Origin: Sulfurospirillum halorespirans DSM 13726
GTDB lineage: Bacteria > Campylobacterota > Campylobacteria > Campylobacterales > Sulfurospirillaceae
Assembly (NCBI RefSeq): GCF_001723605.1
Contig: NZ_CP017111.1
Location: 1,178,001-1,242,000, forward strand
Reading direction: 5' to 3'
DNA: 64,000 nucleotides
Shown: positions 1 to 64,000 of the stretch, piece after piece
Layout: each line of letters opens with the position of its first letter
How positions within the stretch are numbered: the first letter of the stretch is position 1
Program-made: the position numbers and the translations under genes
The notes under the pieces: generated by a model
Seen by the model: the letters and a program-made list of their open reading frames with translations, nothing else
Told to the model about the DNA's origin: nothing
The model's database searches: none

Positions 1-2
1 AT

Positions 3-104
3 GGCAATAACATCACCCCTGAGCAAATTGTAGAATCTGATGGTTTGGTCTCTTCGTATGCGGTTGAGGATTTCCTCAAATCCATACAAAAGCTTACAAA
101 CTAA
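3..104 (+). CDS. C-terminal end of an unidentified protein (5' end outside window)
   Basis: An open frame enters from the left edge and ends with TAA at 102-104, giving 33 residues that finish in FLKSIQKLTN. It stops 8 bases before the DedA-family gene, and that gene's AAGGA ribosome site lies in the junction, so the two are probably co-transcribed. The fragment is too short for me to assign a family. Confidence 0.5.
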   Translation, partial: GNNITPEQIVESDGLVSSYAVEDFLKSIQKLTN

Positions 105-112
105 GGATTGGT

Positions 113-676
113 GTGGAAGATATTTTAAGTTCCCTCTCGACGTATGGATACATCATCCTTTTTCTCTACTCTTTTGGTGGCGGCATGGTCGCCATCATTG
201 CCGCAGGTGTGCTCTGCTATGCTGGTAAGATGGATCTGAGCACGTCCATCGCAGTAGCAGCGTTGGCAAATGTTATTGGTAGCTCTTTTTTATTTTACAT
301 GGGACGCTACAACAAAAAAGCATTAATGCCGTACTTCAAAGATCATAAACGCAAATTAGCCCTAAGCCATATTTTGATGAAAAAGTATGGTGACAAGATC
401 ATTTTTATTCAGAAATTCATCTATGGGCTGAAAACCTTGGTACCGATGACCATTGGTTTGACCAAGTATCCCCAAACAAAATTTCACATCCTCAACACCC
501 TATCTGCGTGCGTTTGGGCGTTGGTTTTAGGGGTAGGTAGTTACATGGCAGGTGAGCTTTTGATGCGCATTGCCGCCTATTTTTCGGACAATGCCTTTTT
601 AGCACCTTTGATTTTACTCTCCATCATTGGGCTTATCTGGTTTTACTTCCAATCAGCCACAAAAAAGAGGCGTTAA
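113..676 (+). CDS. DedA-family (SNARE-associated) inner-membrane protein
   Basis: The 187-residue protein has the DedA layout. An N-terminal hydrophobic hairpin (about residues 10-50) is followed by a central amphipathic stretch with the family-typical pattern FIQKFIYGLKTLVPMTIGL near residue 100. Two C-terminal membrane segments and a basic tail (KKRR) complete it. DedA proteins are polytopic inner-membrane proteins tied to lipid or undecaprenyl-phosphate recycling and proton-motive-force homeostasis; the substrate here is unknown. The start is GTG at 113, chosen because AAGGA lies 5-9 bases upstream and no better start fits the first membrane helix. A hairpin follows the stop. Confidence 0.85.
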   Translation: MEDILSSLSTYGYIILFLYSFGGGMVAIIAAGVLCYAGKMDLSTSIAVAALANVIGSSFLFYMGRYNKKALMPYFKDHKRKLALSHILMKKYGDKIIFIQKFIYGLKTLVPMTIGLTKYPQTKFHILNTLSACVWALVLGVGSYMAGELLMRIAAYFSDNAFLAPLILLSIIGLIWFYFQSATKKRR

Positions 677-694
677 ATCGTACTACCACTTCTA

Positions 695-727
695 AGCGTT
701 CCTATCGCTCTTTGAGATAGGAATGCT
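695..727 (+). terminator. Hairpin downstream of the DedA gene
   Basis: Arms 695-706 and 716-727 pair (AGCGTTCCTATC with GATAGGAATGCT, one mismatch) around a 9-base loop. It starts 18 bases after the DedA stop. The downstream tract is only weakly T-rich, so this is a possible terminator rather than a certain one. It also lies just downstream of the stop of the small minus-strand ORF, so it could serve both directions. Confidence 0.5.
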
Positions 728-731
728 TCTC

Positions 732-836
732 TTAAAATATCTTATTGCTTAAAACAAGCATCTTTTGCTCAAAACGGTTCATAAACTCATTGTAGGCTTT
801 GCGTGAGTGACTGATCGTACAGATTAAACTTTTCAT
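732..836 (-). CDS. Small ORF (34 aa) divergent from the S24 repressor
   Basis: The ORF runs on the minus strand from ATG at 834-836 to TAA at 732-734. It encodes 34 residues beginning MKSLICTISHSRKAYNEF and ending SNKIF, with a basic, amphipathic composition. A strong ribosome site (GAGGAG) lies 6 bases before the ATG. It is divergently arranged with the S24-type repressor gene, and the roughly 90 bases between them hold operator-like inverted repeats, so it may be controlled by that repressor. I recognise no family. It could be a regulated small protein or the 5' remnant of a larger gene. Confidence 0.45.
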   Translation of the reverse strand: MKSLICTISHSRKAYNEFMNRFEQKMLVLSNKIF

Positions 837-857
837 TGAAGGCTCCTCTGTTATAAA

Positions 858-885
858 ATTTTCACTATTGTATACAAAATGAAAA
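858..885. promoter_or_regulatory. Operator-like repeat 1 (TTTTCA-N15-TGAAAA around TTGTATACAA)
   Basis: TTTTCA at 859-864 and TGAAAA at 880-885 flank a 10-bp perfect palindrome TTGTATACAA at 868-877. The palindrome overlaps a possible extended -10 (TGTATACAAT) reading toward the 34-codon ORF. The half-sites match those of the second repeat at 898-918, suggesting two sites for one dimeric regulator, most simply the adjacent S24 repressor. Confidence 0.5.
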
Positions 886-897
886 ATATGCTACAAT

Positions 898-918
898 AAT
901 ATTTCAAAATGAAATATT
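898..918. promoter_or_regulatory. Operator-like repeat 2 (AATATTTCA-AAA-TGAAATATT)
   Basis: Two perfect 9-base arms are separated by AAA. The repeat sits directly between a TACAAT -10-like hexamer (892-897) and the GGAGG ribosome site (919-923) of the repressor gene. Binding there would block transcription start, as expected for autoregulation. Confidence 0.55.
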
Positions 919-928
919 GGAGGACAAA

Positions 929-1588
929 ATGCCAAATATTTTAGCAGTTTTACATAAAGTGAAGGATATTCTCTCCCAAGAGTTGGGTGAACGTAAAGTA
1001 TTTGACAAGGATGTGGCGGAAGCTTTGGGGATCAATCAGCTAACCCTTGCGACGATGAAAAATCGTGCCAAAATTCCCTATAAAGAGATTCTTGAATTTT
1101 GTGCGAAACGTAAAATCTCCATTAACTGGCTTTTGTTTGACCAAGTAGTCGAGAGTTTGCAAGCAGAGACCGATAAATTTGCACGTGTGCATTATTTTAG
1201 AGATATTTACGCTTCAGCAGGTGGTGGAGCGCTGAATGAAGACGAAGAGGGCGAGATGATGTACCTTGATGAGGAGATCGTTGAAAAGCTCGGAGGACTT
1301 GGGATGATTAAGCACATTCAAGCCATCAATGTTTTGGGCGATTCGATGGAGCCAACACTCTTTAGCGGGGATGTGGTGTTCATCAACAAAGAGTATACCA
1401 ACGCTTTAAAATCAGGTATTTACGTGGTCTCTACGCCTGTGGGATTGTTTATCAAACGCCTTCAACTCCACGCCAATGGCACCGTCGCTTTGGTGTCAGA
1501 TAACGAAGCGTATGCCCCAGAACTCATCAACGCAGAAGATGTTCAAGTACTTGGCAAAGTGGTTGGAAAGCTCTCTTCTAATATTTAA
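929..1588 (+). CDS. S24/LexA-like repressor with CI-type helix-turn-helix
   Basis: The 219-residue protein has an N-terminal helix-turn-helix of the phage CI-repressor type (about residues 18-60, DVAEALGINQLTLATMKNRA). A C-terminal S24 peptidase fold follows. The linker carries an Ala-Gly site (YASAGGG) where self-cleavage would occur, the serine motif GDSMEP and the general-base lysine in LFIKRL. Such proteins repress until RecA-type or other signals trigger self-cleavage. I start it at ATG 929, because GGAGG at 919-923 is correctly spaced and the upstream in-frame TTG at 917 lies inside an operator-like repeat. It is divergent from a 34-codon ORF and probably autoregulated. Whether it is a resident regulator or a prophage relic is open. 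Confidence 0.85.
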   Translation: MPNILAVLHKVKDILSQELGERKVFDKDVAEALGINQLTLATMKNRAKIPYKEILEFCAKRKISINWLLFDQVVESLQAETDKFARVHYFRDIYASAGGGALNEDEEGEMMYLDEEIVEKLGGLGMIKHIQAINVLGDSMEPTLFSGDVVFINKEYTNALKSGIYVVSTPVGLFIKRLQLHANGTVALVSDNEAYAPELINAEDVQVLGKVVGKLSSNI

Positions 1589-1595
1589 CCCTAGA

Positions 1596-1619
1596 AGCGC
1601 GTAAAGATGCTTACGCGCT
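1596..1619. terminator. Bidirectional terminator between convergent genes
   Basis: A perfect 9-bp stem (AGCGCGTAA / TTACGCGCT) with a 6-base loop lies 8 bases after the repressor stop and 7 bases before the end of the convergent transporter gene. T-rich sequence follows on the plus strand. Confidence 0.8.
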
Positions 1620-1625
1620 CAAACT

Positions 1626-2531
1626 CTATTTTTGCCTTGACCAATACCCTGCAAGTAAAGCCCCAGAGATGTTGTGCCAAACACTGAAAATGGCTCCTGG
1701 AAGTGCGCTCAGCGGTGTGAAATATTTCATAGCGAGTGCGACTGCTAAACCCGAGTTTTGCATGCCTACTTCAATCGCGATTGTTTTGCAAATCGTATGA
1801 GAGTACCCAAACCATTTTGCAACATAGTAGCCACTCGCCAATCCTGAGAGATTATGAAGCATGATGCCAAGAACCGTTAAAAAGGCAATATTGGCGATGC
1901 GTCCTTGGTTGAGTGCGACAACAATCGCAATAATAAACACAATTGCAATCATTGAAAACGTTGCTAAGTAAGGCTCATAACGTTTAATCGTTGTCTGTAA
2001 AAAATAGTTCACAACCACGCCCAAAACAACAGGTGCAAGGACAATTTGTGCGATGCTTAAGAGCATATCTGTCGCAGGAACAGGAACGCTTTGCCCTACA
2101 TAGAGCAGTGTTAAAAAAGGTGTGGCGACCACGGAAAGCAAGGTTGATGTGAGTGTCATGGTAATGGAAAGTGCGACATCGCCTTTGGCAAGATAGGTCA
2201 TAACATTTGAAGCCGTGCCTCCTGAAACAGCACCTACAAGAACCATTCCCACCATCAGTTCGGTTGAAAAATAAAATGCTTTTGAGATCAAAAGTGCCGC
2301 AAGTGGCATAATGAAAAATTGCAACGCTACGGTTAAAAGAATCGCTTTAGGCGCCTTTAGGACACGTGCAAAATCTTCTAAACGAAGGGTCACACCCATA
2401 AAAAACATAATCGCAATCAGCAAGGGTGTAATAGAGCCTTTCATCGGTACGAAAAGCGTTGGCATGTTATACGCTAGCAGTGAAAAAAGAATAGCCCAAA
2501 GAGGGAAGAGTGCATTGAGACGATGAATCAT
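1626..2531 (-). CDS. Bile acid:sodium symporter (BASS) family transporter
   Basis: The 301-residue polytopic membrane protein has about nine to ten hydrophobic segments. Both conserved BASS signatures are visible: GAVSGGTASNVMTYLAKGD near residue 100 and AIEVGMQNSGLAVALA near residue 250, which in the family form the crossover helices and sodium sites. Length matches the bacterial PanS/YfeH-type members, which move organic anions such as ketopantoate with sodium. The substrate cannot be told from sequence. It stands alone, convergent with the S24 repressor gene. Confidence 0.88.
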   Translation of the reverse strand: MIHRLNALFPLWAILFSLLAYNMPTLFVPMKGSITPLLIAIMFFMGVTLRLEDFARVLKAPKAILLTVALQFFIMPLAALLISKAFYFSTELMVGMVLVGAVSGGTASNVMTYLAKGDVALSITMTLTSTLLSVVATPFLTLLYVGQSVPVPATDMLLSIAQIVLAPVVLGVVVNYFLQTTIKRYEPYLATFSMIAIVFIIAIVVALNQGRIANIAFLTVLGIMLHNLSGLASGYYVAKWFGYSHTICKTIAIEVGMQNSGLAVALAMKYFTPLSALPGAIFSVWHNISGALLAGYWSRQK

Positions 2532-2613
2532 AACAATCCTTCTTAAAAAGATGAAGGGATGATTATAACAAAGAAGAGGGGGAATTATGCTAAAGCGGAG
2601 CGCAAAAAAGTGT

Positions 2614-2645
2614 TTACATGTAAAGCGTTACCACTTTACATGTAA
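2614..2645. terminator. Paired TTACATGTAA palindromes forming a hairpin
   Basis: Two copies of TTACATGTAA (2614-2623 and 2636-2645) extend into a perfect 12-bp stem (TTACATGTAAAG / CTTTACATGTAA) with the 8-base loop CGTTACCA. It lies 9 bases past the stop of the minus-strand cyclophilin gene and fits a terminator for it. Confidence 0.6.
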
Positions 2646-2653
2646 GATGAAAA

Positions 2654-3148
2654 TTAAAGTGTTTCTTTGATCTCGATGGTGATCATTGCATCGTTTTGTG
2701 CGATGCTATCAAGCACTTTAAAGCTCTCTTTATCCTCTTTTGCGATGGCACCAAAAACGGTGTGAACGCCATCTAAATGAGGACAATCCACAAAGCAGAT
2801 GAAGAACTGACTTCCACCTGTGTTTGCCCCTGCATGTGCCATTGAAAGAGATCCTCGTTTATGTTTGCTTTTTTGACCTTTGCATTCGCATGCGATGTTC
2901 CAACCAGGACCGCCTGTTCCGCGACCGCTTGGACAACCGCCTTGTGCCATAAAGTTTTTGATGACACGGTGGAAAATAAGTCCATCGTAGAATTTGTCAT
3001 TGGCAAGTGTTGCAAAGTTTGCAACCGCGATAGGAGTCTCTTCAGGATTGAGCTTGATGATAATATCGCCTTTTTCCATCTTGATAATAGCGTATTGAAA
3101 AGCAGCCAATTGCTCTTTTGTGTAGTCATAGGTTTTGAGTGCGCTCAT
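2654..3148 (-). CDS. Peptidyl-prolyl cis-trans isomerase, cyclophilin type
   Basis: The 164-residue cytoplasmic cyclophilin has no signal peptide. Visible active-site patterns include IFHRVIKNFMAQGG (catalytic Arg and substrate-binding Phe/Met/Gln), the MAHAGANTGGSQFFI core, and HLDGVHTVFGAI with the conserved His. It catalyses cis-trans isomerisation of Xaa-Pro bonds. Length and motifs agree with bacterial PpiB-like enzymes. It stands alone, with a paired-palindrome hairpin after the stop. Confidence 0.92.
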   Translation of the reverse strand: MSALKTYDYTKEQLAAFQYAIIKMEKGDIIIKLNPEETPIAVANFATLANDKFYDGLIFHRVIKNFMAQGGCPSGRGTGGPGWNIACECKGQKSKHKRGSLSMAHAGANTGGSQFFICFVDCPHLDGVHTVFGAIAKEDKESFKVLDSIAQNDAMITIEIKETL

Positions 3149-3210
3149 TGTTTGAAGCCTTTATGATTAAGTTAGATGTGGATTATAACAAGCGATTCCT
3201 ATAAGCTCTA

Positions 3211-5361
3211 TTAACTCAGTTTTTTAGCAGGAATGTTGCGGTAAACCAGCACGTTTGAAGGATAGAGTGGATTTTCCAATGGAGGCTCCAAGCGGATGAT
3301 GCGCTGTAGTATATCGAGTTTGTGGCTCTCTTTCGCAAATTCGACTAAGAGTTTGTCGCCTTTGAAAAAGTGCAAATAAGTAACAAACGATTTTTCCCAA
3401 TCAATGGCGTTATCCATCTCTTGGTGCGCATCTTTAAAGTGAGCAATGTAGATTTTTTTCATGATATTGGCACTGTTTTGTTTACATGTAACAATACGCA
3501 CATAAGGCTCAATATGGCTCAAAACGCTCTCATACTCTTTGGCATCAATGAGCGCCATCTGTTCATTAAAAAATCTCTGCTTCATCCCTTCAAGTTCGTT
3601 CACAAGCGCGTAGTGACTTTGCAGCTGATAGTGATCTTGCAGTTGCACCGCTTCAAAGAGCAGATTTTTCGCTACGTACTCCTCTAAAAGAAGCAGGGCT
3701 TTGGAGACCTCTTTGAGTCTATTGGCTTGGTTTTGGTAGGGTCTAAATGGGTGTAAAAGCTCAGCAAGCAAGGACGCTTGATGGTAGTTTTTTGCTTCAA
3801 GCAATTTAAGCGCCTCATTTTGGATACGCTCTCCTATTTGAAGCACTTTTTGGTAGAGTGGTGTGGATTCTAAAAAGGTATTTTGTGCCACGAGACGGAA
3901 ATAAAAGTGGAAGTTTTTCTCTTTAACCGCTGTTTCTGCCATGGTAAACGTGCCTGAGCGTTTGAGCATATTTTCAATGAGTAGCTTCTTCTCTTCCACC
4001 TCTAAAAAAGCATGCAAACTCTCCTTAGCCGCCTCTTTGTTCATCAACGGTTCGCGTGAGAGTAAAATTTGCGCTTGTTGAAGGTTTTTATTCCATAAGG
4101 CTTCAACATGTGCAAAGAGAGAACTTTTTCGTAGCTCTGGTTTACGAGCAACCAGATCGTACGCAGGAGCATAGCTCATGCTTCGCACAAAGCGTTGCAG
4201 TGCGATGAGATGGGGCAGAAGTGTTTCAAGTTCGCTAAATTCGAGTTTGCATTTGGGATGAAACATAAAAGGTTCCGCTTTTTTTTGCGCTTGTTCAATG
4301 TCGCTTCGTGAGAGCAGGTTCATGATGGTCTCTTTCTCTTCTTGCCAGTATTCGTAAATCTTTTTGGTCTCACGGTGCGACATCAAAAAGATGTTTTTTT
4401 GAAAAATAAGACACGCCTCTTTGATCTGCTTAAGGGTAATGTGCGCGATAAATTGCTCTTCAAGTTCACGGTGGTTGTAAAAAATAAGCTCACCCGTTTT
4501 AAATCCCATAATAAAATACTTTTGCGTTCGGCACAGTACCGTAACGCCATGGTAGGGGAGTTTGACTTGGTAGAGACTATCAAGCGTTTTGACATAGACC
4601 GCAAACAGAGTGGACTCACGTGTGCCTATGTAAATAAATTTTTTACTGTGTGAGAGCACCATCGTGGAGGGCCAGATATTTTGATCGAGCTCTCTTTGTT
4701 TCGTTACTTCGCCTTTAAAAAGATCAATGGTGATGATTTTGCCATTTCGGGTAATAGCAATAAGTGTTTGCTCATCCACAAAGAGCATCATTTCAACCAC
4801 AGCATCGATTTTTTGATTAAAAAGCGTGCTAAAACTATTCATTTTATAAACAACCAAGTCGCGTGAAAACGAGGCATATGCTCCAAGATGGTAGGTATCC
4901 GAGACGGCTACTGCGGTGATGGCATCAGAAGATGGTGGCAGTTCTGCTTGGATGGTACCATCTTCTGCGCTGATAATGTAACTGCGCCCGCGCTCATTTC
5001 CCGTGATCAGATAGGTGTCATTTTCACTAAAAGCGGCTTTGGTGATACTTTCAGTTTGGTTGTAGTGAAACGTTGTGATGGGCACAATTTTAGCGTGTGT
5101 GTCGATGACGTGCTCAAGTCCTTGGTCTGCAAAGGCGAGGTAGGCTAGATGTTTCCCTACGGCAAAAGGACGCTTGTAGTAATCAAAAGGGGTGTTTTCA
5201 TGACGGGTTAACAGAGGGGTGCTTTTAATGATTTTAAGTTCATTGAGATCAATTTTGTGTAAATGGCATTGATGGTCGATGATTTGCAGTGTGGATTCAT
5301 CCACCACGCATGCGCTAGAGATCGCGCTATGAAACGTTATCTCTCTTGAACTTGGCAACAT
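3211..5361 (-). CDS. Beta-propeller plus alpha-solenoid protein of unknown function
   Basis: The protein has 716 residues and no signal peptide or membrane segment. Residues about 1-330 show recurring beta-blade patterns of WD40/quinoprotein type (for example YLITGNERGRSYIISAEDG and LIAITRNGKIITIDLFKG). Residues about 340-700 are almost entirely helical, with repeated 35-40 residue units such as LLEAKNYHQASLLAELLHPF, resembling TPR/solenoid repeats. The order propeller-then-solenoid recalls coat-type scaffold proteins, but that is only an architectural likeness. It overlaps the end of the upstream REC-PAS gene by 25 bases, so the two are translationally coupled and presumably act in one signalling pathway. 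The start ATG at 5361 has GAGGAG 8 bases upstream. No family name can be given with confidence. Confidence 0.75.
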   Translation of the reverse strand: MLPSSREITFHSAISSACVVDESTLQIIDHQCHLHKIDLNELKIIKSTPLLTRHENTPFDYYKRPFAVGKHLAYLAFADQGLEHVIDTHAKIVPITTFHYNQTESITKAAFSENDTYLITGNERGRSYIISAEDGTIQAELPPSSDAITAVAVSDTYHLGAYASFSRDLVVYKMNSFSTLFNQKIDAVVEMMLFVDEQTLIAITRNGKIITIDLFKGEVTKQRELDQNIWPSTMVLSHSKKFIYIGTRESTLFAVYVKTLDSLYQVKLPYHGVTVLCRTQKYFIMGFKTGELIFYNHRELEEQFIAHITLKQIKEACLIFQKNIFLMSHRETKKIYEYWQEEKETIMNLLSRSDIEQAQKKAEPFMFHPKCKLEFSELETLLPHLIALQRFVRSMSYAPAYDLVARKPELRKSSLFAHVEALWNKNLQQAQILLSREPLMNKEAAKESLHAFLEVEEKKLLIENMLKRSGTFTMAETAVKEKNFHFYFRLVAQNTFLESTPLYQKVLQIGERIQNEALKLLEAKNYHQASLLAELLHPFRPYQNQANRLKEVSKALLLLEEYVAKNLLFEAVQLQDHYQLQSHYALVNELEGMKQRFFNEQMALIDAKEYESVLSHIEPYVRIVTCKQNSANIMKKIYIAHFKDAHQEMDNAIDWEKSFVTYLHFFKGDKLLVEFAKESHKLDILQRIIRLEPPLENPLYPSNVLVYRNIPAKKLS

Positions 5362-6626
5362 AACTCAAACTCCTCTTGTTTGACGATGCAGATGAGATAG
5401 CGGTTTGGTTCATACGGGCTGATTTTGACCAAAATTTCAAGCATATGCGTGATGGATTTGAGAACGCCTTTAAAGGTAATATCGCCCTCATAGGACCAAT
5501 TGCCTTTGATCGCTTCGATCGAGTCAAAATATTCCATCTCTTCAAAATCCACCACCTCTTTGAGTGTGAGGGCTTCTTGTGTGAGTTTGAGTAGTAAATG
5601 CTCATCACTGTGGTTATTGACAAGTGTTTCAAAGAGTTTATTGTAGGAATGAAATATCATATCATTGCTCATTAGTGCGCACGGGAAGGGAATCTGCTTT
5701 AAAAAAGACGCTTCATTAAGGCTCAGTGCCAAAGAGAGATTTTCACTGTTTTGCTGTTCACGCAGCGCGTGCAGTTTCGTCAAGTCTTGACAAATACTGA
5801 TGAACTCACTGATCTCTCCCTCCGTGTTCACGATAGGTACAACGGTGGTGTAGTGATAAAGCATTCTAAGGTCTTTGGTTTGGTTGATGATAAGTCCTTG
5901 CCATGTCTTTTTAGCTAAAATCGTCTGCCAAAGCTCTTCGTACACCGCTTTTGAGGTGGAGGGATGGCTGATAAGATGGTGCGTTTTCCCAATCAGCTCT
6001 TCTTTGCTGTACCCTGTTGTTTTACAGAAATTTTCATTGACATCGGTAAAAATGCCGTTTTTATCGGTGAGTGAAACCATGGTTGCTTTATCAAGTGCTT
6101 CTTTGTACGCTTTGAGTGTTGCACTTTGTGCACTCAAGGAGTCTGCTTGGAGATGGGTAAAGTGTTTGAGTTTTTCATGGGCAATCTCTAAATCTTGCTT
6201 GTACTGCACCAGTGCTTTTTCGTAGTAAATACGCTCCATAATCGTGTATAAAACCTTTAAAATTTGATCACTCTGCAGAGGTTTTGTAATGTAATATTGA
6301 ATGCCAAGGTTGATCAATTTGATGAGGTATTCGCTCTCATTGTGCGCAGAAGTGACCAAGATAGGCTGTTTGGGATAGCGCTCTTTAATGGCTTCAATCA
6401 TCTCAATCCCATCCATAATGGGCATGCGAATATCGGTAATGACGAGATGATAGTCGTTTTGTGCGAGCTTTTCGAGTCCCTCTTGACCATTGGGCGCTAG
6501 ATCGACACGTTTGAAAATATCACTCAGAAAAAGGCTTACCTCTTCACGCAACGCAAGGTCATCTTCGACATACAATACGTTTAACTCTTTACTCCAAGCG
6601 ATCAGTTGGTCGATCGAATTTTCCAT
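5337..6626 (-). CDS. Response regulator with REC and PAS domains
   Basis: The 429-residue protein carries an N-terminal receiver domain (phosphoacceptor in LVITDIRMP, conserved Thr/Lys regions LVTSAH and YITKPL). A coiled linker of about 40 residues follows, then a PAS domain (FTDVNENFCKTTGYSKEELIGK) with a PAC-like tail. A weaker PAS-like region lies at about 300-420. There is no DNA-binding, cyclase or kinase output, so it probably signals by protein contact, plausibly with the overlapping propeller protein. I start at ATG 6626, which has GGAG 7 bases upstream; the GTG two codons earlier is too close to that site. It is divergent from an OmpR-type regulator. Confidence 0.85.
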   Translation of the reverse strand: MENSIDQLIAWSKELNVLYVEDDLALREEVSLFLSDIFKRVDLAPNGQEGLEKLAQNDYHLVITDIRMPIMDGIEMIEAIKERYPKQPILVTSAHNESEYLIKLINLGIQYYITKPLQSDQILKVLYTIMERIYYEKALVQYKQDLEIAHEKLKHFTHLQADSLSAQSATLKAYKEALDKATMVSLTDKNGIFTDVNENFCKTTGYSKEELIGKTHHLISHPSTSKAVYEELWQTILAKKTWQGLIINQTKDLRMLYHYTTVVPIVNTEGEISEFISICQDLTKLHALREQQNSENLSLALSLNEASFLKQIPFPCALMSNDMIFHSYNKLFETLVNNHSDEHLLLKLTQEALTLKEVVDFEEMEYFDSIEAIKGNWSYEGDITFKGVLKSITHMLEILVKISPYEPNRYLICIVKQEEFELCCQVQER

Positions 6627-6753
6627 AATCACGCTCCCATGGATTTTATCGTTTCATTATATACTCTAAGCGTTGTATTTGGGTTATATTTTTCGCTATA
6701 CTTAGTACAATGTGTGGTAACGCGGGCAAATCTACTCATTAAGGAAAGACACA

Positions 6754-7446
6754 ATGCGAGAAACGTTAACGTTACTCCTTGTCGAAGACGACCTCTCTTT
6801 AAGCGAAGAGTTAGGCATTTTTTTATCGGATTTTTTTGATACGATCGATTCGTGTGGCTCTGCTGAAGATGCGTATGAAAAATACCTGAAAACTTCGTAT
6901 GACCTTGTCATTACAGACATCCAACTTCCTCACCAAAATGGTCTTGGCTTGGTTGAAAAGATCAAGAAAAAAAATCCTTCGCAAATGGTTATTGTCATCT
7001 CGGCGTACAAAGAGGTTGACTATTTTCTCAAAAGCATCAACCTTGGCATCTACAGTTTTCTCACCAAACCGTTTGACTCACAACTGCTGATTAACACGAT
7101 GATCAAAGCAACCACGCAGTTAGAACAGCAAAAAGGCAAAATGGATAGTTCACTCGTTATTCTGCATCCGGGCATCTCGTTTGATCTTAAAACCAAAACC
7201 TTACATGTAAACCAAATGCCACAAGAATTAACCGCCAAAGAGGAGCTTTTACTGTTTGTTTTGGTGAAAAATGCCAACGCATTTGTTCGTAATGAACAGC
7301 TCTCTCAAGAAATATGGCAGAGCGATGAGGTCAATAACTCAACGCTTCGAGCCCTTGTGAAACGCGTGCGAGACAAGCTGGGGTATGATGAGTGCATCAT
7401 CAACCTCAAACATCGAGGCTATAAACTCTCTACGCATCCTTCATAG
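6754..7446 (+). CDS. OmpR/PhoB-type response regulator
   Basis: The 230-residue regulator has a receiver domain with acidic pocket (LLVEDD), phosphoacceptor in LVITDIQLP and lysine in LTKPFD. A C-terminal winged-helix DNA-binding domain covers about residues 140-228 (LTAKEELLLFVLVKNANAFV, STLRALVKRVRDKLG, HRGYKLS). It should bind DNA as a phosphorylated dimer. No paired kinase is directly attached, but the kinases at 9156-12551 are the nearest candidates. Its 3' end overlaps the convergent REC-EAL gene by 17 bases. The TTACATGTAA palindrome at 7201 encodes LHVN here. Confidence 0.92.
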   Translation: MRETLTLLLVEDDLSLSEELGIFLSDFFDTIDSCGSAEDAYEKYLKTSYDLVITDIQLPHQNGLGLVEKIKKKNPSQMVIVISAYKEVDYFLKSINLGIYSFLTKPFDSQLLINTMIKATTQLEQQKGKMDSSLVILHPGISFDLKTKTLHVNQMPQELTAKEELLLFVLVKNANAFVRNEQLSQEIWQSDEVNNSTLRALVKRVRDKLGYDECIINLKHRGYKLSTHPS

Positions 7447-9166
7447 GAAGTTGCAGTGGAGCGTTGAAAAAGTAGCCTTGTGAGTAGTCAATTCCCAATT
7501 TTTTGACCGTCTCAAACTCTGCTTCGTTGGAGACATACTCTGCAATAACCTGCATTCCGATCTTTTTTGCCATGGACGCGATGGACTCGACAATGTCTTG
7601 ATTGCGAAGGTTGGTGTCAATGCCTTTGATGAATTGCCCATCGATTTTAAGAAAATCCACACCAACGTTTTCCAAGCGATTAAAATTAGAGCGATCGCTT
7701 CCAAAATCATCAAGGGCAAGTAGATAGCCCATCTTCTTGAGCACATGCAAGTTTTGAAGCGGTCCACGGTTAATATCGCTGATGATGATGTCTTCTAAGA
7801 TCTCAAATGTGACCAAGGCTGGGTCGATGCGGTGGAGTTTTTGTTTGGTCTCTAAAAAGTCGATAAAGGTTTGATTGAGCAGATCTTCATTGGTAATGTT
7901 CAGCGAAAAGGCGACGTTTTGACCTGCAAAAATTTTAAACGATTTGTTGATCATGATGCGGGTAAGATTGCTCATCAGTCCGCTGCGTCTGGCAGCTTCA
8001 AGAAAATGTGCAGGTGAGATGATCTCGCCATCGTCTTCAATACGCGCTAAACATTCGTACTTGACCACGCTCAAACTTTGGTTATCAACGATGGGTTGAA
8101 AGTAGGGCACGACGCGGTCTTCTTCGAGGGCTAGACGAAACTTTTGTATCCAAGAGGTTTCGATTTTGGCACGTTTGAGAAAAACATCTTGGGTGTTGTA
8201 GATGTTGTATTGGTTCGGCACACCTCGCATACGCGCTTCACGAAGGGCAATACGTGCATTGGGAAGCAGTGAAGAGGGTGCATTCGCCGTTGCAATGCCG
8301 CAGGAGAGCGTAATATAGATAGGTTTTTCTTCGTATTCTCCAATGGGTGTTTCTCTGAAAAAGGCTTGGATTTGGATGGCGACAAATTCGGGATTGATGA
8401 TTTGTGGATCAAAGATAATGACAAATTCATCGGAATTGTAGCGGTAGAGATGCACCTCTTTGGAGAGGTTGTATTGTAAATATTCGCCGACTTTAAACAG
8501 CGCTTCATCGGCAAACTCAGCCCCATAGGTTTGGTTGATAAAGCTGAAATTATCGATGTTGTAGAGCATAATGGTGAGTTGATGATTTTGCGGAAAGTTG
8601 TCTAAAAAATTGTAAAGCATGGTCGCATTTTGAAGTTTGGTGACCGTGTCTATGGTCAAAAAGTCATGCACGATTTGAGAATTTTGCGCCAGTTGCTCAC
8701 TCTGTTCTTCGAGTTTTTGCTCTAATGTGGCTTGGAGTGAAGCTTTCTCAAGGCGCTCTTTGACAAGCGATGCCACTTTGTAGAGTGTTTCGATGAGCTG
8801 ATCAAAGTCGATTGGTTTTAAGATGTAACCACTCACATTGTTGCGAATGCTCTCTAAAAAATACTCGGTTTCATTGTGCGCCGAAACCACGATAATGGGC
8901 TGTTTGGGGTTGATTGATTGAACGTGTTTAATGAGATCCATGCCGTTCATGTGCGGCATATTGAGATCTGTGATGAGAATGTCGTACCCATACGGGTGTT
9001 CTTTGTAGATTTTAAGCGCTTCCGCACCATCGCTTGCTTCATCGATTTCACTGAAAAGATCGTGCAACAATGAGACGGTATTTTCACGCAGTATCAGGTC
9101 ATCTTCAGCATATAAAACACGCAATTTTGAGGTGAGATTGACCAGATCGGTCAGACTAATTTGCAC
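7430..9166 (-). CDS. REC - degenerate GGDEF - EAL protein (probable c-di-GMP phosphodiesterase)
   Basis: A receiver domain (phosphoacceptor in ILITDLNMP), coiled linker, GGDEF-fold domain and EAL domain are seen in that order over 578 residues. The cyclase signature reads YNSDEF instead of GGDEF, so diguanylate cyclase activity is unlikely. The EAL domain has ECL for EAL but keeps the leading Glu, SLNIT, FEILED, LDDFGSD, LKIDG, AEYVS and SQGYF, so phosphodiesterase activity is plausible. I place the start at GTG 9166 because GGAGAA sits 7 bases upstream. That gives an 11-base overlap with the kinase gene stop and implies translational coupling. It is the last gene of the FIST/kinase operon and a paralogue of the protein at 45430-47211. 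Confidence 0.88.
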   Translation of the reverse strand: MQISLTDLVNLTSKLRVLYAEDDLILRENTVSLLHDLFSEIDEASDGAEALKIYKEHPYGYDILITDLNMPHMNGMDLIKHVQSINPKQPIIVVSAHNETEYFLESIRNNVSGYILKPIDFDQLIETLYKVASLVKERLEKASLQATLEQKLEEQSEQLAQNSQIVHDFLTIDTVTKLQNATMLYNFLDNFPQNHQLTIMLYNIDNFSFINQTYGAEFADEALFKVGEYLQYNLSKEVHLYRYNSDEFVIIFDPQIINPEFVAIQIQAFFRETPIGEYEEKPIYITLSCGIATANAPSSLLPNARIALREARMRGVPNQYNIYNTQDVFLKRAKIETSWIQKFRLALEEDRVVPYFQPIVDNQSLSVVKYECLARIEDDGEIISPAHFLEAARRSGLMSNLTRIMINKSFKIFAGQNVAFSLNITNEDLLNQTFIDFLETKQKLHRIDPALVTFEILEDIIISDINRGPLQNLHVLKKMGYLLALDDFGSDRSNFNRLENVGVDFLKIDGQFIKGIDTNLRNQDIVESIASMAKKIGMQVIAEYVSNEAEFETVKKLGIDYSQGYFFNAPLQLPMKDA

Positions 9167-11330
9167 GGTGTTCTCCACGAATCTTAATAATAAATTTAGC
9201 GCCATGCAATTGGTTTTCTACATGTAAAGAGCCATGGCAATGCTCTTGTACAATGGTTTTAGACATATACAGTCCAAGTCCCGTGCCATTACGCTCTGCT
9301 TTGGTCGAAAAATAGGGGTCAAAAATTTTAGGAAGAATGGCATCGGGGATGCCTCCTGCATTATCCTCTATCTCGATGACAAAAAAGGCGTTATCTTCGT
9401 ACGCATTGATCCATATAGTACCATTTTCTAGCTTTTTTTCAAGGATGGCATCTTGCGCATTTTTCAAAATATTGATGAGCACTTGCATCATTTGCGTCTC
9501 ATAGGTGATGAGTGAATTGGAGGACGTATTGTTTACATGTAACGTGATTTGATGCACCGATAAACTCTTTCCAATGAGCCCAAGTGCACGGTCGATAATC
9601 CTCTGGAGTGAGCTTTGTTCTTGCTGTTGTTCGGGTCTGAAAAAGTTTTTAAAATCATCAATAGTCGTTGTTAAAAACTGGATATAGGTCTCAATTTTAC
9701 CAATGGCTCCTAGTAAAAATTCCTCTTGATCGGCTCTTCCTTGTTCGGTTTTAAGATCAAACTTTTTCAGGCTTTGTTTGAGCTTGATGCTAGCCGTCAC
9801 GGCTGAAATGGAGCCAAGTGGCTGACGCCATTGATGTGCGATCATGCTGATCATCTCCCCCATTTGCGCTAAACGTGATTGATACAGCATCATTTTTTGC
9901 GTCTCCATGTGCTCAACCACACCCTCTTTGATCCTCTTATCCATCGAGTCGTACAGCTCTTGGAGCTCTTGACTCATCGCGGTGAAATTGTCCAGAAGCG
10001 TGTTGATCTCGACAATGTTGGAGCGATTGATTTTAGTCACTGTGAGTTTGTCTTTAAAGGTTTTGGTCGCTTCAATGAGCTCTTGCAAAGGGTTGAGGAT
10101 ATGGTTTGAAAATGTTTTGGCACGCGCTAAAAGGATGCCAAGAAAAATGAGGTAAAAAAGTACCATAAAGCCTAGTGCAAGGTAGCCGATAACGTTTGTT
10201 TTCGCTTTGAGTTGGGTGCTGTTTTTAAGCAAAGAGTCTTTGTCGAGCAAAAGGACAAATCTCCAGCGTGTCTGCGCAATGGTATTTTGCGTGATGATAA
10301 AATCACCCTGAGTGTGTTGCAGCTCTAGTATGGCTCTGTTTTCTTGAATCATACGAGAAAGCGCCATTGCAAGAGGGTTTGTGGTGTTGGTGAAAAGATT
10401 GAAATCGCGAGGCTTCGTGATGGTCGCTTCAATGGGCGCATCATAGGTGTGTGTTTTGAGCTCTTTAATCCCAAGATGCGCTTCCAAAGCTTCGCTCATC
10501 GCAAGAATATTGCCGTGTTCATCGACGAGCATGCTCATGGAGCGGTAAGGCAGTTGAAGCGAAAGCATGGTTTTTATGAGATGTTCTATCGTCACATCAA
10601 TGCCCACAACGCCTTCTAAAAAATCACCTTTGTACACAGGCGCAATCGCACTGATCATCCATCCAGCCCCTGCTGGGTCTAAGTAAGCATCGGTCCAGAC
10701 CACATTTTTGTCTGGATTGTGCGCCGCATCGGCAAGGTAGTAAAAATTATACGTGGGAATGGCGATGTCATGGGCGTATTGAGCTAGCGCATTGGGCATG
10801 AAAGGGCAGAGCCTGTTCATGGAGTCATAGCTGTTAAAATAGACCTGCGCGATGTTGGCATTGCTCTGCAAGATGGCTGTGTAAAAGGGGTCGAGCGTCT
10901 CCGTGGCGATGGCTTTTTCCAAGCGATTTGGGCTCTGTTTTTGCGCGTTTGAGAAAAAAAGTGAACAGCTCTCTGGTGTTTTTTGTGTATTGAAGAGAAC
11001 GCCAGAGTTTGTTTGTGCGTAAGTGCTATCTTTGGTGTTTACATGTAAAGGGTTAAAGGTGGCAAAAAAGTGCTCATGCTCTTTTTGAAAAAGCCGTGTT
11101 AAGCTTGAGAGCGTTTTAAATTCGTTATTGACGATGGTGGCTGAGCGGTTGCTAAGCTCTTTAATATGCACTTTGCTCTCTTCAATCAGCGCCGTTTTCG
11201 TGGTTGCATTGACATACGCATTGCTCCAAAAATAAGCCACTAAAAGCATCATTTCTATGAGTAAAAGCGGGAAAATGATGGAGCGTAAGTACTCTTTTTT
11301 GACCAAGCGTGCAAGGGTGTTTTGAACCAT
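9156..11330 (-). CDS. Membrane histidine kinase with dCache sensor
   Basis: The 724-residue kinase begins with a membrane helix (about 17-38), then a large periplasmic double-cache region (about 40-365, including NVVWTDAYLDPAGAGWMISA and GVVGIDVTIEHL typical of dCache_1). A second membrane helix lies near 375-400, followed by a HAMP-like linker. The H-box has His at about 499 (MIAHQWRQPLGSISAV), and the HATPase carries N, G1 (DNAGGIP) and G2 (GTGLGLYMSK) boxes. dCache sensors bind small molecules such as amino or organic acids in the periplasm. It follows the next kinase with a 3-base gap and overlaps the REC-EAL gene, so a phosphorelay within the operon is likely. Two TTACATGTAA copies lie in frame. 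Confidence 0.93.
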   Translation of the reverse strand: MVQNTLARLVKKEYLRSIIFPLLLIEMMLLVAYFWSNAYVNATTKTALIEESKVHIKELSNRSATIVNNEFKTLSSLTRLFQKEHEHFFATFNPLHVNTKDSTYAQTNSGVLFNTQKTPESCSLFFSNAQKQSPNRLEKAIATETLDPFYTAILQSNANIAQVYFNSYDSMNRLCPFMPNALAQYAHDIAIPTYNFYYLADAAHNPDKNVVWTDAYLDPAGAGWMISAIAPVYKGDFLEGVVGIDVTIEHLIKTMLSLQLPYRSMSMLVDEHGNILAMSEALEAHLGIKELKTHTYDAPIEATITKPRDFNLFTNTTNPLAMALSRMIQENRAILELQHTQGDFIITQNTIAQTRWRFVLLLDKDSLLKNSTQLKAKTNVIGYLALGFMVLFYLIFLGILLARAKTFSNHILNPLQELIEATKTFKDKLTVTKINRSNIVEINTLLDNFTAMSQELQELYDSMDKRIKEGVVEHMETQKMMLYQSRLAQMGEMISMIAHQWRQPLGSISAVTASIKLKQSLKKFDLKTEQGRADQEEFLLGAIGKIETYIQFLTTTIDDFKNFFRPEQQQEQSSLQRIIDRALGLIGKSLSVHQITLHVNNTSSNSLITYETQMMQVLINILKNAQDAILEKKLENGTIWINAYEDNAFFVIEIEDNAGGIPDAILPKIFDPYFSTKAERNGTGLGLYMSKTIVQEHCHGSLHVENQLHGAKFIIKIRGEHRAN

Positions 11331-11333
11331 AGG

Positions 11334-12551
11334 TTAACCTTCTTGAAGTTTGATGGTAAATTTGGCACCCATTGAAGTATTGGAAGCGAGGATTTCTCCG
11401 CCACAATGCTCTTCAATAATTGTTTTTGACATGTAAAGCCCAAGCCCTGTGCCATTTTTTTCCGATTTGGTCGAAAAATAGGGCTCAAAAATGTGAGGCA
11501 ATACCGATTCAGGAATGCCTCCAGCGTTATCTTCGATGCTGATGATTTGCCAACTGCCTTCATTTTCAATCGTAATCAGAATCTGTGCGCGCTTAATTTC
11601 ACGCTCTTTGATGACATCTTCTGCATTTTTTAAAATGTTCAAAATGACTTGCGTCACTTCGTTGGCATAGGTAAAAAGCTCGTGGTTTGAGCGCGTTTCA
11701 ACGTTGATGGTGATGCCGTTGATCTCCAGCGCTTTGCCGATGATCTCCAGTGTTCGGTTCACCAGTTGCGCAAGGGTCACACTCTCTTTTTGTTTATTCG
11801 GTTTGAAGAAGTTTCGAAAATCATCGATGGTATGGGTGAGAAACTGCACATACGATTCGATTTTGCTCATCGCTTCGCCTAAAAAAAGCTTGCTCGTTTC
11901 AATGCCCTCAGGCGTGGTGTAGTCAAAACGGTTGAGCGAAGTTTTGAGTTTGATGGACGCCGCAACCGCGGAGATGGAGCCTAGAGGTTGGCGCCATTGA
12001 TGCGCGATCATGCTGATCATCTCTCCCATTTGTGCCAAGCGAGATTGCTGCAAAATGTGCTGATCTTTTTCTCTGTTTTTAAGTACTTCTTCTTCGACGC
12101 GACGCTCCAGTGTTTGGTTGATTTCGATGAGTTCGAGATGGTTTTTACACGCATGGACGGCATTTTCCAGTTTGGATTCAAACGAAGCGATGATGGCTTT
12201 GATGAGTTCGATTTCTGTCTCAGAAGCTTGAAATATAAGCCCAATCCAATCCTCTCCTACCTTTACATGTAAAAGATGTTTGCCACTGGACTGATCAAAA
12301 TAAATGGATTGCAGTGGCGCCGCAAAAGAGGGGGTTACAAAGAGCGCTTGATACGCCTTTTTGCCGTTGAGGCAGAGCTGTTTGTACGTGTGTGTTTTGG
12401 TGTCATACGTCCAATAAATAGAGGCAAGGGCGCCCATTTTTCGTGAAAAAACCTTTAAAAAATGCTCCATCATCTCTCGAAGTTGAAGCGACGTTCCTAT
12501 GGCACTGACACATTCAAAGGTGATGAGAAGTTGTTCATTGAGTTGTTGCAT
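11334..12551 (-). CDS. Soluble histidine kinase with GAF-like N-terminus
   Basis: The 405-residue kinase lacks membrane segments. An N-terminal region of about 130 residues has GAF-like features, then comes a coiled coil (LELIEINQTLERRVEEEVLKNRE). The H-box (MIAHQWRQPLGSISAV, His about 184) is nearly identical to that of the following kinase, and the HATPase has DNAGGIP and GTGLGLYMSK. It probably senses a cytoplasmic cue. ATG 12551 is chosen over TTG 12554 because AGGAG is 6 bases upstream of the ATG. It sits between the FIST gene and the dCache kinase in one minus-strand operon. Confidence 0.9.
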   Translation of the reverse strand: MQQLNEQLLITFECVSAIGTSLQLREMMEHFLKVFSRKMGALASIYWTYDTKTHTYKQLCLNGKKAYQALFVTPSFAAPLQSIYFDQSSGKHLLHVKVGEDWIGLIFQASETEIELIKAIIASFESKLENAVHACKNHLELIEINQTLERRVEEEVLKNREKDQHILQQSRLAQMGEMISMIAHQWRQPLGSISAVAASIKLKTSLNRFDYTTPEGIETSKLFLGEAMSKIESYVQFLTHTIDDFRNFFKPNKQKESVTLAQLVNRTLEIIGKALEINGITINVETRSNHELFTYANEVTQVILNILKNAEDVIKEREIKRAQILITIENEGSWQIISIEDNAGGIPESVLPHIFEPYFSTKSEKNGTGLGLYMSKTIIEEHCGGEILASNTSMGAKFTIKLQEG

Positions 12552-12652
12552 CAAAATCTCCTAGGATACCCATTGAATAGAAGGATTATGTGGATGATTC
12601 GCTAAGCTGTAAGATACCATAAAGAAGCTGATACACACAATAATGATGACGT

Positions 12653-13735
12653 TTAGAGAGTGCCGACAACGCAGGTGTTGTTGTAAAACTCAATGCCTTC
12701 TTGGTTGGCATTGGCAATTTCACCCAGACTTAAAACGCCCCAAAGAACGGTTTGGGAAGGGTAAACGCTTGCAATCGCCCGTACTTCTTTGGGAAAAGCG
12801 GTATCGAGTAAGAAAAAGCGCGAAATACAATCCACCACCAATGCCGACTGGATGGTCTTTTCTTCCATATTGGCACGTGAAATTTCAGCCGCTTCTTTGG
12901 CTGCTTCAATGAGCTCTCCTTCTTCGCCTTTGAGAATGGACAAAACAGAATTCACATCGAGTTTCCCCACCAAAACAATGGTATTGCCATCGGTTGTCAC
13001 AGGTTCTCGTACGAGAAAATCTTTGTTGTAACGCACAATGCCAAGAGGGTAGCGCTGCGAAATTTTGAAAAAGGGTGTGGTGTCAAAACGCAAGTCGCTG
13101 TCTTTTTCAACCGCTTCTTTGTAGAGCGTAAATGCGTCTTTGTAGTTGATCTTTTCCAAAACATTGCCTTTGCACGACGTAGCGATAAACGGGCCTAACA
13201 GAGGTTTCCACCCATGTTTTACACCTACACCAATGGTATGCGGTGAGGTGATGATAATCGCCGCATTCATGTAAAAACGGTACGTATCAAAAATAACAGG
13301 CTCTTGAATGAGATTGGTTTTGCCCGCTCCGCCTCCGATAAGTTTTGTTTTCTCTGGTAAAAGTGAATAAAACTCTTCTAAAAAGTCATCAATTTGCGTT
13401 GAAAAACCATCGACAATGGCAAAGATAGCGCTGGTGTTAGGGTCGGTGCGAAGTTGTTGAGGATTGTCCATATCGATGATCTGCATCGAAGACGTTGCGC
13501 TAAGTTTTGCGGCAATAATGCCTTGCGCATAGGTTTTGCCTTTAAAAATAACCCTTGGGAAAATAGCACCACTGAACGTCACGCCCTCTTTTTGCAAGAT
13601 CTCCAAAAAAGGAGTCTCCTCCGCAATCAGCAGGACATACGTGCCTTTTTTTAGCTTTACATGTAAGTCCTCAATGCGCTCAAAAAAAGAGATACATTCA
13701 AACATCGCGTGCTCCAAAAGTTTTCTTAGAGGCAT
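12653..13735 (-). CDS. FIST-domain sensory protein
   Basis: The 360-residue protein has FIST N (about 30-200, with IFAIVDGFSTQIDDFLEEFYSL and KLIGGGAGKT) and FIST C (about 215-350, with CISRFFLL and VLWGVLSLGEI) regions. FIST domains are predicted small-ligand sensors linked to signal transduction. Being first in an operon with two histidine kinases and a REC-EAL effector, it is likely an input module for them. I start at ATG 13735, which has GGAG 7 bases upstream; the TTG four codons earlier overlaps that site. No membrane segment is present. Confidence 0.85.
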   Translation of the reverse strand: MPLRKLLEHAMFECISFFERIEDLHVKLKKGTYVLLIAEETPFLEILQKEGVTFSGAIFPRVIFKGKTYAQGIIAAKLSATSSMQIIDMDNPQQLRTDPNTSAIFAIVDGFSTQIDDFLEEFYSLLPEKTKLIGGGAGKTNLIQEPVIFDTYRFYMNAAIIITSPHTIGVGVKHGWKPLLGPFIATSCKGNVLEKINYKDAFTLYKEAVEKDSDLRFDTTPFFKISQRYPLGIVRYNKDFLVREPVTTDGNTIVLVGKLDVNSVLSILKGEEGELIEAAKEAAEISRANMEEKTIQSALVVDCISRFFLLDTAFPKEVRAIASVYPSQTVLWGVLSLGEIANANQEGIEFYNNTCVVGTL

Positions 13736-13786
13736 TGTATACTCCAAGTGTTATAAACGCGTTGCAAAATCTTTACATGTAAATAT

Positions 13787-14266
13787 TTAGTGCTTTGTTA
13801 AAGACGCACACATCGCTTTTGAAGCTTCAATGAGTACCGAAGGTGAAAGGCAGAGTTGTACACCCCGAAGCCCTGCACTGACGTAGATTTTTTCATGTTC
13901 GTGAATGCTTTCATCGATAAATGTCGCGTAATGTTTTTTCATAGCAAGTGGTGAACACCCACCGCGAATGTACCCCGTAAGCGCTAAAAGCTCTTTCACC
14001 GCCACAAGTTCGCACCGCTTAGCCTGCGCCACCTTCGCCAAAGCTTTCAGATCGATCTCATCAGCCGCAGGAATGCACGCCACCACAATACGCTTAGCAT
14101 CATCGCGCGCAACCAACGTTTTAAACACACACGAAGCATCCACCCCAAGCGATGCCGCCGCATGTGTCGCACTTAAGTCCTCTTCATCCACCTCGTATGA
14201 AGTCATTTCATAAGGCAGTTTTAACGTATCCAAAAACCGCGCCGCATTGGTTTTTTTTAGGCTCAT
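13787..14266 (-). CDS. ybaK: YbaK/EbsC-type Cys-tRNA(Pro) deacylase
   Basis: The 159-residue protein covers a single YbaK/aa-tRNA editing domain. Visible family patterns are THAAASLGVDASCVFKTLV, the basic core KALAKVAQAKRCE, GYIRGGCSPLAMKK and the C-terminal GLRGVQLCLSP. YbaK clears Cys misacylated onto tRNA-Pro. Its start overlaps the stop of the preceding gene (14263) by 4 bases, an ATGA-type junction, so it is translated together with the membrane protein gene upstream. The connection to that protein is unknown. Confidence 0.93.
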   Translation of the reverse strand: MSLKKTNAARFLDTLKLPYEMTSYEVDEEDLSATHAAASLGVDASCVFKTLVARDDAKRIVVACIPAADEIDLKALAKVAQAKRCELVAVKELLALTGYIRGGCSPLAMKKHYATFIDESIHEHEKIYVSAGLRGVQLCLSPSVLIEASKAMCASLTKH

Positions 14267-14877
14267 TTTTCCACCTTTTTATAGCTTGTTTTTACGCCCA
14301 AAAGGTTGACTTCGATGGTTTTATCGCCTGTAATGTAAAAGATAATCCCTGTGTCTGTTGCCACATCAATAACCTGGATCTTTGTCTCATCGATGTCGTA
14401 TTTGACCATCGTGGAAATGCCAAGTGCTTGAAATTTATCTTTGGCAAATTCGATGTCGCCTATGGGTAAGAAAACATTTTTGCCTTGCGGACGCCATTTG
14501 CCGATGAGTGGATTGGGCGTTTCATGAAGGATTATGGCTAAAATGACGATGCCAAGCACGATCGTTGCGAGAGCTATCATTATTTTTGGATGGTGTTTTG
14601 GATTCCAGTCTCGCTCTTGCATACAGTGGCGCATTTTTTTCAAAGCGGATTCTCTTGAAGCGTTGTTCTGAGGCGTTGTTTGCGATGCTTCTTGGGCATT
14701 AAGATGGTCGATAAACTGCTCTTCTTCTTCCATTTGACGAAAAAACTCATCTTCATCTGCTTGATTTAAAGGATCTTTGAGAACTCTTTTTTTGTTTTTC
14801 AACAGTTTGTCTGGATCCATGTAATCCAGTGTATCATCGGGTTTTATTTCAAAAAATTTCTTAAATTTAGAAAACAT
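14263..14877 (-). CDS. Membrane-anchored protein with C-terminal GKW domain, paralogue A
   Basis: The 204-residue protein has a charged cytoplasmic N-terminus (about 1-100, with the acidic run DEDEFFRQMEEEEQFIDHL), one membrane helix (about 102-125) and an outside domain of about 80 residues. That domain runs from NPLIGKWRPQG to SYKKVEK. It aligns with the C-terminal half of the protein at 15038-15487 (NPLLGKWRAQT, IEF, YDI, IDD, YKKVK), so they are paralogues, divergently placed about 160 bases apart. The family is unknown to me; the small beta-rich outside domain could bind a ligand or a cell-envelope partner. It is coupled to ybaK by overlap. Confidence 0.7.
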   Translation of the reverse strand: MFSKFKKFFEIKPDDTLDYMDPDKLLKNKKRVLKDPLNQADEDEFFRQMEEEEQFIDHLNAQEASQTTPQNNASRESALKKMRHCMQERDWNPKHHPKIMIALATIVLGIVILAIILHETPNPLIGKWRPQGKNVFLPIGDIEFAKDKFQALGISTMVKYDIDETKIQVIDVATDTGIIFYITGDKTIEVNLLGVKTSYKKVEK

Positions 14878-15037
14878 CGTCTGCCTTATGTATTAATCTT
14901 TGGTCTTAAAAAGTATAGCACTTGAAACTTTTAATGCTGATGAGAGGGGCTAAAATACTTACATGTAAAGCAAAAGCGTAAGTTTTTTTCAAAATGCTAT
15001 AATGACACACTTGTAACACACTATCCTAAGGTCCTCA

Positions 15038-15487
15038 ATGCTTCCAAATGCGGTAAACCCCAAAAAAACGACCAAGTCTTTAAAACCAAAAACAACGGCT
15101 AAAAAAGTAGCGTCAAAAGCACGAAAAACAGATGCCAAGAAAGTTCCAAAACGCCCATCGTTGCTTTTAAATCTTTTGGCGAGTTGTGTGGTACTTCTTT
15201 TCATAGGGTTTGGCATAAAATACGTGATAGATCATACGATCAACTACAACCCACTGCTGGGAAAGTGGCGTGCACAAACGGTTTTGGGCATCATGGAGAT
15301 AGAGTTTGATCGCAGCAGTATCTCCTCTTTTGGCACTAAAAATCCTGTGACATACGATATTTTGGAAGATAAAGTCATCGTCATTGACGATACCATCAAA
15401 GTCGGAAATACCTATAAAATTGTCGATGAAAACACCATTTCTACGGAAGCTGGTGGTTTTAAAACCGTGTATAAAAAAGTAAAGTAA
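15038..15487 (+). CDS. Membrane-anchored protein with C-terminal GKW domain, paralogue B
   Basis: The 149-residue protein has a very basic, Lys/Thr/Ala-rich N-terminus (residues 1-45, histone-tail-like composition), a single membrane helix (about 46-70) and an outside domain starting NPLLGKWRAQT. That domain is similar in order and spacing to the one in the divergent neighbour at 14263-14877. The basic tail replaces the acidic tail of its paralogue, so the two N-termini could interact electrostatically (inference). It is followed 35 bases later by another small membrane protein. Confidence 0.7.
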   Translation: MLPNAVNPKKTTKSLKPKTTAKKVASKARKTDAKKVPKRPSLLLNLLASCVVLLFIGFGIKYVIDHTINYNPLLGKWRAQTVLGIMEIEFDRSSISSFGTKNPVTYDILEDKVIVIDDTIKVGNTYKIVDENTISTEAGGFKTVYKKVK

Positions 15488-15522
15488 GGCAATAAATCAG
15501 TTGAAAAACGTAAGGTATAACA

Positions 15523-15885
15523 ATGCATCATAAAGAACATAATACACTTGATCTACTCGAACAATTCACCCACAACACACAAACTTCTAGCAACAAGAGC
15601 GACGATAATGAAAATAGGATGTTTAAAGAGTTGGGGCAATTGATGTCAAAATCCGATAAAAAGGGCAGTAATAGCATTTTTGGAATTCCCAATTTCATCT
15701 GGTATATCATCATGCTGGGCATGTTTGGCTATCTCATCAAAGAGATATTTTTTCTCAACGAAATCAATGACGTCTCGACCGCTGTGTCCACCATCAATCA
15801 AAGTGTCACCAAAGAAATAACCGAAATCCAAAACAGCGCACATAAAGCTTTGGAAAATGCGAATGCTAAAAAAGAGGGACGATAA
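15523..15885 (+). CDS. Small single-pass membrane protein, unknown
   Basis: The 120-residue protein has a polar N-terminus (1-48), one membrane helix (about 50-72, FGIPNFIWYIIMLGMFGYLI) and a C-terminal helical tail likely to form a coiled coil (DVSTAVSTINQSVTKEITEI). I recognise no family. It lies in the same direction as paralogue B with 35 bases between them, probably the same transcript. It is convergent with the DsbA-like gene. Confidence 0.6.
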   Translation: MHHKEHNTLDLLEQFTHNTQTSSNKSDDNENRMFKELGQLMSKSDKKGSNSIFGIPNFIWYIIMLGMFGYLIKEIFFLNEINDVSTAVSTINQSVTKEITEIQNSAHKALENANAKKEGR

Positions 15886-15899
15886 AATAGATAGAATTT

Positions 15900-16514
15900 T
15901 TATAAAAAGCTATCAATTGTCGTTGTGATTTTTTCAAATGAAATGGATTCACTTGCAAGAGCAAGAGGATGAATCATCCCCGATTGGTCTAAAATTAAGT
16001 TTGGAAAGCGTGAAATCCCTATTTTTTTGGTTGTATTAAATTCAACATCAGTGCTTATAATATTAAAAATATCAACAAAAGCATCGTAGGATAGATGATG
16101 CGCTTCGCAGATATTTTTGTAAAACTCTATATGGGTAGTATCTCCACCTTGTTCAAAAAACTTTTCTTGAATCGATGTGAAAAAGTGAAGTAATGTATGA
16201 TCATTGTGATCTTTTTGAAGCAACATTATCCTCGCTGCAGCGACCGCACGACACGCAGGTTCTGTATCATTTTTGACGACAGAAGTCCTAAAGATGCTTT
16301 TTTTGAAACTCGTTTGTTTCAAATACCCCATGAGAATTGAAAAAGGAATATTTTTATCAGAGCAATAGTGTTGTATTTTATGCGTGATGGATCTGTTTAT
16401 CCAGCAAGAAGAGGACAATGGATTTCCTATGAAGACGATTATTGTGTTCTTATGGGTAATGTGTGTGTCATAGCTTGTGCGGGTGCAAGATGTCGTGTTG
16501 CGCTCTGTAAACAT
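15900..16514 (-). CDS. DsbA/FrnE-like thioredoxin-fold protein lacking the first active-site Cys
   Basis: The 204 residues follow the layout of the cytoplasmic DsbA-like (FrnE-type) family. An N-terminal strand leads into IGNPLSSSCWI, where relatives have PLCSWCW. A helical insert with CRAVAAARI follows, and a C-terminal strand pair contains the cis-Pro region GISRFPNLIL. The nucleophilic Cys of CxxC is replaced by Ser while the second Cys stays, so normal dithiol chemistry is unlikely. The start has AAGGAG 5 bases upstream. It lies downstream of an AraC regulator on the same strand. No signal peptide is apparent. The region is AT-rich and free of the TTACATGTAA palindrome. Confidence 0.65.
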   Translation of the reverse strand: MFTERNTTSCTRTSYDTHITHKNTIIVFIGNPLSSSCWINRSITHKIQHYCSDKNIPFSILMGYLKQTSFKKSIFRTSVVKNDTEPACRAVAAARIMLLQKDHNDHTLLHFFTSIQEKFFEQGGDTTHIEFYKNICEAHHLSYDAFVDIFNIISTDVEFNTTKKIGISRFPNLILDQSGMIHPLALASESISFEKITTTIDSFL

Positions 16515-16620
16515 TGCTACTCCTTGTTTATAAATAATAAAACAATAGTCTATAGTAGCATGAGCCAGAGTGAAAATAAAGTACGAGCAGTCGTATTTCT
16601 GTACAAAAATACGGAATTAT

Positions 16621-17550
16621 CTAAAGTTTTATATTAAGTCTGTATTGTTTTAGGCTCATTTTGTAGTATTGTCGAAAAAAGCGAGAACAGGTGGTTTGGG
16701 TATTGAAGTTGAGTGTAGATGTTATCTGCTTGATGCTGTAATCTGTATACGTCAGAAGATAAACCATCTCTTTAATGATTCGTACATGTATAAAGTAAAG
16801 TGCGCTTTTTTGTGTTGTTACTTTGACCGTTTCACTTAAATGCTTAGAGGTAATATTGAGCATATCGGCATACCCTTTGACACTTTTTTGGGTTATAAAG
16901 TGTTTTTCAATGAGTTCTAAATAATGGCTAGTAATCTGCTCAGCTCTTGTATGCGCTTGTACGTTTACGTGTTGGTTGAGTAGTTTGCCACGCTTTAAAA
17001 TATAGAGCATTTCTAAGATGTAGAGTCTAACCATCTCCTTATAATCGCTATTTTCACTTTTCGTTTCAAGATGAATATGTTCATACAATGTTTTTACTTG
17101 TGTGAACATATTGGAAGGAAGCAGTATAGGATTGATACTGTGTTCATGAAAGGTTATAAGGTCTTGAATAGCTTTATTGTCATGTTGATGTGAGAATAGA
17201 ACGTTTTTATTGAACAGGAGGATATAGTATTCTGATTTTTCAGCATACGTCTCAAACGAAAAGATGGAACCGGGGAGAATTAATTGCAGAGAGCTTTTAG
17301 AAATGTCAAATGTATATTGATTAACACTGTTTTTAGCTTTCCCATCAAGGCATAAAAATAATGCAAAAAAATCAAACCGTATCGGAAAACCTTTTTTCCC
17401 TTGAATATCATTATGCAACATAACAATATCTTTAGGAGAAAAATTGTCTGCTAGAACATCCATGCCAAATGTAGGATTTTTTTTGTGAAAACCTTCATAG
17501 ACTTTAAGGACTTGCTCCATTGTTAGTAATGAATGGGTCGAGGTATTCAT
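16621..17550 (-). CDS. AraC-family transcriptional regulator
   Basis: The 309-residue regulator has an N-terminal cupin-like ligand domain (about 30-170) and a C-terminal AraC DNA-binding domain with two helix-turn-helix units (about 205-305; KGYADMLNITSKHLSETVK and SIKQITSTLNFNTQTTCSRF). The second unit ends in the usual FRQYYKMSLKQYR pattern. It is the gene before the DsbA-like protein on the same strand, about 106 bases apart, which may be its target. Codon use is AT-rich compared with the window average, hinting at acquired DNA. Confidence 0.9.
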   Translation of the reverse strand: MNTSTHSLLTMEQVLKVYEGFHKKNPTFGMDVLADNFSPKDIVMLHNDIQGKKGFPIRFDFFALFLCLDGKAKNSVNQYTFDISKSSLQLILPGSIFSFETYAEKSEYYILLFNKNVLFSHQHDNKAIQDLITFHEHSINPILLPSNMFTQVKTLYEHIHLETKSENSDYKEMVRLYILEMLYILKRGKLLNQHVNVQAHTRAEQITSHYLELIEKHFITQKSVKGYADMLNITSKHLSETVKVTTQKSALYFIHVRIIKEMVYLLTYTDYSIKQITSTLNFNTQTTCSRFFRQYYKMSLKQYRLNIKL

Positions 17551-17675
17551 CTTTTTTATCCAACTCTTTTGATTGAAACTAACATGATTTTAATAGAAAA
17601 TACTTTAAATGTTTGTATGTTGAAAAAGTTTCTGGAAGTTTAAAGGATGAATGATGCTTTGATTGAAGAAAGAAC

Positions 17676-17689
17676 GGTGGATGGGGATA
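17676..17689. other. Left attachment site (attL) of the tRNA-Gln island
   Basis: GGTGGATGGGGATA is identical to 20907-20920, the 3' end of tRNA-Gln including its encoded CCA. The likeness continues leftward with a few differences (TTGATT-GAAGAAAGAA against TTGATTCGAAGAAAAAA). This is the duplicated tRNA end expected when a tyrosine integrase inserts at a tRNA gene. It lies inside the 17551-17879 gap. I see no gene in the rest of that gap, only AT-rich sequence. Confidence 0.75.
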
Positions 17690-17879
17690 CAACACTCAGA
17701 AATTTATAAGTTTGAAGCTAAATCTTCAAACCAAAGCAGTCAAAATTCAGAGGTGGTTTAAGTTTCAATTCGCAACTTTTTTACATTAAAAACTGACGAC
17801 TTCTGCGCTTCGCTTGACATTCAATAGTAAAGATAGAAAAAATTGTCAAGAACTAATTTAAAAGCCTTTGTTAAATTTA

Positions 17880-18074
17880 TTAAAGATTTGTGAATTTAGA
17901 TCGAGACTTTATTTGCTTTTTCTTGATAGTAGCGTTAGCAACTTTTTGTAAAAAAGCCTTTTTCCCTTGGAGTTTCAAGTCATTCATAGGCTGATAATCG
18001 TTCGTATCAATACTATCTTCTAAGGTTTTAAAAAGAGTTATTTCTTCTTTTGAATAGAGGCTTTTATTTGGCAT
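17880..18074 (-). pseudogene. Probable truncated antitoxin (CopG-type N-terminal part only)
   Basis: The ORF has 64 residues from ATG 18074, or 68 from 18086. The pattern SKEEITLFKTLEDSIDTNDY and the following ANATIKKKQIKSR resembles the N-terminal half of a common small antitoxin family. In that family a ribbon-helix-helix DNA-binding region normally follows the basic KK stretch. Here the frame ends a few residues later, so that region is missing. No matching toxin lies next to it. I read it as a remnant inside the integrated island; a short intact protein of unknown role is the alternative. Confidence 0.4.
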
Positions 18075-18121
18075 AGTGAAATCCATGTAAAGTAAAAAAA
18101 GAGCTTTGCATGGCTCTAAAA

Positions 18122-18535
18122 TTATTGAATATATTGATTGTAGAAATCTGATGAAGAGATAGTATCAATATCAGAGTTTTGAAAGCCTTTTTTATCATTT
18201 GTAATAATAAGCCTTGCTTTCTTTTCCTTTGCACAAAAATACTGAACAGCATCTTCAAAATCTTTAAAATCAGAGTTTATAGCATCTCTTAATATTTTTT
18301 CATTTACTGATACAATTGTATATTCATCTAAAAAAGTATTAATATATTCTTTGAGTTTTTTAGGCTCAATTCCTTTTCTAGCAAAATAATGTATATTAAC
18401 TATTGATATGTCATTGAGAATAATTTCAAAATTTTTTTCACTAAGAAAAAATAGAACACTTTTTGCAATTCCATTGTCTCTATTTAAAATAGAATCTAAA
18501 AAAATATTAGTATCAATATAGATTTTTGCATTCAT
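18122..18535 (-). CDS. PIN-domain toxin (VapC-like RNase)
   Basis: The 137-residue PIN-domain protein shows the acidic residues expected for metal-dependent RNase activity: Asp in YIDTNIFLD at the N-terminus, the DFKDFEDAVQY segment near residue 90, and TNDKKGF near 113. Antitoxin and toxin are adjacent with a 4-base gap, antitoxin first, the standard type II order. It lies inside the tRNA-Gln island, where it would help keep the island in the chromosome. The coding sequence is strongly AT-rich compared with core genes. Confidence 0.8.
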   Translation of the reverse strand: MNAKIYIDTNIFLDSILNRDNGIAKSVLFFLSEKNFEIILNDISIVNIHYFARKGIEPKKLKEYINTFLDEYTIVSVNEKILRDAINSDFKDFEDAVQYFCAKEKKARLIITNDKKGFQNSDIDTISSSDFYNQYIQ

Positions 18536-18539
18536 GCTT

Positions 18540-18842
18540 TTAATTAGCCTTACTACTAAAATATTCTTCTTTAGCTTGGTTAATACCTAAATTCATTTTA
18601 GATGGGTCAAGTAAGCTATGAAGTCCTTCCATTGCATTTTTTAGTTTTTGAGCCTTAGTAGTATTTTTAGATTTCGCACTTCTAAGGAGTTCATCTAAAT
18701 CACTTGAAATTGCTTGATGTTTTCTAAAATTATTTACACTATTTTGTGATATTTCTACTTTGAAATGAAATTTTTTCATTGCTAAATCCAAGAATTCTTG
18801 AATTTTACTTTTGTCATCAGAGTCAATGTATATTGTTGTCAT
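18540..18842 (-). CDS. Putative antitoxin for the PIN-domain toxin
   Basis: The 100-residue protein begins MTTIYIDSDDKSKIQEFLDLA, a short beta strand plus helix. Its C-terminus, GINQAKEEYFSSKAN, is a plausible toxin-binding tail. Role is inferred from position: it directly precedes the PIN gene with a 4-base gap on the same strand. I see no clear ribbon-helix-helix or AbrB fold by eye, so the DNA-binding class is unknown. Confidence 0.6.
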   Translation of the reverse strand: MTTIYIDSDDKSKIQEFLDLAMKKFHFKVEISQNSVNNFRKHQAISSDLDELLRSAKSKNTTKAQKLKNAMEGLHSLLDPSKMNLGINQAKEEYFSSKAN

Positions 18843-19034
18843 AGATAACCCTTTTTATAATATAAACTAAGCTCATTTTAACGAAATTATCACAAAAAGC
18901 AAATTTCCTTTTTGAATTACTTGAATCAGTGAAAAATTAATGTTTATAGCTTATTTGTAGTTCTGTATTATAACAACTAATTACTGAAAAATCTGATTTA
19001 TCAATGTGTATAAAAATTTTGATTTATTGTCTGA

Positions 19035-19214
19035 ATTATTATAAAAAAGTTTCCATCTGAAAAAAAAGGTGATTTTTCAAGGCTTTCAACTGCACGTAAA
19101 ATAAAACGAGATCTCCTAAAATCTCTTGAACGTGGGTATTTTGTTCGAATTATAAAAGAGTTAGTACCTCAAAAAGTTTTTAAGCAATCAACAATCTATG
19201 GCTTTGGAGCATAA
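19035..19214 (+). pseudogene. Open-frame remnant fused upstream of the methyltransferase gene
   Basis: A 59-codon open frame runs from after the TGA at 19032 to TAA at 19212-19214 without any ATG, GTG or TTG start. The peptide is basic and helical (DFSRLSTARKIKRDLLKSLE, then YFVRIIKELVPQKVFKQSTI). It overlaps the first in-frame ATG of the methyltransferase, and its stop lies 1 base before the preferred methyltransferase start. It looks like the 3' end of a former partner gene, perhaps DNA-binding, that lost its 5' part. The rest of the gap 18843-19034 is AT-rich with no gene seen. Confidence 0.4.
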
Positions 19215-19215
19215 A

Positions 19216-19995
19216 ATGCAATTAATTCTTTCCCTATGTTCAGGCATCGGCTTACTAGATCGTGCATTCAAAGAAGCAGGTTTCTGCGTTGTCAGTGAAG
19301 GTGACATCATTCTGGGCAATCATCATGATATTCGTTTATTCAAAGGTATAAAAGGGAAAATTTATGGCGTTATCGGTGGAACTCCTTGCCCTGATTTTTC
19401 TCCTCTCAAACGTGACCGCCCTGTATTAAAAGATTTATACGGTTATGAAATGCTTTTGGAATTTAAAAGGATAGTTTTAGAGTGTGACCCCTCCTGGTTT
19501 CTTTTAGAAAATGTTGCAGGTGTACCTAACGTTAAAATAGACGGATATTCTCATCAACGAATTGACATTAACCAATCTTGGTATGAAAATGTGACTCGGC
19601 TGCGTCATATTCAATTCGGTCATAAAGAGAATAAATACTTACAAATTGAAAGAAAAAATGTGACTGATCAATCACAGAAATTAGAATCATGTGCCTTAGC
19701 TAATGATAGCCGTTCCTTTAGAGAGCTTTGCAGATTGCAAGGCTTAGAAGATGACTTCGACTTAAAAAGTTTTAACGTGCAAGGTAAAAAACGTGCAGTT
19801 GGTAATGGTGTACCTCTTTCAATCGGTCGAGTATTAGCAAAAGCTGTGACTGATCTGGATGAAAAAATCTGTGTATGTGGTTGTGGTCGTATTGTGACCC
19901 ATCGAGGTGGTTATTATGACTATTCATGCCGTAAACGAGCCCAAAGAAATAAAAATAAATTTGCTGTGACTGATCAACAACAAATAGGTGCATAA
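19216..19995 (+). CDS. Orphan C5-cytosine DNA methyltransferase
   Basis: The 259-residue enzyme has motif I (LSLCSGIGLLDRAF), motif IV with the catalytic Cys (GGTPCPDFS), motif VI (LLENVAG), a short target region, motif IX-like FRELCRLQGL and motif X (GNGVPLSIG). A C-terminal Cys-rich tail (CVCGCGRIVTHRGGYYDYSC) resembles a small zinc ribbon. It methylates C5 of cytosine in an unknown sequence. No restriction enzyme is next to it. Short length and the island setting fit phage-type protective methyltransferases. I prefer ATG 19216, with GGAG 6 bases upstream, over 19198. The integrase start follows its stop directly. Confidence 0.9.
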   Translation: MQLILSLCSGIGLLDRAFKEAGFCVVSEGDIILGNHHDIRLFKGIKGKIYGVIGGTPCPDFSPLKRDRPVLKDLYGYEMLLEFKRIVLECDPSWFLLENVAGVPNVKIDGYSHQRIDINQSWYENVTRLRHIQFGHKENKYLQIERKNVTDQSQKLESCALANDSRSFRELCRLQGLEDDFDLKSFNVQGKKRAVGNGVPLSIGRVLAKAVTDLDEKICVCGCGRIVTHRGGYYDYSCRKRAQRNKNKFAVTDQQQIGA

Positions 19996-20883
19996 ATGAC
20001 ACTTCAAAACTTCTATGATGAATTTTTTGAGTTAACTGTACCCATTCAATCCGAAAAGACGGTGTTAACAAAAAGAGCTTTTTTCAAAAATCGAATCTTG
20101 CCTTCTTTGGGTGAAATGGAAATGGGAGAGGTTAAATACATTCATATTCAAAAATTTGTCAATGATCTTTTGGGAGTAGGGTTAAAACCAAAAACAGTTA
20201 AAAATATCATTAGTGGTCTTTCTACCTTGTATCGTTATGCAGAAAAACATGAGATTGTAATGGCTAATCCTTGCCAGTATGCAGAGCTCCCACAATTCGA
20301 TAATAAAAGAGATTTTGAATATTCTAAAGAGGTTCAGGTCGAATTCGTTAAATCTGCGTTGACGTATCGTGAACCAATGATGCGAGATATTTTCCTATTT
20401 TTGTTCCATGGTCGAAGAAAAGGAGAGGTCTTAAATCTTACTTGGGATATGGTGGACTTTGATCAAAGGCTCTATAAAATCCCTGCAATGATCAACAAGG
20501 CACGTAAAAATATGAGCTATAAAATGACTGATATTCTCTATGATCGTCTTATGTTCCATTATCTGCATGAGTGTATTAATCAGAATACACGCTTTCCAAG
20601 AGGTTATGTGTTCGTAAATCCTGAAACACGTACAAAATATTCCTATTTGAAAAAAGCATGGGAGCGGTTTTTAGAGTCCAATGATCTTCCCAAAATTAGA
20701 CTTCATGACATACGCCATCTAATAGGTACGTATTCGATCAATATTTTAGAGTTACCGATTGAAAAAATAAGTCATACTCTTGGTCATACGAACGTAGCAA
20801 CGACAGAGAAATACGTTACGATAAAACCTGAAACGAGTAAACAAGTGATTGATAAGATCTTTGCGAGTGTTGAAAGTGTTTGA
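19996..20883 (+). CDS. Tyrosine recombinase / integrase of the tRNA-Gln island
   Basis: The 295-residue integrase has an N-terminal SAM-like arm-binding domain (about 1-100) and a C-terminal catalytic domain. The catalytic series is visible: Arg in FHGRRKGEVLNL, LHDIRHLIGTYSIN (His-x-x-Arg), LGHTNVATTEKY with the final His and the nucleophilic Tyr. Its ATG abuts the methyltransferase stop with no gap, so the two are expressed together. The gene ends 25 bases before tRNA-Gln, whose 3' end is duplicated at 17676; this identifies the attachment site. Confidence 0.93.
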   Translation: MTLQNFYDEFFELTVPIQSEKTVLTKRAFFKNRILPSLGEMEMGEVKYIHIQKFVNDLLGVGLKPKTVKNIISGLSTLYRYAEKHEIVMANPCQYAELPQFDNKRDFEYSKEVQVEFVKSALTYREPMMRDIFLFLFHGRRKGEVLNLTWDMVDFDQRLYKIPAMINKARKNMSYKMTDILYDRLMFHYLHECINQNTRFPRGYVFVNPETRTKYSYLKKAWERFLESNDLPKIRLHDIRHLIGTYSINILELPIEKISHTLGHTNVATTEKYVTIKPETSKQVIDKIFASVESV

Positions 20884-20906
20884 AAAGTTTGATTCGAAGA
20901 AAAAAG

Positions 20907-20920
20907 GGTGGATGGGGATA
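20907..20920. other. Right attachment site (attR) within the tRNA-Gln 3' end
   Basis: GGTGGATGGGGATA repeats the sequence at 17676-17689 exactly. It covers the CCA, discriminator and acceptor strand of tRNA-Gln, so insertion leaves the tRNA gene intact on the integrase side. Confidence 0.75.
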
Positions 20921-20983
20921 TAGGATTCGAACCTATGAATACCACGACCAAAACGTGGTGCCTTACCGCTTGGCGAATCCCCA
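20909..20983 (-). tRNA. tRNA-Gln (anticodon TTG)
   Basis: The minus strand folds into a full cloverleaf. The 7-bp acceptor (TGGGGAT / ATCCCCA) has CCA encoded at 20909-20911. The anticodon stem CCACG/CGTGG carries the loop TTTTGGT (anticodon TTG), and the T-arm contains GGTTCGAATCC. The discriminator reads T. It carries the island attachment site at its 3' end. It lies 22 bases downstream of the fMet gene on the same strand. Confidence 0.95.
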
Positions 20984-21005
20984 AGAAGAACATCATTTTA
21001 AAAAC

Positions 21006-21081
<76 letters not shown>

Positions 21082-21197
21082 ATATTATAAATCAAAGGGA
21101 AGTGAACCCTGATAACTGGAGCGAAACCAGCTTATCTCAGCGCTTGGCGATATTCAACCAAGTCGTTAATTGAGGTGAAATTATAGTCATTTTTAAT

Positions 21198-21225
21198 TTG
21201 TTTGTCAAGGGTAATTTACTATAAT
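21198..21225 (+). promoter_or_regulatory. Promoter for ribBA
   Basis: TTGTTT (21198-21203) and TATAAT (21220-21225) are spaced by 16 bases and lie 26 bases before the ribBA start. They suit the housekeeping sigma factor. No FMN-riboswitch motifs are visible between promoter and gene. Confidence 0.65.
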
Positions 21226-21251
21226 CATTTAAAATTAGTTTTGGAGCGAAA

Positions 21252-22274
21252 ATGCCTATTCAAAGAGTCAAACAAGCGATAGAAGATATCAAGCATGGCA
21301 AGATGGTAATGATGGTCGATGATGAGGACCGAGAAAATGAGGGAGACCTTGTTTACGCCGCAACGTTCTCTACTCCTGAAAAAGTTAACTTTATGGCTTC
21401 GGAAGCCAAAGGTTTGATCTGTGTTTCATTAAACGAAGAGATCGCTAAGCGTCTTGAGTTGAATCCGATGGTGAAAAACAACGACTCACAGCATGAAACA
21501 GCCTTTACGGTTTCTGTGGATGCGCGTGTCTGTTCTACGGGTATTTCAGCGTATGAGCGTGACATCACGATCAAAATCCTTGCCGATGCGCTCAGCCAAC
21601 CTTCCGAGCTTGTCAAACCAGGGCATATCTTCCCGCTAATAGCCCGTAAAGGTGGAACGTTGGTTCGCACAGGGCATACAGAGGGTTCGGTTGATCTTTG
21701 TCGTTTAGCAGGGCTTCGTGAGGTTTCAGTGATCTGTGAAGTGATGAAAGAAGATGGGCACATGGCGCGTCGCGATGATTTGGATATTTTTTGCAAAAAA
21801 CATGGCATTAACATCGTCTATATCTCGGACATCGTCGCGTACCGTATGCAGTCTGAGTCCTTGGTGCGTGAAGTGTTTTCATCCAATGTCGAATTTTTTG
21901 GAGCGCATACACGCAAGATCGACATGGTTGATCATGAAGGGAACCATCACATCGTTTATGCGTTTGGCGAGATCGGCAAAACCAGTGCAGTGAAGTTTCA
22001 CCATATTTTACCCGACAACGAGCTTTTGGCGCATGAGAAAAAATACCAAGGCATTTTAAAAGCGATTGAGTATCTTAAAACACACAATGGCGTTTTCATC
22101 TTTGTCGACAGCGAATACACCACCAACCCAGAGCTGAGAGAGTTTGGCATTGGGGCGCAGATTCTTCAAAAACTGGGCATTGAAAATATTGATTTGATTT
22201 CGATTACGTCACGTAAAGATTATGTAGGGCTTGCCGGTTTTGGGCTCAATATTAACCAAGAAATTATTCTGTAA
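21252..22274 (+). CDS. ribBA: RibBA-type 3,4-dihydroxy-2-butanone 4-phosphate synthase with decayed RibA domain
   Basis: Of 340 residues, the N-terminal RibB domain (about 1-200) is intact. It has DDEDRENEGDL, CVSL, the HTGHTEGSVDLCRLAG-type loop (RTGHTEGSVDLC) and the C-terminal GHMARRDDL segment. It converts ribulose 5-phosphate to the four-carbon riboflavin precursor. The C-terminal part corresponds to GTP cyclohydrolase II but lacks the zinc cysteines and the DCGxQL-type motif, so it should not act as RibA. Such split activity is known in related bacteria, where RibA is encoded separately. A TTACATGTAA copy follows the stop at 22279. Confidence 0.92.
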   Translation: MPIQRVKQAIEDIKHGKMVMMVDDEDRENEGDLVYAATFSTPEKVNFMASEAKGLICVSLNEEIAKRLELNPMVKNNDSQHETAFTVSVDARVCSTGISAYERDITIKILADALSQPSELVKPGHIFPLIARKGGTLVRTGHTEGSVDLCRLAGLREVSVICEVMKEDGHMARRDDLDIFCKKHGINIVYISDIVAYRMQSESLVREVFSSNVEFFGAHTRKIDMVDHEGNHHIVYAFGEIGKTSAVKFHHILPDNELLAHEKKYQGILKAIEYLKTHNGVFIFVDSEYTTNPELREFGIGAQILQKLGIENIDLISITSRKDYVGLAGFGLNINQEIIL

Positions 22275-22298
22275 ATCTTTACATGTAAAGGGGTGTGA

Positions 22299-23993
22299 AT
22301 GGACTTTTTTCTTCTTTCGTCACTGGTTCTTTTAGCGGTCACTGCGATTATGGTGACCATTTCCAAGCATATGGGACTTGGCTACATCTTGGGATTGCTG
22401 ATCGCTGGAATTATCGTAGGGCCTCATACACCAGGACCTATTGTGACGAGCGAAGTGGAGTCTATGCGCCATTTTACGGAGTTTGGTGTGGTGCTCTTGC
22501 TCTTTGTGATTGGGCTGGAAATGCAACCTGCAAAGCTCTGGTCGATGCGCAAAGAGGTTTTTGGCTTGGGTTCGCTTCAAGTCATTGTCTCTGGTCTTGT
22601 GCTTGGATTTTACATGAATTTTTTTGTGGAAAGTTTAGGGGTTGCTATGCTTTTAGGCTTTACCCTAGCACTCTCTTCGACCGCATTTGTTATGCAGATT
22701 TTGCAAGAAAAAGGTAAGCTCAACACGGAACACGGTAAAAATGCGTTTGCAATTTTGCTCCTTCAAGACTTAGCGGTTGTTCCTCTTTTGGCGATGCTTC
22801 CACTGCTCTCACCCCAACCGCAAACTTCAGAAACTTCTTGGCTTGAGTCGTGCATCAACGTTGTCGCGATGGTGGCACTTTTGATTGTGTTTGGGCGTTA
22901 CATCATTCCTAAAGCACTGGATAAAGTGGCTAAACAACGCAACAAAGACGCTTTTTTACTGGTAACGATGCTGAGCGTGGTGCTCTCTGCGTACCTCATG
23001 GATCATGCAGGGCTTTCGATGGCATTGGGCGCTTTTTTGATGGGCATGTTTCTTTCCACATCACGCTATAGTTTTCAGATCGAATCAAGCCTTGAGCCGT
23101 TTAAAGGTATCTTGATGAGTCTTTTCTTCATTGCTGTGGGTATGTCGATAGACTTTAAAGCGATTATGAGCGATCCTTGGGTTTTTAGTGGGCATGTTGT
23201 GGCGATTTTAGTGCTGAAAGCTTTGGTTATTTTTGCCTTGATGCTTGCGTTTGGTGCCACGAAAAGTGGTGCGATTAAACTTGCCTTTTTGCTCAACCAA
23301 AGTGGTGAGTTTGGCTTTGTTCTCTTTGGTGCGGCAAAGGCGCTTAGCATCATCGACGATCAGCTTTTTGTGATAGGCATCGGCGTTATTTCCATCAGTA
23401 TGCTTCTCACGCCTGCACTCTACTCGTTTGGGTGTTCACTGGCGAATCGCTTGGCGAAAGTCTCTCAGTTTTCCTACTTTAACACTGAAAATGCGAGTAT
23501 GGAACAAAAAGTAGTGATCGCAGGTTTTGGAAGTACGGGAAAAGTGATTGCGCGGATGCTTAAAAGCAGTTCGATTCCTTTTATCGTGTTTGACATCAAC
23601 ACACACGAAGTTGCCTTGGGGCGAAAAGAGGGCTTACCCGTCTTTTTTGGCGACATTACCGATCTCAAACTGCTGAGTACCATCAAACTCGATCAAGCTT
23701 CGATGATCATTGTCTCCATCGACCATAGTCTCAATGCGATCAAAGTCGTGAAGCACATCAAAGAGAACTATCCGCACATTAAGATTTTGGCACGCGCCCT
23801 TGACATCAAAGCAATGGATAAAATGCTTGCCGCTGGTGCGAGTTGGGTCATTGCCGAGACGTTGGAAAGTAGCATTCGCACAGGCTCGGAGGCGCTGAGT
23901 CAAATGGGCGTGCCAACCGATGAGATCGCTAGCTTACTTGAGGCGTTTCGCAAAAATGAGTATGAGCTCATTCGTGAGTTGACCAAAGAGTAA
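22299..23993 (+). CDS. Kef-type cation/proton antiporter with RCK (TrkA-N) domain
   Basis: The 564-residue CPA2-family transporter has about 12 membrane segments (residues 1-385), including GLEMQPAKLW, the LQDLAVVPLLAMLP segment with the ion-binding Asp, and NQSGEFGFVLFG. A cytoplasmic RCK domain (about 400-520) has a nucleotide-binding loop GFGSTGKVIARML. Such proteins exchange K+ or Na+ for protons and respond to NAD(H) or glutathione adducts. Start ATG 22299 follows a GGGG-containing ribosome site. It is convergent with the truncated kinase gene, with only 4 bases between stops. Confidence 0.9.
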   Translation: MDFFLLSSLVLLAVTAIMVTISKHMGLGYILGLLIAGIIVGPHTPGPIVTSEVESMRHFTEFGVVLLLFVIGLEMQPAKLWSMRKEVFGLGSLQVIVSGLVLGFYMNFFVESLGVAMLLGFTLALSSTAFVMQILQEKGKLNTEHGKNAFAILLLQDLAVVPLLAMLPLLSPQPQTSETSWLESCINVVAMVALLIVFGRYIIPKALDKVAKQRNKDAFLLVTMLSVVLSAYLMDHAGLSMALGAFLMGMFLSTSRYSFQIESSLEPFKGILMSLFFIAVGMSIDFKAIMSDPWVFSGHVVAILVLKALVIFALMLAFGATKSGAIKLAFLLNQSGEFGFVLFGAAKALSIIDDQLFVIGIGVISISMLLTPALYSFGCSLANRLAKVSQFSYFNTENASMEQKVVIAGFGSTGKVIARMLKSSSIPFIVFDINTHEVALGRKEGLPVFFGDITDLKLLSTIKLDQASMIIVSIDHSLNAIKVVKHIKENYPHIKILARALDIKAMDKMLAAGASWVIAETLESSIRTGSEALSQMGVPTDEIASLLEAFRKNEYELIRELTKE

Positions 23994-23997
23994 AGTG

Positions 23998-24603
23998 TTA
24001 CATGTAAATCGTTTCCATGGTATGGGTTTCTGCTTGAAAAAGGAGCTCTTCAATCATTTTTTGAAGAATCATAATCTCCTCCAGTTGGGTCTGTAAAATC
24101 GCACGGTATTCGTCATTGGGGCGCTGTTTTCGCAGGGCTACTTCGATCTCACCTCTCATGATGGTGAGAGGTGTTCGCAGTTCATGCGAGGCATTTGTGT
24201 TAAACTCTTTGACCCCTCGAAACGCTTTTTCAAGGCGGTCTAACACCTCATTAAACGCAAGGGCAAGATGGTTGATTTCATCATTAAAAGGTCTTTGCTC
24301 GATGCGCTTGGAGAGGTCTTTGGGCGTAATCGCTTTGATCTCATGAAGCATGGCTTGAATGGGTTGAAAGTATTTGTGAATCAAAACATAACCTCCCATA
24401 CTCGAAAAAATCAAAATAAACGGGTTCAGTAACCACAATGTCCCAAGAAAATGCTCGATGGCTTCATGCGCTTCTAGCGTTACATAGGTTCTTTCATGTA
24501 ATGTGTGTTCCACATTGATATAGAGGGCATAGTTAAACCCTGCTAAAATCAGTGTTTGAATCGCTAAAAACCATAAAAGCAATTTCACTTTAATGCTCAG
24601 CAT
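23998..24603 (-). pseudogene. Histidine kinase truncated after the dimerisation domain
   Basis: The 201-residue product has two membrane helices (about 5-25 and 55-78), HAMP (about 80-130) and the HisKA H-box ASHELRTPLTIMRGE with His about 140. It ends at LLFQAETHTMETIYM, before any HATPase domain. It cannot bind ATP as written. The stop codon TAA is supplied by a TTACATGTAA palindrome (23998-24007), the only copy in the window read in the frame that contains a stop. No response regulator is adjacent. It is either a decayed kinase or a regulatory stub that heterodimerises with other kinases. It overlaps the phosphoesterase gene by 14 bases, so it is probably translated. Confidence 0.75.
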
Positions 24604-25411
24604 GTTCTCCCTTTGTCAGTTTTAAGATGACCACTTCGCTAGGCGTCCGAAACCGAAAATCAAAGCCCCAACTGCCATACCCCGTCGTCACACATATCTG
24701 CGTTTTGTTCTTTACATGTAAGCCTTGAAGGTAGGGCTGAAAAAGCCTCACGATGTACCCAAACGGATAAATTTGCCCACCATGCGTATGACCGCTCAGT
24801 TGCAAATCGATAGCAAACGTCTGTGTCAAACGAATATCTTTAGGCTGATGGGCGAGTAAGATGGAAGGAATCTTCGCATCCAGCTCACTAAACAGCTTCT
24901 TTGGATCTCGTTTGATGCCAAAATAGCGACTAAACGCATCGCTTAGCCCGACCAGTTGAAGTGCTTCATCACCACGTTTGAGGGTAATGAAACGGTTGTC
25001 TAAAAGCGTAAATCCAAGCATCTCAATTTCACGTGCCAACTCTTTACATGTAAACAAAAGATCGTGGTTGCCACTGACAAAATAGACAGGGTGTTTGATG
25101 TGACTTAGGCGCTCAAGTTGGGCACGTATGCGTGCAGGATTGGTATCGAACAGATCGCCTGTGAGTGCAACCATGTCGATCTCCAGTTCATTGATTTTAT
25201 CGACCAACTCTTCAAGCGCATACAAGGGCGTTTTAGCGTTTACATGTAAATCGCTCAGATGCACGATGGTAAAGTTTTCAAAAGAGGAGGGTAGGTTTTT
25301 GATGTCAACCCTCAAACTTTTAAAATTCACCCTCGCATACGCTTTTTCAAACAGCATGCTGTTTTTAATTTTTTGCCAAAGCAAGATCATAAGAGATAAC
25401 GACTTCATCAC
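24590..25411 (-). CDS. Calcineurin-type metallophosphoesterase
   Basis: The 273-residue enzyme has the full metallophosphoesterase set: LSDLHVN (D-x-H), GDLFD, GNHD, LLAHQP and GHTHGGQ. It resembles the YaeI/YkuE group of membrane-associated phosphodiesterases that act on lipid-linked pyrophosphates or similar substrates; the substrate is not determined. An N-terminal hydrophobic patch (LSLMILLW) may attach it to the membrane. Start choice is uncertain: 25411, 25408 and 25390 are all ATG inside the end of the yceI gene and none has a clear ribosome site. Three TTACATGTAA copies are in frame. Confidence 0.88.
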   Translation of the reverse strand: MMKSLSLMILLWQKIKNSMLFEKAYARVNFKSLRVDIKNLPSSFENFTIVHLSDLHVNAKTPLYALEELVDKINELEIDMVALTGDLFDTNPARIRAQLERLSHIKHPVYFVSGNHDLLFTCKELAREIEMLGFTLLDNRFITLKRGDEALQLVGLSDAFSRYFGIKRDPKKLFSELDAKIPSILLAHQPKDIRLTQTFAIDLQLSGHTHGGQIYPFGYIVRLFQPYLQGLHVKNKTQICVTTGYGSWGFDFRFRTPSEVVILKLTKGEHAEH

Positions 25412-25904
25412 GCACGCTTAAAAAAAGAAGGGTCGGAGGCTCGATGCCAAATTCACTCATCTTGATGCTAAAGTTTCCTTTGAGTTTAACAAGATCACTT
25501 TGATCGGTAATGTCGGCTTTAGTATTGATCTCTTTGGTCTGTTTATTGAGGGTGAGAGCACCGATAAGATGGTAGCCATCTGCCTCTTTACTGACCTCTT
25601 TGAGTTTGAAAACCGTGCTTGGATGTTCTTTTACATGTAACGTCTCATACATGCTCTCATCGCGCGATCCATTCTCACTTTTGAGCGTTAAAAGATCGAT
25701 GGAGATGTCACCTTTGAGGGATTCTACGGCGTCATCCATGGTAAGTTTTGTAACGACATGCGTGCTTTTAGGCGCGATATTGCTATCACCAAATATTTCC
25801 GTTTGAGCGCCAATGAAGCCCTCTTTAAAACTAAGCTCTTTGGCATAAGCGGCACCACAAAGTAGGGATGCGGTAAGCAAAGAGAGAGCGATTTTACTAA
25901 ACAT
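25365..25904 (-). CDS. YceI-family periplasmic lipid-binding-like protein
   Basis: The 179-residue protein starts at ATG 25904 (AAGGA upstream) with a clear signal peptide (MFSKIALSLLTASLLCGAAYA). A YceI/polyisoprenoid-binding-like beta-barrel follows (STHVVTKLTMDDAVESLKGDISID, VKLKGNFSIKMSEFGI). YceI relatives bind long isoprenoids or amphiphiles in the periplasm. In this operon it may carry a lipid or quinone linked to the membrane proteins encoded upstream. It overlaps the neighbours on both sides. Confidence 0.85.
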   Translation of the reverse strand: MFSKIALSLLTASLLCGAAYAKELSFKEGFIGAQTEIFGDSNIAPKSTHVVTKLTMDDAVESLKGDISIDLLTLKSENGSRDESMYETLHVKEHPSTVFKLKEVSKEADGYHLIGALTLNKQTKEINTKADITDQSDLVKLKGNFSIKMSEFGIEPPTLLFLSVRDEVVISYDLALAKN

Positions 25905-26895
25905 TGTTAATCCTTTTTTGAGAAGTTTGATAGATAAAGCTATAGATTTCTGCGCACAAAAGGACGCAGATAAAGATAACGCCAACATAGGTGTAGCCGC
26001 CAAGCGCGCTAAGGAGCCCACCTCCTCCTGCGATCCAACCGGTAAATACCATGATAACACCAAGCAATCTTAAATTGCCAAGCTTTGAGAGTCGTTTGAG
26101 AATGACAAAGTTGTAGTACGAGATCACAAACGGATAGATCATACTTAACAGCACCGCTTCACGTGCCGCGTAGAGCATGTAACTGAGCGCAAATAAAAGC
26201 ACGATGATAAACGAGTGATGCTCCCTTAGCGTGTCACGAAGCAGATAGGCTGAGCCCATTCCTACCAAGTGAAAGACTAAGATGATGTGCCACGTCTCTG
26301 CTCTCCAGATGGAGATGTCGCTCGTGCGTGAGAGCGTTTCAAACAGATTGGAATCCAAATACGCCCAAATGGACATCGATAAAACCGCGTAAATGCTTAG
26401 TCGCTCAAGCGCAATCTCTTGCTCAAGATCTGGCAAACGGTGGATAAAAAAGCTACATGTAAAGGCAATTAAAGAGAGCGCAATGGCAAGATTGCCCCGT
26501 AAAATGGGTTCATACGTAAAGAGTGCCGTCGCAAGTGCGTAGGTTATACCAAGGGCTATGGCAATTTCAGTGTAGCGACCTTTGGTAAATTTAATCAAAA
26601 GCGGTGCGCTCATACCCAAACTGACGCCAAGAGCGCCCAAAACCACAAGGTTTAACGAAGGGTAAAAGAGTGAGCAGAGCGCTTGAAGCCCCACAAAAAA
26701 GATAATTTTTTTCTGGTCGGTATTGAGCCAGCCAAACGAACGGTACACCAGCAAACTTCCCAGAACACCGCCTAATGGAAGGGTAAAGAAGGCTTGGATG
26801 TCAGAGTGAAACACTTCAATAATCCCTGTTTGTGCGATGAGCAAGTAGTAGCAAAACTCACTCGCAACAAAGAGTGTAAAAAGGGCATTAAACAT
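25897..26895 (-). CDS. Polytopic membrane protein (about ten helices), unknown
   Basis: The 332-residue hydrophobic protein has about ten membrane segments. The annotated start is ATG 26895, supported by AAGGAG; longer readings run into the heme-copper-like gene. I cannot place it in a named family. Gly-rich segments such as PLGGVLGSLL and GGGGLLSALGGYTYVG are present. It overlaps the oxidase-like gene by 8 bases and yceI by 8 bases, so it is tightly coupled and probably works with them at the membrane. Confidence 0.65.
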   Translation of the reverse strand: MFNALFTLFVASEFCYYLLIAQTGIIEVFHSDIQAFFTLPLGGVLGSLLVYRSFGWLNTDQKKIIFFVGLQALCSLFYPSLNLVVLGALGVSLGMSAPLLIKFTKGRYTEIAIALGITYALATALFTYEPILRGNLAIALSLIAFTCSFFIHRLPDLEQEIALERLSIYAVLSMSIWAYLDSNLFETLSRTSDISIWRAETWHIILVFHLVGMGSAYLLRDTLREHHSFIIVLLFALSYMLYAAREAVLLSMIYPFVISYYNFVILKRLSKLGNLRLLGVIMVFTGWIAGGGGLLSALGGYTYVGVIFICVLLCAEIYSFIYQTSQKRINNV

Positions 26896-28465
26896 AAAGT
26901 CTCCTTTCAAATTTTGATGCAAACATAATATATACAGAGGCAAAAACAAGGTCATACACAGCGATAAGCATCGCTTCAACACCCAACTGGTGTGAAAGAT
27001 AAAGCGATAAAAACATAGCAGAGACGACGATGCGATTAAACGCGCTTATTTTGGCGAGCATAGGCGCATATAAGGGCTGAAGCAAACCAAAAAGATGCAA
27101 AATGCCTGTCGTTGTCATAAACGCAAAGACGATATATTCGTACTTCCCTTCAAAGCCAAATCCTAAAAGTGGGTAGAGCGTCGCGGCAAAGGCAAACAAA
27201 AAGATGCCACCCAGTGCATCAGAGAGAAAACCTGTGAGATGATAGAGTCTAAGAGAATCCAGTTTCTCAACATTGAGCCCAAGTTGTGGGTAGAAAAAGC
27301 CTGTCGTTACGAGGATAATGAAGAGTCCACAGAGCATTCGAATCGTCCATAAAAGATGAATATCTGCTTGAATAAAGCCCGCTTCCATTAGTCCTGCCAT
27401 CGAAAGTGCGATAAGCATCAGCGTAAAACCAAGTGTGTAAAAAAAGCTAAATGAAAGCTGGTTAAGTTTTTTAAGGTAAGGCGAAACGACTGCCATCGCC
27501 ATAAAAAAGATGCCCACACCCATGGCGATATGTGCGTGTGCAACGATCAGGTCATTGCGGTGAAATAACCAGCGAATGGAAGGGATAAACAAGATGTTTC
27601 CCTCGATGTCCACAAACAAAAACGAGTAGACCGAGATGGTCAAAAATGGGTTGTTCTTAAAGGTGATGTTAGCATCTCTCAGCCATTTGATAAGCAAAGG
27701 CACAAAACAAAGCGTTAGGTACTGAAAAAACCACTCTTGATTGTAGCTAAGATCACCGATAAAAATGCGGTGCGCAACCGAAGCAATGTAGCCAACCAAT
27801 GGAATAATCCACATTGCGTGATACTTCGCAACAAACGTCTCTTTGGCATGCAGTTTGATAAGAAGGTAAAAAATAGGAATCAGGGTAAAACTCATTCCAA
27901 GTGTATTGTCTCCATGAGGACCGACAATGGTTTTCTCCACTTGCCCGATGACAGGGTTCATCAGCACCAAAAGTGCAATGGGTGAGGCGATAACAAGGTA
28001 TAAAGAGACTTTGATCCACAAGGGAATGACCTTGTACGCTTTGATGTAGTCATAGAGTGCTAAGATGTAAAAAACACCCGAAAAAGCAAGAATGAAGTTG
28101 AGCTCATACGCAAAGTCGTAAAAAACGAGTCCACGGTGCACACCTAAAAGAAGGCTGATAGTCATAAAGACCAAAAAGATGCACCAAAGGGTAAAGTAGA
28201 TTTTGAGCTTTTCAAGCCCTTTTTCACTGTGGACGTTCTCTTTTTCCATCAAAACAAACGGCAAAAATGAGAGCATCAATGGCACAAAACCATAGAGCAT
28301 CAACGAGACATGCGCACTTCGAGCATTGACCGCTGAGAGTGTGGAAGAGGGTAGAAAGTAGCCCAAAAGGTTGAGCGAATACTCAAATCCAAAGGCTAAG
28401 CCAAGCACGAAAAAGAGTGAGCCTATCGCAAAGGCTTTTTGTATAAAACTAGAGAATTTTTCCAT
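26888..28465 (-). CDS. Heme-copper oxidase / NO reductase subunit I-like membrane protein
   Basis: The 525-residue protein has about 12 to 14 membrane helices in the subunit I pattern. Histidines sit where heme and copper ligands are expected: H52 in ARSAHVSLMLYGF (low-spin heme, helix 2), H184 in GPHGDNTLGMSF (first CuB ligand; compare cbb3 GHNAVGFF), H232 in VAHRIF (one of the usual HH pair, second replaced by Arg) and H310/H312 in VAHAHIAMG (heme pair). Five of six ligands therefore remain. It could be an unusual oxygen or nitric oxide reductase, or a heme sensor. No subunit II or cytochrome c gene is adjacent. Confidence 0.7.
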   Translation of the reverse strand: MEKFSSFIQKAFAIGSLFFVLGLAFGFEYSLNLLGYFLPSSTLSAVNARSAHVSLMLYGFVPLMLSFLPFVLMEKENVHSEKGLEKLKIYFTLWCIFLVFMTISLLLGVHRGLVFYDFAYELNFILAFSGVFYILALYDYIKAYKVIPLWIKVSLYLVIASPIALLVLMNPVIGQVEKTIVGPHGDNTLGMSFTLIPIFYLLIKLHAKETFVAKYHAMWIIPLVGYIASVAHRIFIGDLSYNQEWFFQYLTLCFVPLLIKWLRDANITFKNNPFLTISVYSFLFVDIEGNILFIPSIRWLFHRNDLIVAHAHIAMGVGIFFMAMAVVSPYLKKLNQLSFSFFYTLGFTLMLIALSMAGLMEAGFIQADIHLLWTIRMLCGLFIILVTTGFFYPQLGLNVEKLDSLRLYHLTGFLSDALGGIFLFAFAATLYPLLGFGFEGKYEYIVFAFMTTTGILHLFGLLQPLYAPMLAKISAFNRIVVSAMFLSLYLSHQLGVEAMLIAVYDLVFASVYIMFASKFERRLYV

Positions 28466-29075
28466 CTGTTACCTCGATAATTTTGTCTGTATACGCCGAT
28501 ACATTGCGGTCGTGCGTCGCGATGATAATGGTCGTGCCACTTTGGGAGAGCGATTTGAATAGCTCATAGATATTTTGCGAATTGTGTGAGTCTAAGTTGC
28601 CTGTGGGCTCATCGGCGAAGATGATTTTGGGTGCGTTCACAAGAGCCCTCACGATGGCGGCACGTTGACGTTGTCCGCCTGAAATCTCATCAGGGTATTT
28701 GTCTTTGATCGCTTCGATACCACATTGCTCAAAAAGCGTGTCGATGTAGGGGCTTTTTTTGTCGATGGCGGCAAGTTTAATGTTTTCCAAAACCGTTAAA
28801 TACCCGATGAGGTAGTGAAACTGAAAGATAAACCCAATCTCTTTTTGACGAAATGCGTCGATGTCTTTGATCTGTGCGTAGGCTTTGCCCTCAAAGAAGA
28901 GTTCGCCAAGGGTAGGACGAAGCAGTGAGGAGAGAATGGAAAGCAGGGTTGATTTACCACCGCCGCTTTCTCCAACAATGGCGATAAATTCACCTTTCTT
29001 TGCCGTAAAATCAACGTTGTCTAAAGCAAGATCGTGTTTGTAGTAGTGCGTAATGCCACGTGCTTCGAGTATCAT
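28449..29075 (-). CDS. ABC transporter ATP-binding protein (LolD/MacB type)
   Basis: The 208-residue ATPase has Walker A GESGGGKST, Q-loop FIFQFHYL, signature ISGGQRQR, Walker B IIFADEPTGNLDS and switch His in ATHDRN. The LolD/MacB/FtsE group pairs with FtsX-type permeases and drives mechanical or lipoprotein-release work rather than classic transport. Its start overlaps the FtsX-like permease gene by 4 bases, so the partner is clear. It overlaps the oxidase-like gene by 17 bases. Confidence 0.92.
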   Translation of the reverse strand: MILEARGITHYYKHDLALDNVDFTAKKGEFIAIVGESGGGKSTLLSILSSLLRPTLGELFFEGKAYAQIKDIDAFRQKEIGFIFQFHYLIGYLTVLENIKLAAIDKKSPYIDTLFEQCGIEAIKDKYPDEISGGQRQRAAIVRALVNAPKIIFADEPTGNLDSHNSQNIYELFKSLSQSGTTIIIATHDRNVSAYTDKIIEVTDGKIL

Positions 29076-30154
29076 AATGCACCCCTTTGAATGAGGATGA
29101 TCGGATCGATCTTTGAAGCGCTATACGCTGGAAGCAGTGCGCCTAAAAGCGCCATGAAAAGGGAGAAACCAAAGACAGTAACAATCGTCTCGAAGCTAAG
29201 CTCACCGTTCACATAGCCTTGAAACTTCTCAATGTGCGCGATCATAAACAGAAGTGCTTTGGAGAAAAGAAGAGCCGAGATAAAGCCAACGCAGGTGATG
29301 ACAAATGTCTCACCAACCACCATCGTTATGATGAAATTGGACGACTTACCGATGGCTCTTAAAATGCCAAACTCGCTGCGACGTTCGTTAATCGTGATGC
29401 TGATAAGACTCGCAATTCCAAGAAGTCCCATCAAAAACGCCACCGCGCTGATGACATTGGAAGAGGTTTCAATGATCTTAAATTGATTGTAATTGTCCAC
29501 AAATTCATGCGTGGTTTTTGCTTCAATGTCAGAGCTAAGCGCGTTGATGTGCTCTATCATCGCGTTTGCTTCATCACCTCGCTCCATGCTCACCAGCAAG
29601 ATGGACGCCTCTTTGTTGAAAATGGCACTCGCATCTTCACGGTTCAAAACCGCTCCACCATCTTCAAAGCCAATACCGTTTTCAAAGATGCCAGAAACGG
29701 CGAACGTTTTATTGGAGATCGAGACGGATTTAGGCGCATGCAGACGTGCATTGATGTTTTTACCAAGGATGACTTCACCCTTTTTTGGGTAAGTGCCCTC
29801 AGTGAGCGCATAGGTTTTAAAGCGGTTTTCACTTACCCCGTAAATCGCAGCGATGGGAAGTTCGTTAATCGGCGAAGCGCCTAGGATAAGCGCGTAGACC
29901 TCTTTCACCCCTGCAATCATTTTGATTTTATCGGCAAGAGACGCGTTGACATCGCTGAAAAAGGTATCGGCGATTTTGGCTTGCGTGACGATAATGTCGC
30001 CCTCGGTTTTGAGCATCGTGGAGTACATGCCGATGATGCCGCGTGAAATCGAGGTGATCATAAAGATCGCCATGATCGCAACAGTGATGCTCGTATAAAT
30101 GAGAAACGTTTTAAAGCGGTTGCGATTCAGCGCTTTAAAGAAAAGTGAAATCAA
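29072..30154 (-). CDS. FtsX/MacB-type ABC permease
   Basis: The 360-residue permease has one N-terminal membrane helix (about 15-38), a large periplasmic domain of about 190 residues (MacB-PCD-like) and three C-terminal helices ending in PAYSASKIDPIILIQRGAL, typical of the family. I start it at TTG 30154, because AAGGAA lies 7 to 8 bases upstream and the protein then begins just before the conserved SLFFKALNRNRFKT segment. The longer frame runs back through the intergenic palindrome. It is first gene of a seven-gene minus-strand operon that ends with the truncated kinase. Confidence 0.85.
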   Translation of the reverse strand: MISLFFKALNRNRFKTFLIYTSITVAIMAIFMITSISRGIIGMYSTMLKTEGDIIVTQAKIADTFFSDVNASLADKIKMIAGVKEVYALILGASPINELPIAAIYGVSENRFKTYALTEGTYPKKGEVILGKNINARLHAPKSVSISNKTFAVSGIFENGIGFEDGGAVLNREDASAIFNKEASILLVSMERGDEANAMIEHINALSSDIEAKTTHEFVDNYNQFKIIETSSNVISAVAFLMGLLGIASLISITINERRSEFGILRAIGKSSNFIITMVVGETFVITCVGFISALLFSKALLFMIAHIEKFQGYVNGELSFETIVTVFGFSLFMALLGALLPAYSASKIDPIILIQRGAL

Positions 30155-30290
30155 TCGAATTCCTTTTGTGTTATATTTTGATGACAATTTTAAATGATCA
30201 AAATGAATGGAGTATGAATTTTCTTTACATGTAAAACATTTAAAAGCTAGTTTGACGTACAATGAGGTACAAATGAGATGAAGGCACGCT

Positions 30291-31175
30291 ATGAAAATTA
30301 TTGTTTTAGATACCGAAACAACGGGAATGTTAGAGAAAGATCGCATCTGCCAGCTTAGTTTTTTAGTCTTAAATGAGGAGTTTGAGATCGAAGAGGTTTA
30401 TAACGATCTGAGCATGCCACCCCTTCCTATCTCTTACGAAGCGATGGCGATCCACCACATCACGCCTGAAATGCTTGAAGGTGAGCCCGCGTGCGTGCAA
30501 ACCAAAGCGTATAAAAGACTGTGTGAGCTGAACGCAGTTTCCAACATCCTCGTTATTCAAAATGCCGCGTTTGACCTTGGAATGCTCGCCAAAGAGGGCT
30601 TTACCTCGCAGATGAATCTCATCGACACCTTCCGTGTTTTGCGTGCTCTTTACCCCAACGATGGCTCGTTTAGCTTGCAATTTAAACGCTACCAATGGGG
30701 ACTCTACAAAGAAGAAGAGGGCATCGCCAAAAAGCTTAACATCACCATCAAAGCACACGACGCACTAGGCGATGTCATCGTACTCAAACACCTCTTTGAG
30801 CGACTGTGCGAAGATCATTCTATGCCAAAAATGATCCTGCTCTGCTCCGAGCCCATCATCCTCAGCCACATTCCCTACGGCAAGAACAGAGGCAAAAAGT
30901 TCGTCGATATCGCAAAGAGCGACCGCCAAGACCTCCACTATATGCTAAGTTCCAACGGACTCGACGAGGACATGAAAGCCTCCATACTCCACGCGCTAGA
31001 GAGCACCAAAGAGAGCGTGACCCTAACCATCGGCTTTGGCAAATACGCAGGCAAAACCCCGCTTGAAGTTTTAGAGCTTGATCGTAACTATCTTGTGTGG
31101 ATGGTCAATAAGATGGATAATTTGAGTAGCGAACTGAAAGAGGCGATAGAGAAGGTGTTGGTTTCGTATCCGTAG
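30291..31175 (+). CDS. DnaQ-like 3'-5' exonuclease with two C-terminal ExoX-type repeats
   Basis: The 294-residue protein has a DEDD exonuclease domain (about 1-175). Exo I is LDTETTG, Exo II the NAAFDLGML stretch, Exo III HDALGDVIV. Two short C-terminal repeats follow: IPYGKNRGKKFVDIAKSDRQ near 200 and IGFGKYAGKTPLEVLELDRN near 250. These match the small C-terminal domain of exonuclease X-like proteins. It probably trims single-stranded DNA in repair. It is divergent from the ABC permease; a TTACATGTAA copy lies between them (30225) and another follows its stop (31178). Confidence 0.88.
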   Translation: MKIIVLDTETTGMLEKDRICQLSFLVLNEEFEIEEVYNDLSMPPLPISYEAMAIHHITPEMLEGEPACVQTKAYKRLCELNAVSNILVIQNAAFDLGMLAKEGFTSQMNLIDTFRVLRALYPNDGSFSLQFKRYQWGLYKEEEGIAKKLNITIKAHDALGDVIVLKHLFERLCEDHSMPKMILLCSEPIILSHIPYGKNRGKKFVDIAKSDRQDLHYMLSSNGLDEDMKASILHALESTKESVTLTIGFGKYAGKTPLEVLELDRNYLVWMVNKMDNLSSELKEAIEKVLVSYP

Positions 31176-31322
31176 ATTTACATGTAAAGATTTTTAGACG
31201 TCTAGCTCTCGGATACTCCTCTATTTTGATAAATCTCTGTAGAGAAAAAGTATTAATTGGGTAATCAAGTTTAAAAAATGTTTAGTTATAATTTAATAAT
31301 AAATAAATATTATGGAATCAAA

Positions 31323-32993
31323 ATGAATAGTATAGAAAGTGTAAAGTTATTTGAAAAGTTAAAAAATAAAGATACACAATTTGCTTCGAAAGTCTTAGAA
31401 ACCTCAAATCTAATTGAAGAATTAATCAATAAAAAAACTACTATTAACTTTCCAAACTATACAAACCATGACATTAACCACTCTATAAATATTATGAATA
31501 CAATGTATGAATTGATACAATCTAACATTGATGATTTTAACCAACTAGAACTTGCTTTAATGATTTATGCATCACTTTTTCACGATATTGGAATGTCTCT
31601 TGGTGATGACGAAATTTCAAAGATTAAAGATAGTACATCTAAGTATTTATACAGCCAAAGTTTTGAACAAATAAAAAAGAATTCTACCAATGAAGAATTG
31701 GCACTTCAAGAGGTAATCCGAACTCAGCATGGAAAGATAGCCAATGATTTGGTTACGAACAAATATAAAGAGTATTTTCTACTTCCAAATACATCAATAT
31801 CTTTTGCTCAAGATTTAGGTTTGATTTGTCAAAGTCATACAGAAAGGGAACGGTATTTAAGTAAATTACATGTAGATAGTTTAAAAGGAGAGTATTCGTA
31901 CAACCCTCAATTTATAGCAATACTTTTGCGAGTAGCAGATATACTAGATATTGACTCTACTAGAACACCACTTGAACTTTATAAGAGTATGGACTTAAAC
32001 GAATATAGTAACGAAGAGTGGTTGAAAAATCTTACTATTGAAAACACAAAAAAGATATTTGTAAAAAATGATTTAAAAATAGTCAGACTTGATGGTAATG
32101 TTAAAGATATTAAAGTACACAGAAAACTTTTAAACTATATTGAATGGATTGAAAATGAGTTAAGACTTGCAGTGGAGAAAACAGCAGATATGCAAGAAAA
32201 ATATAGATTGCATCTCAACACAAAAGTTCAGAACAACATTCAACCTATTGGTTATACTATTCCTGATTTAAAATTAAATATGGACTATAAAGCAGTAACA
32301 AAGTTGCTCATGGGTGAGTCTGTATATGGGAGTAAAGCGTTAGGTTTGAGAGAACTTTTGCAAAACTCCATAGATGCATGTATGGTAAAAAAAGAGAAGC
32401 TACAGAGTGATTATAAACCTACGATAGAGATAAATATTTTTAAAGATAAAAATCAAGTTATTGTCAAAGATAATGGAATGGGTATGAATGAAAATATCAT
32501 CAAAAAATATTTTCTCAATGTAGGAAAATCTTACTATAAATCATCAGATTTTTTAAACTATGAACATACTTACAATCCCATTGGAAATTTTGGCATAGGT
32601 TTTTTATCTTGTTTTATGCTCTCTTCCCATGTTAAAGTTATGACAAAATATCATGGTGATAAATATATGTATCGTATTGATTTAGAACAGGAGAGTGAGT
32701 ATATATCTTTTTCACAAGATGAAGATTATACAGTAGAGTCGGGAACACAAATTATACTTAATTATGAATCACTTGTTAAAGCAATGGAGTTTAAAGAAGA
32801 TGATTTTGAAAGATTATTATTAGATTTTATAACCGATAATATTTTGATTGAAGAGTTTGAAATAAAAATAAATGGTATAACAATAAAACAAAAAAATACT
32901 ATTAAAACCAGTGAGCACATAATCAATATAAATAAATATGCTAAAAACCTATATGGAAGGGAGTGTTCAAAATTCTGTGTCAGCATCCAGTAG
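31323..32993 (+). pseudogene. HD-domain / Hsp90-type ATPase gene interrupted by IS256-family element
   Basis: The remaining frame has an HD-type phosphohydrolase domain (about 45-215; NHDINHS, LFHDIG, RTQHG). A GHKL ATPase domain follows (about 310-480; LRELLQNSIDA, KDNGMGM, GNFGIGFLSC). This combination is known from proteins linked to phage-defence and conflict systems. Host sequence ends at 32958. The final codons (ECSKFCVSIQ) and the stop come from the left inverted repeat of the IS, so the C-terminal part is lost. Start ATG 31323 is preferred (GGAA 6 bases upstream; TATAAT at 31287-31292). The gene is strongly AT-rich and free of TTACATGTAA, consistent with transfer. Confidence 0.8.
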
Positions 32994-34269
32994 CTCCTAA
33001 AATTGTATCATAAATTTAAAGCGTGATTGAGTCTGCCCTCGAAATAAATCGAGAGTTGTGAGAGGGTTAGACTCCAGTTTCGTATAGGCATTGTCCATTT
33101 TTTCTCTGCATTTTTAATACCCATAAAAAGAAGTTTGAGTAAACTATCATCATTAGGAAAAGCACCTTTGGTCTTTGTCAATGTTCTAAACTGGCGATGT
33201 ACCGATTCAATGATATTAGTGGTATAAATAACCCGTCTAATATCTTCAGGATACTGAAAGTACAGTGAGAGATTATCCCATTTGTTACGCCAAGATTGAA
33301 ACACAATAGGATACTTTTTACCCCATTTTTCTTCTAGTTTATCCAGTTCATTTTCAGCCTCTTCTTTACTGAAAGCTTGATAAACAGATTTGAGTTCACT
33401 GGCAAATTGTTTTTGATTGGAAGAACCTATAAATCTGAGGGAATTACGTATTTGATGGACAATGCAGAGTTGTACCTCTGTGTCGGGAAAAACGGAAGTA
33501 ATCGCTTCAGGGAATCCTTTGAGTCCATCGACTGAGGCAATCAGTATATCTTTAACGCCACGATTTTGCAGATCGGTGAGTACTTGCAACCAAAACTTTG
33601 CTCCTTCACTTTCACCTAAGTAAAGCCCTAACACTTCTTTTTTACCATCCGTTTTAACACCAAGAACGGTGTAAAATGCTTTAGAGATATAACGTCCTTC
33701 ATCTTTGACTTTATAGTGAATGGCATCTAAGAAGATAAAGGGATAGAGTTCTTCCAAGGGACGAACGCGCCACTCTTGTAACATAGGTAGGATTTTATCC
33801 GTTACAGCGCTTATGGTGGCTTTAGAGAAGCCGACACCGTATATCTCTTCAATATGGTCTGCTATTTGACTATAACTGTTTCCAAGAGCATACAGTGAGA
33901 GTATCTTTTGCTCAATTTGATCCGACATATAGGTCTGATTCTTCTTTACGATTTGGGGCTCAAATGTACCTGCTCGATCTCGGGGGACATCCAGTTCAAA
34001 ACTGCCTACTTCACTCTTCATTGTTTTAGAGCTAGTACCATTTTTACGGTTTTTTGCTAAATCTTGTGTGAGATGTGATTCTATCTCTGCTTGGAGCGCT
34101 GCTTCTGTCAGTTGCTTGATTAGTGGAGCAAGTGCTCCATCTTTTCCACCAAGGGCTTTGCCCTCACGAATCTGTTGTAATATTGCCTCTGTGTCTATCT
34201 GAAATTCCATCGTTCAATCCTTTTGTATTTGAAATACTACCAGATTGACACAGATTTTCTAACGCTCCC
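32959..34269 (-). mobile_element. IS256-family insertion sequence (1311 bp)
   Basis: Inverted repeats lie at 32959-32982 and 34246-34269 (GGGAGTGTTCAAAATTCTGT... against GGGAGCGTTAGAAAATCTGT..., 20 of 24 identical by eye), around one transposase gene on the minus strand. The bases just outside (ending ATATGGAA on the left, starting CTTTTAAA on the right) do not match, so there is no target duplication. The element joins a broken HD/Hsp90-type gene to the 3' end of hipA, which suggests a deletion made by the element after insertion. Confidence 0.88.
33008..34210 (-). CDS. IS256/Mutator-family transposase
   Basis: The 400-residue transposase is full-length for the family. The DDE acidic residues are visible in context: FLDAIHYKVKDEG, IASVDGLKGFPEAI, and the Glu in TTNIIESVHRQFRTLTK near the C-terminus. 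The Mutator-type segment LCIVHQIRNSLRFI is also present. The N-terminus covers the DNA-binding part. No frameshift is seen, so the element may still be active. Confidence 0.95.
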   Translation of the reverse strand: MEFQIDTEAILQQIREGKALGGKDGALAPLIKQLTEAALQAEIESHLTQDLAKNRKNGTSSKTMKSEVGSFELDVPRDRAGTFEPQIVKKNQTYMSDQIEQKILSLYALGNSYSQIADHIEEIYGVGFSKATISAVTDKILPMLQEWRVRPLEELYPFIFLDAIHYKVKDEGRYISKAFYTVLGVKTDGKKEVLGLYLGESEGAKFWLQVLTDLQNRGVKDILIASVDGLKGFPEAITSVFPDTEVQLCIVHQIRNSLRFIGSSNQKQFASELKSVYQAFSKEEAENELDKLEEKWGKKYPIVFQSWRNKWDNLSLYFQYPEDIRRVIYTTNIIESVHRQFRTLTKTKGAFPNDDSLLKLLFMGIKNAEKKWTMPIRNWSLTLSQLSIYFEGRLNHALNL

Positions 34270-35417
34270 CTTTTAAACACTTCAACCAAACTGTTCAAAA
34301 ATGCTTTTACATGTAAATCATTTTCTATCTCAATGCGTTCTTTGACTTCATGAGTAGTGATGCGTAAAGATTCGACACATTCATCGTAAAGTACTAGAGT
34401 TTCATTAGGACTTAGCTCACAACTCTCTTTGCCAAAACGGAGTAGAAATGCTTTGCTCCACCATTTTTTACTTCCCAAAAGATGCAAAGCTGGGATGTCT
34501 TTTTGGATGTATAGTGTGGTGCAGACGACATCGTACGCAGGTGCAAGCCAGATGTTGTGGATGTTTTCATAGAGCACGCCAAAGTTTTTGAGGTGCGCAT
34601 CACCATTTTGCACGAGTGTGTTAATGACCATCATCTTGAAAAAGTCTCGTAAAGCCTTTTTCTTGTGTTTGGGCGAGACAAAGGTTTTGATGCTTTTGGC
34701 AACATATTCGTAAGAGCCTTCGTATTTTTCATCGGCTTGACGTGCTTGAAGAACACACATATCTTCAAAGCCTAGATAGCTTCCATCGTCTTTGATGTCA
34801 AAACGTTTCATGATGAAGAGCTTGTTGTCATCGGAGAGGTAAAACTCAGGGACTTCTATGCCTGCACATTTTACGACTTTCATGCAGTAAAATTCGTTAA
34901 GTGCTAAGTGTGGGTACTCATCTCCCCATGACTTGACGATGTACTCTTGTAGTGGTAAAGTTACTTTGTCGCGCACTTTGGCTAAGACTTTGGGCTGTAC
35001 ACCACTGATAGGAGAGCCCAGTGCAAAACGGGTTACAAGTTCATCAAAGAGCATTTCACTTTTAGGATGCAAGAGTGCATCCAAACTGAGGGTTGCTTCT
35101 TCTTGCGTGGTTTCAGCTTCGTATGTAAGTCTGCCTCTAATGCTGTGTGCCATGAGCTGAAGCAGTCCGAAGTCATCGGTTTTGGTTATTTTTGAGAAAT
35201 GTTTTTTGATGATGGAAAGCAGATACCCCTCAGGCAAGTGCATCTCAAAGATTGGGTGGAGTTTGGGGTTCGCATAACTTTTGGATCTCACAGGCATACT
35301 AAGCGATACAAAAGCATTTTGATTGTCGGTTGTGTAGTCAAAGATGTATTCGTTATTTTCAAGAAGTATGCTTCCCACTTTTTCAGTAGAAACCTTTACA
35401 TGTAAACTATCTTTCAT
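34164..35417 (-). CDS. hipA: HipA-type serine/threonine kinase toxin with IS-derived C-terminus
   Basis: The 417-residue HipA-like kinase has an N-terminal HipA domain (about 1-110), a kinase core with GVQPKVLAK near 145, the catalytic loop NGDAHLKNFG near 275 and the metal-binding APAYDVV near 300. HipA toxins phosphorylate aminoacyl-tRNA synthetases and cause dormancy. The last host codon is near KRG; the final 33 or so residues (from ALENLCQSG) are encoded by the right end of the IS256-family element. Only a short natural tail appears to be missing, so activity may be kept. It overlaps hipB by 11 bases. Two TTACATGTAA copies (LHVK) lie in it. Confidence 0.85.
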   Translation of the reverse strand: MKDSLHVKVSTEKVGSILLENNEYIFDYTTDNQNAFVSLSMPVRSKSYANPKLHPIFEMHLPEGYLLSIIKKHFSKITKTDDFGLLQLMAHSIRGRLTYEAETTQEEATLSLDALLHPKSEMLFDELVTRFALGSPISGVQPKVLAKVRDKVTLPLQEYIVKSWGDEYPHLALNEFYCMKVVKCAGIEVPEFYLSDDNKLFIMKRFDIKDDGSYLGFEDMCVLQARQADEKYEGSYEYVAKSIKTFVSPKHKKKALRDFFKMMVINTLVQNGDAHLKNFGVLYENIHNIWLAPAYDVVCTTLYIQKDIPALHLLGSKKWWSKAFLLRFGKESCELSPNETLVLYDECVESLRITTHEVKERIEIENDLHVKAFLNSLVEVFKRGALENLCQSGSISNTKGLNDGISDRHRGNITTDS

Positions 35418-35649
35418 CTCTTAACTCCTCAAACGTAGGGAAGGGCGATTTCTCTTTACATGTAAGCTCATAACCTAAGTAGTCAAGTATTTGGAGTATT
35501 TTTTTGATGCCAACATCGGAGCTTGTGCCATTTTCAAGGGAGCTGATGGTGGCTCGTGAGATACTAAGATCACGAGAGAGTTGTTCTTGCGACACTTTTT
35601 TCTCTTTACGAAGTTGTGCCATGTGCGCTCCAAACTCTTTTAAATCCAT
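35407..35649 (-). CDS. hipB: HipB-type antitoxin, Xre helix-turn-helix
   Basis: The 80-residue protein is an Xre-family helix-turn-helix (about 8-65; SQEQLSRDLSISRATISSLENG, KILQILDYLGYEL), followed by a short tail. It binds DNA and neutralises HipA, and is translated first with an 11-base overlap into hipA. A TTACATGTAA copy (35456) encodes LTCK near its end. Confidence 0.9.
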   Translation of the reverse strand: MDLKEFGAHMAQLRKEKKVSQEQLSRDLSISRATISSLENGTSSDVGIKKILQILDYLGYELTCKEKSPFPTFEELRDER

Positions 35650-35758
35650 AACAATTCCTTGACTAATATTTTAGTCATTTTATAATATTAAGGCATAAAT
35701 GTCAAATATATTGTGCAAATTGTAAAAAGAGAAATGGAGAAAATTGAAGGAAAGTAGT

Positions 35759-35801
35759 TTACATGTAAAGCCAAAAGCCAAGCTTTGCACTTTACATGTA
35801 A
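35759..35801. terminator. Paired TTACATGTAA palindromes after the DUF6172-type gene
   Basis: Copies at 35759-35768 and 35792-35801 bracket 23 bases containing AAGCTTTGC. Both extend to TTTACATGTAAAGC, so they can pair into a long stem. They lie 4 bases beyond the stop of the minus-strand gene that ends at 35805, a terminator-like position. Confidence 0.5.
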
Positions 35802-35804
35802 AGC

Positions 35805-36113
35805 TTATTTTGTCTCTTCACCCTTAGTAGCAGTGACAGGTTTTTTGGCAGGTTTGGCGATGATCTCAACGTAGCATTCGCTCCATTTTGCGCTGTGTGC
35901 TTTGTCTATTTCTTCGCCAAGATCGGCTTGGTGAATGGCTTGTGCGTTTTCACTGGTTTCGCCGAATTTGCAGTCAAAATCCCAGAAATGGAATCCTTCA
36001 GGTGTTTTTTTAGCGCGTTCACGTTTGATGTATTTTCGGATTTCATGTTTGATGGACTCTACGAGTCGGTCACTATTTTTATTCTCAACTTGGAGGTGAA
36101 ATATCTTTTTCAA
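35805..36113 (-). CDS. Conserved small protein, DUF6172-like
   Basis: The 102-residue soluble protein has the conserved block SIKHEIRKYIKRERAKKTPE, then GFHFWDFDCKFG, and ends with WSECYVEIIAKPAKKP. It resembles a widespread family of unknown function that I recall as DUF6172; the name is from memory and needs checking. No catalytic motif is visible. A basic helix next to an aromatic/Cys segment suggests nucleic-acid contact, but that is inference. It stands alone, with a palindrome pair after its stop. Confidence 0.65.
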   Translation of the reverse strand: MKKIFHLQVENKNSDRLVESIKHEIRKYIKRERAKKTPEGFHFWDFDCKFGETSENAQAIHQADLGEEIDKAHSAKWSECYVEIIAKPAKKPVTATKGEETK

Positions 36114-36177
36114 GGCTTGCCTTTTAGGTTTTTATTGATGTGCGATATTGTACTTTATTTCACCTTTGAGCGTCACT

Positions 36178-36570
36178 TTATTTGAACTCTGCCTTATAGG
36201 CTTTCTCCAAAATATTCATAAATGAGGCTGGGTCCATATAGCCTGTGTAGCCTTCGATGATGGTGTGGCGCGATGGCGAGAGGATGGCGTTGGCAGGGAC
36301 GTATTTTGTGTGCAAATCTTGAGGGAGTGCGGGATCATCTTGGTCGATGGAGACGAAAACGAACTTTTGGTCTATCTGTTTTTTGTAGGTTGCATTGTTG
36401 AAAATTTCGCGTTGCATTCGGCGACAATAAGGGCAGTCATCCCGTACAATGTTGACAAGAATCAGCTTTTTTTCGCGAAGTGCTTTGGCACTCTCTTCTT
36501 CTAAAAAGCTCGCATGCAGTGCTGACATACCAAGAAATACTACCAAAAAAGCTTTGAGGAGCGTGCGCAT
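36178..36570 (-). CDS. Periplasmic thioredoxin-fold protein with CPYC site
   Basis: The 130-residue protein has a signal peptide (MRTLLKAFLVVFLGMSALHA) and a thioredoxin-like domain with active site DCPYCRRM near residue 46. VFVSIDQDD and a cis-Pro-like region near YVPANAILS are also seen. It probably reduces or shuffles disulfides of secreted proteins, like SoxW/DsbD-gamma-type proteins. It stands alone upstream of and divergent from the peptide deformylase gene. Confidence 0.85.
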   Translation of the reverse strand: MRTLLKAFLVVFLGMSALHASFLEEESAKALREKKLILVNIVRDDCPYCRRMQREIFNNATYKKQIDQKFVFVSIDQDDPALPQDLHTKYVPANAILSPSRHTIIEGYTGYMDPASFMNILEKAYKAEFK

Positions 36571-36701
36571 GGTGTTTTACCTTTGGAATAATTTTCTAAA
36601 ACTCTAACACATGTGAATGGTCTTGTTGCTTAAAATAACGCTCTTTAAAGTGTGACTATGCTAAATTACTCCCAATTTTCAATACTAAGGAAGAAGCGAT
36701 T

Positions 36702-37247
36702 ATGGCAAATCTTCGTGAAATTTACCAACTTGGATCGGATGTGATACGAAGCGTTGCGGAAAAAGTAAGCGATGTTCATGCCGCGGATATTCAAAGTCTG
36801 ATTGACGATATGATCTTTACATGTAAAGAGTCAAAAGGTGTCGGAATTGCAGCCCCTCAGGTAAATTGCTCTCAAGCGATCATCATCATTGCCTCCTATC
36901 CAAACGAGCGCTATCCGCATGCGCCGATGATGGAGCCCACGGCACTCATCAATCCGAAGATCATCTCTCATTCGTCATCGATGCTCAAAGATTGGGAAGG
37001 GTGTTTGAGTCTGCCAGGCATCAGAGCACAAGTGCCACGTTACCGTGAAATTGAGGTTTCGTATACCGACAGAGAAGGCAATGAACATACCGTCATGTAT
37101 CGCGATTTTGTTGCGCGGATTTTTCAGCATGAGCATGACCATCTGGTCGGAAAAGTCTTTTTAGACCGCATAGAGTCGACATTCGATGTTGTGATGGAAA
37201 AGGAGTATCAACGCCTAATGAGCGATGAAAAAGGAGAAAGAAGTTGA
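36702..37247 (+). CDS. def: Peptide deformylase
   Basis: The 181-residue enzyme has the three deformylase motifs: GVGIAAPQV (motif 1), EGCLSLPGI (motif 2, Cys metal ligand) and FQHEHDHLVGKVF (motif 3, HExxH). It removes the formyl group from nascent proteins using Fe2+. A TTACATGTAA copy (36817) encodes FTCK. It overlaps the thioesterase gene by 4 bases. The motifs are standard, though the enzyme may be a second deformylase beside another copy elsewhere. Confidence 0.95.
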   Translation: MANLREIYQLGSDVIRSVAEKVSDVHAADIQSLIDDMIFTCKESKGVGIAAPQVNCSQAIIIIASYPNERYPHAPMMEPTALINPKIISHSSSMLKDWEGCLSLPGIRAQVPRYREIEVSYTDREGNEHTVMYRDFVARIFQHEHDHLVGKVFLDRIESTFDVVMEKEYQRLMSDEKGERS

Positions 37248-37618
37248 AAACACGAATCTATTACGACGATACCGATGCAGGTGGTGTGGTGTACCATGCC
37301 AATTACCTGAAATTTTGCGAGCGCGCGAGGAGCGATCTTTTTTATGAAAAAGGGAAAAGTCCTGCTGTGAATGGTGGGCATTTTGTGGTGACGCATCTTG
37401 AAGCGGATTTTATAAAGTCGGCAAAATTGGGTGATGTGATCGAAGTGAAAACCAAGCTGTTACTCCTGAAAAATGCTTCGCTTATTTTGCAACAAGAGGT
37501 ATGGAGAGAGGAGGTCAAACTCTTTGCAATGACTTCCACTCTTGCGTATGTTAAAGAGGGGAAGCCATGCAAAATTGATGAAGAGACAAAAGCCTTTTTT
37601 AGAGAATTTTTCATTTAA
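37244..37618 (+). CDS. YbgC-type acyl-CoA thioesterase
   Basis: The 124-residue hot-dog fold thioesterase has the catalytic pattern YDDTDAGGVVYHANYLKFCERAR at its N-terminus and the LEADFIKSAKLGD segment. It hydrolyses acyl-CoA and in other bacteria works with the Tol-Pal system. The start is TTG at 37244, with GGAG upstream, overlapping the def stop. Its stop overlaps the convergent lipoprotein gene by 4 bases. Confidence 0.9.
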   Translation: MKTRIYYDDTDAGGVVYHANYLKFCERARSDLFYEKGKSPAVNGGHFVVTHLEADFIKSAKLGDVIEVKTKLLLLKNASLILQQEVWREEVKLFAMTSTLAYVKEGKPCKIDEETKAFFREFFI

Positions 37619-38883
37619 TTTCCGCGAATAAACTCATTGCGACCGGGTTGGTAGAGTGAGGTGTTATAGACCACTTGGTTGCCGGTGATGGTTTCTTTGA
37701 ATGTGCGTTGAATGGTTCCATTGAAAAACTGCTGACACAGATAATCAGCGCCAATGGACGTTGAGTAATTGACCCAGTCATAGACGATGTCATGTCCAAA
37801 CATCGTGTTGATCTCTTCGAGAGCTGCGGGTGCTTTTTGTATGGAGTTGGCGATGTACATTTGATCACGATCTTCATACTGCGTCAGTGTTAAAAGCAGT
37901 GGATTGTAATTGACTTGGGTTGAAAGAAGCATGTAAGGATGAATGTCATTGGAGCGAAGTTGCGATGCAATGAGGCTTGAGGTTACGAGCTGTGTATTGA
38001 GATAAAGCGATGCGTTATTGAGGGAGCCATTGCCTTTAAACATCTGCCTAAAATTCGCTTTGGGGCTCTCTACGCGTTTTTCATACACAACGCGATTGCT
38101 GTTCTTCTTCACTAAAGCATTGAGTTGGTAACTCAGACCACTGCCATCTTCAAAGGTGCCGACTCTCTCATTGGCTTTTCCTGCCAAAAGGGCGATTTGC
38201 TGGTCATAATCAATCCCACCAAAAATAATGTTAGCCCCAGAACTTCGCACATTGGAGCTGTGCAGTGTGGGGATAAAAACAAGGGTATCTGTGACACGAC
38301 TGGCGATAATATTGGCGCCTTCGGCAGTGACAGGTGCAATGATGTAGTGGTATCCGCCTGCTTGAATGTCAGAAAGCGCTTTGGCGATCGACTCTTCTTT
38401 TTCATCGCCTGAGTTAAAGACGTTCAGATCAAAGTAGTAGTTTTTATACAAAAGATAAGAAATAACGGAGTTTACAGAGGTAATCGCATATTTTTTAATG
38501 GTTTTTTGAGGTACTAAAACAGCGATCTTAATCATCGTGCTATCATCATTAAGTGGTTTTGGCATTGGTGCTGCGATGACAGGCTCAAAAGGTTGATCGG
38601 ATGTCGGCTCAACGCTGGTACTCGGTGTGGGTGTCGCCATGGCAAGTGTTGTGGAGCTAATCGTTGAGTCAATCACAATGGGAGCAGAAGGCGGTAAGGT
38701 TTCCGATGGGGGTATTTCAGAACCTGGATAGGTTGCGGTGCTTTTTTGATTGATTGCTACGCCTTTTTTTGCGTTGGAAGAGATATTGTACGTTGTTGGT
38801 TTGTAGGGTACAGGTGCTTGGTTTGTGGCGGTACAACCTGCAAAAAGAAATAAACTGAGGGTGAGGGGCAACCAAAGTTTCAT
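37615..38883 (-). CDS. Lipoprotein with periplasmic-binding-like domain
   Basis: The 422-residue protein has a lipoprotein signal with lipobox LFAGC (lipidated Cys about 17). A Pro/Ser/Thr-rich spacer (about 20-110) follows, then a domain of about 300 residues with type-1 periplasmic-binding fold features (MIKIAVLVPQKTIKKYA, HYIIAPVTAEGANIIAS, IHPYMLLSTQVNY). It resembles LppC/LpoA-type activators of peptidoglycan synthases in layout, but clear assignment is not possible. It overlaps the glycosylase gene by 4 bases, so the two are co-translated. Confidence 0.65.
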   Translation of the reverse strand: MKLWLPLTLSLFLFAGCTATNQAPVPYKPTTYNISSNAKKGVAINQKSTATYPGSEIPPSETLPPSAPIVIDSTISSTTLAMATPTPSTSVEPTSDQPFEPVIAAPMPKPLNDDSTMIKIAVLVPQKTIKKYAITSVNSVISYLLYKNYYFDLNVFNSGDEKEESIAKALSDIQAGGYHYIIAPVTAEGANIIASRVTDTLVFIPTLHSSNVRSSGANIIFGGIDYDQQIALLAGKANERVGTFEDGSGLSYQLNALVKKNSNRVVYEKRVESPKANFRQMFKGNGSLNNASLYLNTQLVTSSLIASQLRSNDIHPYMLLSTQVNYNPLLLTLTQYEDRDQMYIANSIQKAPAALEEINTMFGHDIVYDWVNYSTSIGADYLCQQFFNGTIQRTFKETITGNQVVYNTSLYQPGRNEFIRGN

Positions 38884-39542
38884 AACATGCTCCTTATTTT
38901 TAACATATCTGCAAAAACCTCTTTTTTGCTACTGGGGTTTCGCAGTAAAAAACTGGGATGGAACGTTGGGATCAATTTGGCTTCACCAAAATTGAGCACC
39001 GATCCTCTTATTTTATCAATAGGTGTATCATATTCTCCTGTGAGATGATGAAAACTGGTCGATCCAAGGGCGACAATAATTTTGGGTCGAATGGTTTGGA
39101 TCTGTTGCATCAGATAAGGTTTGCAACACGCAACTTCTTCGGGTGTCGGAACGCGATTGTCAGGTGTTTTACACTTTAAAATCGTGGTCACATAGACCTC
39201 TTCTTTAGGAATCAACAAGACATTTTCGATCATCTTTGCTAGCAGTTCACCACTTTTTCCTGTGAACAGTGTGCCTGTTTCATCTTCACTGACACCAGGA
39301 CTATCCCCGATGAACATCACCTTGGCGTGCAGATTTCCTGCGCCAAAAATGACATTTTTACGACTTTTAGCAAGGGCACAGAGATGACACCCTGCAACGC
39401 TACTTTTAAGCTCTTCTAAGTTGTTCGAGAGGGTGGGCTGTTTGCTCAAAGAGAGTGGTCTATACTCTTGGAAGAATTCAAATCCCATGGCTCGGTACTG
39501 GTATAAAAGTTTTAAAAGTCGTATTTTTTCAATTTGAGTCAT
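38880..39542 (-). CDS. Uracil-DNA glycosylase, family 4 type (Fe-S)
   Basis: The 220-residue enzyme has cysteines for a 4Fe-4S cluster (GCHLCALAKSRKN near 52, and C-x2-type cysteines in TILKCKTPDNR and EVACCKPYL). The catalytic region GDSPGVSEDETG is followed by the FHPSFLLRNP motif near the C-terminus. It removes uracil from DNA. The first motif reads GDSPG where family 4 usually has GEAPG, a mild deviation. Confidence 0.9.
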   Translation of the reverse strand: MTQIEKIRLLKLLYQYRAMGFEFFQEYRPLSLSKQPTLSNNLEELKSSVAGCHLCALAKSRKNVIFGAGNLHAKVMFIGDSPGVSEDETGTLFTGKSGELLAKMIENVLLIPKEEVYVTTILKCKTPDNRVPTPEEVACCKPYLMQQIQTIRPKIIVALGSTSFHHLTGEYDTPIDKIRGSVLNFGEAKLIPTFHPSFLLRNPSSKKEVFADMLKIRSML

Positions 39543-39577
39543 TCTTATATGGTAGCCAAGCGGGAGTTAAAATATCC

Positions 39578-40573
39578 TTATTCAACGTCGCAGTACTCTA
39601 ATGAGGGGATACTAGGCTTTTTCAGGTCATGGTTGTTGGCGATAAAAAGCGTTTTAAGGTGGGTGAGGTTTTGGATGGAGTTTGGAAGGGAACTGAGGAG
39701 GTTTTCTTCAACATCGAGCTCATAAAGACTGACCAGATTGCCGATGCACTCTGGAAGCGTGCTAAGGCGGTTGGCACTTAGGTCTAAGGAGGTGAGTTTT
39801 GCAAGCGTGCACAGTGCGGCTGGAACCTGTTCAAGTAGGTTGTTTTCCAGTGAGAGAATTTGCAAATCTTCTAATTTGGAGAGATCAAAGTCGATGGAAG
39901 AGAGATGATTGGATGCAAGGTTGAGTTTGACCAGCATATCGTGCGCTTCTAGGGAAGGAAGGTTTTTTAAAAGATTGCCCTCCAAGATGAGCGTTTCAAG
40001 CTCTTTTATCTCACCGAGTGACTCGGGTAAGGTGGTCAGTTTATTGAACGAAAGATCTAAAAAATAGAGCGATTGCATGGAACCAAAGACTTCAGGTAAA
40101 CGCTCAAAATAGTTGGTATCTAAGCTTACATGTAAAAGTTTTTTGAGGTTTTTAAACGCTAGATCAAGGTGGCTCAGACGGTTCACGGCAAGGGTCAGTC
40201 GGGTGAGATTTGTGAGATCATAAAAGCTTTGAGGAAGCGTGTTAAGTTGATTGCCATTGAGATTTAAAATCACCAAAGAACGAAGCGCTCCAAAATTTTC
40301 AGGAAGACTTTCCAACAGGTTATTTTCACACTGTAAATTGCGAAGATTTTTAAGCGAGCAAATGCTTTTTGGAAGCTCTCTTAAGCGGTTACCTGATATT
40401 TTAAGTACACTAAGGTTTTGCAATGCTCCGATGCTCTCAGGTAGGCTTTTAAGCTTTTTACGATTCAAATCAAGTGTGGTTAAATTTTCCAGTTTGGAGA
40501 GTTCACGAGGAAGCGTATGTTCCAATCCTTGGGACTTAATCCACTGTGCAAAATCGCGAATCTGCTCATTCAT
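39578..40573 (-). CDS. Leucine-rich-repeat protein in the nif region
   Basis: The 331-residue protein lacks signal peptide and membrane segments. About 12 tandem leucine-rich repeats of 23 residues fill it, with the pattern LxxLxxLxLxxNxLxxLPxx (for example NLTTLDLNRKKLKSLPESIG). Such domains act as interaction scaffolds. It is last in the nifB-nifV-BFD-like-LRR series; its ATG 40573 overlaps the upstream stop by 8 bases and has AAGGAAAG upstream. Its role in nitrogen fixation is unknown. A TTACATGTAA copy (40126) encodes LHV. Confidence 0.85.
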   Translation of the reverse strand: MNEQIRDFAQWIKSQGLEHTLPRELSKLENLTTLDLNRKKLKSLPESIGALQNLSVLKISGNRLRELPKSICSLKNLRNLQCENNLLESLPENFGALRSLVILNLNGNQLNTLPQSFYDLTNLTRLTLAVNRLSHLDLAFKNLKKLLHVSLDTNYFERLPEVFGSMQSLYFLDLSFNKLTTLPESLGEIKELETLILEGNLLKNLPSLEAHDMLVKLNLASNHLSSIDFDLSKLEDLQILSLENNLLEQVPAALCTLAKLTSLDLSANRLSTLPECIGNLVSLYELDVEENLLSSLPNSIQNLTHLKTLFIANNHDLKKPSIPSLEYCDVE

Positions 40574-40823
40574 CACTCTTTCCTTGCTCAAATCGGCTGT
40601 TTTTCTGATCGATCAAAAAGGCAATCTCTTCGTAATCAATTTCACCAAATTCTACCATATTAAACAGTGCCATCAAAGGACGTCTGCAACACGTCTGGTT
40701 ACATTCAGTGACCAGTTTTTTAGCTTTTTTGTAGGGTAGGGTGGTGGATTTGAAAATATCAATAGCATCTTGAATGGTTTTTTGTCCACATTCACAGATG
40801 ATTTTTGAGGCATACTCTTGCAT
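40566..40823 (-). CDS. Small BFD-like Fe-S protein next to nifV
   Basis: The 85-residue protein has cysteines C-x-C (IICECG) near the N-terminus and C-x3-CC (ECNQTCCRRP) about 30 residues later. The order is that of bacterioferritin-associated ferredoxin-like / NifU-central [2Fe-2S] domains. It may hand electrons or Fe-S units to nif proteins, or interact with the bacterioferritin encoded at 58256. It starts 4 bases after nifV ends and overlaps the LRR gene by 8 bases. Confidence 0.6.
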   Translation of the reverse strand: MQEYASKIICECGQKTIQDAIDIFKSTTLPYKKAKKLVTECNQTCCRRPLMALFNMVEFGEIDYEEIAFLIDQKNSRFEQGKSDE

Positions 40824-40827
40824 AAGT

Positions 40828-41940
40828 TTATCCCGCTTTTGAAGCGATATAGAGCGCTTTTAGCTCCTTCTTGTTAAGAACTTTTTTACGATTTGTGACC
40901 ATTTCACGCACTTGGGGAAGCATTTTATTGATGACTTCGTTTTCAGGCTCATAACCCATGGCGCGTAGATGAAAGAGAAGCGTTGAACTGCCTGAATGCT
41001 TGCCTATCGGATAACTTCGTGTCATCCCCACACTTTGTGGGGTAAAGGCTTCGTAGGCTTTTTCATGCTTAATCATACCATTGACATGGATGCCAGATTC
41101 ATGCGAAAAGATGTTTTTACCCACAATTGGCATCGCCGCAGAGATGCTTTGATTTGAGGCTTTTTCGACCAGTTGAACCACATGCTTCAGTGCGTCTGGA
41201 TTGATGATGCGCTCTTCGCCAAAGAGGTGAGCAAGGCTCATCAACACTTGCTCGAAACTCGCATTACCAGCGCGTTCACCCAGTCCAATGACGGTGGTGT
41301 TGACGCTCATAGCGCCCGCTTCGAGTCCACTGATGGCATTCGCCGTTGCCATACCAAAGTCATTGTGCGTATGCATCTCGATCTCTAAAAGGTTAAGGCT
41401 CGTGAGGTAGGAGATGTGCTCATAAATTTGATGCGGACGCATGATGCCCACGGTGTCGCAGTAACGAAAACGGTTGGCTCCAACACTTTTACCTAGCTCC
41501 ATCACCTCTTTTAAAAATCCGAGATCGGCTCTGGAACTATCTTCGCCACCAATGCAGGCAAAAATACCCTCTTGGCGGCTTACATGTAAAACCTCTTCGA
41601 GATTTTTTAAGAGCCGTGCTTTGTCGCCTCGAAATTTGGCTTCGATGAGAATGTCCGATACGGGAATAGAGAGATCAACGGCTTTTAAACCACACGAGAG
41701 TGAAGCTTCAAGGTCACACATCGTGGCACGATTCCAACTCATAATGCGAAGAGGCAGATCAAGGGCTAATATCTCTTTAATATCGGCTTGCTCTTTCGCC
41801 CCCATCGCAGGAATACCCACTTCAAGCTCGTCCGCACCTGCTAGATAAAGTGCGGAAGCAATGGCGATTTTCTCTTCGGTATTAAACGCAACATATGGCG
41901 CTTGCTCACCATCTCTGAGTGTGGTATCGTTGATAATCAT
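40828..41940 (-). CDS. nifV: Homocitrate synthase
   Basis: The 370-residue enzyme of the HMGL/DRE-TIM family has TTLRDGEQAP at the N-terminus, HTHNDFGMATAN (metal-binding His) near 195, and GLGERAGNASFEQV. It condenses acetyl-CoA and 2-oxoglutarate into homocitrate, the organic part of the iron-molybdenum cofactor. Nif context (18 bases after nifB) favours NifV over isopropylmalate synthase. A TTACATGTAA copy (41580) encodes LHV. Confidence 0.94.
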   Translation of the reverse strand: MIINDTTLRDGEQAPYVAFNTEEKIAIASALYLAGADELEVGIPAMGAKEQADIKEILALDLPLRIMSWNRATMCDLEASLSCGLKAVDLSIPVSDILIEAKFRGDKARLLKNLEEVLHVSRQEGIFACIGGEDSSRADLGFLKEVMELGKSVGANRFRYCDTVGIMRPHQIYEHISYLTSLNLLEIEMHTHNDFGMATANAISGLEAGAMSVNTTVIGLGERAGNASFEQVLMSLAHLFGEERIINPDALKHVVQLVEKASNQSISAAMPIVGKNIFSHESGIHVNGMIKHEKAYEAFTPQSVGMTRSYPIGKHSGSSTLLFHLRAMGYEPENEVINKMLPQVREMVTNRKKVLNKKELKALYIASKAG

Positions 41941-41958
41941 CGTGTGTTCCTTTGCTTC

Positions 41959-43389
41959 TTATGAAGCGGTGAAAAAGTGTTTACGCACACCTTTTAGAAC
42001 AGAAATCTCAATAGGCTCATCCGCAAAACTCTCATCACAGGTAAGATGAATGCTCTCCAACTCTTTTTGTGGGCATTCGCCAATTTTTTGAGTTAAGAGA
42101 AGATGGCAATCGGAAAGGGCATTTTTTATCTCTTCGATAGGATACGTTCCATTGCAGTTCTCTTTGCCCATACAGTACGAGTTTTCTACTTTACGGTGCA
42201 TGATAAATTTGATCGCTTTATCGCCCGCTTCGTAGATCAAAAATTCTTTAGCACTGCCGAAGTGGTCATTAATCAGTCCATTTCCCCTCGTTGTCACAGC
42301 TACAAGCATTGTGTTTCCATTAGAGCTGAGTTCGTCTTTGTTCGTCGCTTCTTCTTGATTGATTTTGCCGTTCGCTGCTCGAAGCGCTCTTCGCCATGTC
42401 TCGATGTTTTCATGGGTTTTCATACGTTGGTTCAGGTCGTAGTGGTGCGCAAGCTCTTCAAAGCTTTTGTCAACAAAGCTCTCTTTGAAAAATTCATCAC
42501 TGCGATCTTCACCCAAAAGCCCAACAGCGTCGGCGCGGCATTGTCGACAGTGGCGCATCAATTTGACATTGACATCGCATGCTTCTTGTGCCTTCATGAG
42601 CTGTTTATGACTCGCACTTGGAACGCCGTCCAGTCCAAATTGGGTTCCGTATTCTGGTTTTGAGATAATCGGCATGACGTTTTGAATGAAAACACCTAGT
42701 TCTTTGACTTTTCGCGCGACAAAGGGAAGGTGCTCGTCATTGATGCCAGGGATTAAGACCGAGTTGACTTTGACAAGAATGCCTCGCTCAACCAGCATTT
42801 GAATACCAAGAAGTTGTTTTTCAAGCAACAATTTCGCCCCCTCAACTCCACGGTGTTTTTTATGTTCGTAAAAAACCCATGGATAGATTTTAGAGCCGAT
42901 TTCGCCGCTCTCATCAACAGAGTTCAGTGTCACCGTCACATGCTCAATGTTGTACTTGGCAATCTCATCAATATGTTTATGAATCATCAAACCATTCGTT
43001 GAAAGACAAAGTTTGATGTCAGGAGCATATTTTTTAAGCAATGAGAAAGTCTCAAAGGTTTGCTTAGGATTGGCAAGTCCATCGCCGGGTCCTGCGATGC
43101 CTACAACGCTGAGTTGTTGGATCAGACCGCCTACATGTAAAACCTTTTTCACCGCCTCTTCAGGGGTGAGTTTATAGCTCGTAACGCCTGGGCGACTCTC
43201 GTTGGAGCAGTCGTACTTGCGGTTGCAGTAGTTGCACTGAATGTTACATGCAGGGGCTACTGCCACATGGATACGCGCATAATGTTGGTGGGCATCTTGA
43301 GAGTAACATGGGTGGTTGTTAATCTTTTGCATGATGCTGGCATGAAGTTCATTTTGGGTGTTGGTGGATGATGAACAAGAACAACTCAT
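41959..43389 (-). CDS. nifB: Nitrogenase cofactor biosynthesis protein NifB with NifX-like domain
   Basis: The 476-residue radical SAM enzyme has the SAM motif C48-x3-C52-x2-C55 (ACNIQCNYCNRKYDC) and further conserved cysteines (MRHCRQCRADAVGLLGED). A C-terminal NifX/NafY-like domain covers about 370-475 (VTTRGNGLINDHFGSAKEFLIYE). It builds the [8Fe-9S-C] precursor NifB-co. It is the first gene of the nifB-nifV-BFD-like-LRR series, with a sigma-54-like element 36-50 bases upstream of its ATG. Confidence 0.96.
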   Translation of the reverse strand: MSCSCSSSTNTQNELHASIMQKINNHPCYSQDAHQHYARIHVAVAPACNIQCNYCNRKYDCSNESRPGVTSYKLTPEEAVKKVLHVGGLIQQLSVVGIAGPGDGLANPKQTFETFSLLKKYAPDIKLCLSTNGLMIHKHIDEIAKYNIEHVTVTLNSVDESGEIGSKIYPWVFYEHKKHRGVEGAKLLLEKQLLGIQMLVERGILVKVNSVLIPGINDEHLPFVARKVKELGVFIQNVMPIISKPEYGTQFGLDGVPSASHKQLMKAQEACDVNVKLMRHCRQCRADAVGLLGEDRSDEFFKESFVDKSFEELAHHYDLNQRMKTHENIETWRRALRAANGKINQEEATNKDELSSNGNTMLVAVTTRGNGLINDHFGSAKEFLIYEAGDKAIKFIMHRKVENSYCMGKENCNGTYPIEEIKNALSDCHLLLTQKIGECPQKELESIHLTCDESFADEPIEISVLKGVRKHFFTAS

Positions 43390-43424
43390 GTGCGATCCTT
43401 TAGAATTTCTTTACCCTAAAGTTT

Positions 43425-43439
43425 GCACAAAGTGTTCCT
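43425..43439 (-). promoter_or_regulatory. Sigma-54-like promoter of nifB
   Basis: Minus-strand GGAACACTTTGTGCA has GG-N10-GC spacing. It shares GGAACACTT with the elements at 58856 and 61493 and TTGTGCAAA with the nifE one at 50993. The start would fall about 12 bases downstream, leaving a leader of about 25 bases. Confidence 0.6.
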
Positions 43440-43452
43440 TAGATTAGATGGA

Positions 43453-44544
43453 CTAGTCTTTGAGTTCCTGATAAATCGTATAAATTTTGTCGATATTTTT
43501 GTCAAAAAGGGCAATGAGCGTAGGGTCGAAATGCGTTCCACTGTGCTGTTGCAAGTGTTGATGTGCCGTTTCAAAACTCCATGGCACTTTATACGGACGT
43601 GTTGAAATGAGTGCATCAAAAACGTCAGCAATCGCAACAATGCGCCCAAAAATAGAGATATTTTCACCTTTTTTACCGTGAGGATAGCCTGTACCATCCC
43701 ATTTTTCATGATGTTCCAATGCAATCAGTGCTGCAGCTTTGAGGTACTCGTTCTCCTCATCAAACAACAGATCGTGACCCAATTTAGTATGGGTTTTCAT
43801 GGTTTCAAACTCTTCAGGTGTGAGTTTGTCTTGTTTGAGTAAGATTTTATCGGCAATACCAATTTTTCCTGCATCGTGCATGGGAGCAGCGAGTTCAATT
43901 TTGCTAATCTCATCTCTGCTTAAGCCATACTGCTCCGCTAAAAGCGCACTGTAAAGTCCAACACGTTTGGTATGTTTTGAAGTCTCTTGGTCTTTAAATT
44001 CCGCAGCGGAAGCGAGTTTATTGATGATTTTGGTTTGAGTGTCACGCAATCTATCGTACAAAATGGCATTTTCAATCGCAGAAGCCGCATAGTTTGAGAT
44101 CAGCAGTAAAAGCTCTGCATCCACGTTCGTGAAGATACTCACCTTTTTATTGAGGGCTTGGAAAACGCCAATGATCTGGTCTTGATTGTCTAAGAGAGGA
44201 ACAGAGAGAATCGTATGTGTCAAATAGCCTGTGGCTTTATCAATCTCGGGGTTAAAGCGGTAATCATTGTAAGCATCCACAACAATTTGTGTCTCTTTGG
44301 ACAGTGCTGCATAGCCTGCCACACCTCTTTGCGTGCTAAAGTGAATAGGATGGACTTCATGGGCAACTTTTGACCAGAGCTCATCCTTTTCTTTATTGTA
44401 GACAAAAATGGAGCAACGATCTGCTTGTAAAATCTCTTTCGCAAAATGTGCCATGGACTCTAACACATCATCTAAACTTTTGGTTTTGTTGATAACTTTA
44501 CCAAATTCCATTAAAATTGAAAGCTGTTTTTCCGCTGAGTTCAT
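43453..44544 (-). CDS. GAF - HD-GYP protein (probable c-di-GMP phosphodiesterase)
   Basis: The 363-residue protein has a GAF domain (about 20-165) and an HD-GYP domain (about 185-360). The HD-GYP signatures are HTKRVGLYS, PMHDAGKIGI (HD pair), HTKLGHDLL, LEHHEKWDGTGYP (GYP) and RIVAIADVFDAL. HD-GYP enzymes degrade c-di-GMP; the GAF part would sense a small ligand or redox state. ATG 44544 is the first start that fits the GAF fold; earlier frame extends into the divergent promoter of the response regulator. It directly precedes the nifB promoter on the same strand. Confidence 0.9.
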   Translation of the reverse strand: MNSAEKQLSILMEFGKVINKTKSLDDVLESMAHFAKEILQADRCSIFVYNKEKDELWSKVAHEVHPIHFSTQRGVAGYAALSKETQIVVDAYNDYRFNPEIDKATGYLTHTILSVPLLDNQDQIIGVFQALNKKVSIFTNVDAELLLLISNYAASAIENAILYDRLRDTQTKIINKLASAAEFKDQETSKHTKRVGLYSALLAEQYGLSRDEISKIELAAPMHDAGKIGIADKILLKQDKLTPEEFETMKTHTKLGHDLLFDEENEYLKAAALIALEHHEKWDGTGYPHGKKGENISIFGRIVAIADVFDALISTRPYKVPWSFETAHQHLQQHSGTHFDPTLIALFDKNIDKIYTIYQELKD

Positions 44545-44665
44545 AATTTTCTCTTTGGTCGTAAATGATATGCGCGCATTATAACAAAGTTTTAAAATGA
44601 TATTTGCAAAATCATGTGCTTTATGTATAATACAAAATAATATAATGCTTGGAGTGTTTCTCAAA

Positions 44666-45334
44666 ATGCAAAAGAAAATTAAAGTTCTCTTAATAGAAGA
44701 TGACTACGATGCGGCAGGTCAAGTCGCGCAGTATTTAGAGAGTGTAGGGTTTGAAATTGATATTTCTGAAACTGCCATTGATGGGCTTTTAAAGCTTTCT
44801 GCACAGCAGTATGATATTTTATTGTTGGACTTAAGCCTTCCTGATTTTAGCGGTTTTGAAGTGATTAAACAGATCAACAACCAAAGCAGTATTCCTATCA
44901 TTGTCTTAAGCTGTCACTCCAATCTTGAAGCAAAAGTTCAAGCCTTTCGTTTTGGTGTGGATGATTATTTGTGTAAGCCTTTTATGCTTGAAGAGTTGGA
45001 AGTTCGCATGTGGGCAATTTTAAAACGCTGTTCGATGATTAAAATGGAATTTAATAAAAACAATCTTGCCATTGATTACAACAACCAAACCATTCTACTC
45101 AATCAAAAACCCGTTTCGCTTACAGCAATTGAGTACAAAATCCTTTCTTTCCTCATAGAGAACAAAAATAGGGTGGTTTATCGCAATGTTTTAGCGATTC
45201 ATCTCTCATCTTTGAGCTCACCGCAATCTTTAAATTACCATATTCAAAATATTCGTAAAAAGCTAGGCGACGACCCAAAGAAGCCACGTTATATTATGAC
45301 GGAGTATGGAACAGGGTATCGTTTAGTGTTATAA
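44666..45334 (+). CDS. OmpR-type response regulator
   Basis: The 222-residue regulator has a receiver domain (LLIEDD; phosphoacceptor in ILLLDLSLPD; Lys in LCKPFM) and a winged-helix domain (LTAIEYKILSFLIENKNRVV, SLNYHIQNIRKKLG, YGTGYRLVL). I start at ATG 44666, 20 bases after a TATAAT at 44641-44646 that probably is the -10. The earlier ATG at 44645 lies inside it. It is divergent from the GAF-HD-GYP gene. It is followed, after about 95 bases, by the REC-EAL gene. Confidence 0.9.
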   Translation: MQKKIKVLLIEDDYDAAGQVAQYLESVGFEIDISETAIDGLLKLSAQQYDILLLDLSLPDFSGFEVIKQINNQSSIPIIVLSCHSNLEAKVQAFRFGVDDYLCKPFMLEELEVRMWAILKRCSMIKMEFNKNNLAIDYNNQTILLNQKPVSLTAIEYKILSFLIENKNRVVYRNVLAIHLSSLSSPQSLNYHIQNIRKKLGDDPKKPRYIMTEYGTGYRLVL

Positions 45335-45429
45335 AAGTGTTACATTTCTTAGAATCCTCATAATAAACGAATAATGAACCATATTTTTGAGATATAATCC
45401 ATCTATTGATCCAAAAAATAAGGCATATG

Positions 45430-47211
45430 ATGGATACATCAGCGATGGAGCGTCTCAAATCTCGTTGTAAAGAGATACGAATTTTATACATTGAAGACGA
45501 TGAGGTTACGAGAAAATATACGCATTCAATTTTAAGTGAATTTTTTGACTCCATTGATGTTGCTAGTGATGGGCAACATGCGTATGATCTCTTTATTGAT
45601 GCAGAACTTGCTATTCCAGCCTTAGGGCTCTCGTGTGAGTCTCAATCGAGGCGTTATAATTTGGTGATTACCGACATTAAAATGCCCAAATTTGATGGCA
45701 TTGCCTTGATTGCTAAAATTCGTAAAATCTGCAAAGAGACGGCGATTATTGTCACATCGGCACACAATGATGTGGAGTATTTGATTGAGACGATTCGTTT
45801 GGGCGTGGATGGGTACATCTTAAAACCGATCGAATTTGACCAGTTGTTTGACTCACTTGCCTCAACGGTTGAGACGATTTTACTTAAAGAAGAGCGACGC
45901 GCTTATACAAGTTCACTCAAGCAGACCATCGTGCTGCAACAATCGGCTCTTGAAGAGCAACTCCATACGGATGCGTTGACCAAACTCTCCAATAAAAATA
46001 CACTGGATAGCATTTTAAGTCACATTCAACCTGTTGAAGTTCCCTCTTTGTTTCTGATCAATATCGATCGGTTTAAAAATTACAACAAACTCTATGGTAT
46101 TGAAGTAGGCAATCAGATTCTCAAAGAGTTTGCTCATCACCTCAAAGAGGTCGCTACATCGATGTGTTACAGTGTTTTTCGTGTCTCTTCCAATGAGTTT
46201 GCGATGCTGCATCTTGATACCGAGCTCAATCCTGAAAAAATTTACGAAGATATTAACCAAACACTCGAGCTTCTCAATGGCATCGCGATCAAAGTCGAAG
46301 GGCTGAATGAGAAGATTTTGATCCATATCTCTATGGGGGTCACTTTTGATCAAGAAAATCTTTTCAATAAAGCGTTCACCGCGCTTGATTTTGCCAAACA
46401 ATCGGGAAAATCGTTTGTGGTCTACACCAGCAATTTAGATGAAACAGAATCCCTTGCCAATGATTTTTACTGGCAAGATGTGATTGCCGATACGCTGGAT
46501 AAAGACAATGTGGTTCCTTTTTTCCAACCCATCTGCAACAAAGAGGGTGAAATTATTAAGTATGAAGCGCTGATTCGCATCAAAACGAAGGATAAATTGG
46601 AGCAAGAACAATATGTCTCTCCGTACTATTTTTTAGACATTGCGCGTCGCACCAGGCAGTACGATAGTCTGAGCCATAAGATGATCGAAAAAGTGTTGGA
46701 GTTGATGGTAACGCATCCCACCGTTACTTTTTCCATTAACATCAGTTTTCGCGACATGCTCAATAAAGAGATTCGCGACCTTTTACGTTCAAAAATGGAG
46801 GCATTTCGCGCTCAAAATCAAGCGATTAATCTTGTCTTTGAAGTGGTTGAGAGTGAAAAAACGACCGATTTGAACACGGTAAAAAACTTTTTAAAATACA
46901 TCAAATACGAAGAGGCACCCATCGCTATTGATGATTTTGGTACAGGGTATTCTAATTTTTCACATGTCATGCAGCTGGATCCTGCGTACATTAAAATTGA
47001 TGGTAGCCTGATCCAAGAGATCGATACGAGCGAGAAGACGCGTCTTCTTGTCCAAGGGATTATTTCGTTTGCAAAAGCGTTACATGTAAAGACGATTGCA
47101 GAGTACGTGCACAGCCAAACGATCTTTGATCAACTGGTGGAGATGGGAGTTGACGAGTTTCAAGGCTACTACATTGGCGAGCCTTGGTTGGAGCTACCAT
47201 GTCGTCCTTAA
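45430..47211 (+). CDS. REC - degenerate GGDEF - EAL c-di-GMP phosphodiesterase
   Basis: The 593-residue protein has a receiver (LYIEDDE; LVITDIKMP; YILKPI), a GGDEF-fold domain with SSNEF at the signature (cyclase-inactive) and an intact EAL domain. The EAL shows YEALIRI, INISF, EVVESE, IDDFGTGYS, IKIDG, IAEYV and FQGYYIGEP. It is a paralogue of the protein at 7430-9166 with a better-kept EAL. ATG 45430 has AAGG 6 bases before; ATG 45427 is also possible. It overlaps the PAS-kinase gene by 13 bases, so kinase, REC-EAL and REC are one unit. Confidence 0.92.
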   Translation: MDTSAMERLKSRCKEIRILYIEDDEVTRKYTHSILSEFFDSIDVASDGQHAYDLFIDAELAIPALGLSCESQSRRYNLVITDIKMPKFDGIALIAKIRKICKETAIIVTSAHNDVEYLIETIRLGVDGYILKPIEFDQLFDSLASTVETILLKEERRAYTSSLKQTIVLQQSALEEQLHTDALTKLSNKNTLDSILSHIQPVEVPSLFLINIDRFKNYNKLYGIEVGNQILKEFAHHLKEVATSMCYSVFRVSSNEFAMLHLDTELNPEKIYEDINQTLELLNGIAIKVEGLNEKILIHISMGVTFDQENLFNKAFTALDFAKQSGKSFVVYTSNLDETESLANDFYWQDVIADTLDKDNVVPFFQPICNKEGEIIKYEALIRIKTKDKLEQEQYVSPYYFLDIARRTRQYDSLSHKMIEKVLELMVTHPTVTFSINISFRDMLNKEIRDLLRSKMEAFRAQNQAINLVFEVVESEKTTDLNTVKNFLKYIKYEEAPIAIDDFGTGYSNFSHVMQLDPAYIKIDGSLIQEIDTSEKTRLLVQGIISFAKALHVKTIAEYVHSQTIFDQLVEMGVDEFQGYYIGEPWLELPCRP

Positions 47212-48413
47212 CACTCTTTGCAACTGTTTTTCTCATTGGGTTTATCCTTCTTGTGGGTATCTTATGGATTTATCTGCTCTTGCAGCAGAAGCGAAAATTT
47301 AAGCAGCTGATCGATTTTGCCATTGAAGGTATGGTCGTCTCCCATAAAGGGTGTGTGATTGAGATTAATGTGCAAGCGTTGAAAATTTTTGGTGGAACCG
47401 ATAAAGAAGAGATTTTAGGAAGACCGCTGATTGATTTCATCGCTCCTGAGTCAAAAGCGCTGATACAAGAACAGTCAACAAAACGTCATACGGAGATGTA
47501 TGAGTGCATGCTTTTACGCAAAGATGGCACAGTTTTTCCAGGTTTGGTGCGAGGCTCCATTGTCAAAGGGTTTGGAAAGACGGTACGGATCTCGGCGATC
47601 ATTGATCTTACCGAGCTTAAAGAGGCGCAGTACGCACTGCAAGCACTCAATGAAAACTTAGAGATGCAAGTCAAAGTCCAAATCGAAAAAAATCGCCAGC
47701 AAGAGATGATGCTCTTTCAGCAATCACGTCATGCCCAAATGGGCGAAATGATCAGCATGATTGCGCACCAATGGAGACAACCTCTGAATGTTCTCTCTCT
47801 TTTAGCGCAAAACATTGTCTTTAAGTACAAACTTCAAAAATTAGACGAGCGTATTATGGATGAATTTAAAGAGGACTCGATGCGCCAGATTGTGCAGATG
47901 TCTAAAACAATTGATGATTTTAGAGACTTTTTTAAACCCGACAAGTCGATCAAAGTATTTGACATAAAGCAGCAACTCTCCAATGCCGTGGAGATGGTCA
48001 AACCCATTGTTGCCGCACATGGAATCGAAATTGGCTTTGAAAGCGAAGAGGGGCTGAAAATCGAGAGCTATCCCAATGAATTTGGGCAGTCCATTATTAA
48101 TATCCTCAACAACGCCAAAGATGTACTTTTAGAGAGTTGCGGAGAGTTTTCCAAACGGATCACAGTTCGTGCAAAACGAGGTGAGGCGGGGAAGATTATG
48201 ATCACCATCGAAGACAATGGTGGGGGCATCGATGCGTTTGTGATGCCTTACATTTTTGAGCCCTATTTTTCAACCAAAGGGGCAAAACATGGAACAGGAC
48301 TGGGGCTTTACATGAGCAAAATTATCCTTGAAGAGCACATGCATGGTCACATCAGCGTTGAAAATACCGAGACAGGTGCAAAATTTGAGATTGTATTGCA
48401 AGGATTGATGTAA
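47199..48413 (+). CDS. PAS-domain histidine kinase
   Basis: The 404-residue kinase has one N-terminal membrane helix (about 6-28) and a PAS domain (about 38-140; FAIEGMVVSHKGCVIEINVQ, DGTVFPGLVRG). A short coiled coil leads to the H-box MIAHQWRQPLNVLSLL (His about 190), and HATPase carries DNGGGID and GTGLGLYMSK. With almost no periplasmic part it probably senses something in the cytoplasm or membrane, such as redox state. ATG 47199 has GGAG 6 bases upstream. Its stop and the next start share one base (TAATG). Confidence 0.92.
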   Translation: MSSLTLFATVFLIGFILLVGILWIYLLLQQKRKFKQLIDFAIEGMVVSHKGCVIEINVQALKIFGGTDKEEILGRPLIDFIAPESKALIQEQSTKRHTEMYECMLLRKDGTVFPGLVRGSIVKGFGKTVRISAIIDLTELKEAQYALQALNENLEMQVKVQIEKNRQQEMMLFQQSRHAQMGEMISMIAHQWRQPLNVLSLLAQNIVFKYKLQKLDERIMDEFKEDSMRQIVQMSKTIDDFRDFFKPDKSIKVFDIKQQLSNAVEMVKPIVAAHGIEIGFESEEGLKIESYPNEFGQSIINILNNAKDVLLESCGEFSKRITVRAKRGEAGKIMITIEDNGGGIDAFVMPYIFEPYFSTKGAKHGTGLGLYMSKIILEEHMHGHISVENTETGAKFEIVLQGLM

Positions 48414-48835
48414 TGGATTTAGCGCTACTTAAAAATGTTCGTCCGTTGATTATTGAAGATGAAAAAGATATTTTAGACTCGTTTTTTACACTGTTTGATA
48501 CGATTTTTGATGAATTTTACACCGCACGCAATGGCGAAGAGGGGCTGTACCGATTTTACAAAAATACCCCCGATGTGATTATTACCGATCTGCAAATGCC
48601 TTTTATGGGTGGCTTTCGCATGATGGAGCGCATTCGCATGGAAAATGCAGAGATTCCCATTATTATCACTTCCGCGCACAGTGAAGAAGAACACCTTGCC
48701 CGTGCCAAAGCGCTTAGGGTCGATGACTATCTTCGCAAACCTTTCGATATTGATGAACTCTTTGAAAAGATTTATACCTGCTGCATTGTCAAAAATGGCT
48801 CAGGCAAGATCAATTTCGACCATTTTACCCTGTAA
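48413..48835 (+). CDS. Single-domain response regulator (REC)
   Basis: The 140 residues form one receiver domain (LIIEDEKD; phosphoacceptor in VIITDLQMPF; IITSAHSEEEH; LRKPFDIDE) plus a short tail. Without output domain it may be a phosphate carrier or act by binding partners. It is coupled to the PAS kinase by TAATG. Its last 36 bases overlap the 3' end of the convergent flavodiiron gene. Confidence 0.9.
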   Translation: MDLALLKNVRPLIIEDEKDILDSFFTLFDTIFDEFYTARNGEEGLYRFYKNTPDVIITDLQMPFMGGFRMMERIRMENAEIPIIITSAHSEEEHLARAKALRVDDYLRKPFDIDELFEKIYTCCIVKNGSGKINFDHFTL

Positions 48836-50032
48836 AATCTCAGCAAACTCTACCCCAAATTCATAGCACGTTTCAAGCTCTGCGACGCTGGGAATCAGTT
48901 TGATTTTCAGAGGTGTGAGTGGCGGTACACGAAGTTTTAGCGATTTTAGACGCACCAAGATATGATCGACCGCTTCGCCACTCCATCCGTACGAACCAAA
49001 AGCCCCTGCACATTTGCCTTGTTTGTCTAAAAACATAAGACATGAAAGTAAGTCCCATACAGGCTTTGGCGCATCGGCATTGATCGTGGGTGTGCCGATT
49101 AAAAAGCCATCGCTCTCTTCCAAAATTGCCATCATATTTTGCTCTTCAATGGAGGCAAGATCGTACATATTGGCAACCACGCCTTCGACACTCTCGCACC
49201 CCTCAAAAATAGCTTGCGCCATCTCTTGCGTGTTTTTATAGCTGGTGAGGTAGAAAATAGAGAGAATTTTTTTACCTGCTTTGTACTTTTCGACTTTATG
49301 ACTCCACTGATGATACGACTCGATGTACTGCTGTGGATTTTCACGCAAAATTGGCCCATGAAGCGGCGCAATCAGTGCTATGTCAAAACGTTCATACAGT
49401 TTCAGCGCACTTCTGACATAGCTTTGGAAAGGTCGCATAATGTGGTCGTAGTAGTATTGAAACGCGTAGGAAAAGTCACCTACTTTGTCGTTAAAAAGAC
49501 GTTTGTCGTAGTAGTGGGCGCCAAAAACATCGCCACTAAAAAGGAGTTTATCTTCATGCACATAACTGCTCATTGTCTCTGGCCAGTGCAGATAGGGTGT
49601 CGTCAAAAAGGTAATCGTTTTGTCGCCCAACGTGAGCTGTTTGTTGGTCCAAATGGTTTCAAAAGTGATCTCAACACTGCCTGCAAGCGCTTTGAGCATC
49701 GTCGTGGCTTGGGGCGAAATGAGCACTTTGGCATGTGGGGCTCGTCGTATAAGCTCAGGCAGAGCACCAGAATGGTCAGGCTCGATGTGGTGGATAATGA
49801 CGTATTTGATCTCATCGTACGAACACAAAGCCTCTACATGGTGAAAGAAATCGTCTTGAAACTCTTTTTTAACCGTATCGACGATGATGACACCTTCAGT
49901 CGTTTTGATGAGATAGGCGTTATAACTTGAACCATTGGCGGTTTTCATGACAATGTCAAAGGTACGAATATCGGGGTCAAATACACCTATAAAATAGATG
50001 TCCTTAGCTAGGGTTATGGGAAGATGCGGCAT
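48800..50032 (-). CDS. Flavodiiron protein (A-type flavoprotein)
   Basis: The 410-residue protein has an N-terminal metallo-beta-lactamase-like diiron domain with ligands in HHIEPDHSG, LHWPET, SGDVFGAH and PLHGP. A C-terminal flavodoxin domain follows (about 255-400; FYLTSYKNTQEMAQAI, GTPTINADAPKPVW, GSYGWSGEAV). It reduces O2 to water or NO to N2O. Its place in the nif region, overlapping the NifX-like gene by 29 bases, fits oxygen protection of nitrogenase. No rubredoxin domain is attached; the ferredoxin at 50398 could be the electron donor. Confidence 0.93.
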   Translation of the reverse strand: MPHLPITLAKDIYFIGVFDPDIRTFDIVMKTANGSSYNAYLIKTTEGVIIVDTVKKEFQDDFFHHVEALCSYDEIKYVIIHHIEPDHSGALPELIRRAPHAKVLISPQATTMLKALAGSVEITFETIWTNKQLTLGDKTITFLTTPYLHWPETMSSYVHEDKLLFSGDVFGAHYYDKRLFNDKVGDFSYAFQYYYDHIMRPFQSYVRSALKLYERFDIALIAPLHGPILRENPQQYIESYHQWSHKVEKYKAGKKILSIFYLTSYKNTQEMAQAIFEGCESVEGVVANMYDLASIEEQNMMAILEESDGFLIGTPTINADAPKPVWDLLSCLMFLDKQGKCAGAFGSYGWSGEAVDHILVRLKSLKLRVPPLTPLKIKLIPSVAELETCYEFGVEFAEILQGKMVEIDLA

Positions 50033-50387
50033 GGAGAAACCTTTGCATCCAAAGAGGCGGATTGCTGTTTTTTAATGTCAAAAGCGTGGTTAAAAGGGTG
50101 TCAATGCGCTCGTTTTCTTTCTCAGACTTCAGCACAAAAATGCCTGATCCCTTGACCATGAGCGATGCGCGAGGTCCGATGTGCGAAGCGCACAGAATGT
50201 TAGCATCTTCTAGGCATTCGATTTTGTAGGCGAGTTTATCGCCTTCTTCTGCGTGCTCATTAGGGGATTCGAGTGCTCTTAGAAACACAAAAGAGTCCTC
50301 TTTGAGTTCGTAGAGGTAAAAGCATTTACACCAACCAAAATGGTCATTGACATGAAGGTTATCGGTCGATGCAAATGCTATTTTCAT
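50004..50387 (-). CDS. NifX/NafY-family cofactor-binding protein
   Basis: The 127-residue protein has a single dinitrogenase iron-molybdenum cofactor-binding fold (MKIAFASTDNLHVNDHFGWC, then ILCASHIGPRASLMVKGSGIFVLK). Such proteins hold NifB-co or FeMo-co in transit. ATG 50387 is preferred to GTG 50390 because AAGGA is 8 bases upstream. It lies between a ferredoxin gene (gap 10 bases) and the flavodiiron gene (overlap 29 bases). A tail rich in Trp/His/Ser follows the domain. Confidence 0.85.
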   Translation of the reverse strand: MKIAFASTDNLHVNDHFGWCKCFYLYELKEDSFVFLRALESPNEHAEEGDKLAYKIECLEDANILCASHIGPRASLMVKGSGIFVLKSEKENERIDTLLTTLLTLKNSNPPLWMQRFLHAASSHNPS

Positions 50388-50397
50388 CACATTTTCC

Positions 50398-50775
50398 TTA
50401 CGCGTTTACAGGGGCATGCGCTTGGCGATCAGCGATAGAGACAGCTTCACGGTAAGGTTTTGGAGAGATCTCAGGAAACATAATGCCGTTTTTCTTGTGT
50501 TCACGGATATTGTAAAGACCGCTCTCGTGACCTGCAACATAATACGCATTGTACTCAGGCGTATACGGCAAATCCCAAACGATAGCGCCCTCGGTGGGAC
50601 AGGCGTCTGCGCATTTTGGTGTCGTACCATCCGAACACTCGATACATTTTTCAGGTTTAACATAGGTTGTGTCACCATTGATCGGTGAATCGCTTGCACT
50701 CACGATTGCCGTTGCAGGACACTCGTCGATACAACTGTCGCAATTGATACATACGTCCGTAATTTTTACTGCCAT
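50398..50775 (-). CDS. 2[4Fe-4S] ferredoxin of the nif region
   Basis: The 125-residue ferredoxin has two clusters, CINCDSCIDECP and CIEC...CADACP (with an 8-residue insert between the second and third Cys of the second site). A tail of about 55 residues (MFPEISPKPYREAVSIADRQ) follows. Its length matches nif-linked FdxN-type ferredoxins. It probably supplies electrons to nitrogenase, NifB or the flavodiiron protein. It is first in a fdx-nifX-like-flavodiiron operon, with a sigma-54-like element upstream, and is divergent from nifE. Confidence 0.88.
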   Translation of the reverse strand: MAVKITDVCINCDSCIDECPATAIVSASDSPINGDTTYVKPEKCIECSDGTTPKCADACPTEGAIVWDLPYTPEYNAYYVAGHESGLYNIREHKKNGIMFPEISPKPYREAVSIADRQAHAPVNA

Positions 50776-50820
50776 GGTAGATCCTTTTAATGGGAATGGA
50801 TTAGTAACTCAAAAAAGCCT

Positions 50821-50836
50821 TGCTGAAAAGTACCCA
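50821..50836 (-). promoter_or_regulatory. Sigma-54-like promoter of the fdx operon
   Basis: The minus strand TGGGTACTTTTCAGCA has GG-N10-GC spacing, about 46 bases before the fdx ATG. It is less like the other nif elements (shared ACTT, GCA) and is the weakest of the five. Confidence 0.4.
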
Positions 50837-50894
50837 CGATGCAAAATGGGCTTTATCGCACCGTGAGTGTTGAGTAAGGGTTTTTAAAGGTACA

Positions 50895-50917
50895 CGCCTC
50901 TATTTATGCAAGAGGTG
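50895..50917. other. Hairpin between the divergent fdx and nifE promoters
   Basis: CGCCTCT (50895-50901) pairs with AGAGGTG (50911-50917), with one G-T pair, around a 9-base loop. It sits midway in the 225-base region between fdx and nifE. No gene or ORF with a ribosome site is seen there. Its role, insulating terminator or protein site, is unknown. Confidence 0.35.
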
Positions 50918-50992
50918 TTCCATTTGAGAATCTTTTGATTATCTATTGAGATTTGCTCATCCATTAGCCGTTTGAGAACACGATAAGGTAAC

Positions 50993-51007
50993 GGAATGAA
51001 TTGTGCA
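50993..51007 (+). promoter_or_regulatory. Sigma-54-like promoter of nifEN
   Basis: GGAATGAATTGTGCA has GG-N10-GC spacing, and its second half TTGTGCAAA is identical to the nifB element. The predicted start lies at about 51018, one base before the preferred nifE ATG, so the message would be nearly leaderless. Confidence 0.45.
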
Positions 51008-51018
51008 AATCTACCATT

Positions 51019-52365
51019 ATGGTAAATAGAAAACTGATCAAGGATTTGTTAAACGAGAGTGCTTGTTCTCATAACAAAACCAAAAAAAGTAGCTGTGATA
51101 AACCGAAACCTGGAGCGACGAGCGGAGGGTGTGCGTTTGAGGGAGCGCAAATATCACTTTTTCCTTATGCGGATGCTGTGCATTTGGTGCATGGCCCCGA
51201 CACTTGTCTTGGCGCTTCGTGGGAGACTCGAGCTACGCTTACAAGCTATGAAGGTGAAAATAACACGCCATTAGGCTACTGCACCAATGTCAGCACGCAA
51301 GACATCATCTTTGGTGGTGACAAGAAGCTGGCAGACGCTCTGGCGTACATCGTGGAGCACAAAAATCCTAAGGCGATTTTTGTCTATGAAACCTGTGTCA
51401 CAGCGATGATTGGGGACAACATAGACTTTACATGTAAAACCGCCGAAGAGTTGTTTCACATTCCTATCGTGCCTGTGCATGCACCTGGTTTTGTGGGCAG
51501 TAAAAACTTAGGCTCTCGTCTTGCAGGCGAAGCGGTTTTAGACGCGCTTGTGGGTACACGTGAGCCTGAAAGCATTCATCCTTTTGGCATTAACTTGATC
51601 GGTGATTATAACGTGACAGGCGATATGTGGCAGTACAAGCCCATACTTGAACGTATCGGCATCAAAGTCATCTCCTCGCTTTCGGGCGATGGCAGAATCG
51701 AGCAGATACAAATGGCGCACACCGCGAAGCTCAATGTCATTGTCTGTGCGAAGTCCCTCGTTACCTTGTGTCGTAAAATGCAAGAGCGCTACAATATCCC
51801 TTATGTCAGCGTCTCATTCTACGGTAAACGTGACACTTCCAATGCGATTCGCTCCATCGTGAACGCGTTTGGTGATGCAGAACTCATAGCTAAAGCTGAA
51901 GTAATTATCGCCGAAGAAGAGGCGAAATTGGCGGAGCGTTTGAAGCCGTACCATCTGATGCTTAAAGGCAAAAAAGCCATTTTAAATACGGGTGGGAACA
52001 AGTCATGGTCGATCGCCTCAGCGCTCCAAGACATCGGCATCGAAGTGGTCGCAACCTGTGTGCAAAAAGCTACGGAAGAAGATGTGGCGATAGCGAGTGA
52101 ATATGTGCCCATCGTCTTTAAAAACCCAGGCGTTGAACAGCCTAAACTCATTGATGAGCATAAAGTAGACATCTTGCTTGCAGGTGGGCGTAGTCTTTAC
52201 ACGGCGATTAAAAAGCGCATTGCCTTTGTCGATGTCAATCAAGAGAAAAAAGTAAGTTACGGCGCGTACGGCGGGCTTGAAAATTTGGCGAGCGACGTCT
52301 GTTCTGCATTGGCAAATCCTGTCTTTAAACTGGTTGGAAAGGCTGCACCATGGGAGTTAGTATGA
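51019..52365 (+). CDS. nifE: Nitrogenase cofactor scaffold NifE
   Basis: The 448-residue NifD-like protein is the alpha part of the NifEN scaffold on which NifB-co matures into FeMo-co. Cysteines at the expected places are visible: GGCAFEGA, GPDTCLGASW and YETCVTAMIGDN. The usual LLNESACSHN-type N-terminus follows the start. ATG 51019 matches the family N-terminus; TTG 51001 adds six residues but lies in the promoter-like element. It overlaps nifN by 4 bases (ATGA). A TTACATGTAA copy (51428) encodes FTCK. The length suits NifE rather than NifD. Confidence 0.93.
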   Translation: MVNRKLIKDLLNESACSHNKTKKSSCDKPKPGATSGGCAFEGAQISLFPYADAVHLVHGPDTCLGASWETRATLTSYEGENNTPLGYCTNVSTQDIIFGGDKKLADALAYIVEHKNPKAIFVYETCVTAMIGDNIDFTCKTAEELFHIPIVPVHAPGFVGSKNLGSRLAGEAVLDALVGTREPESIHPFGINLIGDYNVTGDMWQYKPILERIGIKVISSLSGDGRIEQIQMAHTAKLNVIVCAKSLVTLCRKMQERYNIPYVSVSFYGKRDTSNAIRSIVNAFGDAELIAKAEVIIAEEEAKLAERLKPYHLMLKGKKAILNTGGNKSWSIASALQDIGIEVVATCVQKATEEDVAIASEYVPIVFKNPGVEQPKLIDEHKVDILLAGGRSLYTAIKKRIAFVDVNQEKKVSYGAYGGLENLASDVCSALANPVFKLVGKAAPWELV

Positions 52366-53642
52366 ATTTAAAAGAGCTCAAAACAACGAGCCTAAAACCT
52401 TTACATGTAAACCCTCTCAAGCTCTCACAGCCGATGGGCGCGACACTGGCGTTTTTGGGCATTAAAAACTGTATGCCTCTGATGCACGGTGCGCAAGGGT
52501 GCGCTTCGTTTACGAAGGTACTTTTTACAAGGCACTTTAACGATCCTATCGCCATTCAAACCACCGCGGTCAATGACATTACCGCTGTCATTGATGGAGG
52601 CGACAAGGGCATCTCCGAAGCGGTTGAAAACATCACCAAAAAAGTAACGCCTGATTTGGTCGGACTTTTTACAACGGGTATGACCGAAACCAAAGGCGAT
52701 GACATCAAAGGTGCGACACTTCTTTTAAAAGAGAAGCAAAAAATGGTCTATGTGCATACACCTGATTTTGAAGGGGGACTGGAGAGCGGTTGGAGTTTGA
52801 GTGTGCAAAACATCATCACGCAACTGATCGAGCCAACCACGCACGTACGAAAAGATAAAGTGCTCCTCATTCCCAATGTCAATTTTAGCCCCATCGAAGT
52901 GGAAAAACTCAAAGAAGCGTTAGAGCTTTTGGACTTGGTGGTCTTTGCACTCCCCGATCTCAGTGATTCGCTCGATGGTCACTTGGGTGTCAAACAAGGC
53001 GCGCTCAGTAGTGGGGGCATTAGCGTTTCGGACATCGAAAAACTAGGCAACGCGGGGGCTGTGATCACCATTGGGCGGTCGGTTAAAAAATGCGGCGAGC
53101 TCTTTTATGAGAAATTTCCTCAAAGCACGCATCTGCATTTTGATAGTCTCATAGGACTAGAAGCCACAGATGATTTCTATGCCAAAGTGTTTGAATTTTT
53201 ACAGTGTAAAAGTGTTCCAAGTGTCGTCAAACGATGGCGCGCGCGTCTGCAAGATGTGCTTTTAGATACCCATTTTACTCTTGGAAAAGCCAAGATTCTC
53301 ATTGCCGATGAACCTGATAGTGCGTATGCGATGTCTAAAGCGCTCAGAGAAGCAGGAAGTACGTGTGAGGCGTACATCGCGCAACGCAGTGAGATCCAAG
53401 AAGCCTTTACATGTAAGATGCAAATCGGCGATTTTGAAGAGGTTGAAAAGCGGTTACCCGAGATGGATATGCTCATCGCCAACTACCACGGTGAACGCTT
53501 AGCCCATAAGCATCACAAAGCGCTTCTGATTCGAGGCTTTCCCAATTACGAGCAAGTGGGCATCGGACTTCGTTACAACATTTTGTATGAGGGCAGTTGC
53601 GCCTTTTTGTGTGAGGTGAACAATCTTTTAGCCCATCATTAA
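52362..53642 (+). CDS. nifN: Nitrogenase cofactor scaffold NifN
   Basis: The 426-residue NifK-like protein, partner of NifE, begins MNLKELKTTSLKPLHVNPLK. It has the conserved GAQGCASFTKVLFTRHFNDP block and GLFTTGMTETKGDD. ATG 52362 overlaps the nifE stop and has GGGAG upstream. The two TTACATGTAA copies (52401, 53407) encode LHVN and FTCK. It lies directly upstream of a homocysteine methyltransferase gene. Confidence 0.93.
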   Translation: MNLKELKTTSLKPLHVNPLKLSQPMGATLAFLGIKNCMPLMHGAQGCASFTKVLFTRHFNDPIAIQTTAVNDITAVIDGGDKGISEAVENITKKVTPDLVGLFTTGMTETKGDDIKGATLLLKEKQKMVYVHTPDFEGGLESGWSLSVQNIITQLIEPTTHVRKDKVLLIPNVNFSPIEVEKLKEALELLDLVVFALPDLSDSLDGHLGVKQGALSSGGISVSDIEKLGNAGAVITIGRSVKKCGELFYEKFPQSTHLHFDSLIGLEATDDFYAKVFEFLQCKSVPSVVKRWRARLQDVLLDTHFTLGKAKILIADEPDSAYAMSKALREAGSTCEAYIAQRSEIQEAFTCKMQIGDFEEVEKRLPEMDMLIANYHGERLAHKHHKALLIRGFPNYEQVGIGLRYNILYEGSCAFLCEVNNLLAHH

Positions 53643-53687
53643 ACGAGTGATGATAGTATTAGCTCATTAAAAAAATGAGGACACGCT

Positions 53688-54623
53688 ATGAATCCCATTG
53701 AAACAATTTTGCAAAAGCAAAAAGTGCTCATCATCGACGGTGCGTTTGGCACGGAGTTGGAGCGCAAAGGTTACGATATTAATGACTCCCTTTGGTCGGC
53801 TAAATTTCTGATGGAAAAACCTGAAGCGATTGCTGCGGTGCATTTGGATTATTTGAATGCTGGCAGTGATTGCATTACAACGGCGAGTTACCAAGCGAGT
53901 TTTGAAGGGTTTATGAAGCGTGGGATGAGCGAGCAAGAAGCCAAAGCACTGATTCAATCTTCGATCACTATTGCGCAAAGCGTGCGCGATACGTTTTGGG
54001 AAAACGAGCAAAACCATCTCAAACGACACAAACCTTTGGTCGCCGCTTCGGTAGGACCGTATGGCGCGTATCTTGCCGATGGATCAGAGTTTCGGGGAAA
54101 TTATGGGCTGAATGCGGAAGCGCTGATGGACTTTCACCGCAAACGCCTCGCTACCCTTATCGAAGCCAAACCTGATCTTTTAGCGTGTGAGACGATTCCA
54201 TGCTTGATTGAAGCGCAAGCGCTTTGCAGGCTTTTAGAAGCGTTTCCCGAAATGAATGCTTGGGTGAGTTTTAGCGCCAAAGACGGGAAACACATCAACA
54301 GCGGAGAGTCCATACGCGAATGCGCGGCATTTCTTGAGACGCAAAAACAGATCGTTGCGATTGGCATCAACTGCACCGCTCCTCAACATATCGAATCACT
54401 GATCGACGAGATTAAAGCGGTTTCTTCAAAGCCTATTATCGTCTATCCCAACGGTGGATCGACCTACAACGCGCTGACCAAAACGTGGGACGGACTTTCA
54501 AAAAGTTCATCATACGGGAAAATGGCGTATACATGGTACCAAAAAGGGGCGCGCATCATCGGAGGCTGTTGTCAAACGACACCTGAGGACATTGCTCAAA
54601 TTGCACAGTGGGTGAGAGCTTAG
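53688..54623 (+). CDS. Homocysteine S-methyltransferase (MmuM-like)
   Basis: The 311-residue enzyme has the zinc-binding cysteines of the family (GINCTAPQ near 225 and GGCCQTTPEDI near 290) and the N-terminal IIDGAFGTELERKG. It transfers a methyl group from S-methylmethionine or S-adenosylmethionine to homocysteine. A small stem (CTCATT / AATGAG, 53663-53679) just before the start includes part of its GAGG ribosome site. No direct link to nitrogen fixation is evident beyond position. Confidence 0.92.
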   Translation: MNPIETILQKQKVLIIDGAFGTELERKGYDINDSLWSAKFLMEKPEAIAAVHLDYLNAGSDCITTASYQASFEGFMKRGMSEQEAKALIQSSITIAQSVRDTFWENEQNHLKRHKPLVAASVGPYGAYLADGSEFRGNYGLNAEALMDFHRKRLATLIEAKPDLLACETIPCLIEAQALCRLLEAFPEMNAWVSFSAKDGKHINSGESIRECAAFLETQKQIVAIGINCTAPQHIESLIDEIKAVSSKPIIVYPNGGSTYNALTKTWDGLSKSSSYGKMAYTWYQKGARIIGGCCQTTPEDIAQIAQWVRA

Positions 54624-54745
54624 GGCGGAGTGTTTCTTTTCTTTACATGTAAGATTAAAAATGCACCAAAAATGTTTTTTCTGATAACCGTTTACATTTG
54701 GCGAGTAGAATGGGTTTACATGTAAACTAATTCAAGGAGCATACC

Positions 54746-56194
54746 ATGGCAGAAACGAAAGTCTATCAGATGTATATCAATGGTGCGTTTATCGCTTCCA
54801 AAGAGACGATTCCCGTTATGAATCCTTCGACCAAAGAGGTGATTTCGTATATTCCAAAAGGCAGCGCAAGCGATGTTGATGCGGCCGTGGAATCTGCTCA
54901 AATTGCACAGCACTCATGGGAAAAACTCCCTGCGATTGAGCGTGCTGGGTATTTGAAAAAGATTGCGCAAAAGATTAGAGACAATGCTGAAATGCTCGCT
55001 CGAACGATCACGGAAGAGCAGGGCAAAGTCTTAGGACTTGCAACGGTTGAGGTGAATTTTACAGCCGATTATATTGATTATATGGCTGAGTGGGCGAGGC
55101 GGTATGAGGGTGAGATCATCCAAAGTGATCGTCCTAATGAAAACATCTTTTTATTCAAACTTCCCATCGGTGTGGCAGCAGGCATTTTGCCGTGGAACTT
55201 TCCGTTCTTTTTGATCGCACGTAAACTCGCTCCCGCACTCATTACGGGCAATACGATTGTCATCAAACCCAGTTCTGATACGCCCAATAATGCGTTTGAA
55301 TTTGCAAAATTGGTCGATCAAATCGGACTTCCTAAAGGCGTTTTTAACCTTGTTTCGGGTTCTGGCTCACTAGTCGGGCATGCACTTGCAGGGCATGAAA
55401 AAGTGGGCATCGTGAGCTTCACAGGCAGTGTGGACGCGGGTGTGAAAATCATGGAAGCCGCGGCCAAAAATGTCACGAAAGTTTCGTTAGAACTCGGTGG
55501 AAAAGCGCCTGCGATTGTGATGGGCGATGCGGACATCAATTTAGCGGTGGAAGCGATCAAAAACTCGCGCGTCATTAACAACGGACAAGTCTGCAACTGC
55601 GCTGAGCGGGTTTATGTGCATAAAAGCATTGCGCAAGAGTTTTCCGAAAAAATTACCAAAGCGATGGCGGCAACGACCTATGGCAATCCTTTAACCGAGA
55701 AAGCCGATATGGGACCGCTTATCAATGAAGCAGCCATTACGCATGTGCAAGCGTTGGTGGATAGTGCCATCAAAGCAGGGGCAAAGCTCACGACGGGTGG
55801 TAAACGCGCCTCTCGCAGTGATGGTTTCTACTACGAACCAACGGTTTTGGTCGATGTTAAACAAGAGATGGGTGTGATTCAAGAGGAGATTTTTGGGCCT
55901 GTGCTTCCGATTATGAGCTTTGATACACTGGATGAAGTGATTGGCTTAGCCAATGATTGCCAGTACGGTTTGACCTCGTCGATTTACACGCAAAATCTCG
56001 ATGTCGCGATGCGTGCGTGCAAAGAGATCAAATTTGGAGAGACCTACATCAATCGTGAGAATTTTGAAGCGATGCAAGGATTTCATGCAGGATGGCGAAA
56101 ATCTGGCATTGGTGGAGCCGATGGAAAACACGGACTTGAAGAGTTCTTACAAACCAAAGTCGTTTACCTGCAATACAACCTCAATAAGCAATAA
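54746..56194 (+). CDS. NAD(P)-dependent aldehyde dehydrogenase (AldA-like)
   Basis: The 482-residue enzyme has PWNFPFFLIARKLAPAL, IKPSSDTPN, the catalytic Glu in LELGGKAP near 250 and catalytic Cys in NNGQVCNCAERV near 284. Its length and the C-terminal TYINRENFEAMQGFHAG resemble lactaldehyde/glycolaldehyde dehydrogenase. It oxidises small aldehydes to acids. TTACATGTAA copies lie before it (54643, 54716), the second only 20 bases from the start, and a hairpin pair after it. Confidence 0.92.
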   Translation: MAETKVYQMYINGAFIASKETIPVMNPSTKEVISYIPKGSASDVDAAVESAQIAQHSWEKLPAIERAGYLKKIAQKIRDNAEMLARTITEEQGKVLGLATVEVNFTADYIDYMAEWARRYEGEIIQSDRPNENIFLFKLPIGVAAGILPWNFPFFLIARKLAPALITGNTIVIKPSSDTPNNAFEFAKLVDQIGLPKGVFNLVSGSGSLVGHALAGHEKVGIVSFTGSVDAGVKIMEAAAKNVTKVSLELGGKAPAIVMGDADINLAVEAIKNSRVINNGQVCNCAERVYVHKSIAQEFSEKITKAMAATTYGNPLTEKADMGPLINEAAITHVQALVDSAIKAGAKLTTGGKRASRSDGFYYEPTVLVDVKQEMGVIQEEIFGPVLPIMSFDTLDEVIGLANDCQYGLTSSIYTQNLDVAMRACKEIKFGETYINRENFEAMQGFHAGWRKSGIGGADGKHGLEEFLQTKVVYLQYNLNKQ

Positions 56195-56200
56195 ATGCTT

Positions 56201-56232
56201 TTTACATGTAAGGATTTTTCCTTACATGTAAA
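56201..56232. terminator. Terminator built from two TTACATGTAA palindromes
   Basis: A perfect 14-bp stem (TTTACATGTAAGGA / TCCTTACATGTAAA) with loop TTTT sits 6 bases after the aldehyde dehydrogenase stop and 12 bases before the end of the convergent MscS gene. It fits a bidirectional terminator, and is the clearest of the palindrome pairs. Confidence 0.75.
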
Positions 56233-56244
56233 CGCTTTTAGGCT

Positions 56245-58101
56245 TTAAATTTGAGGAAGTTTGGTCTCTTCAACGTGTGGAGATTGAGACTGCGAAATGC
56301 TCAAACAACTCTCTTTATCAATACTTTTAATGTGCACATCCTGTTGTGGAAAGGGAATTTCGATGCCATGCGCGTTGAGCGTGTTGTAGATAATAATTAA
56401 AAATCTGGACATGGTTTTACTCGGTGCCAAAATTTCTTCACCGTGAATCCACACTTGCAGTATAAAATCAACACTACTGCTTCCCATGCCCGACATAATG
56501 ACGTTGGTGAATTTATCGTGTGCCTCGATAATATCGGCATACCCACTGTTGACAACGGCTTCTTTAATCACCGCAATCACGTGCTCAGGCTTATTGCCAT
56601 AGGCAACACCAAAAGGAATATCAAACCGTTTTATTTTATCGTGCATCGTCCAGTTAATCACATTGTTTTCGATAAAGTTGCGATTGGGAACGATGACGTC
56701 GATATTTCCATTGGTATTAAGGGTTGTGGAACGCATACGAATATCGGTGACATGACCATGCACGGTTCCAGAGAGCTCCACAAAATCACCAATTTTAATA
56801 CTGCGCTCAAACATCAAGATGATGCCTGAAACAAGGTTGGAGACGATATTTTGCAGACCAAAACCGATACCCACAGAAAGGGCACCTGCCACAAGTGCGA
56901 TCGAAGAGAGGTCGATGCCTAAGACATTTAAGGCGATAAAAAAAGCCGTTAAAAGTATGACGTAGTAGCCAATATTGGCTAAAATCGTACGGGTTGCCAA
57001 GTTGATTGATTTGCTATTGTTGGCAATTCGTTTAATGCTGGTTTTATAAAAACCACCCCCAAAACCGCCAATGATAAAAATAAAGAAGGCTAAGATCAGT
57101 TTCAATGCTGTGATCGGCGTACCATTCGTTGTAAAAATAGGCTCGGTAAGTATGCCCCATGTGGATTTTAAAATATTTTTGAACTCTTGGGTTGTAGATC
57201 CTGCTAAGGTGTCGAGCGTACCAAAATATTTTTTCTCCATCGCATGTAACAGTGACGCCATCGATTCGTTAATACCGTCTGTTTTATCTAAGAGCGCTCC
57301 TTCATCAAGGATGCTTTTTTCTAAGGCAAACGCCTTCTCATTTTTGGATTTTAAGGCATTGGAAAACTCTAAAAACAAAGAGGTAATCGTTGCTCTTAAT
57401 GCTTTTGTGTAGGCTTCTTCTTTTGCCGTGATGGTTGCAGCCGAAACACCTCGATCGAGGTTGTCTCCTAAAAGTTCAAAACGCTCTTTCTTCACTAAAA
57501 AATTATCGACGGTGGTGCGTAATTTTAAAGCCTCTTCGCGATTCGTGGCTGTTTTTTTGACCTGATTTTCGGGATCAAAGGGTATGTTTTTCAACGATTC
57601 AGTTAACATTTTCTCAATAGAGAGCATCTCTTGTGCTAATGCGTCACTTTGATCTTTAAATTCTTGCAGTGATTTTGTATAGAGCGCATTTTGAAGTTGC
57701 AGGGTGCGAATCGAAGTGCTGTTGGCATCCAAACTTTTAATCTCTTTTTCGAGTGTCTTAATTTTCAATGCAATCGAGTTGATTTTTTTATCAAGGGAGA
57801 CTTTTCTCAGAGCATTGTCATTATAGCGATTAAAGAGATTGCTGTATTCATCAATGTTCTCAGGTGCGTTGAGCGGCGCCTTCGTGATGGTAGCGGGTTG
57901 TGTGTTGATCAGCTTATCAAGGAGCACTTTTTGTAAGGCAATTTCATCGTTCGTTATGGGTGAGCTTTTGAGGGTTTTGAGTAAATTAATATAGACAGTT
58001 TTGTCTGCATTGACTAAAGAGCTGTTTTGGTCGTCGGCAAATATAAGCGTTGAGAGCAATAATGCGAAAACAATGAACGGTTTAAAGGGATTTAACACCA
58101 T
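56245..58101 (-). CDS. MscS-family mechanosensitive channel with long periplasmic domain
   Basis: The 618-residue protein has a signal peptide (to about 22) and a long coiled-coil-rich periplasmic part (about 25-320). The MscS core follows, with helices near 330-350, 375-400 and the pore helix in ALVAGALSVGIGFGLQNIVSN. The beta domain starts IKIGDFVELSG. MscK-like proteins open under membrane tension and protect from osmotic shock. It has a palindrome-pair terminator at each end of the gene region. Confidence 0.9.
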   Translation of the reverse strand: MVLNPFKPFIVFALLLSTLIFADDQNSSLVNADKTVYINLLKTLKSSPITNDEIALQKVLLDKLINTQPATITKAPLNAPENIDEYSNLFNRYNDNALRKVSLDKKINSIALKIKTLEKEIKSLDANSTSIRTLQLQNALYTKSLQEFKDQSDALAQEMLSIEKMLTESLKNIPFDPENQVKKTATNREEALKLRTTVDNFLVKKERFELLGDNLDRGVSAATITAKEEAYTKALRATITSLFLEFSNALKSKNEKAFALEKSILDEGALLDKTDGINESMASLLHAMEKKYFGTLDTLAGSTTQEFKNILKSTWGILTEPIFTTNGTPITALKLILAFFIFIIGGFGGGFYKTSIKRIANNSKSINLATRTILANIGYYVILLTAFFIALNVLGIDLSSIALVAGALSVGIGFGLQNIVSNLVSGIILMFERSIKIGDFVELSGTVHGHVTDIRMRSTTLNTNGNIDVIVPNRNFIENNVINWTMHDKIKRFDIPFGVAYGNKPEHVIAVIKEAVVNSGYADIIEAHDKFTNVIMSGMGSSSVDFILQVWIHGEEILAPSKTMSRFLIIIYNTLNAHGIEIPFPQQDVHIKSIDKESCLSISQSQSPHVEETKLPQI

Positions 58102-58204
58102 AAATTAACTCCAAGATTGGATAGAAAAAAACAGGATTTTTCATGGTTATTATACCCGCAAAGGGTTTAAGAAGCATTTTTATTTCGGAGATTTCGTGTC
58201 ACGC

Positions 58205-58239
58205 GCTTTACATGTAAGAAAAATCCTTACATGTAAAGC
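58205..58239. terminator. Terminator built from two TTACATGTAA palindromes, after bfr
   Basis: A perfect 14-bp stem (GCTTTACATGTAAG / CTTACATGTAAAGC) with a 7-base loop lies 16 bases past the stop of the minus-strand bacterioferritin gene. Confidence 0.7.
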
Positions 58240-58255
58240 TTTAGCGTGGAGAGGC

Positions 58256-58771
58256 TCAGGCGGTTGTCGTCCCCGTTGGTGGTGCCATCATCGCTTTTTT
58301 CTTACTGCGCTCCATTGATTGAAGCACTAAGTATTGCTCGCCAAATTTGAGCATATTTTCCATCTCATCATCAAACTCAGCGTAATGCCCTTCTTCTTCC
58401 AGCACCAGCTCTTCAAAGAGTTTTTTACTGACACTGTCCGCATGCGTGCCACATTCAATTGCAAAGTTGTTATACATCTCAATCGCATCTTCTTCGCTCT
58501 TTCGCGCAAACTCAAGCATCGCTTTCACATCGGTGATCTGTTTTACCGCTTCAGAAGCTTTCATCTCGATCGTACCTTTGAGAAACAGCACACGATCGGC
58601 AAGACGTTCAATGTGCAGCATCTCCGCAATCGCGGTACGTTTAAATAGGGTTGAAAGCAGGTCATACCCTTGGTCATCACAGTGAAAATGCAAAAACATG
58701 TATTGGTGAACCGCTGAGAGTTCATCGGCAATCGCAAGGTTGAGTAGCTCGATACTTTTATCTCGTTTCAT
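58256..58771 (-). CDS. bfr: Bacterioferritin-type iron storage protein
   Basis: The 171-residue ferritin-fold protein has a four-helix bundle with diiron ligands: ADELSAVHQY, AIAEMLHIERLADR (Glu, His, and the Met that binds heme in bacterioferritin), then SEEDAIEMY and LEEEGHYAEFDDE. It stores or detoxifies iron. A Met/Pro/Thr tail of about 20 residues extends past the bundle. In the nif region it may buffer iron for cofactor assembly. The BFD-like protein encoded at 40566 could be its partner. Confidence 0.88.
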   Translation of the reverse strand: MKRDKSIELLNLAIADELSAVHQYMFLHFHCDDQGYDLLSTLFKRTAIAEMLHIERLADRVLFLKGTIEMKASEAVKQITDVKAMLEFARKSEEDAIEMYNNFAIECGTHADSVSKKLFEELVLEEEGHYAEFDDEMENMLKFGEQYLVLQSMERSKKKAMMAPPTGTTTA

Positions 58772-58855
58772 AGAACGCTCCTTGGTAATTTATATGTAAC
58801 AATAGTAGCATAAAATAAGATTTGAAACACTAAGAAAAGAGTTAAAAACCTCAAT

Positions 58856-58870
58856 GGAACACTTCTTGTA
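58856..58870 (+). promoter_or_regulatory. Sigma-54-like promoter of the cache-CheW gene
   Basis: GGAACACTTCTTGTA (GG-N10-GT) is identical over 15 bases to 61493-61507 before nifX. It leaves a leader of about 90 bases. The rest of 58772-58969 is AT-rich with no gene seen. Confidence 0.6.
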
Positions 58871-58969
58871 TAAGGTTTAAAAAAGTGCCTTTTTCGAGTC
58901 AATTTTAAAATACAATCGTTTGCCTTCCCCTCTAAAGCCTCTTCATTATTTAAAAAAAAGGTTATTATT

Positions 58970-61474
58970 ATGTCTGAGCAAAATCACACCACACGTTATA
59001 ACGCCTACATCCCCGAAGTTGTTGCTTACCAAAAATCACTCGATCAACTCTCCGAGAGATGGAATCTTCTCTCATTGTTAGGTCAGATGAGTAATATCGG
59101 CATGGACATCTCAGAAACCAGACAAGCATTTAGCAATCTCTCTGAACAGCTTTTACAACGACTCAGCGAAGAGACGGTAAAAAAACTTTCCATAGAGCTT
59201 GGGGCTAAAGCGCAAGTGGCGATTGATATTTTAATTCGCAATCTCTTTGAACGTACCGCAGACATAGGCTTTTTGGCAATGGACATGATCATTTGTGATT
59301 TTGCAAAGCAAAGCAGTGAAGAGCAAAAAAACGCACTGCCCCAGCTTCAAAACCGTTTTCACGAGTACATTGAAAAGTACAGTGTTTACAGTGATGTGCT
59401 GTTGTTTAATCTTGAAGGTGTCTTGATCGCTTCCACCAAAGATGAAAAAATTGGCAACAAGATCGACAGTGCTTTTATCTATGAGGCGATGCACACGTCC
59501 CAAGAGTATGTGGAGAGTTTTGGCATTTATCCTAGCATCAGCTCAAAAGAGAGTCTGCTTTACAGTTACCGTGTGTGTGATGAGAGTGGTACACCGCTTG
59601 CCGTGCTTTGCCTTGTGTTTAAATTTCAAGATGAGATGCAGGTGATTATCTCCAACTTGATTGAAAATGAGATATGGGCAGATATTTTACTCTTAGATGA
59701 AAAAGATCGTACCATTTACAGCAGTAACCCTTTTCATTATGCTCTGGGTGCTCCTCAAAAAACAGCCTTAAAACGTTTTGATATTATCCCTTTTTCAGGC
59801 AGTGAATATGTTGCAAAAACCCAAGCCACCAAAGGATACCAAGGCTTTTATGGACTCGGATGGAAAGGGCATGCGCTTATGCCTTTGGCGTTTGCTTTTG
59901 GGCAACAACAAGCCCATGTTCCTTTTACGGAAGAGCAGATCAAGATCATCAAACACTCTTCCCTCTTTTCGGAGGAGTTTACCAGCATTCCAACCAAAGC
60001 CGAAGCGATCCAAAGACGTCTTGATATGACGATTTGGAATGGTAATGTACAAATTGCCAACCAAAAAAGTGGTGATAACTCTTTTTCAAAATCACTTCTC
60101 AATGAGATCTCACGCACAGGGGCACAAACCAAAAAAACCTTTGAAGAGTCCATCGGCAATCTCAATTGGACGGTTGTTGCTTCTTTTATCAACGGGGCTG
60201 CATTTAAAGCAAAACTGGCGATTGACATTATGGATCGTAACTTGTATGAGCGTGCCAATGACTGCAGATGGTGGGCTTTGAGCCCTGTATTCATCAAAGC
60301 ATTTAGCGCTAAATACAAAGATTTTTCAACGATTCGCAAAGAGTTTGGGCATGAAATGACCGAAGTGCTCAGTGCCATCAATGCGCTCTACACCGTTTAC
60401 AGCAATCTCTTTTTGTTCGACAATCAAGGCAGTGTCATTGCGGTGAGCCAAGAAAAATATGCCCATCTCATCGGCAAACGCATAGGTGCTCATTACATCG
60501 CACAAACCTTAGCGCTGAAAAGTTCCAAAGAGTATGTGGTGAGTCCGTTTGAAAAAACAGAGCTTTACGATGGCAAACACACCTACATCTACAGTGCGCC
60601 TATTTTTATCGAAGGGGCGAAAGAGGCGCAAGGTGGTATTGGTATTGTGTTTGATGCTGAGACACAGTTTGAGGCGATGCTAAGAGATGTTGTAGGTGCC
60701 GATGAACGCTCTTTCGCGCTCTTTATCGAGACGAAAACCAATAATGTGATTGCTTCTACAAACCCTGACATTGGCATGGGTGAGCGATGTATTTTTTGTG
60801 ATTCGTCTGAAAATATGGTGCTCATTAAGGATGATTATTACATTGTGGGCAAGGCAAAGTCTCAGGGGTATCGTGAGTATAAATGCAGCGATGGCTACAG
60901 CAATGATGTCACTGCCATTGTCTGCATTAAGGTTGCCAATAAAGAAGCCTGCGTTGAGCCTGTTGTCAAAAATGGCAAAAAACAGTACCTCTACCCCAAA
61001 GTGGGTGCGTCGGAGAAGACAGTTGAGCTTTCAACGTTTTGGATGAATGGCACGCTCTTTGCCATCGAGAGCCAATACATTTACGCCGCACTTGAAGGAC
61101 AAGATGTCACCCAAGTGATCGGTTGCGATGAAATTTATGTGGGAATGATTACGTGGAATAACAAAACCATCCCTGTAGCATCGCTCGCAAAATACTTTCA
61201 CCATACGTGTGCGTACAACAAAGAGCTCCATCACATTATTGTGCTTAAAGGCAGTGAAGACAAACCCTTTGGCTTGGTGATCGACATGGTGCAAGACAGC
61301 CCCGAAGTACCACAGCGTTGTGTGGATGAAACTTCTCAGGCGATGATGGGGCACCATACGCTTACCAAAGCGATTGTCAAATCAGACGTGGGACAAGAGA
61401 AGGCTGAAATGCTCTCGATTCTTGATCCTTTGAAGATCGAACGTTACTTGATTGTGGAGAAAAACGCGCTTTAG
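58970..61474 (+). CDS. Soluble tandem-cache, Cys-cluster, CheW-domain protein in the nif region
   Basis: The 834-residue protein has no signal peptide or membrane segment. Two internal repeats each start with an ID-x-RNL-ER helix (AIDILIRNLFERTADIG near 86; AIDIMDRNLYERANDC near 415). Each is followed by a cache-like sensing region (YSVYSDVLLFNLEG; YTVYSNLFLFDNQG). A Cys cluster follows (C607-x2-C610, C639, C652, C661), then a C-terminal CheW domain (about 685-834). CheW would tie it to a chemotaxis array; the Cys group could bind Fe-S or zinc. This suggests a redox, metal or nitrogen-status input to chemotaxis (inference). Nif-type promoter-like element upstream. Confidence 0.8.
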   Translation: MSEQNHTTRYNAYIPEVVAYQKSLDQLSERWNLLSLLGQMSNIGMDISETRQAFSNLSEQLLQRLSEETVKKLSIELGAKAQVAIDILIRNLFERTADIGFLAMDMIICDFAKQSSEEQKNALPQLQNRFHEYIEKYSVYSDVLLFNLEGVLIASTKDEKIGNKIDSAFIYEAMHTSQEYVESFGIYPSISSKESLLYSYRVCDESGTPLAVLCLVFKFQDEMQVIISNLIENEIWADILLLDEKDRTIYSSNPFHYALGAPQKTALKRFDIIPFSGSEYVAKTQATKGYQGFYGLGWKGHALMPLAFAFGQQQAHVPFTEEQIKIIKHSSLFSEEFTSIPTKAEAIQRRLDMTIWNGNVQIANQKSGDNSFSKSLLNEISRTGAQTKKTFEESIGNLNWTVVASFINGAAFKAKLAIDIMDRNLYERANDCRWWALSPVFIKAFSAKYKDFSTIRKEFGHEMTEVLSAINALYTVYSNLFLFDNQGSVIAVSQEKYAHLIGKRIGAHYIAQTLALKSSKEYVVSPFEKTELYDGKHTYIYSAPIFIEGAKEAQGGIGIVFDAETQFEAMLRDVVGADERSFALFIETKTNNVIASTNPDIGMGERCIFCDSSENMVLIKDDYYIVGKAKSQGYREYKCSDGYSNDVTAIVCIKVANKEACVEPVVKNGKKQYLYPKVGASEKTVELSTFWMNGTLFAIESQYIYAALEGQDVTQVIGCDEIYVGMITWNNKTIPVASLAKYFHHTCAYNKELHHIIVLKGSEDKPFGLVIDMVQDSPEVPQRCVDETSQAMMGHHTLTKAIVKSDVGQEKAEMLSILDPLKIERYLIVEKNAL

Positions 61475-61492
61475 AATCAGCATTTTTCCTAC

Positions 61493-61507
61493 GGAACACT
61501 TCTTGTA
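61493..61507 (+). promoter_or_regulatory. Sigma-54-like promoter of nifX
   Basis: GGAACACTTCTTGTA (GG-N10-GT), a 15-base exact copy of the element before the cache-CheW gene, lies 37 bases before the nifX ATG. GGAGGA at about 61531-61536 is the ribosome site. Confidence 0.6.
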
Positions 61508-61544
61508 AAGGAATGAACAACGTTTAGGATAGGAGGATACAAAG

Positions 61545-61901
61545 ATGGTCAAGGTTGCGTTTTTTACAAACGATCTCAAGAATATTGATGCCCATTTTGG
61601 CTCTGGAGAGCAATTTGCCGTGTATGACGTGAATGCTGAGGGGTTTGCACTCTCAGGAGTCATCCCAACAGGCGAAGAGCGAACCGAGGGTCGCGTTGAG
61701 CTGTTACAGAATGAACATGTTGACATTATGTACTGTGTCGAGATTGGACCTGCGGCTGCGGCTAAAGTCGTCAATAGCAAGATATTCCCTATCAAATACA
61801 AAGAGGTTGTGAGCATTGAAACAGAACTTTCAAAGCTTCAAACAATGATCGCAACCAATCCTCCACCGTTTATCAAAAAAATCTTAGAAGCAAGAGGATA
61901 A
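61545..61901 (+). CDS. nifX: Nitrogen fixation protein NifX
   Basis: The 118-residue protein is a single NifX/NafY-like domain (VKVAFFTNDLKNIDAHFGSG, VDIMYCVEIGPAAAAKVVNS, NPPPFIKKILEARG). It carries FeMo-co intermediates between NifB, NifEN and the apo-enzyme. It is followed by the NifX-associated (DUF269) gene 4 bases later, the usual order in nif clusters. It starts the nifX - DUF269 - flavodoxin - nifW - nifZ - ferredoxin transcription unit. Confidence 0.92.
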   Translation: MVKVAFFTNDLKNIDAHFGSGEQFAVYDVNAEGFALSGVIPTGEERTEGRVELLQNEHVDIMYCVEIGPAAAAKVVNSKIFPIKYKEVVSIETELSKLQTMIATNPPPFIKKILEARG

Positions 61902-61905
61902 CGCT

Positions 61906-62337
61906 ATGAATGAGCTTGAAAAGTTGTTCATTGAAACACTCACTTCGCAAATTAGAGCGCTTGACCAGTTTGGTACTTGGGCGAAAAAGAGCGATGAAGA
62001 GGTGTTGAGTGATAAATATATTAAAACCAAAGAGCAACTTAAAAACGTTCCCATTATTGCAGATATTGATGAGATGCAGATCAAAGATATTCGTCTGATT
62101 TTTCAATCGATTGCATTGGCGTTTGAGCTCAAGCTTGGCATTATGTGCTCAGTCGTTATGGAGATGAGTCACGAAGGTTTTGGGCGCGCTGTGGTCTTGG
62201 CCGAAAAAATTGTTATCACCAACAAGTTTTTCAAAGATGCGCATCGTTACAGTTTTAGAACCTATGATGATCTCATTAAAGAGGGTGGCAAAATGTTAAA
62301 AGATGCCATCGAAATTTACGAAACTCATAAAAAATAA
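61906..62337 (+). CDS. NifX-associated nitrogen fixation protein (DUF269)
   Basis: The 143-residue helical protein has the DUF269 pattern (FIETLTSQIRALDQFGTWAK, the basic/aromatic core HRYSFRTYDDLIKEGGKML). It accompanies nifX in most nif clusters and its exact role is unknown. The start ATG lies 4 bases after the nifX stop with GAGGA as ribosome site. Confidence 0.9.
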   Translation: MNELEKLFIETLTSQIRALDQFGTWAKKSDEEVLSDKYIKTKEQLKNVPIIADIDEMQIKDIRLIFQSIALAFELKLGIMCSVVMEMSHEGFGRAVVLAEKIVITNKFFKDAHRYSFRTYDDLIKEGGKMLKDAIEIYETHKK

Positions 62338-62349
62338 TCAGGATAGAAC

Positions 62350-62865
62350 ATGGCAAAGGTTGGTATATTTTACGCAAGTGCGGGCGGCAATACAACATTG
62401 GTAGCAGAGGCTTTAAAAGAGGCGTATGAGCTTGAAGATGATGATTGTATTTTGATGGAAGATGATTTTGACAGTGTTGAGCAATTTGATAACTACGATG
62501 TGCTTTTCGTTGGCTCTTCAACATGGGGACAAGGCGATGTGCATTTTAGTTGGGTTGACCCACTCTTTGAAATCACATCTGATAACATCAGTTTTGCAGG
62601 TAAAAAAGTTGCGTTTTTTGGTGCAGGTGATAGTAAAACGCATGGCGAACATTTTTGTTCAGCTCTTGGTAAATTTAATCAAATTTTTACCAAAGCAGGT
62701 GCACAGGTCATCGGTTTTGTGGATAAAGAGGGCTATAACTACACAGCTTCTTTGGCAGAATCAGGCGATAAACTCTGTGGTTTAGCCATCGATAACATCA
62801 ACGAAAAAGAGAAAACAAGTGAGCGCATTGAGAACTGGATCGAGCAGTTACAAGGCGAGATATAA
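62350..62865 (+). CDS. nifF: Flavodoxin (NifF type)
   Basis: The 171-residue flavodoxin has the FMN phosphate loop (ASAGGNT), the GSSTWGQGD loop and the ring-binding region FGAGDSKTHGEHFCSALG. It has the length of long-chain flavodoxins and lies within the nif unit, so it probably feeds electrons to the nitrogenase iron protein. The gene starts 12 bases after the DUF269 gene. Confidence 0.88.
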   Translation: MAKVGIFYASAGGNTTLVAEALKEAYELEDDDCILMEDDFDSVEQFDNYDVLFVGSSTWGQGDVHFSWVDPLFEITSDNISFAGKKVAFFGAGDSKTHGEHFCSALGKFNQIFTKAGAQVIGFVDKEGYNYTASLAESGDKLCGLAIDNINEKEKTSERIENWIEQLQGEI

Positions 62866-62920
62866 AGGGTTGTACACACAACCCTTTAGTATATAAACTA
62901 TTAAGGATAAAGGACATAAA

Positions 62921-63253
62921 ATGAGAACGCTTGAGCAATATTATGAACTGAAAGATGCAGAAGATTTTTTTGAATTTTTTGGTGTTGACTACGACAAACA
63001 CATTGTGGAAGTCAAGCGTTTTCATATTATGAAAGAGTATGGAACCCTCATTAAAAAAGGGTTTGAAAACTTTAACGGCGATGAGAAATACTTGATGGAC
63101 TTTTTAAAGTTTGCTTTGATTCGTGTCTATATGGACTATAAACATGGACATGCCCCAAGTGCTGCTGAGGTGTGGGGAATGCTTGAAGATGGTAAAGCCA
63201 AAGGCTGTTTGGCATGTACCACTGCAACGGAAGGAGGAAACTGTGCCTGCTAG
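62921..63253 (+). CDS. nifW: Nitrogenase-stabilising protein NifW
   Basis: The 110-residue protein has the NifW pattern (YELKDAEDFFEFFGVDYD, VKRFHIMKEYG, LKFALIRVYMDYKHG). A Cys-containing tail (GCLACTTATEGGNCAC) extends past the usual end and could bind metal. NifW protects the MoFe protein from oxygen. It overlaps nifZ by 11 bases. Confidence 0.88.
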   Translation: MRTLEQYYELKDAEDFFEFFGVDYDKHIVEVKRFHIMKEYGTLIKKGFENFNGDEKYLMDFLKFALIRVYMDYKHGHAPSAAEVWGMLEDGKAKGCLACTTATEGGNCAC

Positions 63254-63605
63254 CGAAGAAGTTGTTTTACACAACAACGTGATGGCAAAACTTTCAGGGA
63301 AAGACGAAGCGAAAGCGAAGTTTTTTCTCGGTCAAAAGGTCAAACTTTTAGAAGACGTCAAAAACGATGGTACCTATCCGTATCTCAAAATTGGCGATGT
63401 GATGATTAAAAAAGGCTCAGTCGGTTACATTCGTGGCATGGGTGAGTTTTTACAAGTCATTCGTGTGTATGAAGTCCATTTTTTAGATGCTGAAGCGGTT
63501 ATTGAAGTCATTGGGTGTAGGGAACATGAGCTTGAAGCGATGGAACCTTACCGTGATCTTGAAGCGGAAGAGACAGAATGGATGATCGATCATTATAAAA
63601 AGTAG
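63243..63605 (+). CDS. nifZ: NifZ
   Basis: The 120-residue protein has the NifZ domain (FFLGQKVKLLEDVKNDGTYPY, MIKKGSVGYIRGMGEFLQV, IRVYEVHFL). NifZ helps mature the P-clusters of the MoFe protein. The start is GTG 63243 with GGAGG 5 bases upstream; the longer reading from 63123 runs inside nifW and is not real. Confidence 0.9.
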   Translation: MPASEEVVLHNNVMAKLSGKDEAKAKFFLGQKVKLLEDVKNDGTYPYLKIGDVMIKKGSVGYIRGMGEFLQVIRVYEVHFLDAEAVIEVIGCREHELEAMEPYRDLEAEETEWMIDHYKK

Positions 63606-63641
63606 TATGATAATAACAAATCTTAGTAAGGAGGAAAAGTC

Positions 63642-63980
63642 GTGGCAAAAGTAATTTTTATGCATTTTGATGTAGAAAAAGATGGTATCTATGATGCTAA
63701 AATAGGCGAACCCGTTGTTCGTTTGGCAAAAGAGAAGGGGATTCCTATCACGTTTGATAGTAAAGATCACTCTTCATGTTTGGTCAGTGTTGAGAGTATT
63801 AGCGAAGAAGAGCCAACAAGTTACATGGAAGACGAAGAGCTTGATGAACTTGTCAAACTTGGTGCAATTTCTCAAGAAGATGCTGATATCTGCCAACAGT
63901 TTACCGTAAGCCCAAAAGTACGCATCGCTTCTATGATGATGATTAAGGGCGATGTTTTGATTAAACCATTTAAAAAGTAA
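63642..63980 (+). CDS. [2Fe-2S] ferredoxin-like protein missing most cluster cysteines
   Basis: The 112-residue protein follows the plant-type ferredoxin fold used in nif clusters (VRLAKEKGIPITFD, then SCLVSVESI, then SPKVRIASMMM). Where relatives have cysteines (FDCxxGxCxxC and RLACQ) it reads FDSKDHSSC and RIASM, so at most one of four ligands is kept. It probably cannot hold a normal 2Fe-2S cluster, and may have become structural. It has a GGAGG ribosome site and follows nifZ by 36 bases. Confidence 0.75.
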   Translation: MAKVIFMHFDVEKDGIYDAKIGEPVVRLAKEKGIPITFDSKDHSSCLVSVESISEEEPTSYMEDEELDELVKLGAISQEDADICQQFTVSPKVRIASMMMIKGDVLIKPFKK

Positions 63981-63990
63981 AGGATCACGT

Positions 63991-64000
63991 ATGACAACAA
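63991..64000 (+). CDS. Start of the next gene in the nif unit (truncated by window end)
   Basis: ATG ACA ACA begins at 63991 after an AAAGGA ribosome site (63979-63984). Only the first three codons (MTT) are in the window. It lies 10 bases after the ferredoxin-like gene, so it is in the same unit. Confidence 0.5.

Follow-up and report, generated by a model that had tools for sequence, protein, structure and literature searches.

A response regulator with a PAS-like tail and its genetic partner, a predicted propeller-solenoid protein, in Sulfurospirillum and other Campylobacterota

Closest described systems

The membrane-coat architecture was defined as a propeller of 6-8 blades at the N terminus with stacked helix pairs C-terminal to it, and in 2010 it was reported from eukaryotes and PVC bacteria only (PMC2799638). 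The same layout, known from clathrin, Sec31, the Nups and the MC proteins of Gemmata (PMC2799638), is seen in the model of a protein encoded in the window, by which we mean the whole stretch of 64,000 nucleotides of Sulfurospirillum halorespirans DSM 13726 that was analysed. This protein, here called PROP, has 716 residues whereas the Gemmata MC proteins have more than 1,000 (PMC2799638), and unlike the described coat-architecture proteins it is tied to a two-component regulator and comes from a phylum outside PVC. Its propeller resembles the seven-bladed WD40 propeller of PkwA (5yzv; PMC6113231, PMC5587647), on which it superposes with a Z of 28.6 over 278 residues, although the annotation of PkwA is that of a serine/threonine kinase and the other half of PROP is a conserved solenoid that belongs to no known family. 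In open-licence papers searched for Sulfurospirillum or Campylobacterota together with WD40 or propeller, no description of the PROP family was found, and WD40 is not mentioned in one paper on regulation in Sulfurospirillum.

The operon around PROP has its own described counterpart. In Legionella, NosP-NahK-NarR make up a set of FIST protein, kinase and REC-GGDEF-EAL protein, in which the FIST protein reports NO (PMC8846402). The window likewise carries a protein with both FIST and FIST_C domains in one cluster with kinase and REC-GGDEF-EAL genes; it differs in having a second kinase, an OmpR-type regulator in addition, and an arm made of PROP and its regulator, and a heme or NO role in it is putative. 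A third comparison is offered by MmoS, NifL and Aer, whose flavin PAS domains, which we take to bind FAD, are nearest among solved structures to the first PAS domain (PAS1) of the regulator. NifL, too, works through binding to a protein partner of its own. Compared with these proteins the regulator has a receiver in front and a PAS-like tail behind, and its putative partner is a scaffold-like protein rather than NifA or a receptor.

Predicted architecture of PROP and the regulator

The features of the locus are collected in Table 1. The AlphaFold2 model of PROP was built from 13 relatives and has a mean pLDDT of 88.8; with a pTM of 0.52 the relative placement and angle of propeller and solenoid are uncertain. 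In the model, residues 5-296 comprise exactly 28 strands, or seven blades of four, and residues 298-687 an unbroken series of about 22 helices, while confidence is low in the C-terminal residues apart from a hydrophobic, conserved stretch at about 701-710. When WD40 structures were superposed with VIA-align, the propeller was matched with Z values of 28-30 and an rmsd of about 2.8 over some 280-294 residues, in a list that included Sec12, PkwA and WDR61 and that covered the propeller alone. The family profile, compared with solved chains, gave WD40 propellers with a best E of 6.7e-59 and nothing else among its best matches, and Pfam returned weak WD40-type propeller matches. PROP is confidently predicted to be a closed seven-bladed WD40-type propeller, with four-stranded blades, followed by a continuous helical solenoid. 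This bears out the original prediction of an N-terminal propeller with C-terminal helical repeats, since the modelled propeller is closed and the solenoid is uninterrupted.

No match of PROP as a whole to any solved structure was found with phmmer, and neither NCBIfam nor PHROGs supplied a name. Profile self-comparison and segment-to-segment hhalign revealed internal repeats in the solenoid, which together with the helix register of the model resolve into four compound units of about 85 residues starting near positions 313, 397, 484 and 568. Since no Pfam family was found in the solenoid of more than one of 30 members, an assignment to TPR or clathrin repeats was rejected. Searching the PDB by sequence with the solenoid alone gave nothing convincing, and a weak match to a designed protein (E 5e-4) was not accepted as homology.

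Table 1. Location of the features of the locus; positions are counted from the first nucleotide of the window
Feature	Position	Strand	Remarks and basis
Propeller-solenoid protein (PROP)	3211..5361	-	716 aa; ORF, family profile, relatives, structure model
Alpha-solenoid of PROP, predicted	3301..4470	-	residues 298-687; helices in model, hhalign
WD40-type seven-bladed beta-propeller of PROP, predicted	4474..5349	-	residues 5-296; strands, VIA-align, profile matches
25-bp gene overlap	5337..5361	-	GAGGAG Shine-Dalgarno-like sequence shortly before the PROP start codon, within the regulator gene
Response regulator REC-PAS-tail	5337..6626	-	429 aa from ATG 6626; Pfam, model
C-terminal PAS-like tail, predicted	5340..5732	-	constantly linked to PROP; model topology, reciprocal linkage
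PAS1 domain	5784..6080	-	closest solved relatives the MmoS, NifL and Aer PAS domains
REC domain	6237..6584	-	conserved E21 D22 D23, D65 (phospho-acceptor), T92, K115; alignment, fold
Divergent intergenic region, REC-PAS-tail gene versus OmpR-type regulator gene	6627..6753	.	conserved blocks within the genus
OmpR-type response regulator (REC + Trans_reg_C)	6754..7446	+	domain search
REC-GGDEF-EAL protein	7430..9205	-	NSDEF in place of GGDEF (degenerate motif); EAL signatures seen
Membrane histidine kinase with dCache-like sensor	9156..11330	-	domain search
Second histidine kinase	11334..12554	-	no membrane sensor seen; domain search
FIST-FIST_C protein (family of NosP sensors)	12653..13747	-	Pfam FIST 5.2e-19, FIST_C 4.9e-20

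The reading frame of the regulator extends to GTG 6632, which was disfavoured as a start because it lies too near a GGGAG; this motif stands 7 nt before ATG 6626, which was taken instead. Pfam recognised a receiver (Response_reg, 1.6e-25) and a PAS domain (5.5e-14). The model has a pLDDT of 84 and a pTM of 0.40, low enough to leave the placement of the domains uncertain. The receiver superposes on CheY-like folds in VIA-align (Z about 20-21) and possesses the acidic pocket, phospho-acceptor aspartate, Thr/Ser and lysine of a receiver, at active-site positions that are conserved in the alignment of its relatives. A long helix separates it from PAS1, for which the nearest solved structures were 3ewk (1.6e-25), 9qq6 (3.6e-19), 2gj3 (1.1e-17) and 8dik (1.2e-17). 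The conserved asparagine and tryptophan positions of FAD-type PAS domains are present, N197, W242 and N248 being nearly invariant; one related locus (L101) is without N197 and N248. Judged by sequence, PAS1 is probably a redox PAS domain of the FAD type that binds FAD.

The regulator was originally described as having no output domain, which is wrong, as a conserved C-terminal tail (about residues 299-429) follows the PAS domain. Its topology in the model is bb-aaaa-bbb, and it may be called PAS-like by that predicted topology, on which its fold assignment rests, the VIA-align list for the regulator being made up of CheY-like receivers. In 21 of 22 members no Pfam match to the tail was found, and the match in the remaining member was implausible. 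The tail domain is previously undescribed.

Linkage of the regulator, its tail and PROP

On the minus strand the genes run in the order FIST-FIST_C, histidine kinase, dCache-like kinase, REC-GGDEF-EAL, REC-PAS-tail and PROP, with the OmpR-type regulator divergent from the last two. The REC-PAS-tail/PROP pair is the third response-regulator arm of a FIST/histidine kinase/EAL/OmpR-type operon. A like gene order that includes PROP occurs in another family (f11, locus L160, where a single kinase accompanies two FIST genes) and, in similar form, at L101, and in a further family (f17, loci L158 and L162) REC-tail/PROP pairs lie among kinases. Within Sulfurospirillum, both genes were present in 17 of 24 genomes, both were missing from six and neither was ever found alone, the locus of the remaining genome (G011) being cut by a contig end. 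In one genome without the pair (G004) a single clean deletion, with its junction at a short repeat, has left the opening codons of the regulator gene fused to the closing codons of PROP; elsewhere the operon is intact. The EAL gene (23 of 24 genomes) and the FIST gene (22 of 24) are kept more widely, which makes the pair a detachable arm of the system. The two genes had been said to overlap, and they do so by 25 bp, a length retained in every intact pair examined across the genus, which suggests coupled synthesis of both proteins.

The association reaches well beyond the genus. With a profile of the tail alone, every one of the 28 matches at E < 1e-10 in 100 genomes adjoined a PROP gene, and the profile also reached the pair of a family (f20) that had not contributed to it. 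A sample of 397 evenly drawn genomes gave 27 matches at 1e-8, 24 of them beside PROP and two at a contig end; the last (G436) lay about 5 kb from a PROP that has a REC-PAS-tail neighbour of its own. Of these 27 matches, 11 came from genomes left out of the profile, and eight of the 11 are among those beside PROP. Rebuilding the profile added one pair (G304) and a second, weaker match in G436 with no PROP nearby. We estimate the chance of a match adjoining PROP at random to be about 0.1%, given one or two PROPs per roughly 2,200 genes.

Tail and PROP are neighbours in 11 families (f1, f5, f6, f7, f9, f11, f14, f17, f18, f20 and f21), and the front ends joined to the tail differ among REC-PAS-tail, REC-tail (f17, f6), PAS-tail and a membrane CxxCH sensor followed by PAS-tail (L127, and L041 with a weak Tll0287-like match). 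In other families the gene directly upstream of PROP repeatedly codes for a receiver-less PAS protein with the same tail (L041, L042, L047, L066, L067). As the tail is the constant element of the partner protein, it is the likely output or docking domain. Together with the joint presence and absence in the genus, this reciprocal linkage strongly supports the coupling to a REC-PAS protein that had been proposed. Two further observations concern the form of the pair: in f18 the two genes are in divergent orientation, and in one genome (G028) only 103 residues of tail stand beside an intact PROP, as a remnant or a minimal partner.

PROP itself is more widespread than its pairing with the tail. 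Relatives were found in 55 of 100 related genomes, many at only 20-27% identity, yet full-length (about 710 residues) and colinear, and since such homologues occur in many families PROP is not a chance reading frame. In a sample of 298 Campylobacterota genomes, evenly drawn and at least 90% complete, the profile matched at 1e-10 in 101, with up to several copies per genome, and in the pooled results at least 17 family-level groups of the phylum had a long match. The PROP family therefore occurs in about a third of the Campylobacterota genomes sampled. A scan of named genomes with one PROP alignment matched close relatives alone. No plasmid-borne copies were seen. In two single-contig relatives (G008 and G015) the gene is frameshifted, so that PROP is dispensable there or the frameshifts are sequencing errors.

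On the PROP tree one clade adjoins housekeeping genes (ilvA-PROP-ilvIH, polA and others), and a second holds the signalling-associated copies along with others beside housekeeping genes; association with the tail requires at least five changes. For most copies, among them those of a large clade next to ilvA or polA, no tail partner adjoins the gene, and PROP must therefore also work alone or with a distant partner.

A proposed regulated scaffold and the alternatives to it

The reading that we favour, with a probability of about 0.58, is that of a regulator/scaffold module in which the regulator docks on PROP through its tail and the front end governs what state the tail is in. The kinases of the operon would phosphorylate D65 of the receiver, PAS1 would add redox information, and the long signalling helix would relay the resulting state to the tail, which would dock on PROP and alter its assembly or cargo binding. 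PROP would then be a cytosolic scaffold, and the module would add a third output to those of the EAL protein and the OmpR-type transcription factor in the FIST/histidine-kinase system, with NO or heme as a possible input. Against this reading stand the many PROP copies that have no tail next to them and the frameshifted genes of G008 and G015. That the scaffold is controlled by phosphorylation, as originally suggested, can well be inferred from the conserved active site of the receiver and the two histidine kinases in the operon. A broader claim, that an unnamed PAS-like docking domain serves across Campylobacterota as the output of response regulators and redox sensors whose single target is a coat-like scaffold, which would be assembled or released according to phosphorylation and redox state, is made tentatively and at somewhat less than even odds.

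PROP might instead bring together the kinases, EAL protein and response regulators of the operon as a platform, tuning signalling rather than serving as its output, and the tail would do no more than tether the regulator to it. As would suit a platform, the three receivers encoded in the window visibly resemble one another, and in several families PROP-tail pairs lie inside two-component clusters (L153, L158, L160, L162); in f5, f7 and f21, on the other hand, PAS-tail/PROP pairs have no kinases directly alongside, most PROPs are found outside signalling loci, and the EAL and FIST genes survive without PROP in five genomes (G004, G005, G014, G016, G022), for which reasons we regard this as unlikely. 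The docking assumed in the regulator/scaffold module could also act on the level of PROP rather than its shape, if the regulator were an adaptor or antagonist whose tail, in one state, hands PROP to a protease or sequesters it, in an RssB-like or partner-switching manner. Such a role would befit a regulator that has one target and lacks any DNA-binding or enzymatic domain, its partner being fixed much as it is for NifL-type proteins; the coupled synthesis suggested by the conserved gene overlap speaks against it, no specific sequence evidence of a protease link was found, and we consider it improbable.

A membrane-coat-like protein shaping or lining inner membranes under control of the regulator, as was proposed for planctomycete propeller-solenoid proteins, is suggested by the domain order, which is that of the membrane-coat architecture (PMC2799638). 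Foldseek also aligned nearly the whole chain of PROP to an IFT-A train subunit with an E of 2.5e-14, as it did axonemal chains at low TM-score; the TM-score to the IFT-A subunit is, however, only 0.34, and the match is carried by the propeller. Of the eukaryotic coat layout that had been predicted, the domain order stands; no convincing sequence relation of the solenoid to any Pfam or PDB entry, coat proteins included, was found. As regards common descent, the solenoid has no sequence match and the fold match is mostly that of a generic WD40 propeller, and the likeness of PROP to eukaryotic coats is architectural only. To our knowledge these bacteria have no internal membranes, which also counts against a coat; we take this reading to be very improbable. 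Nor do we know of internal compartments in Campylobacterota, and the occurrence of a coat-type layout in about a third of the genomes sampled weakens that layout as a marker of compartmentalisation. Incidental operon packing with no physical or functional link, which the many PROP genes among housekeeping genes might suggest, can be regarded as largely refuted, since tail and PROP are reciprocally linked in 11 families whose surroundings differ and the two genes were lost jointly.

As a regulator domain with one genetic partner, the tail forms with PROP a pair that can be tested directly, and the two offer a way into an uncharacterised two-component output that lies beside c-di-GMP control. 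The pairing of the regulator with PROP points to an uncharacterised switch, driven by phosphorylation or redox state, that would act on a bacterial scaffold.

Copies, breaks and loss of the propeller-solenoid gene

The gene for the propeller-solenoid protein, PROP, follows gltX as a tandem pair in genome G063, which has five PROP matches in total. It is split in two single-contig genomes, G008 and G015, by one-base changes (one deletion and two insertions) lying within purine- or A-rich runs, and these changes might represent decay, phase variation or sequencing error. In G004 a short in-frame remnant, in which the first codons of the overlapping REC-PAS-tail regulator gene run directly into PROP's final ~20 codons, is the scar of a single deletion.

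Features located in the window and in loci of compared genomes
Feature	Location	Genome
PROP extreme C-terminus	window 3214-3300	
REC-GGDEF-EAL protein	window 7430-9205	
FIST-FIST_C protein	window 12653-13747	
Low-GC stretch	window 15900-21081	
Tandem PROP genes	L044:7436-11735	G063
Split PROP gene	L074:6010-8159	G008
Split PROP gene	L081:6254-8409	G015
Regulator-PROP remnant	L088, about 7500-7600	G004
CxxCH sensor-PAS-tail protein	L157:6706-8250	
CxxCH sensor-PAS-tail protein	L041:5363-6928	

Neighboring genes

The gene for the FIST-FIST_C protein, found in 22 of the 24 Sulfurospirillum genomes, precedes those for two kinases and the REC-GGDEF-EAL protein, and together they are a candidate NosP-type NO/heme sensing system of Sulfurospirillum. 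Since NSDEF replaces GGDEF and the EAL signatures are apparently intact, the REC-GGDEF-EAL protein is probably a phosphodiesterase only. The low-GC stretch (32% at 16-20 kb) is probably a small genomic island, with AraC-like, PIN-like, DNA methyltransferase-like and tyrosine-recombinase-like genes, named from sequence reading only; tRNA-Gln adjoins the recombinase-like gene.

Possible contacts of PROP

Past its last helix, PROP has at its extreme C-terminus a short hydrophobic motif (e.g. SNVLV, NILIYK, DSLLSI), kept in nearly all relatives, that may be a docking peptide. Two loci encode a protein in which a membrane sensor bearing the c-type heme motif CxxCH is followed by PAS and the PROP-linked tail; such proteins could possibly be heme or redox receptors acting on PROP.
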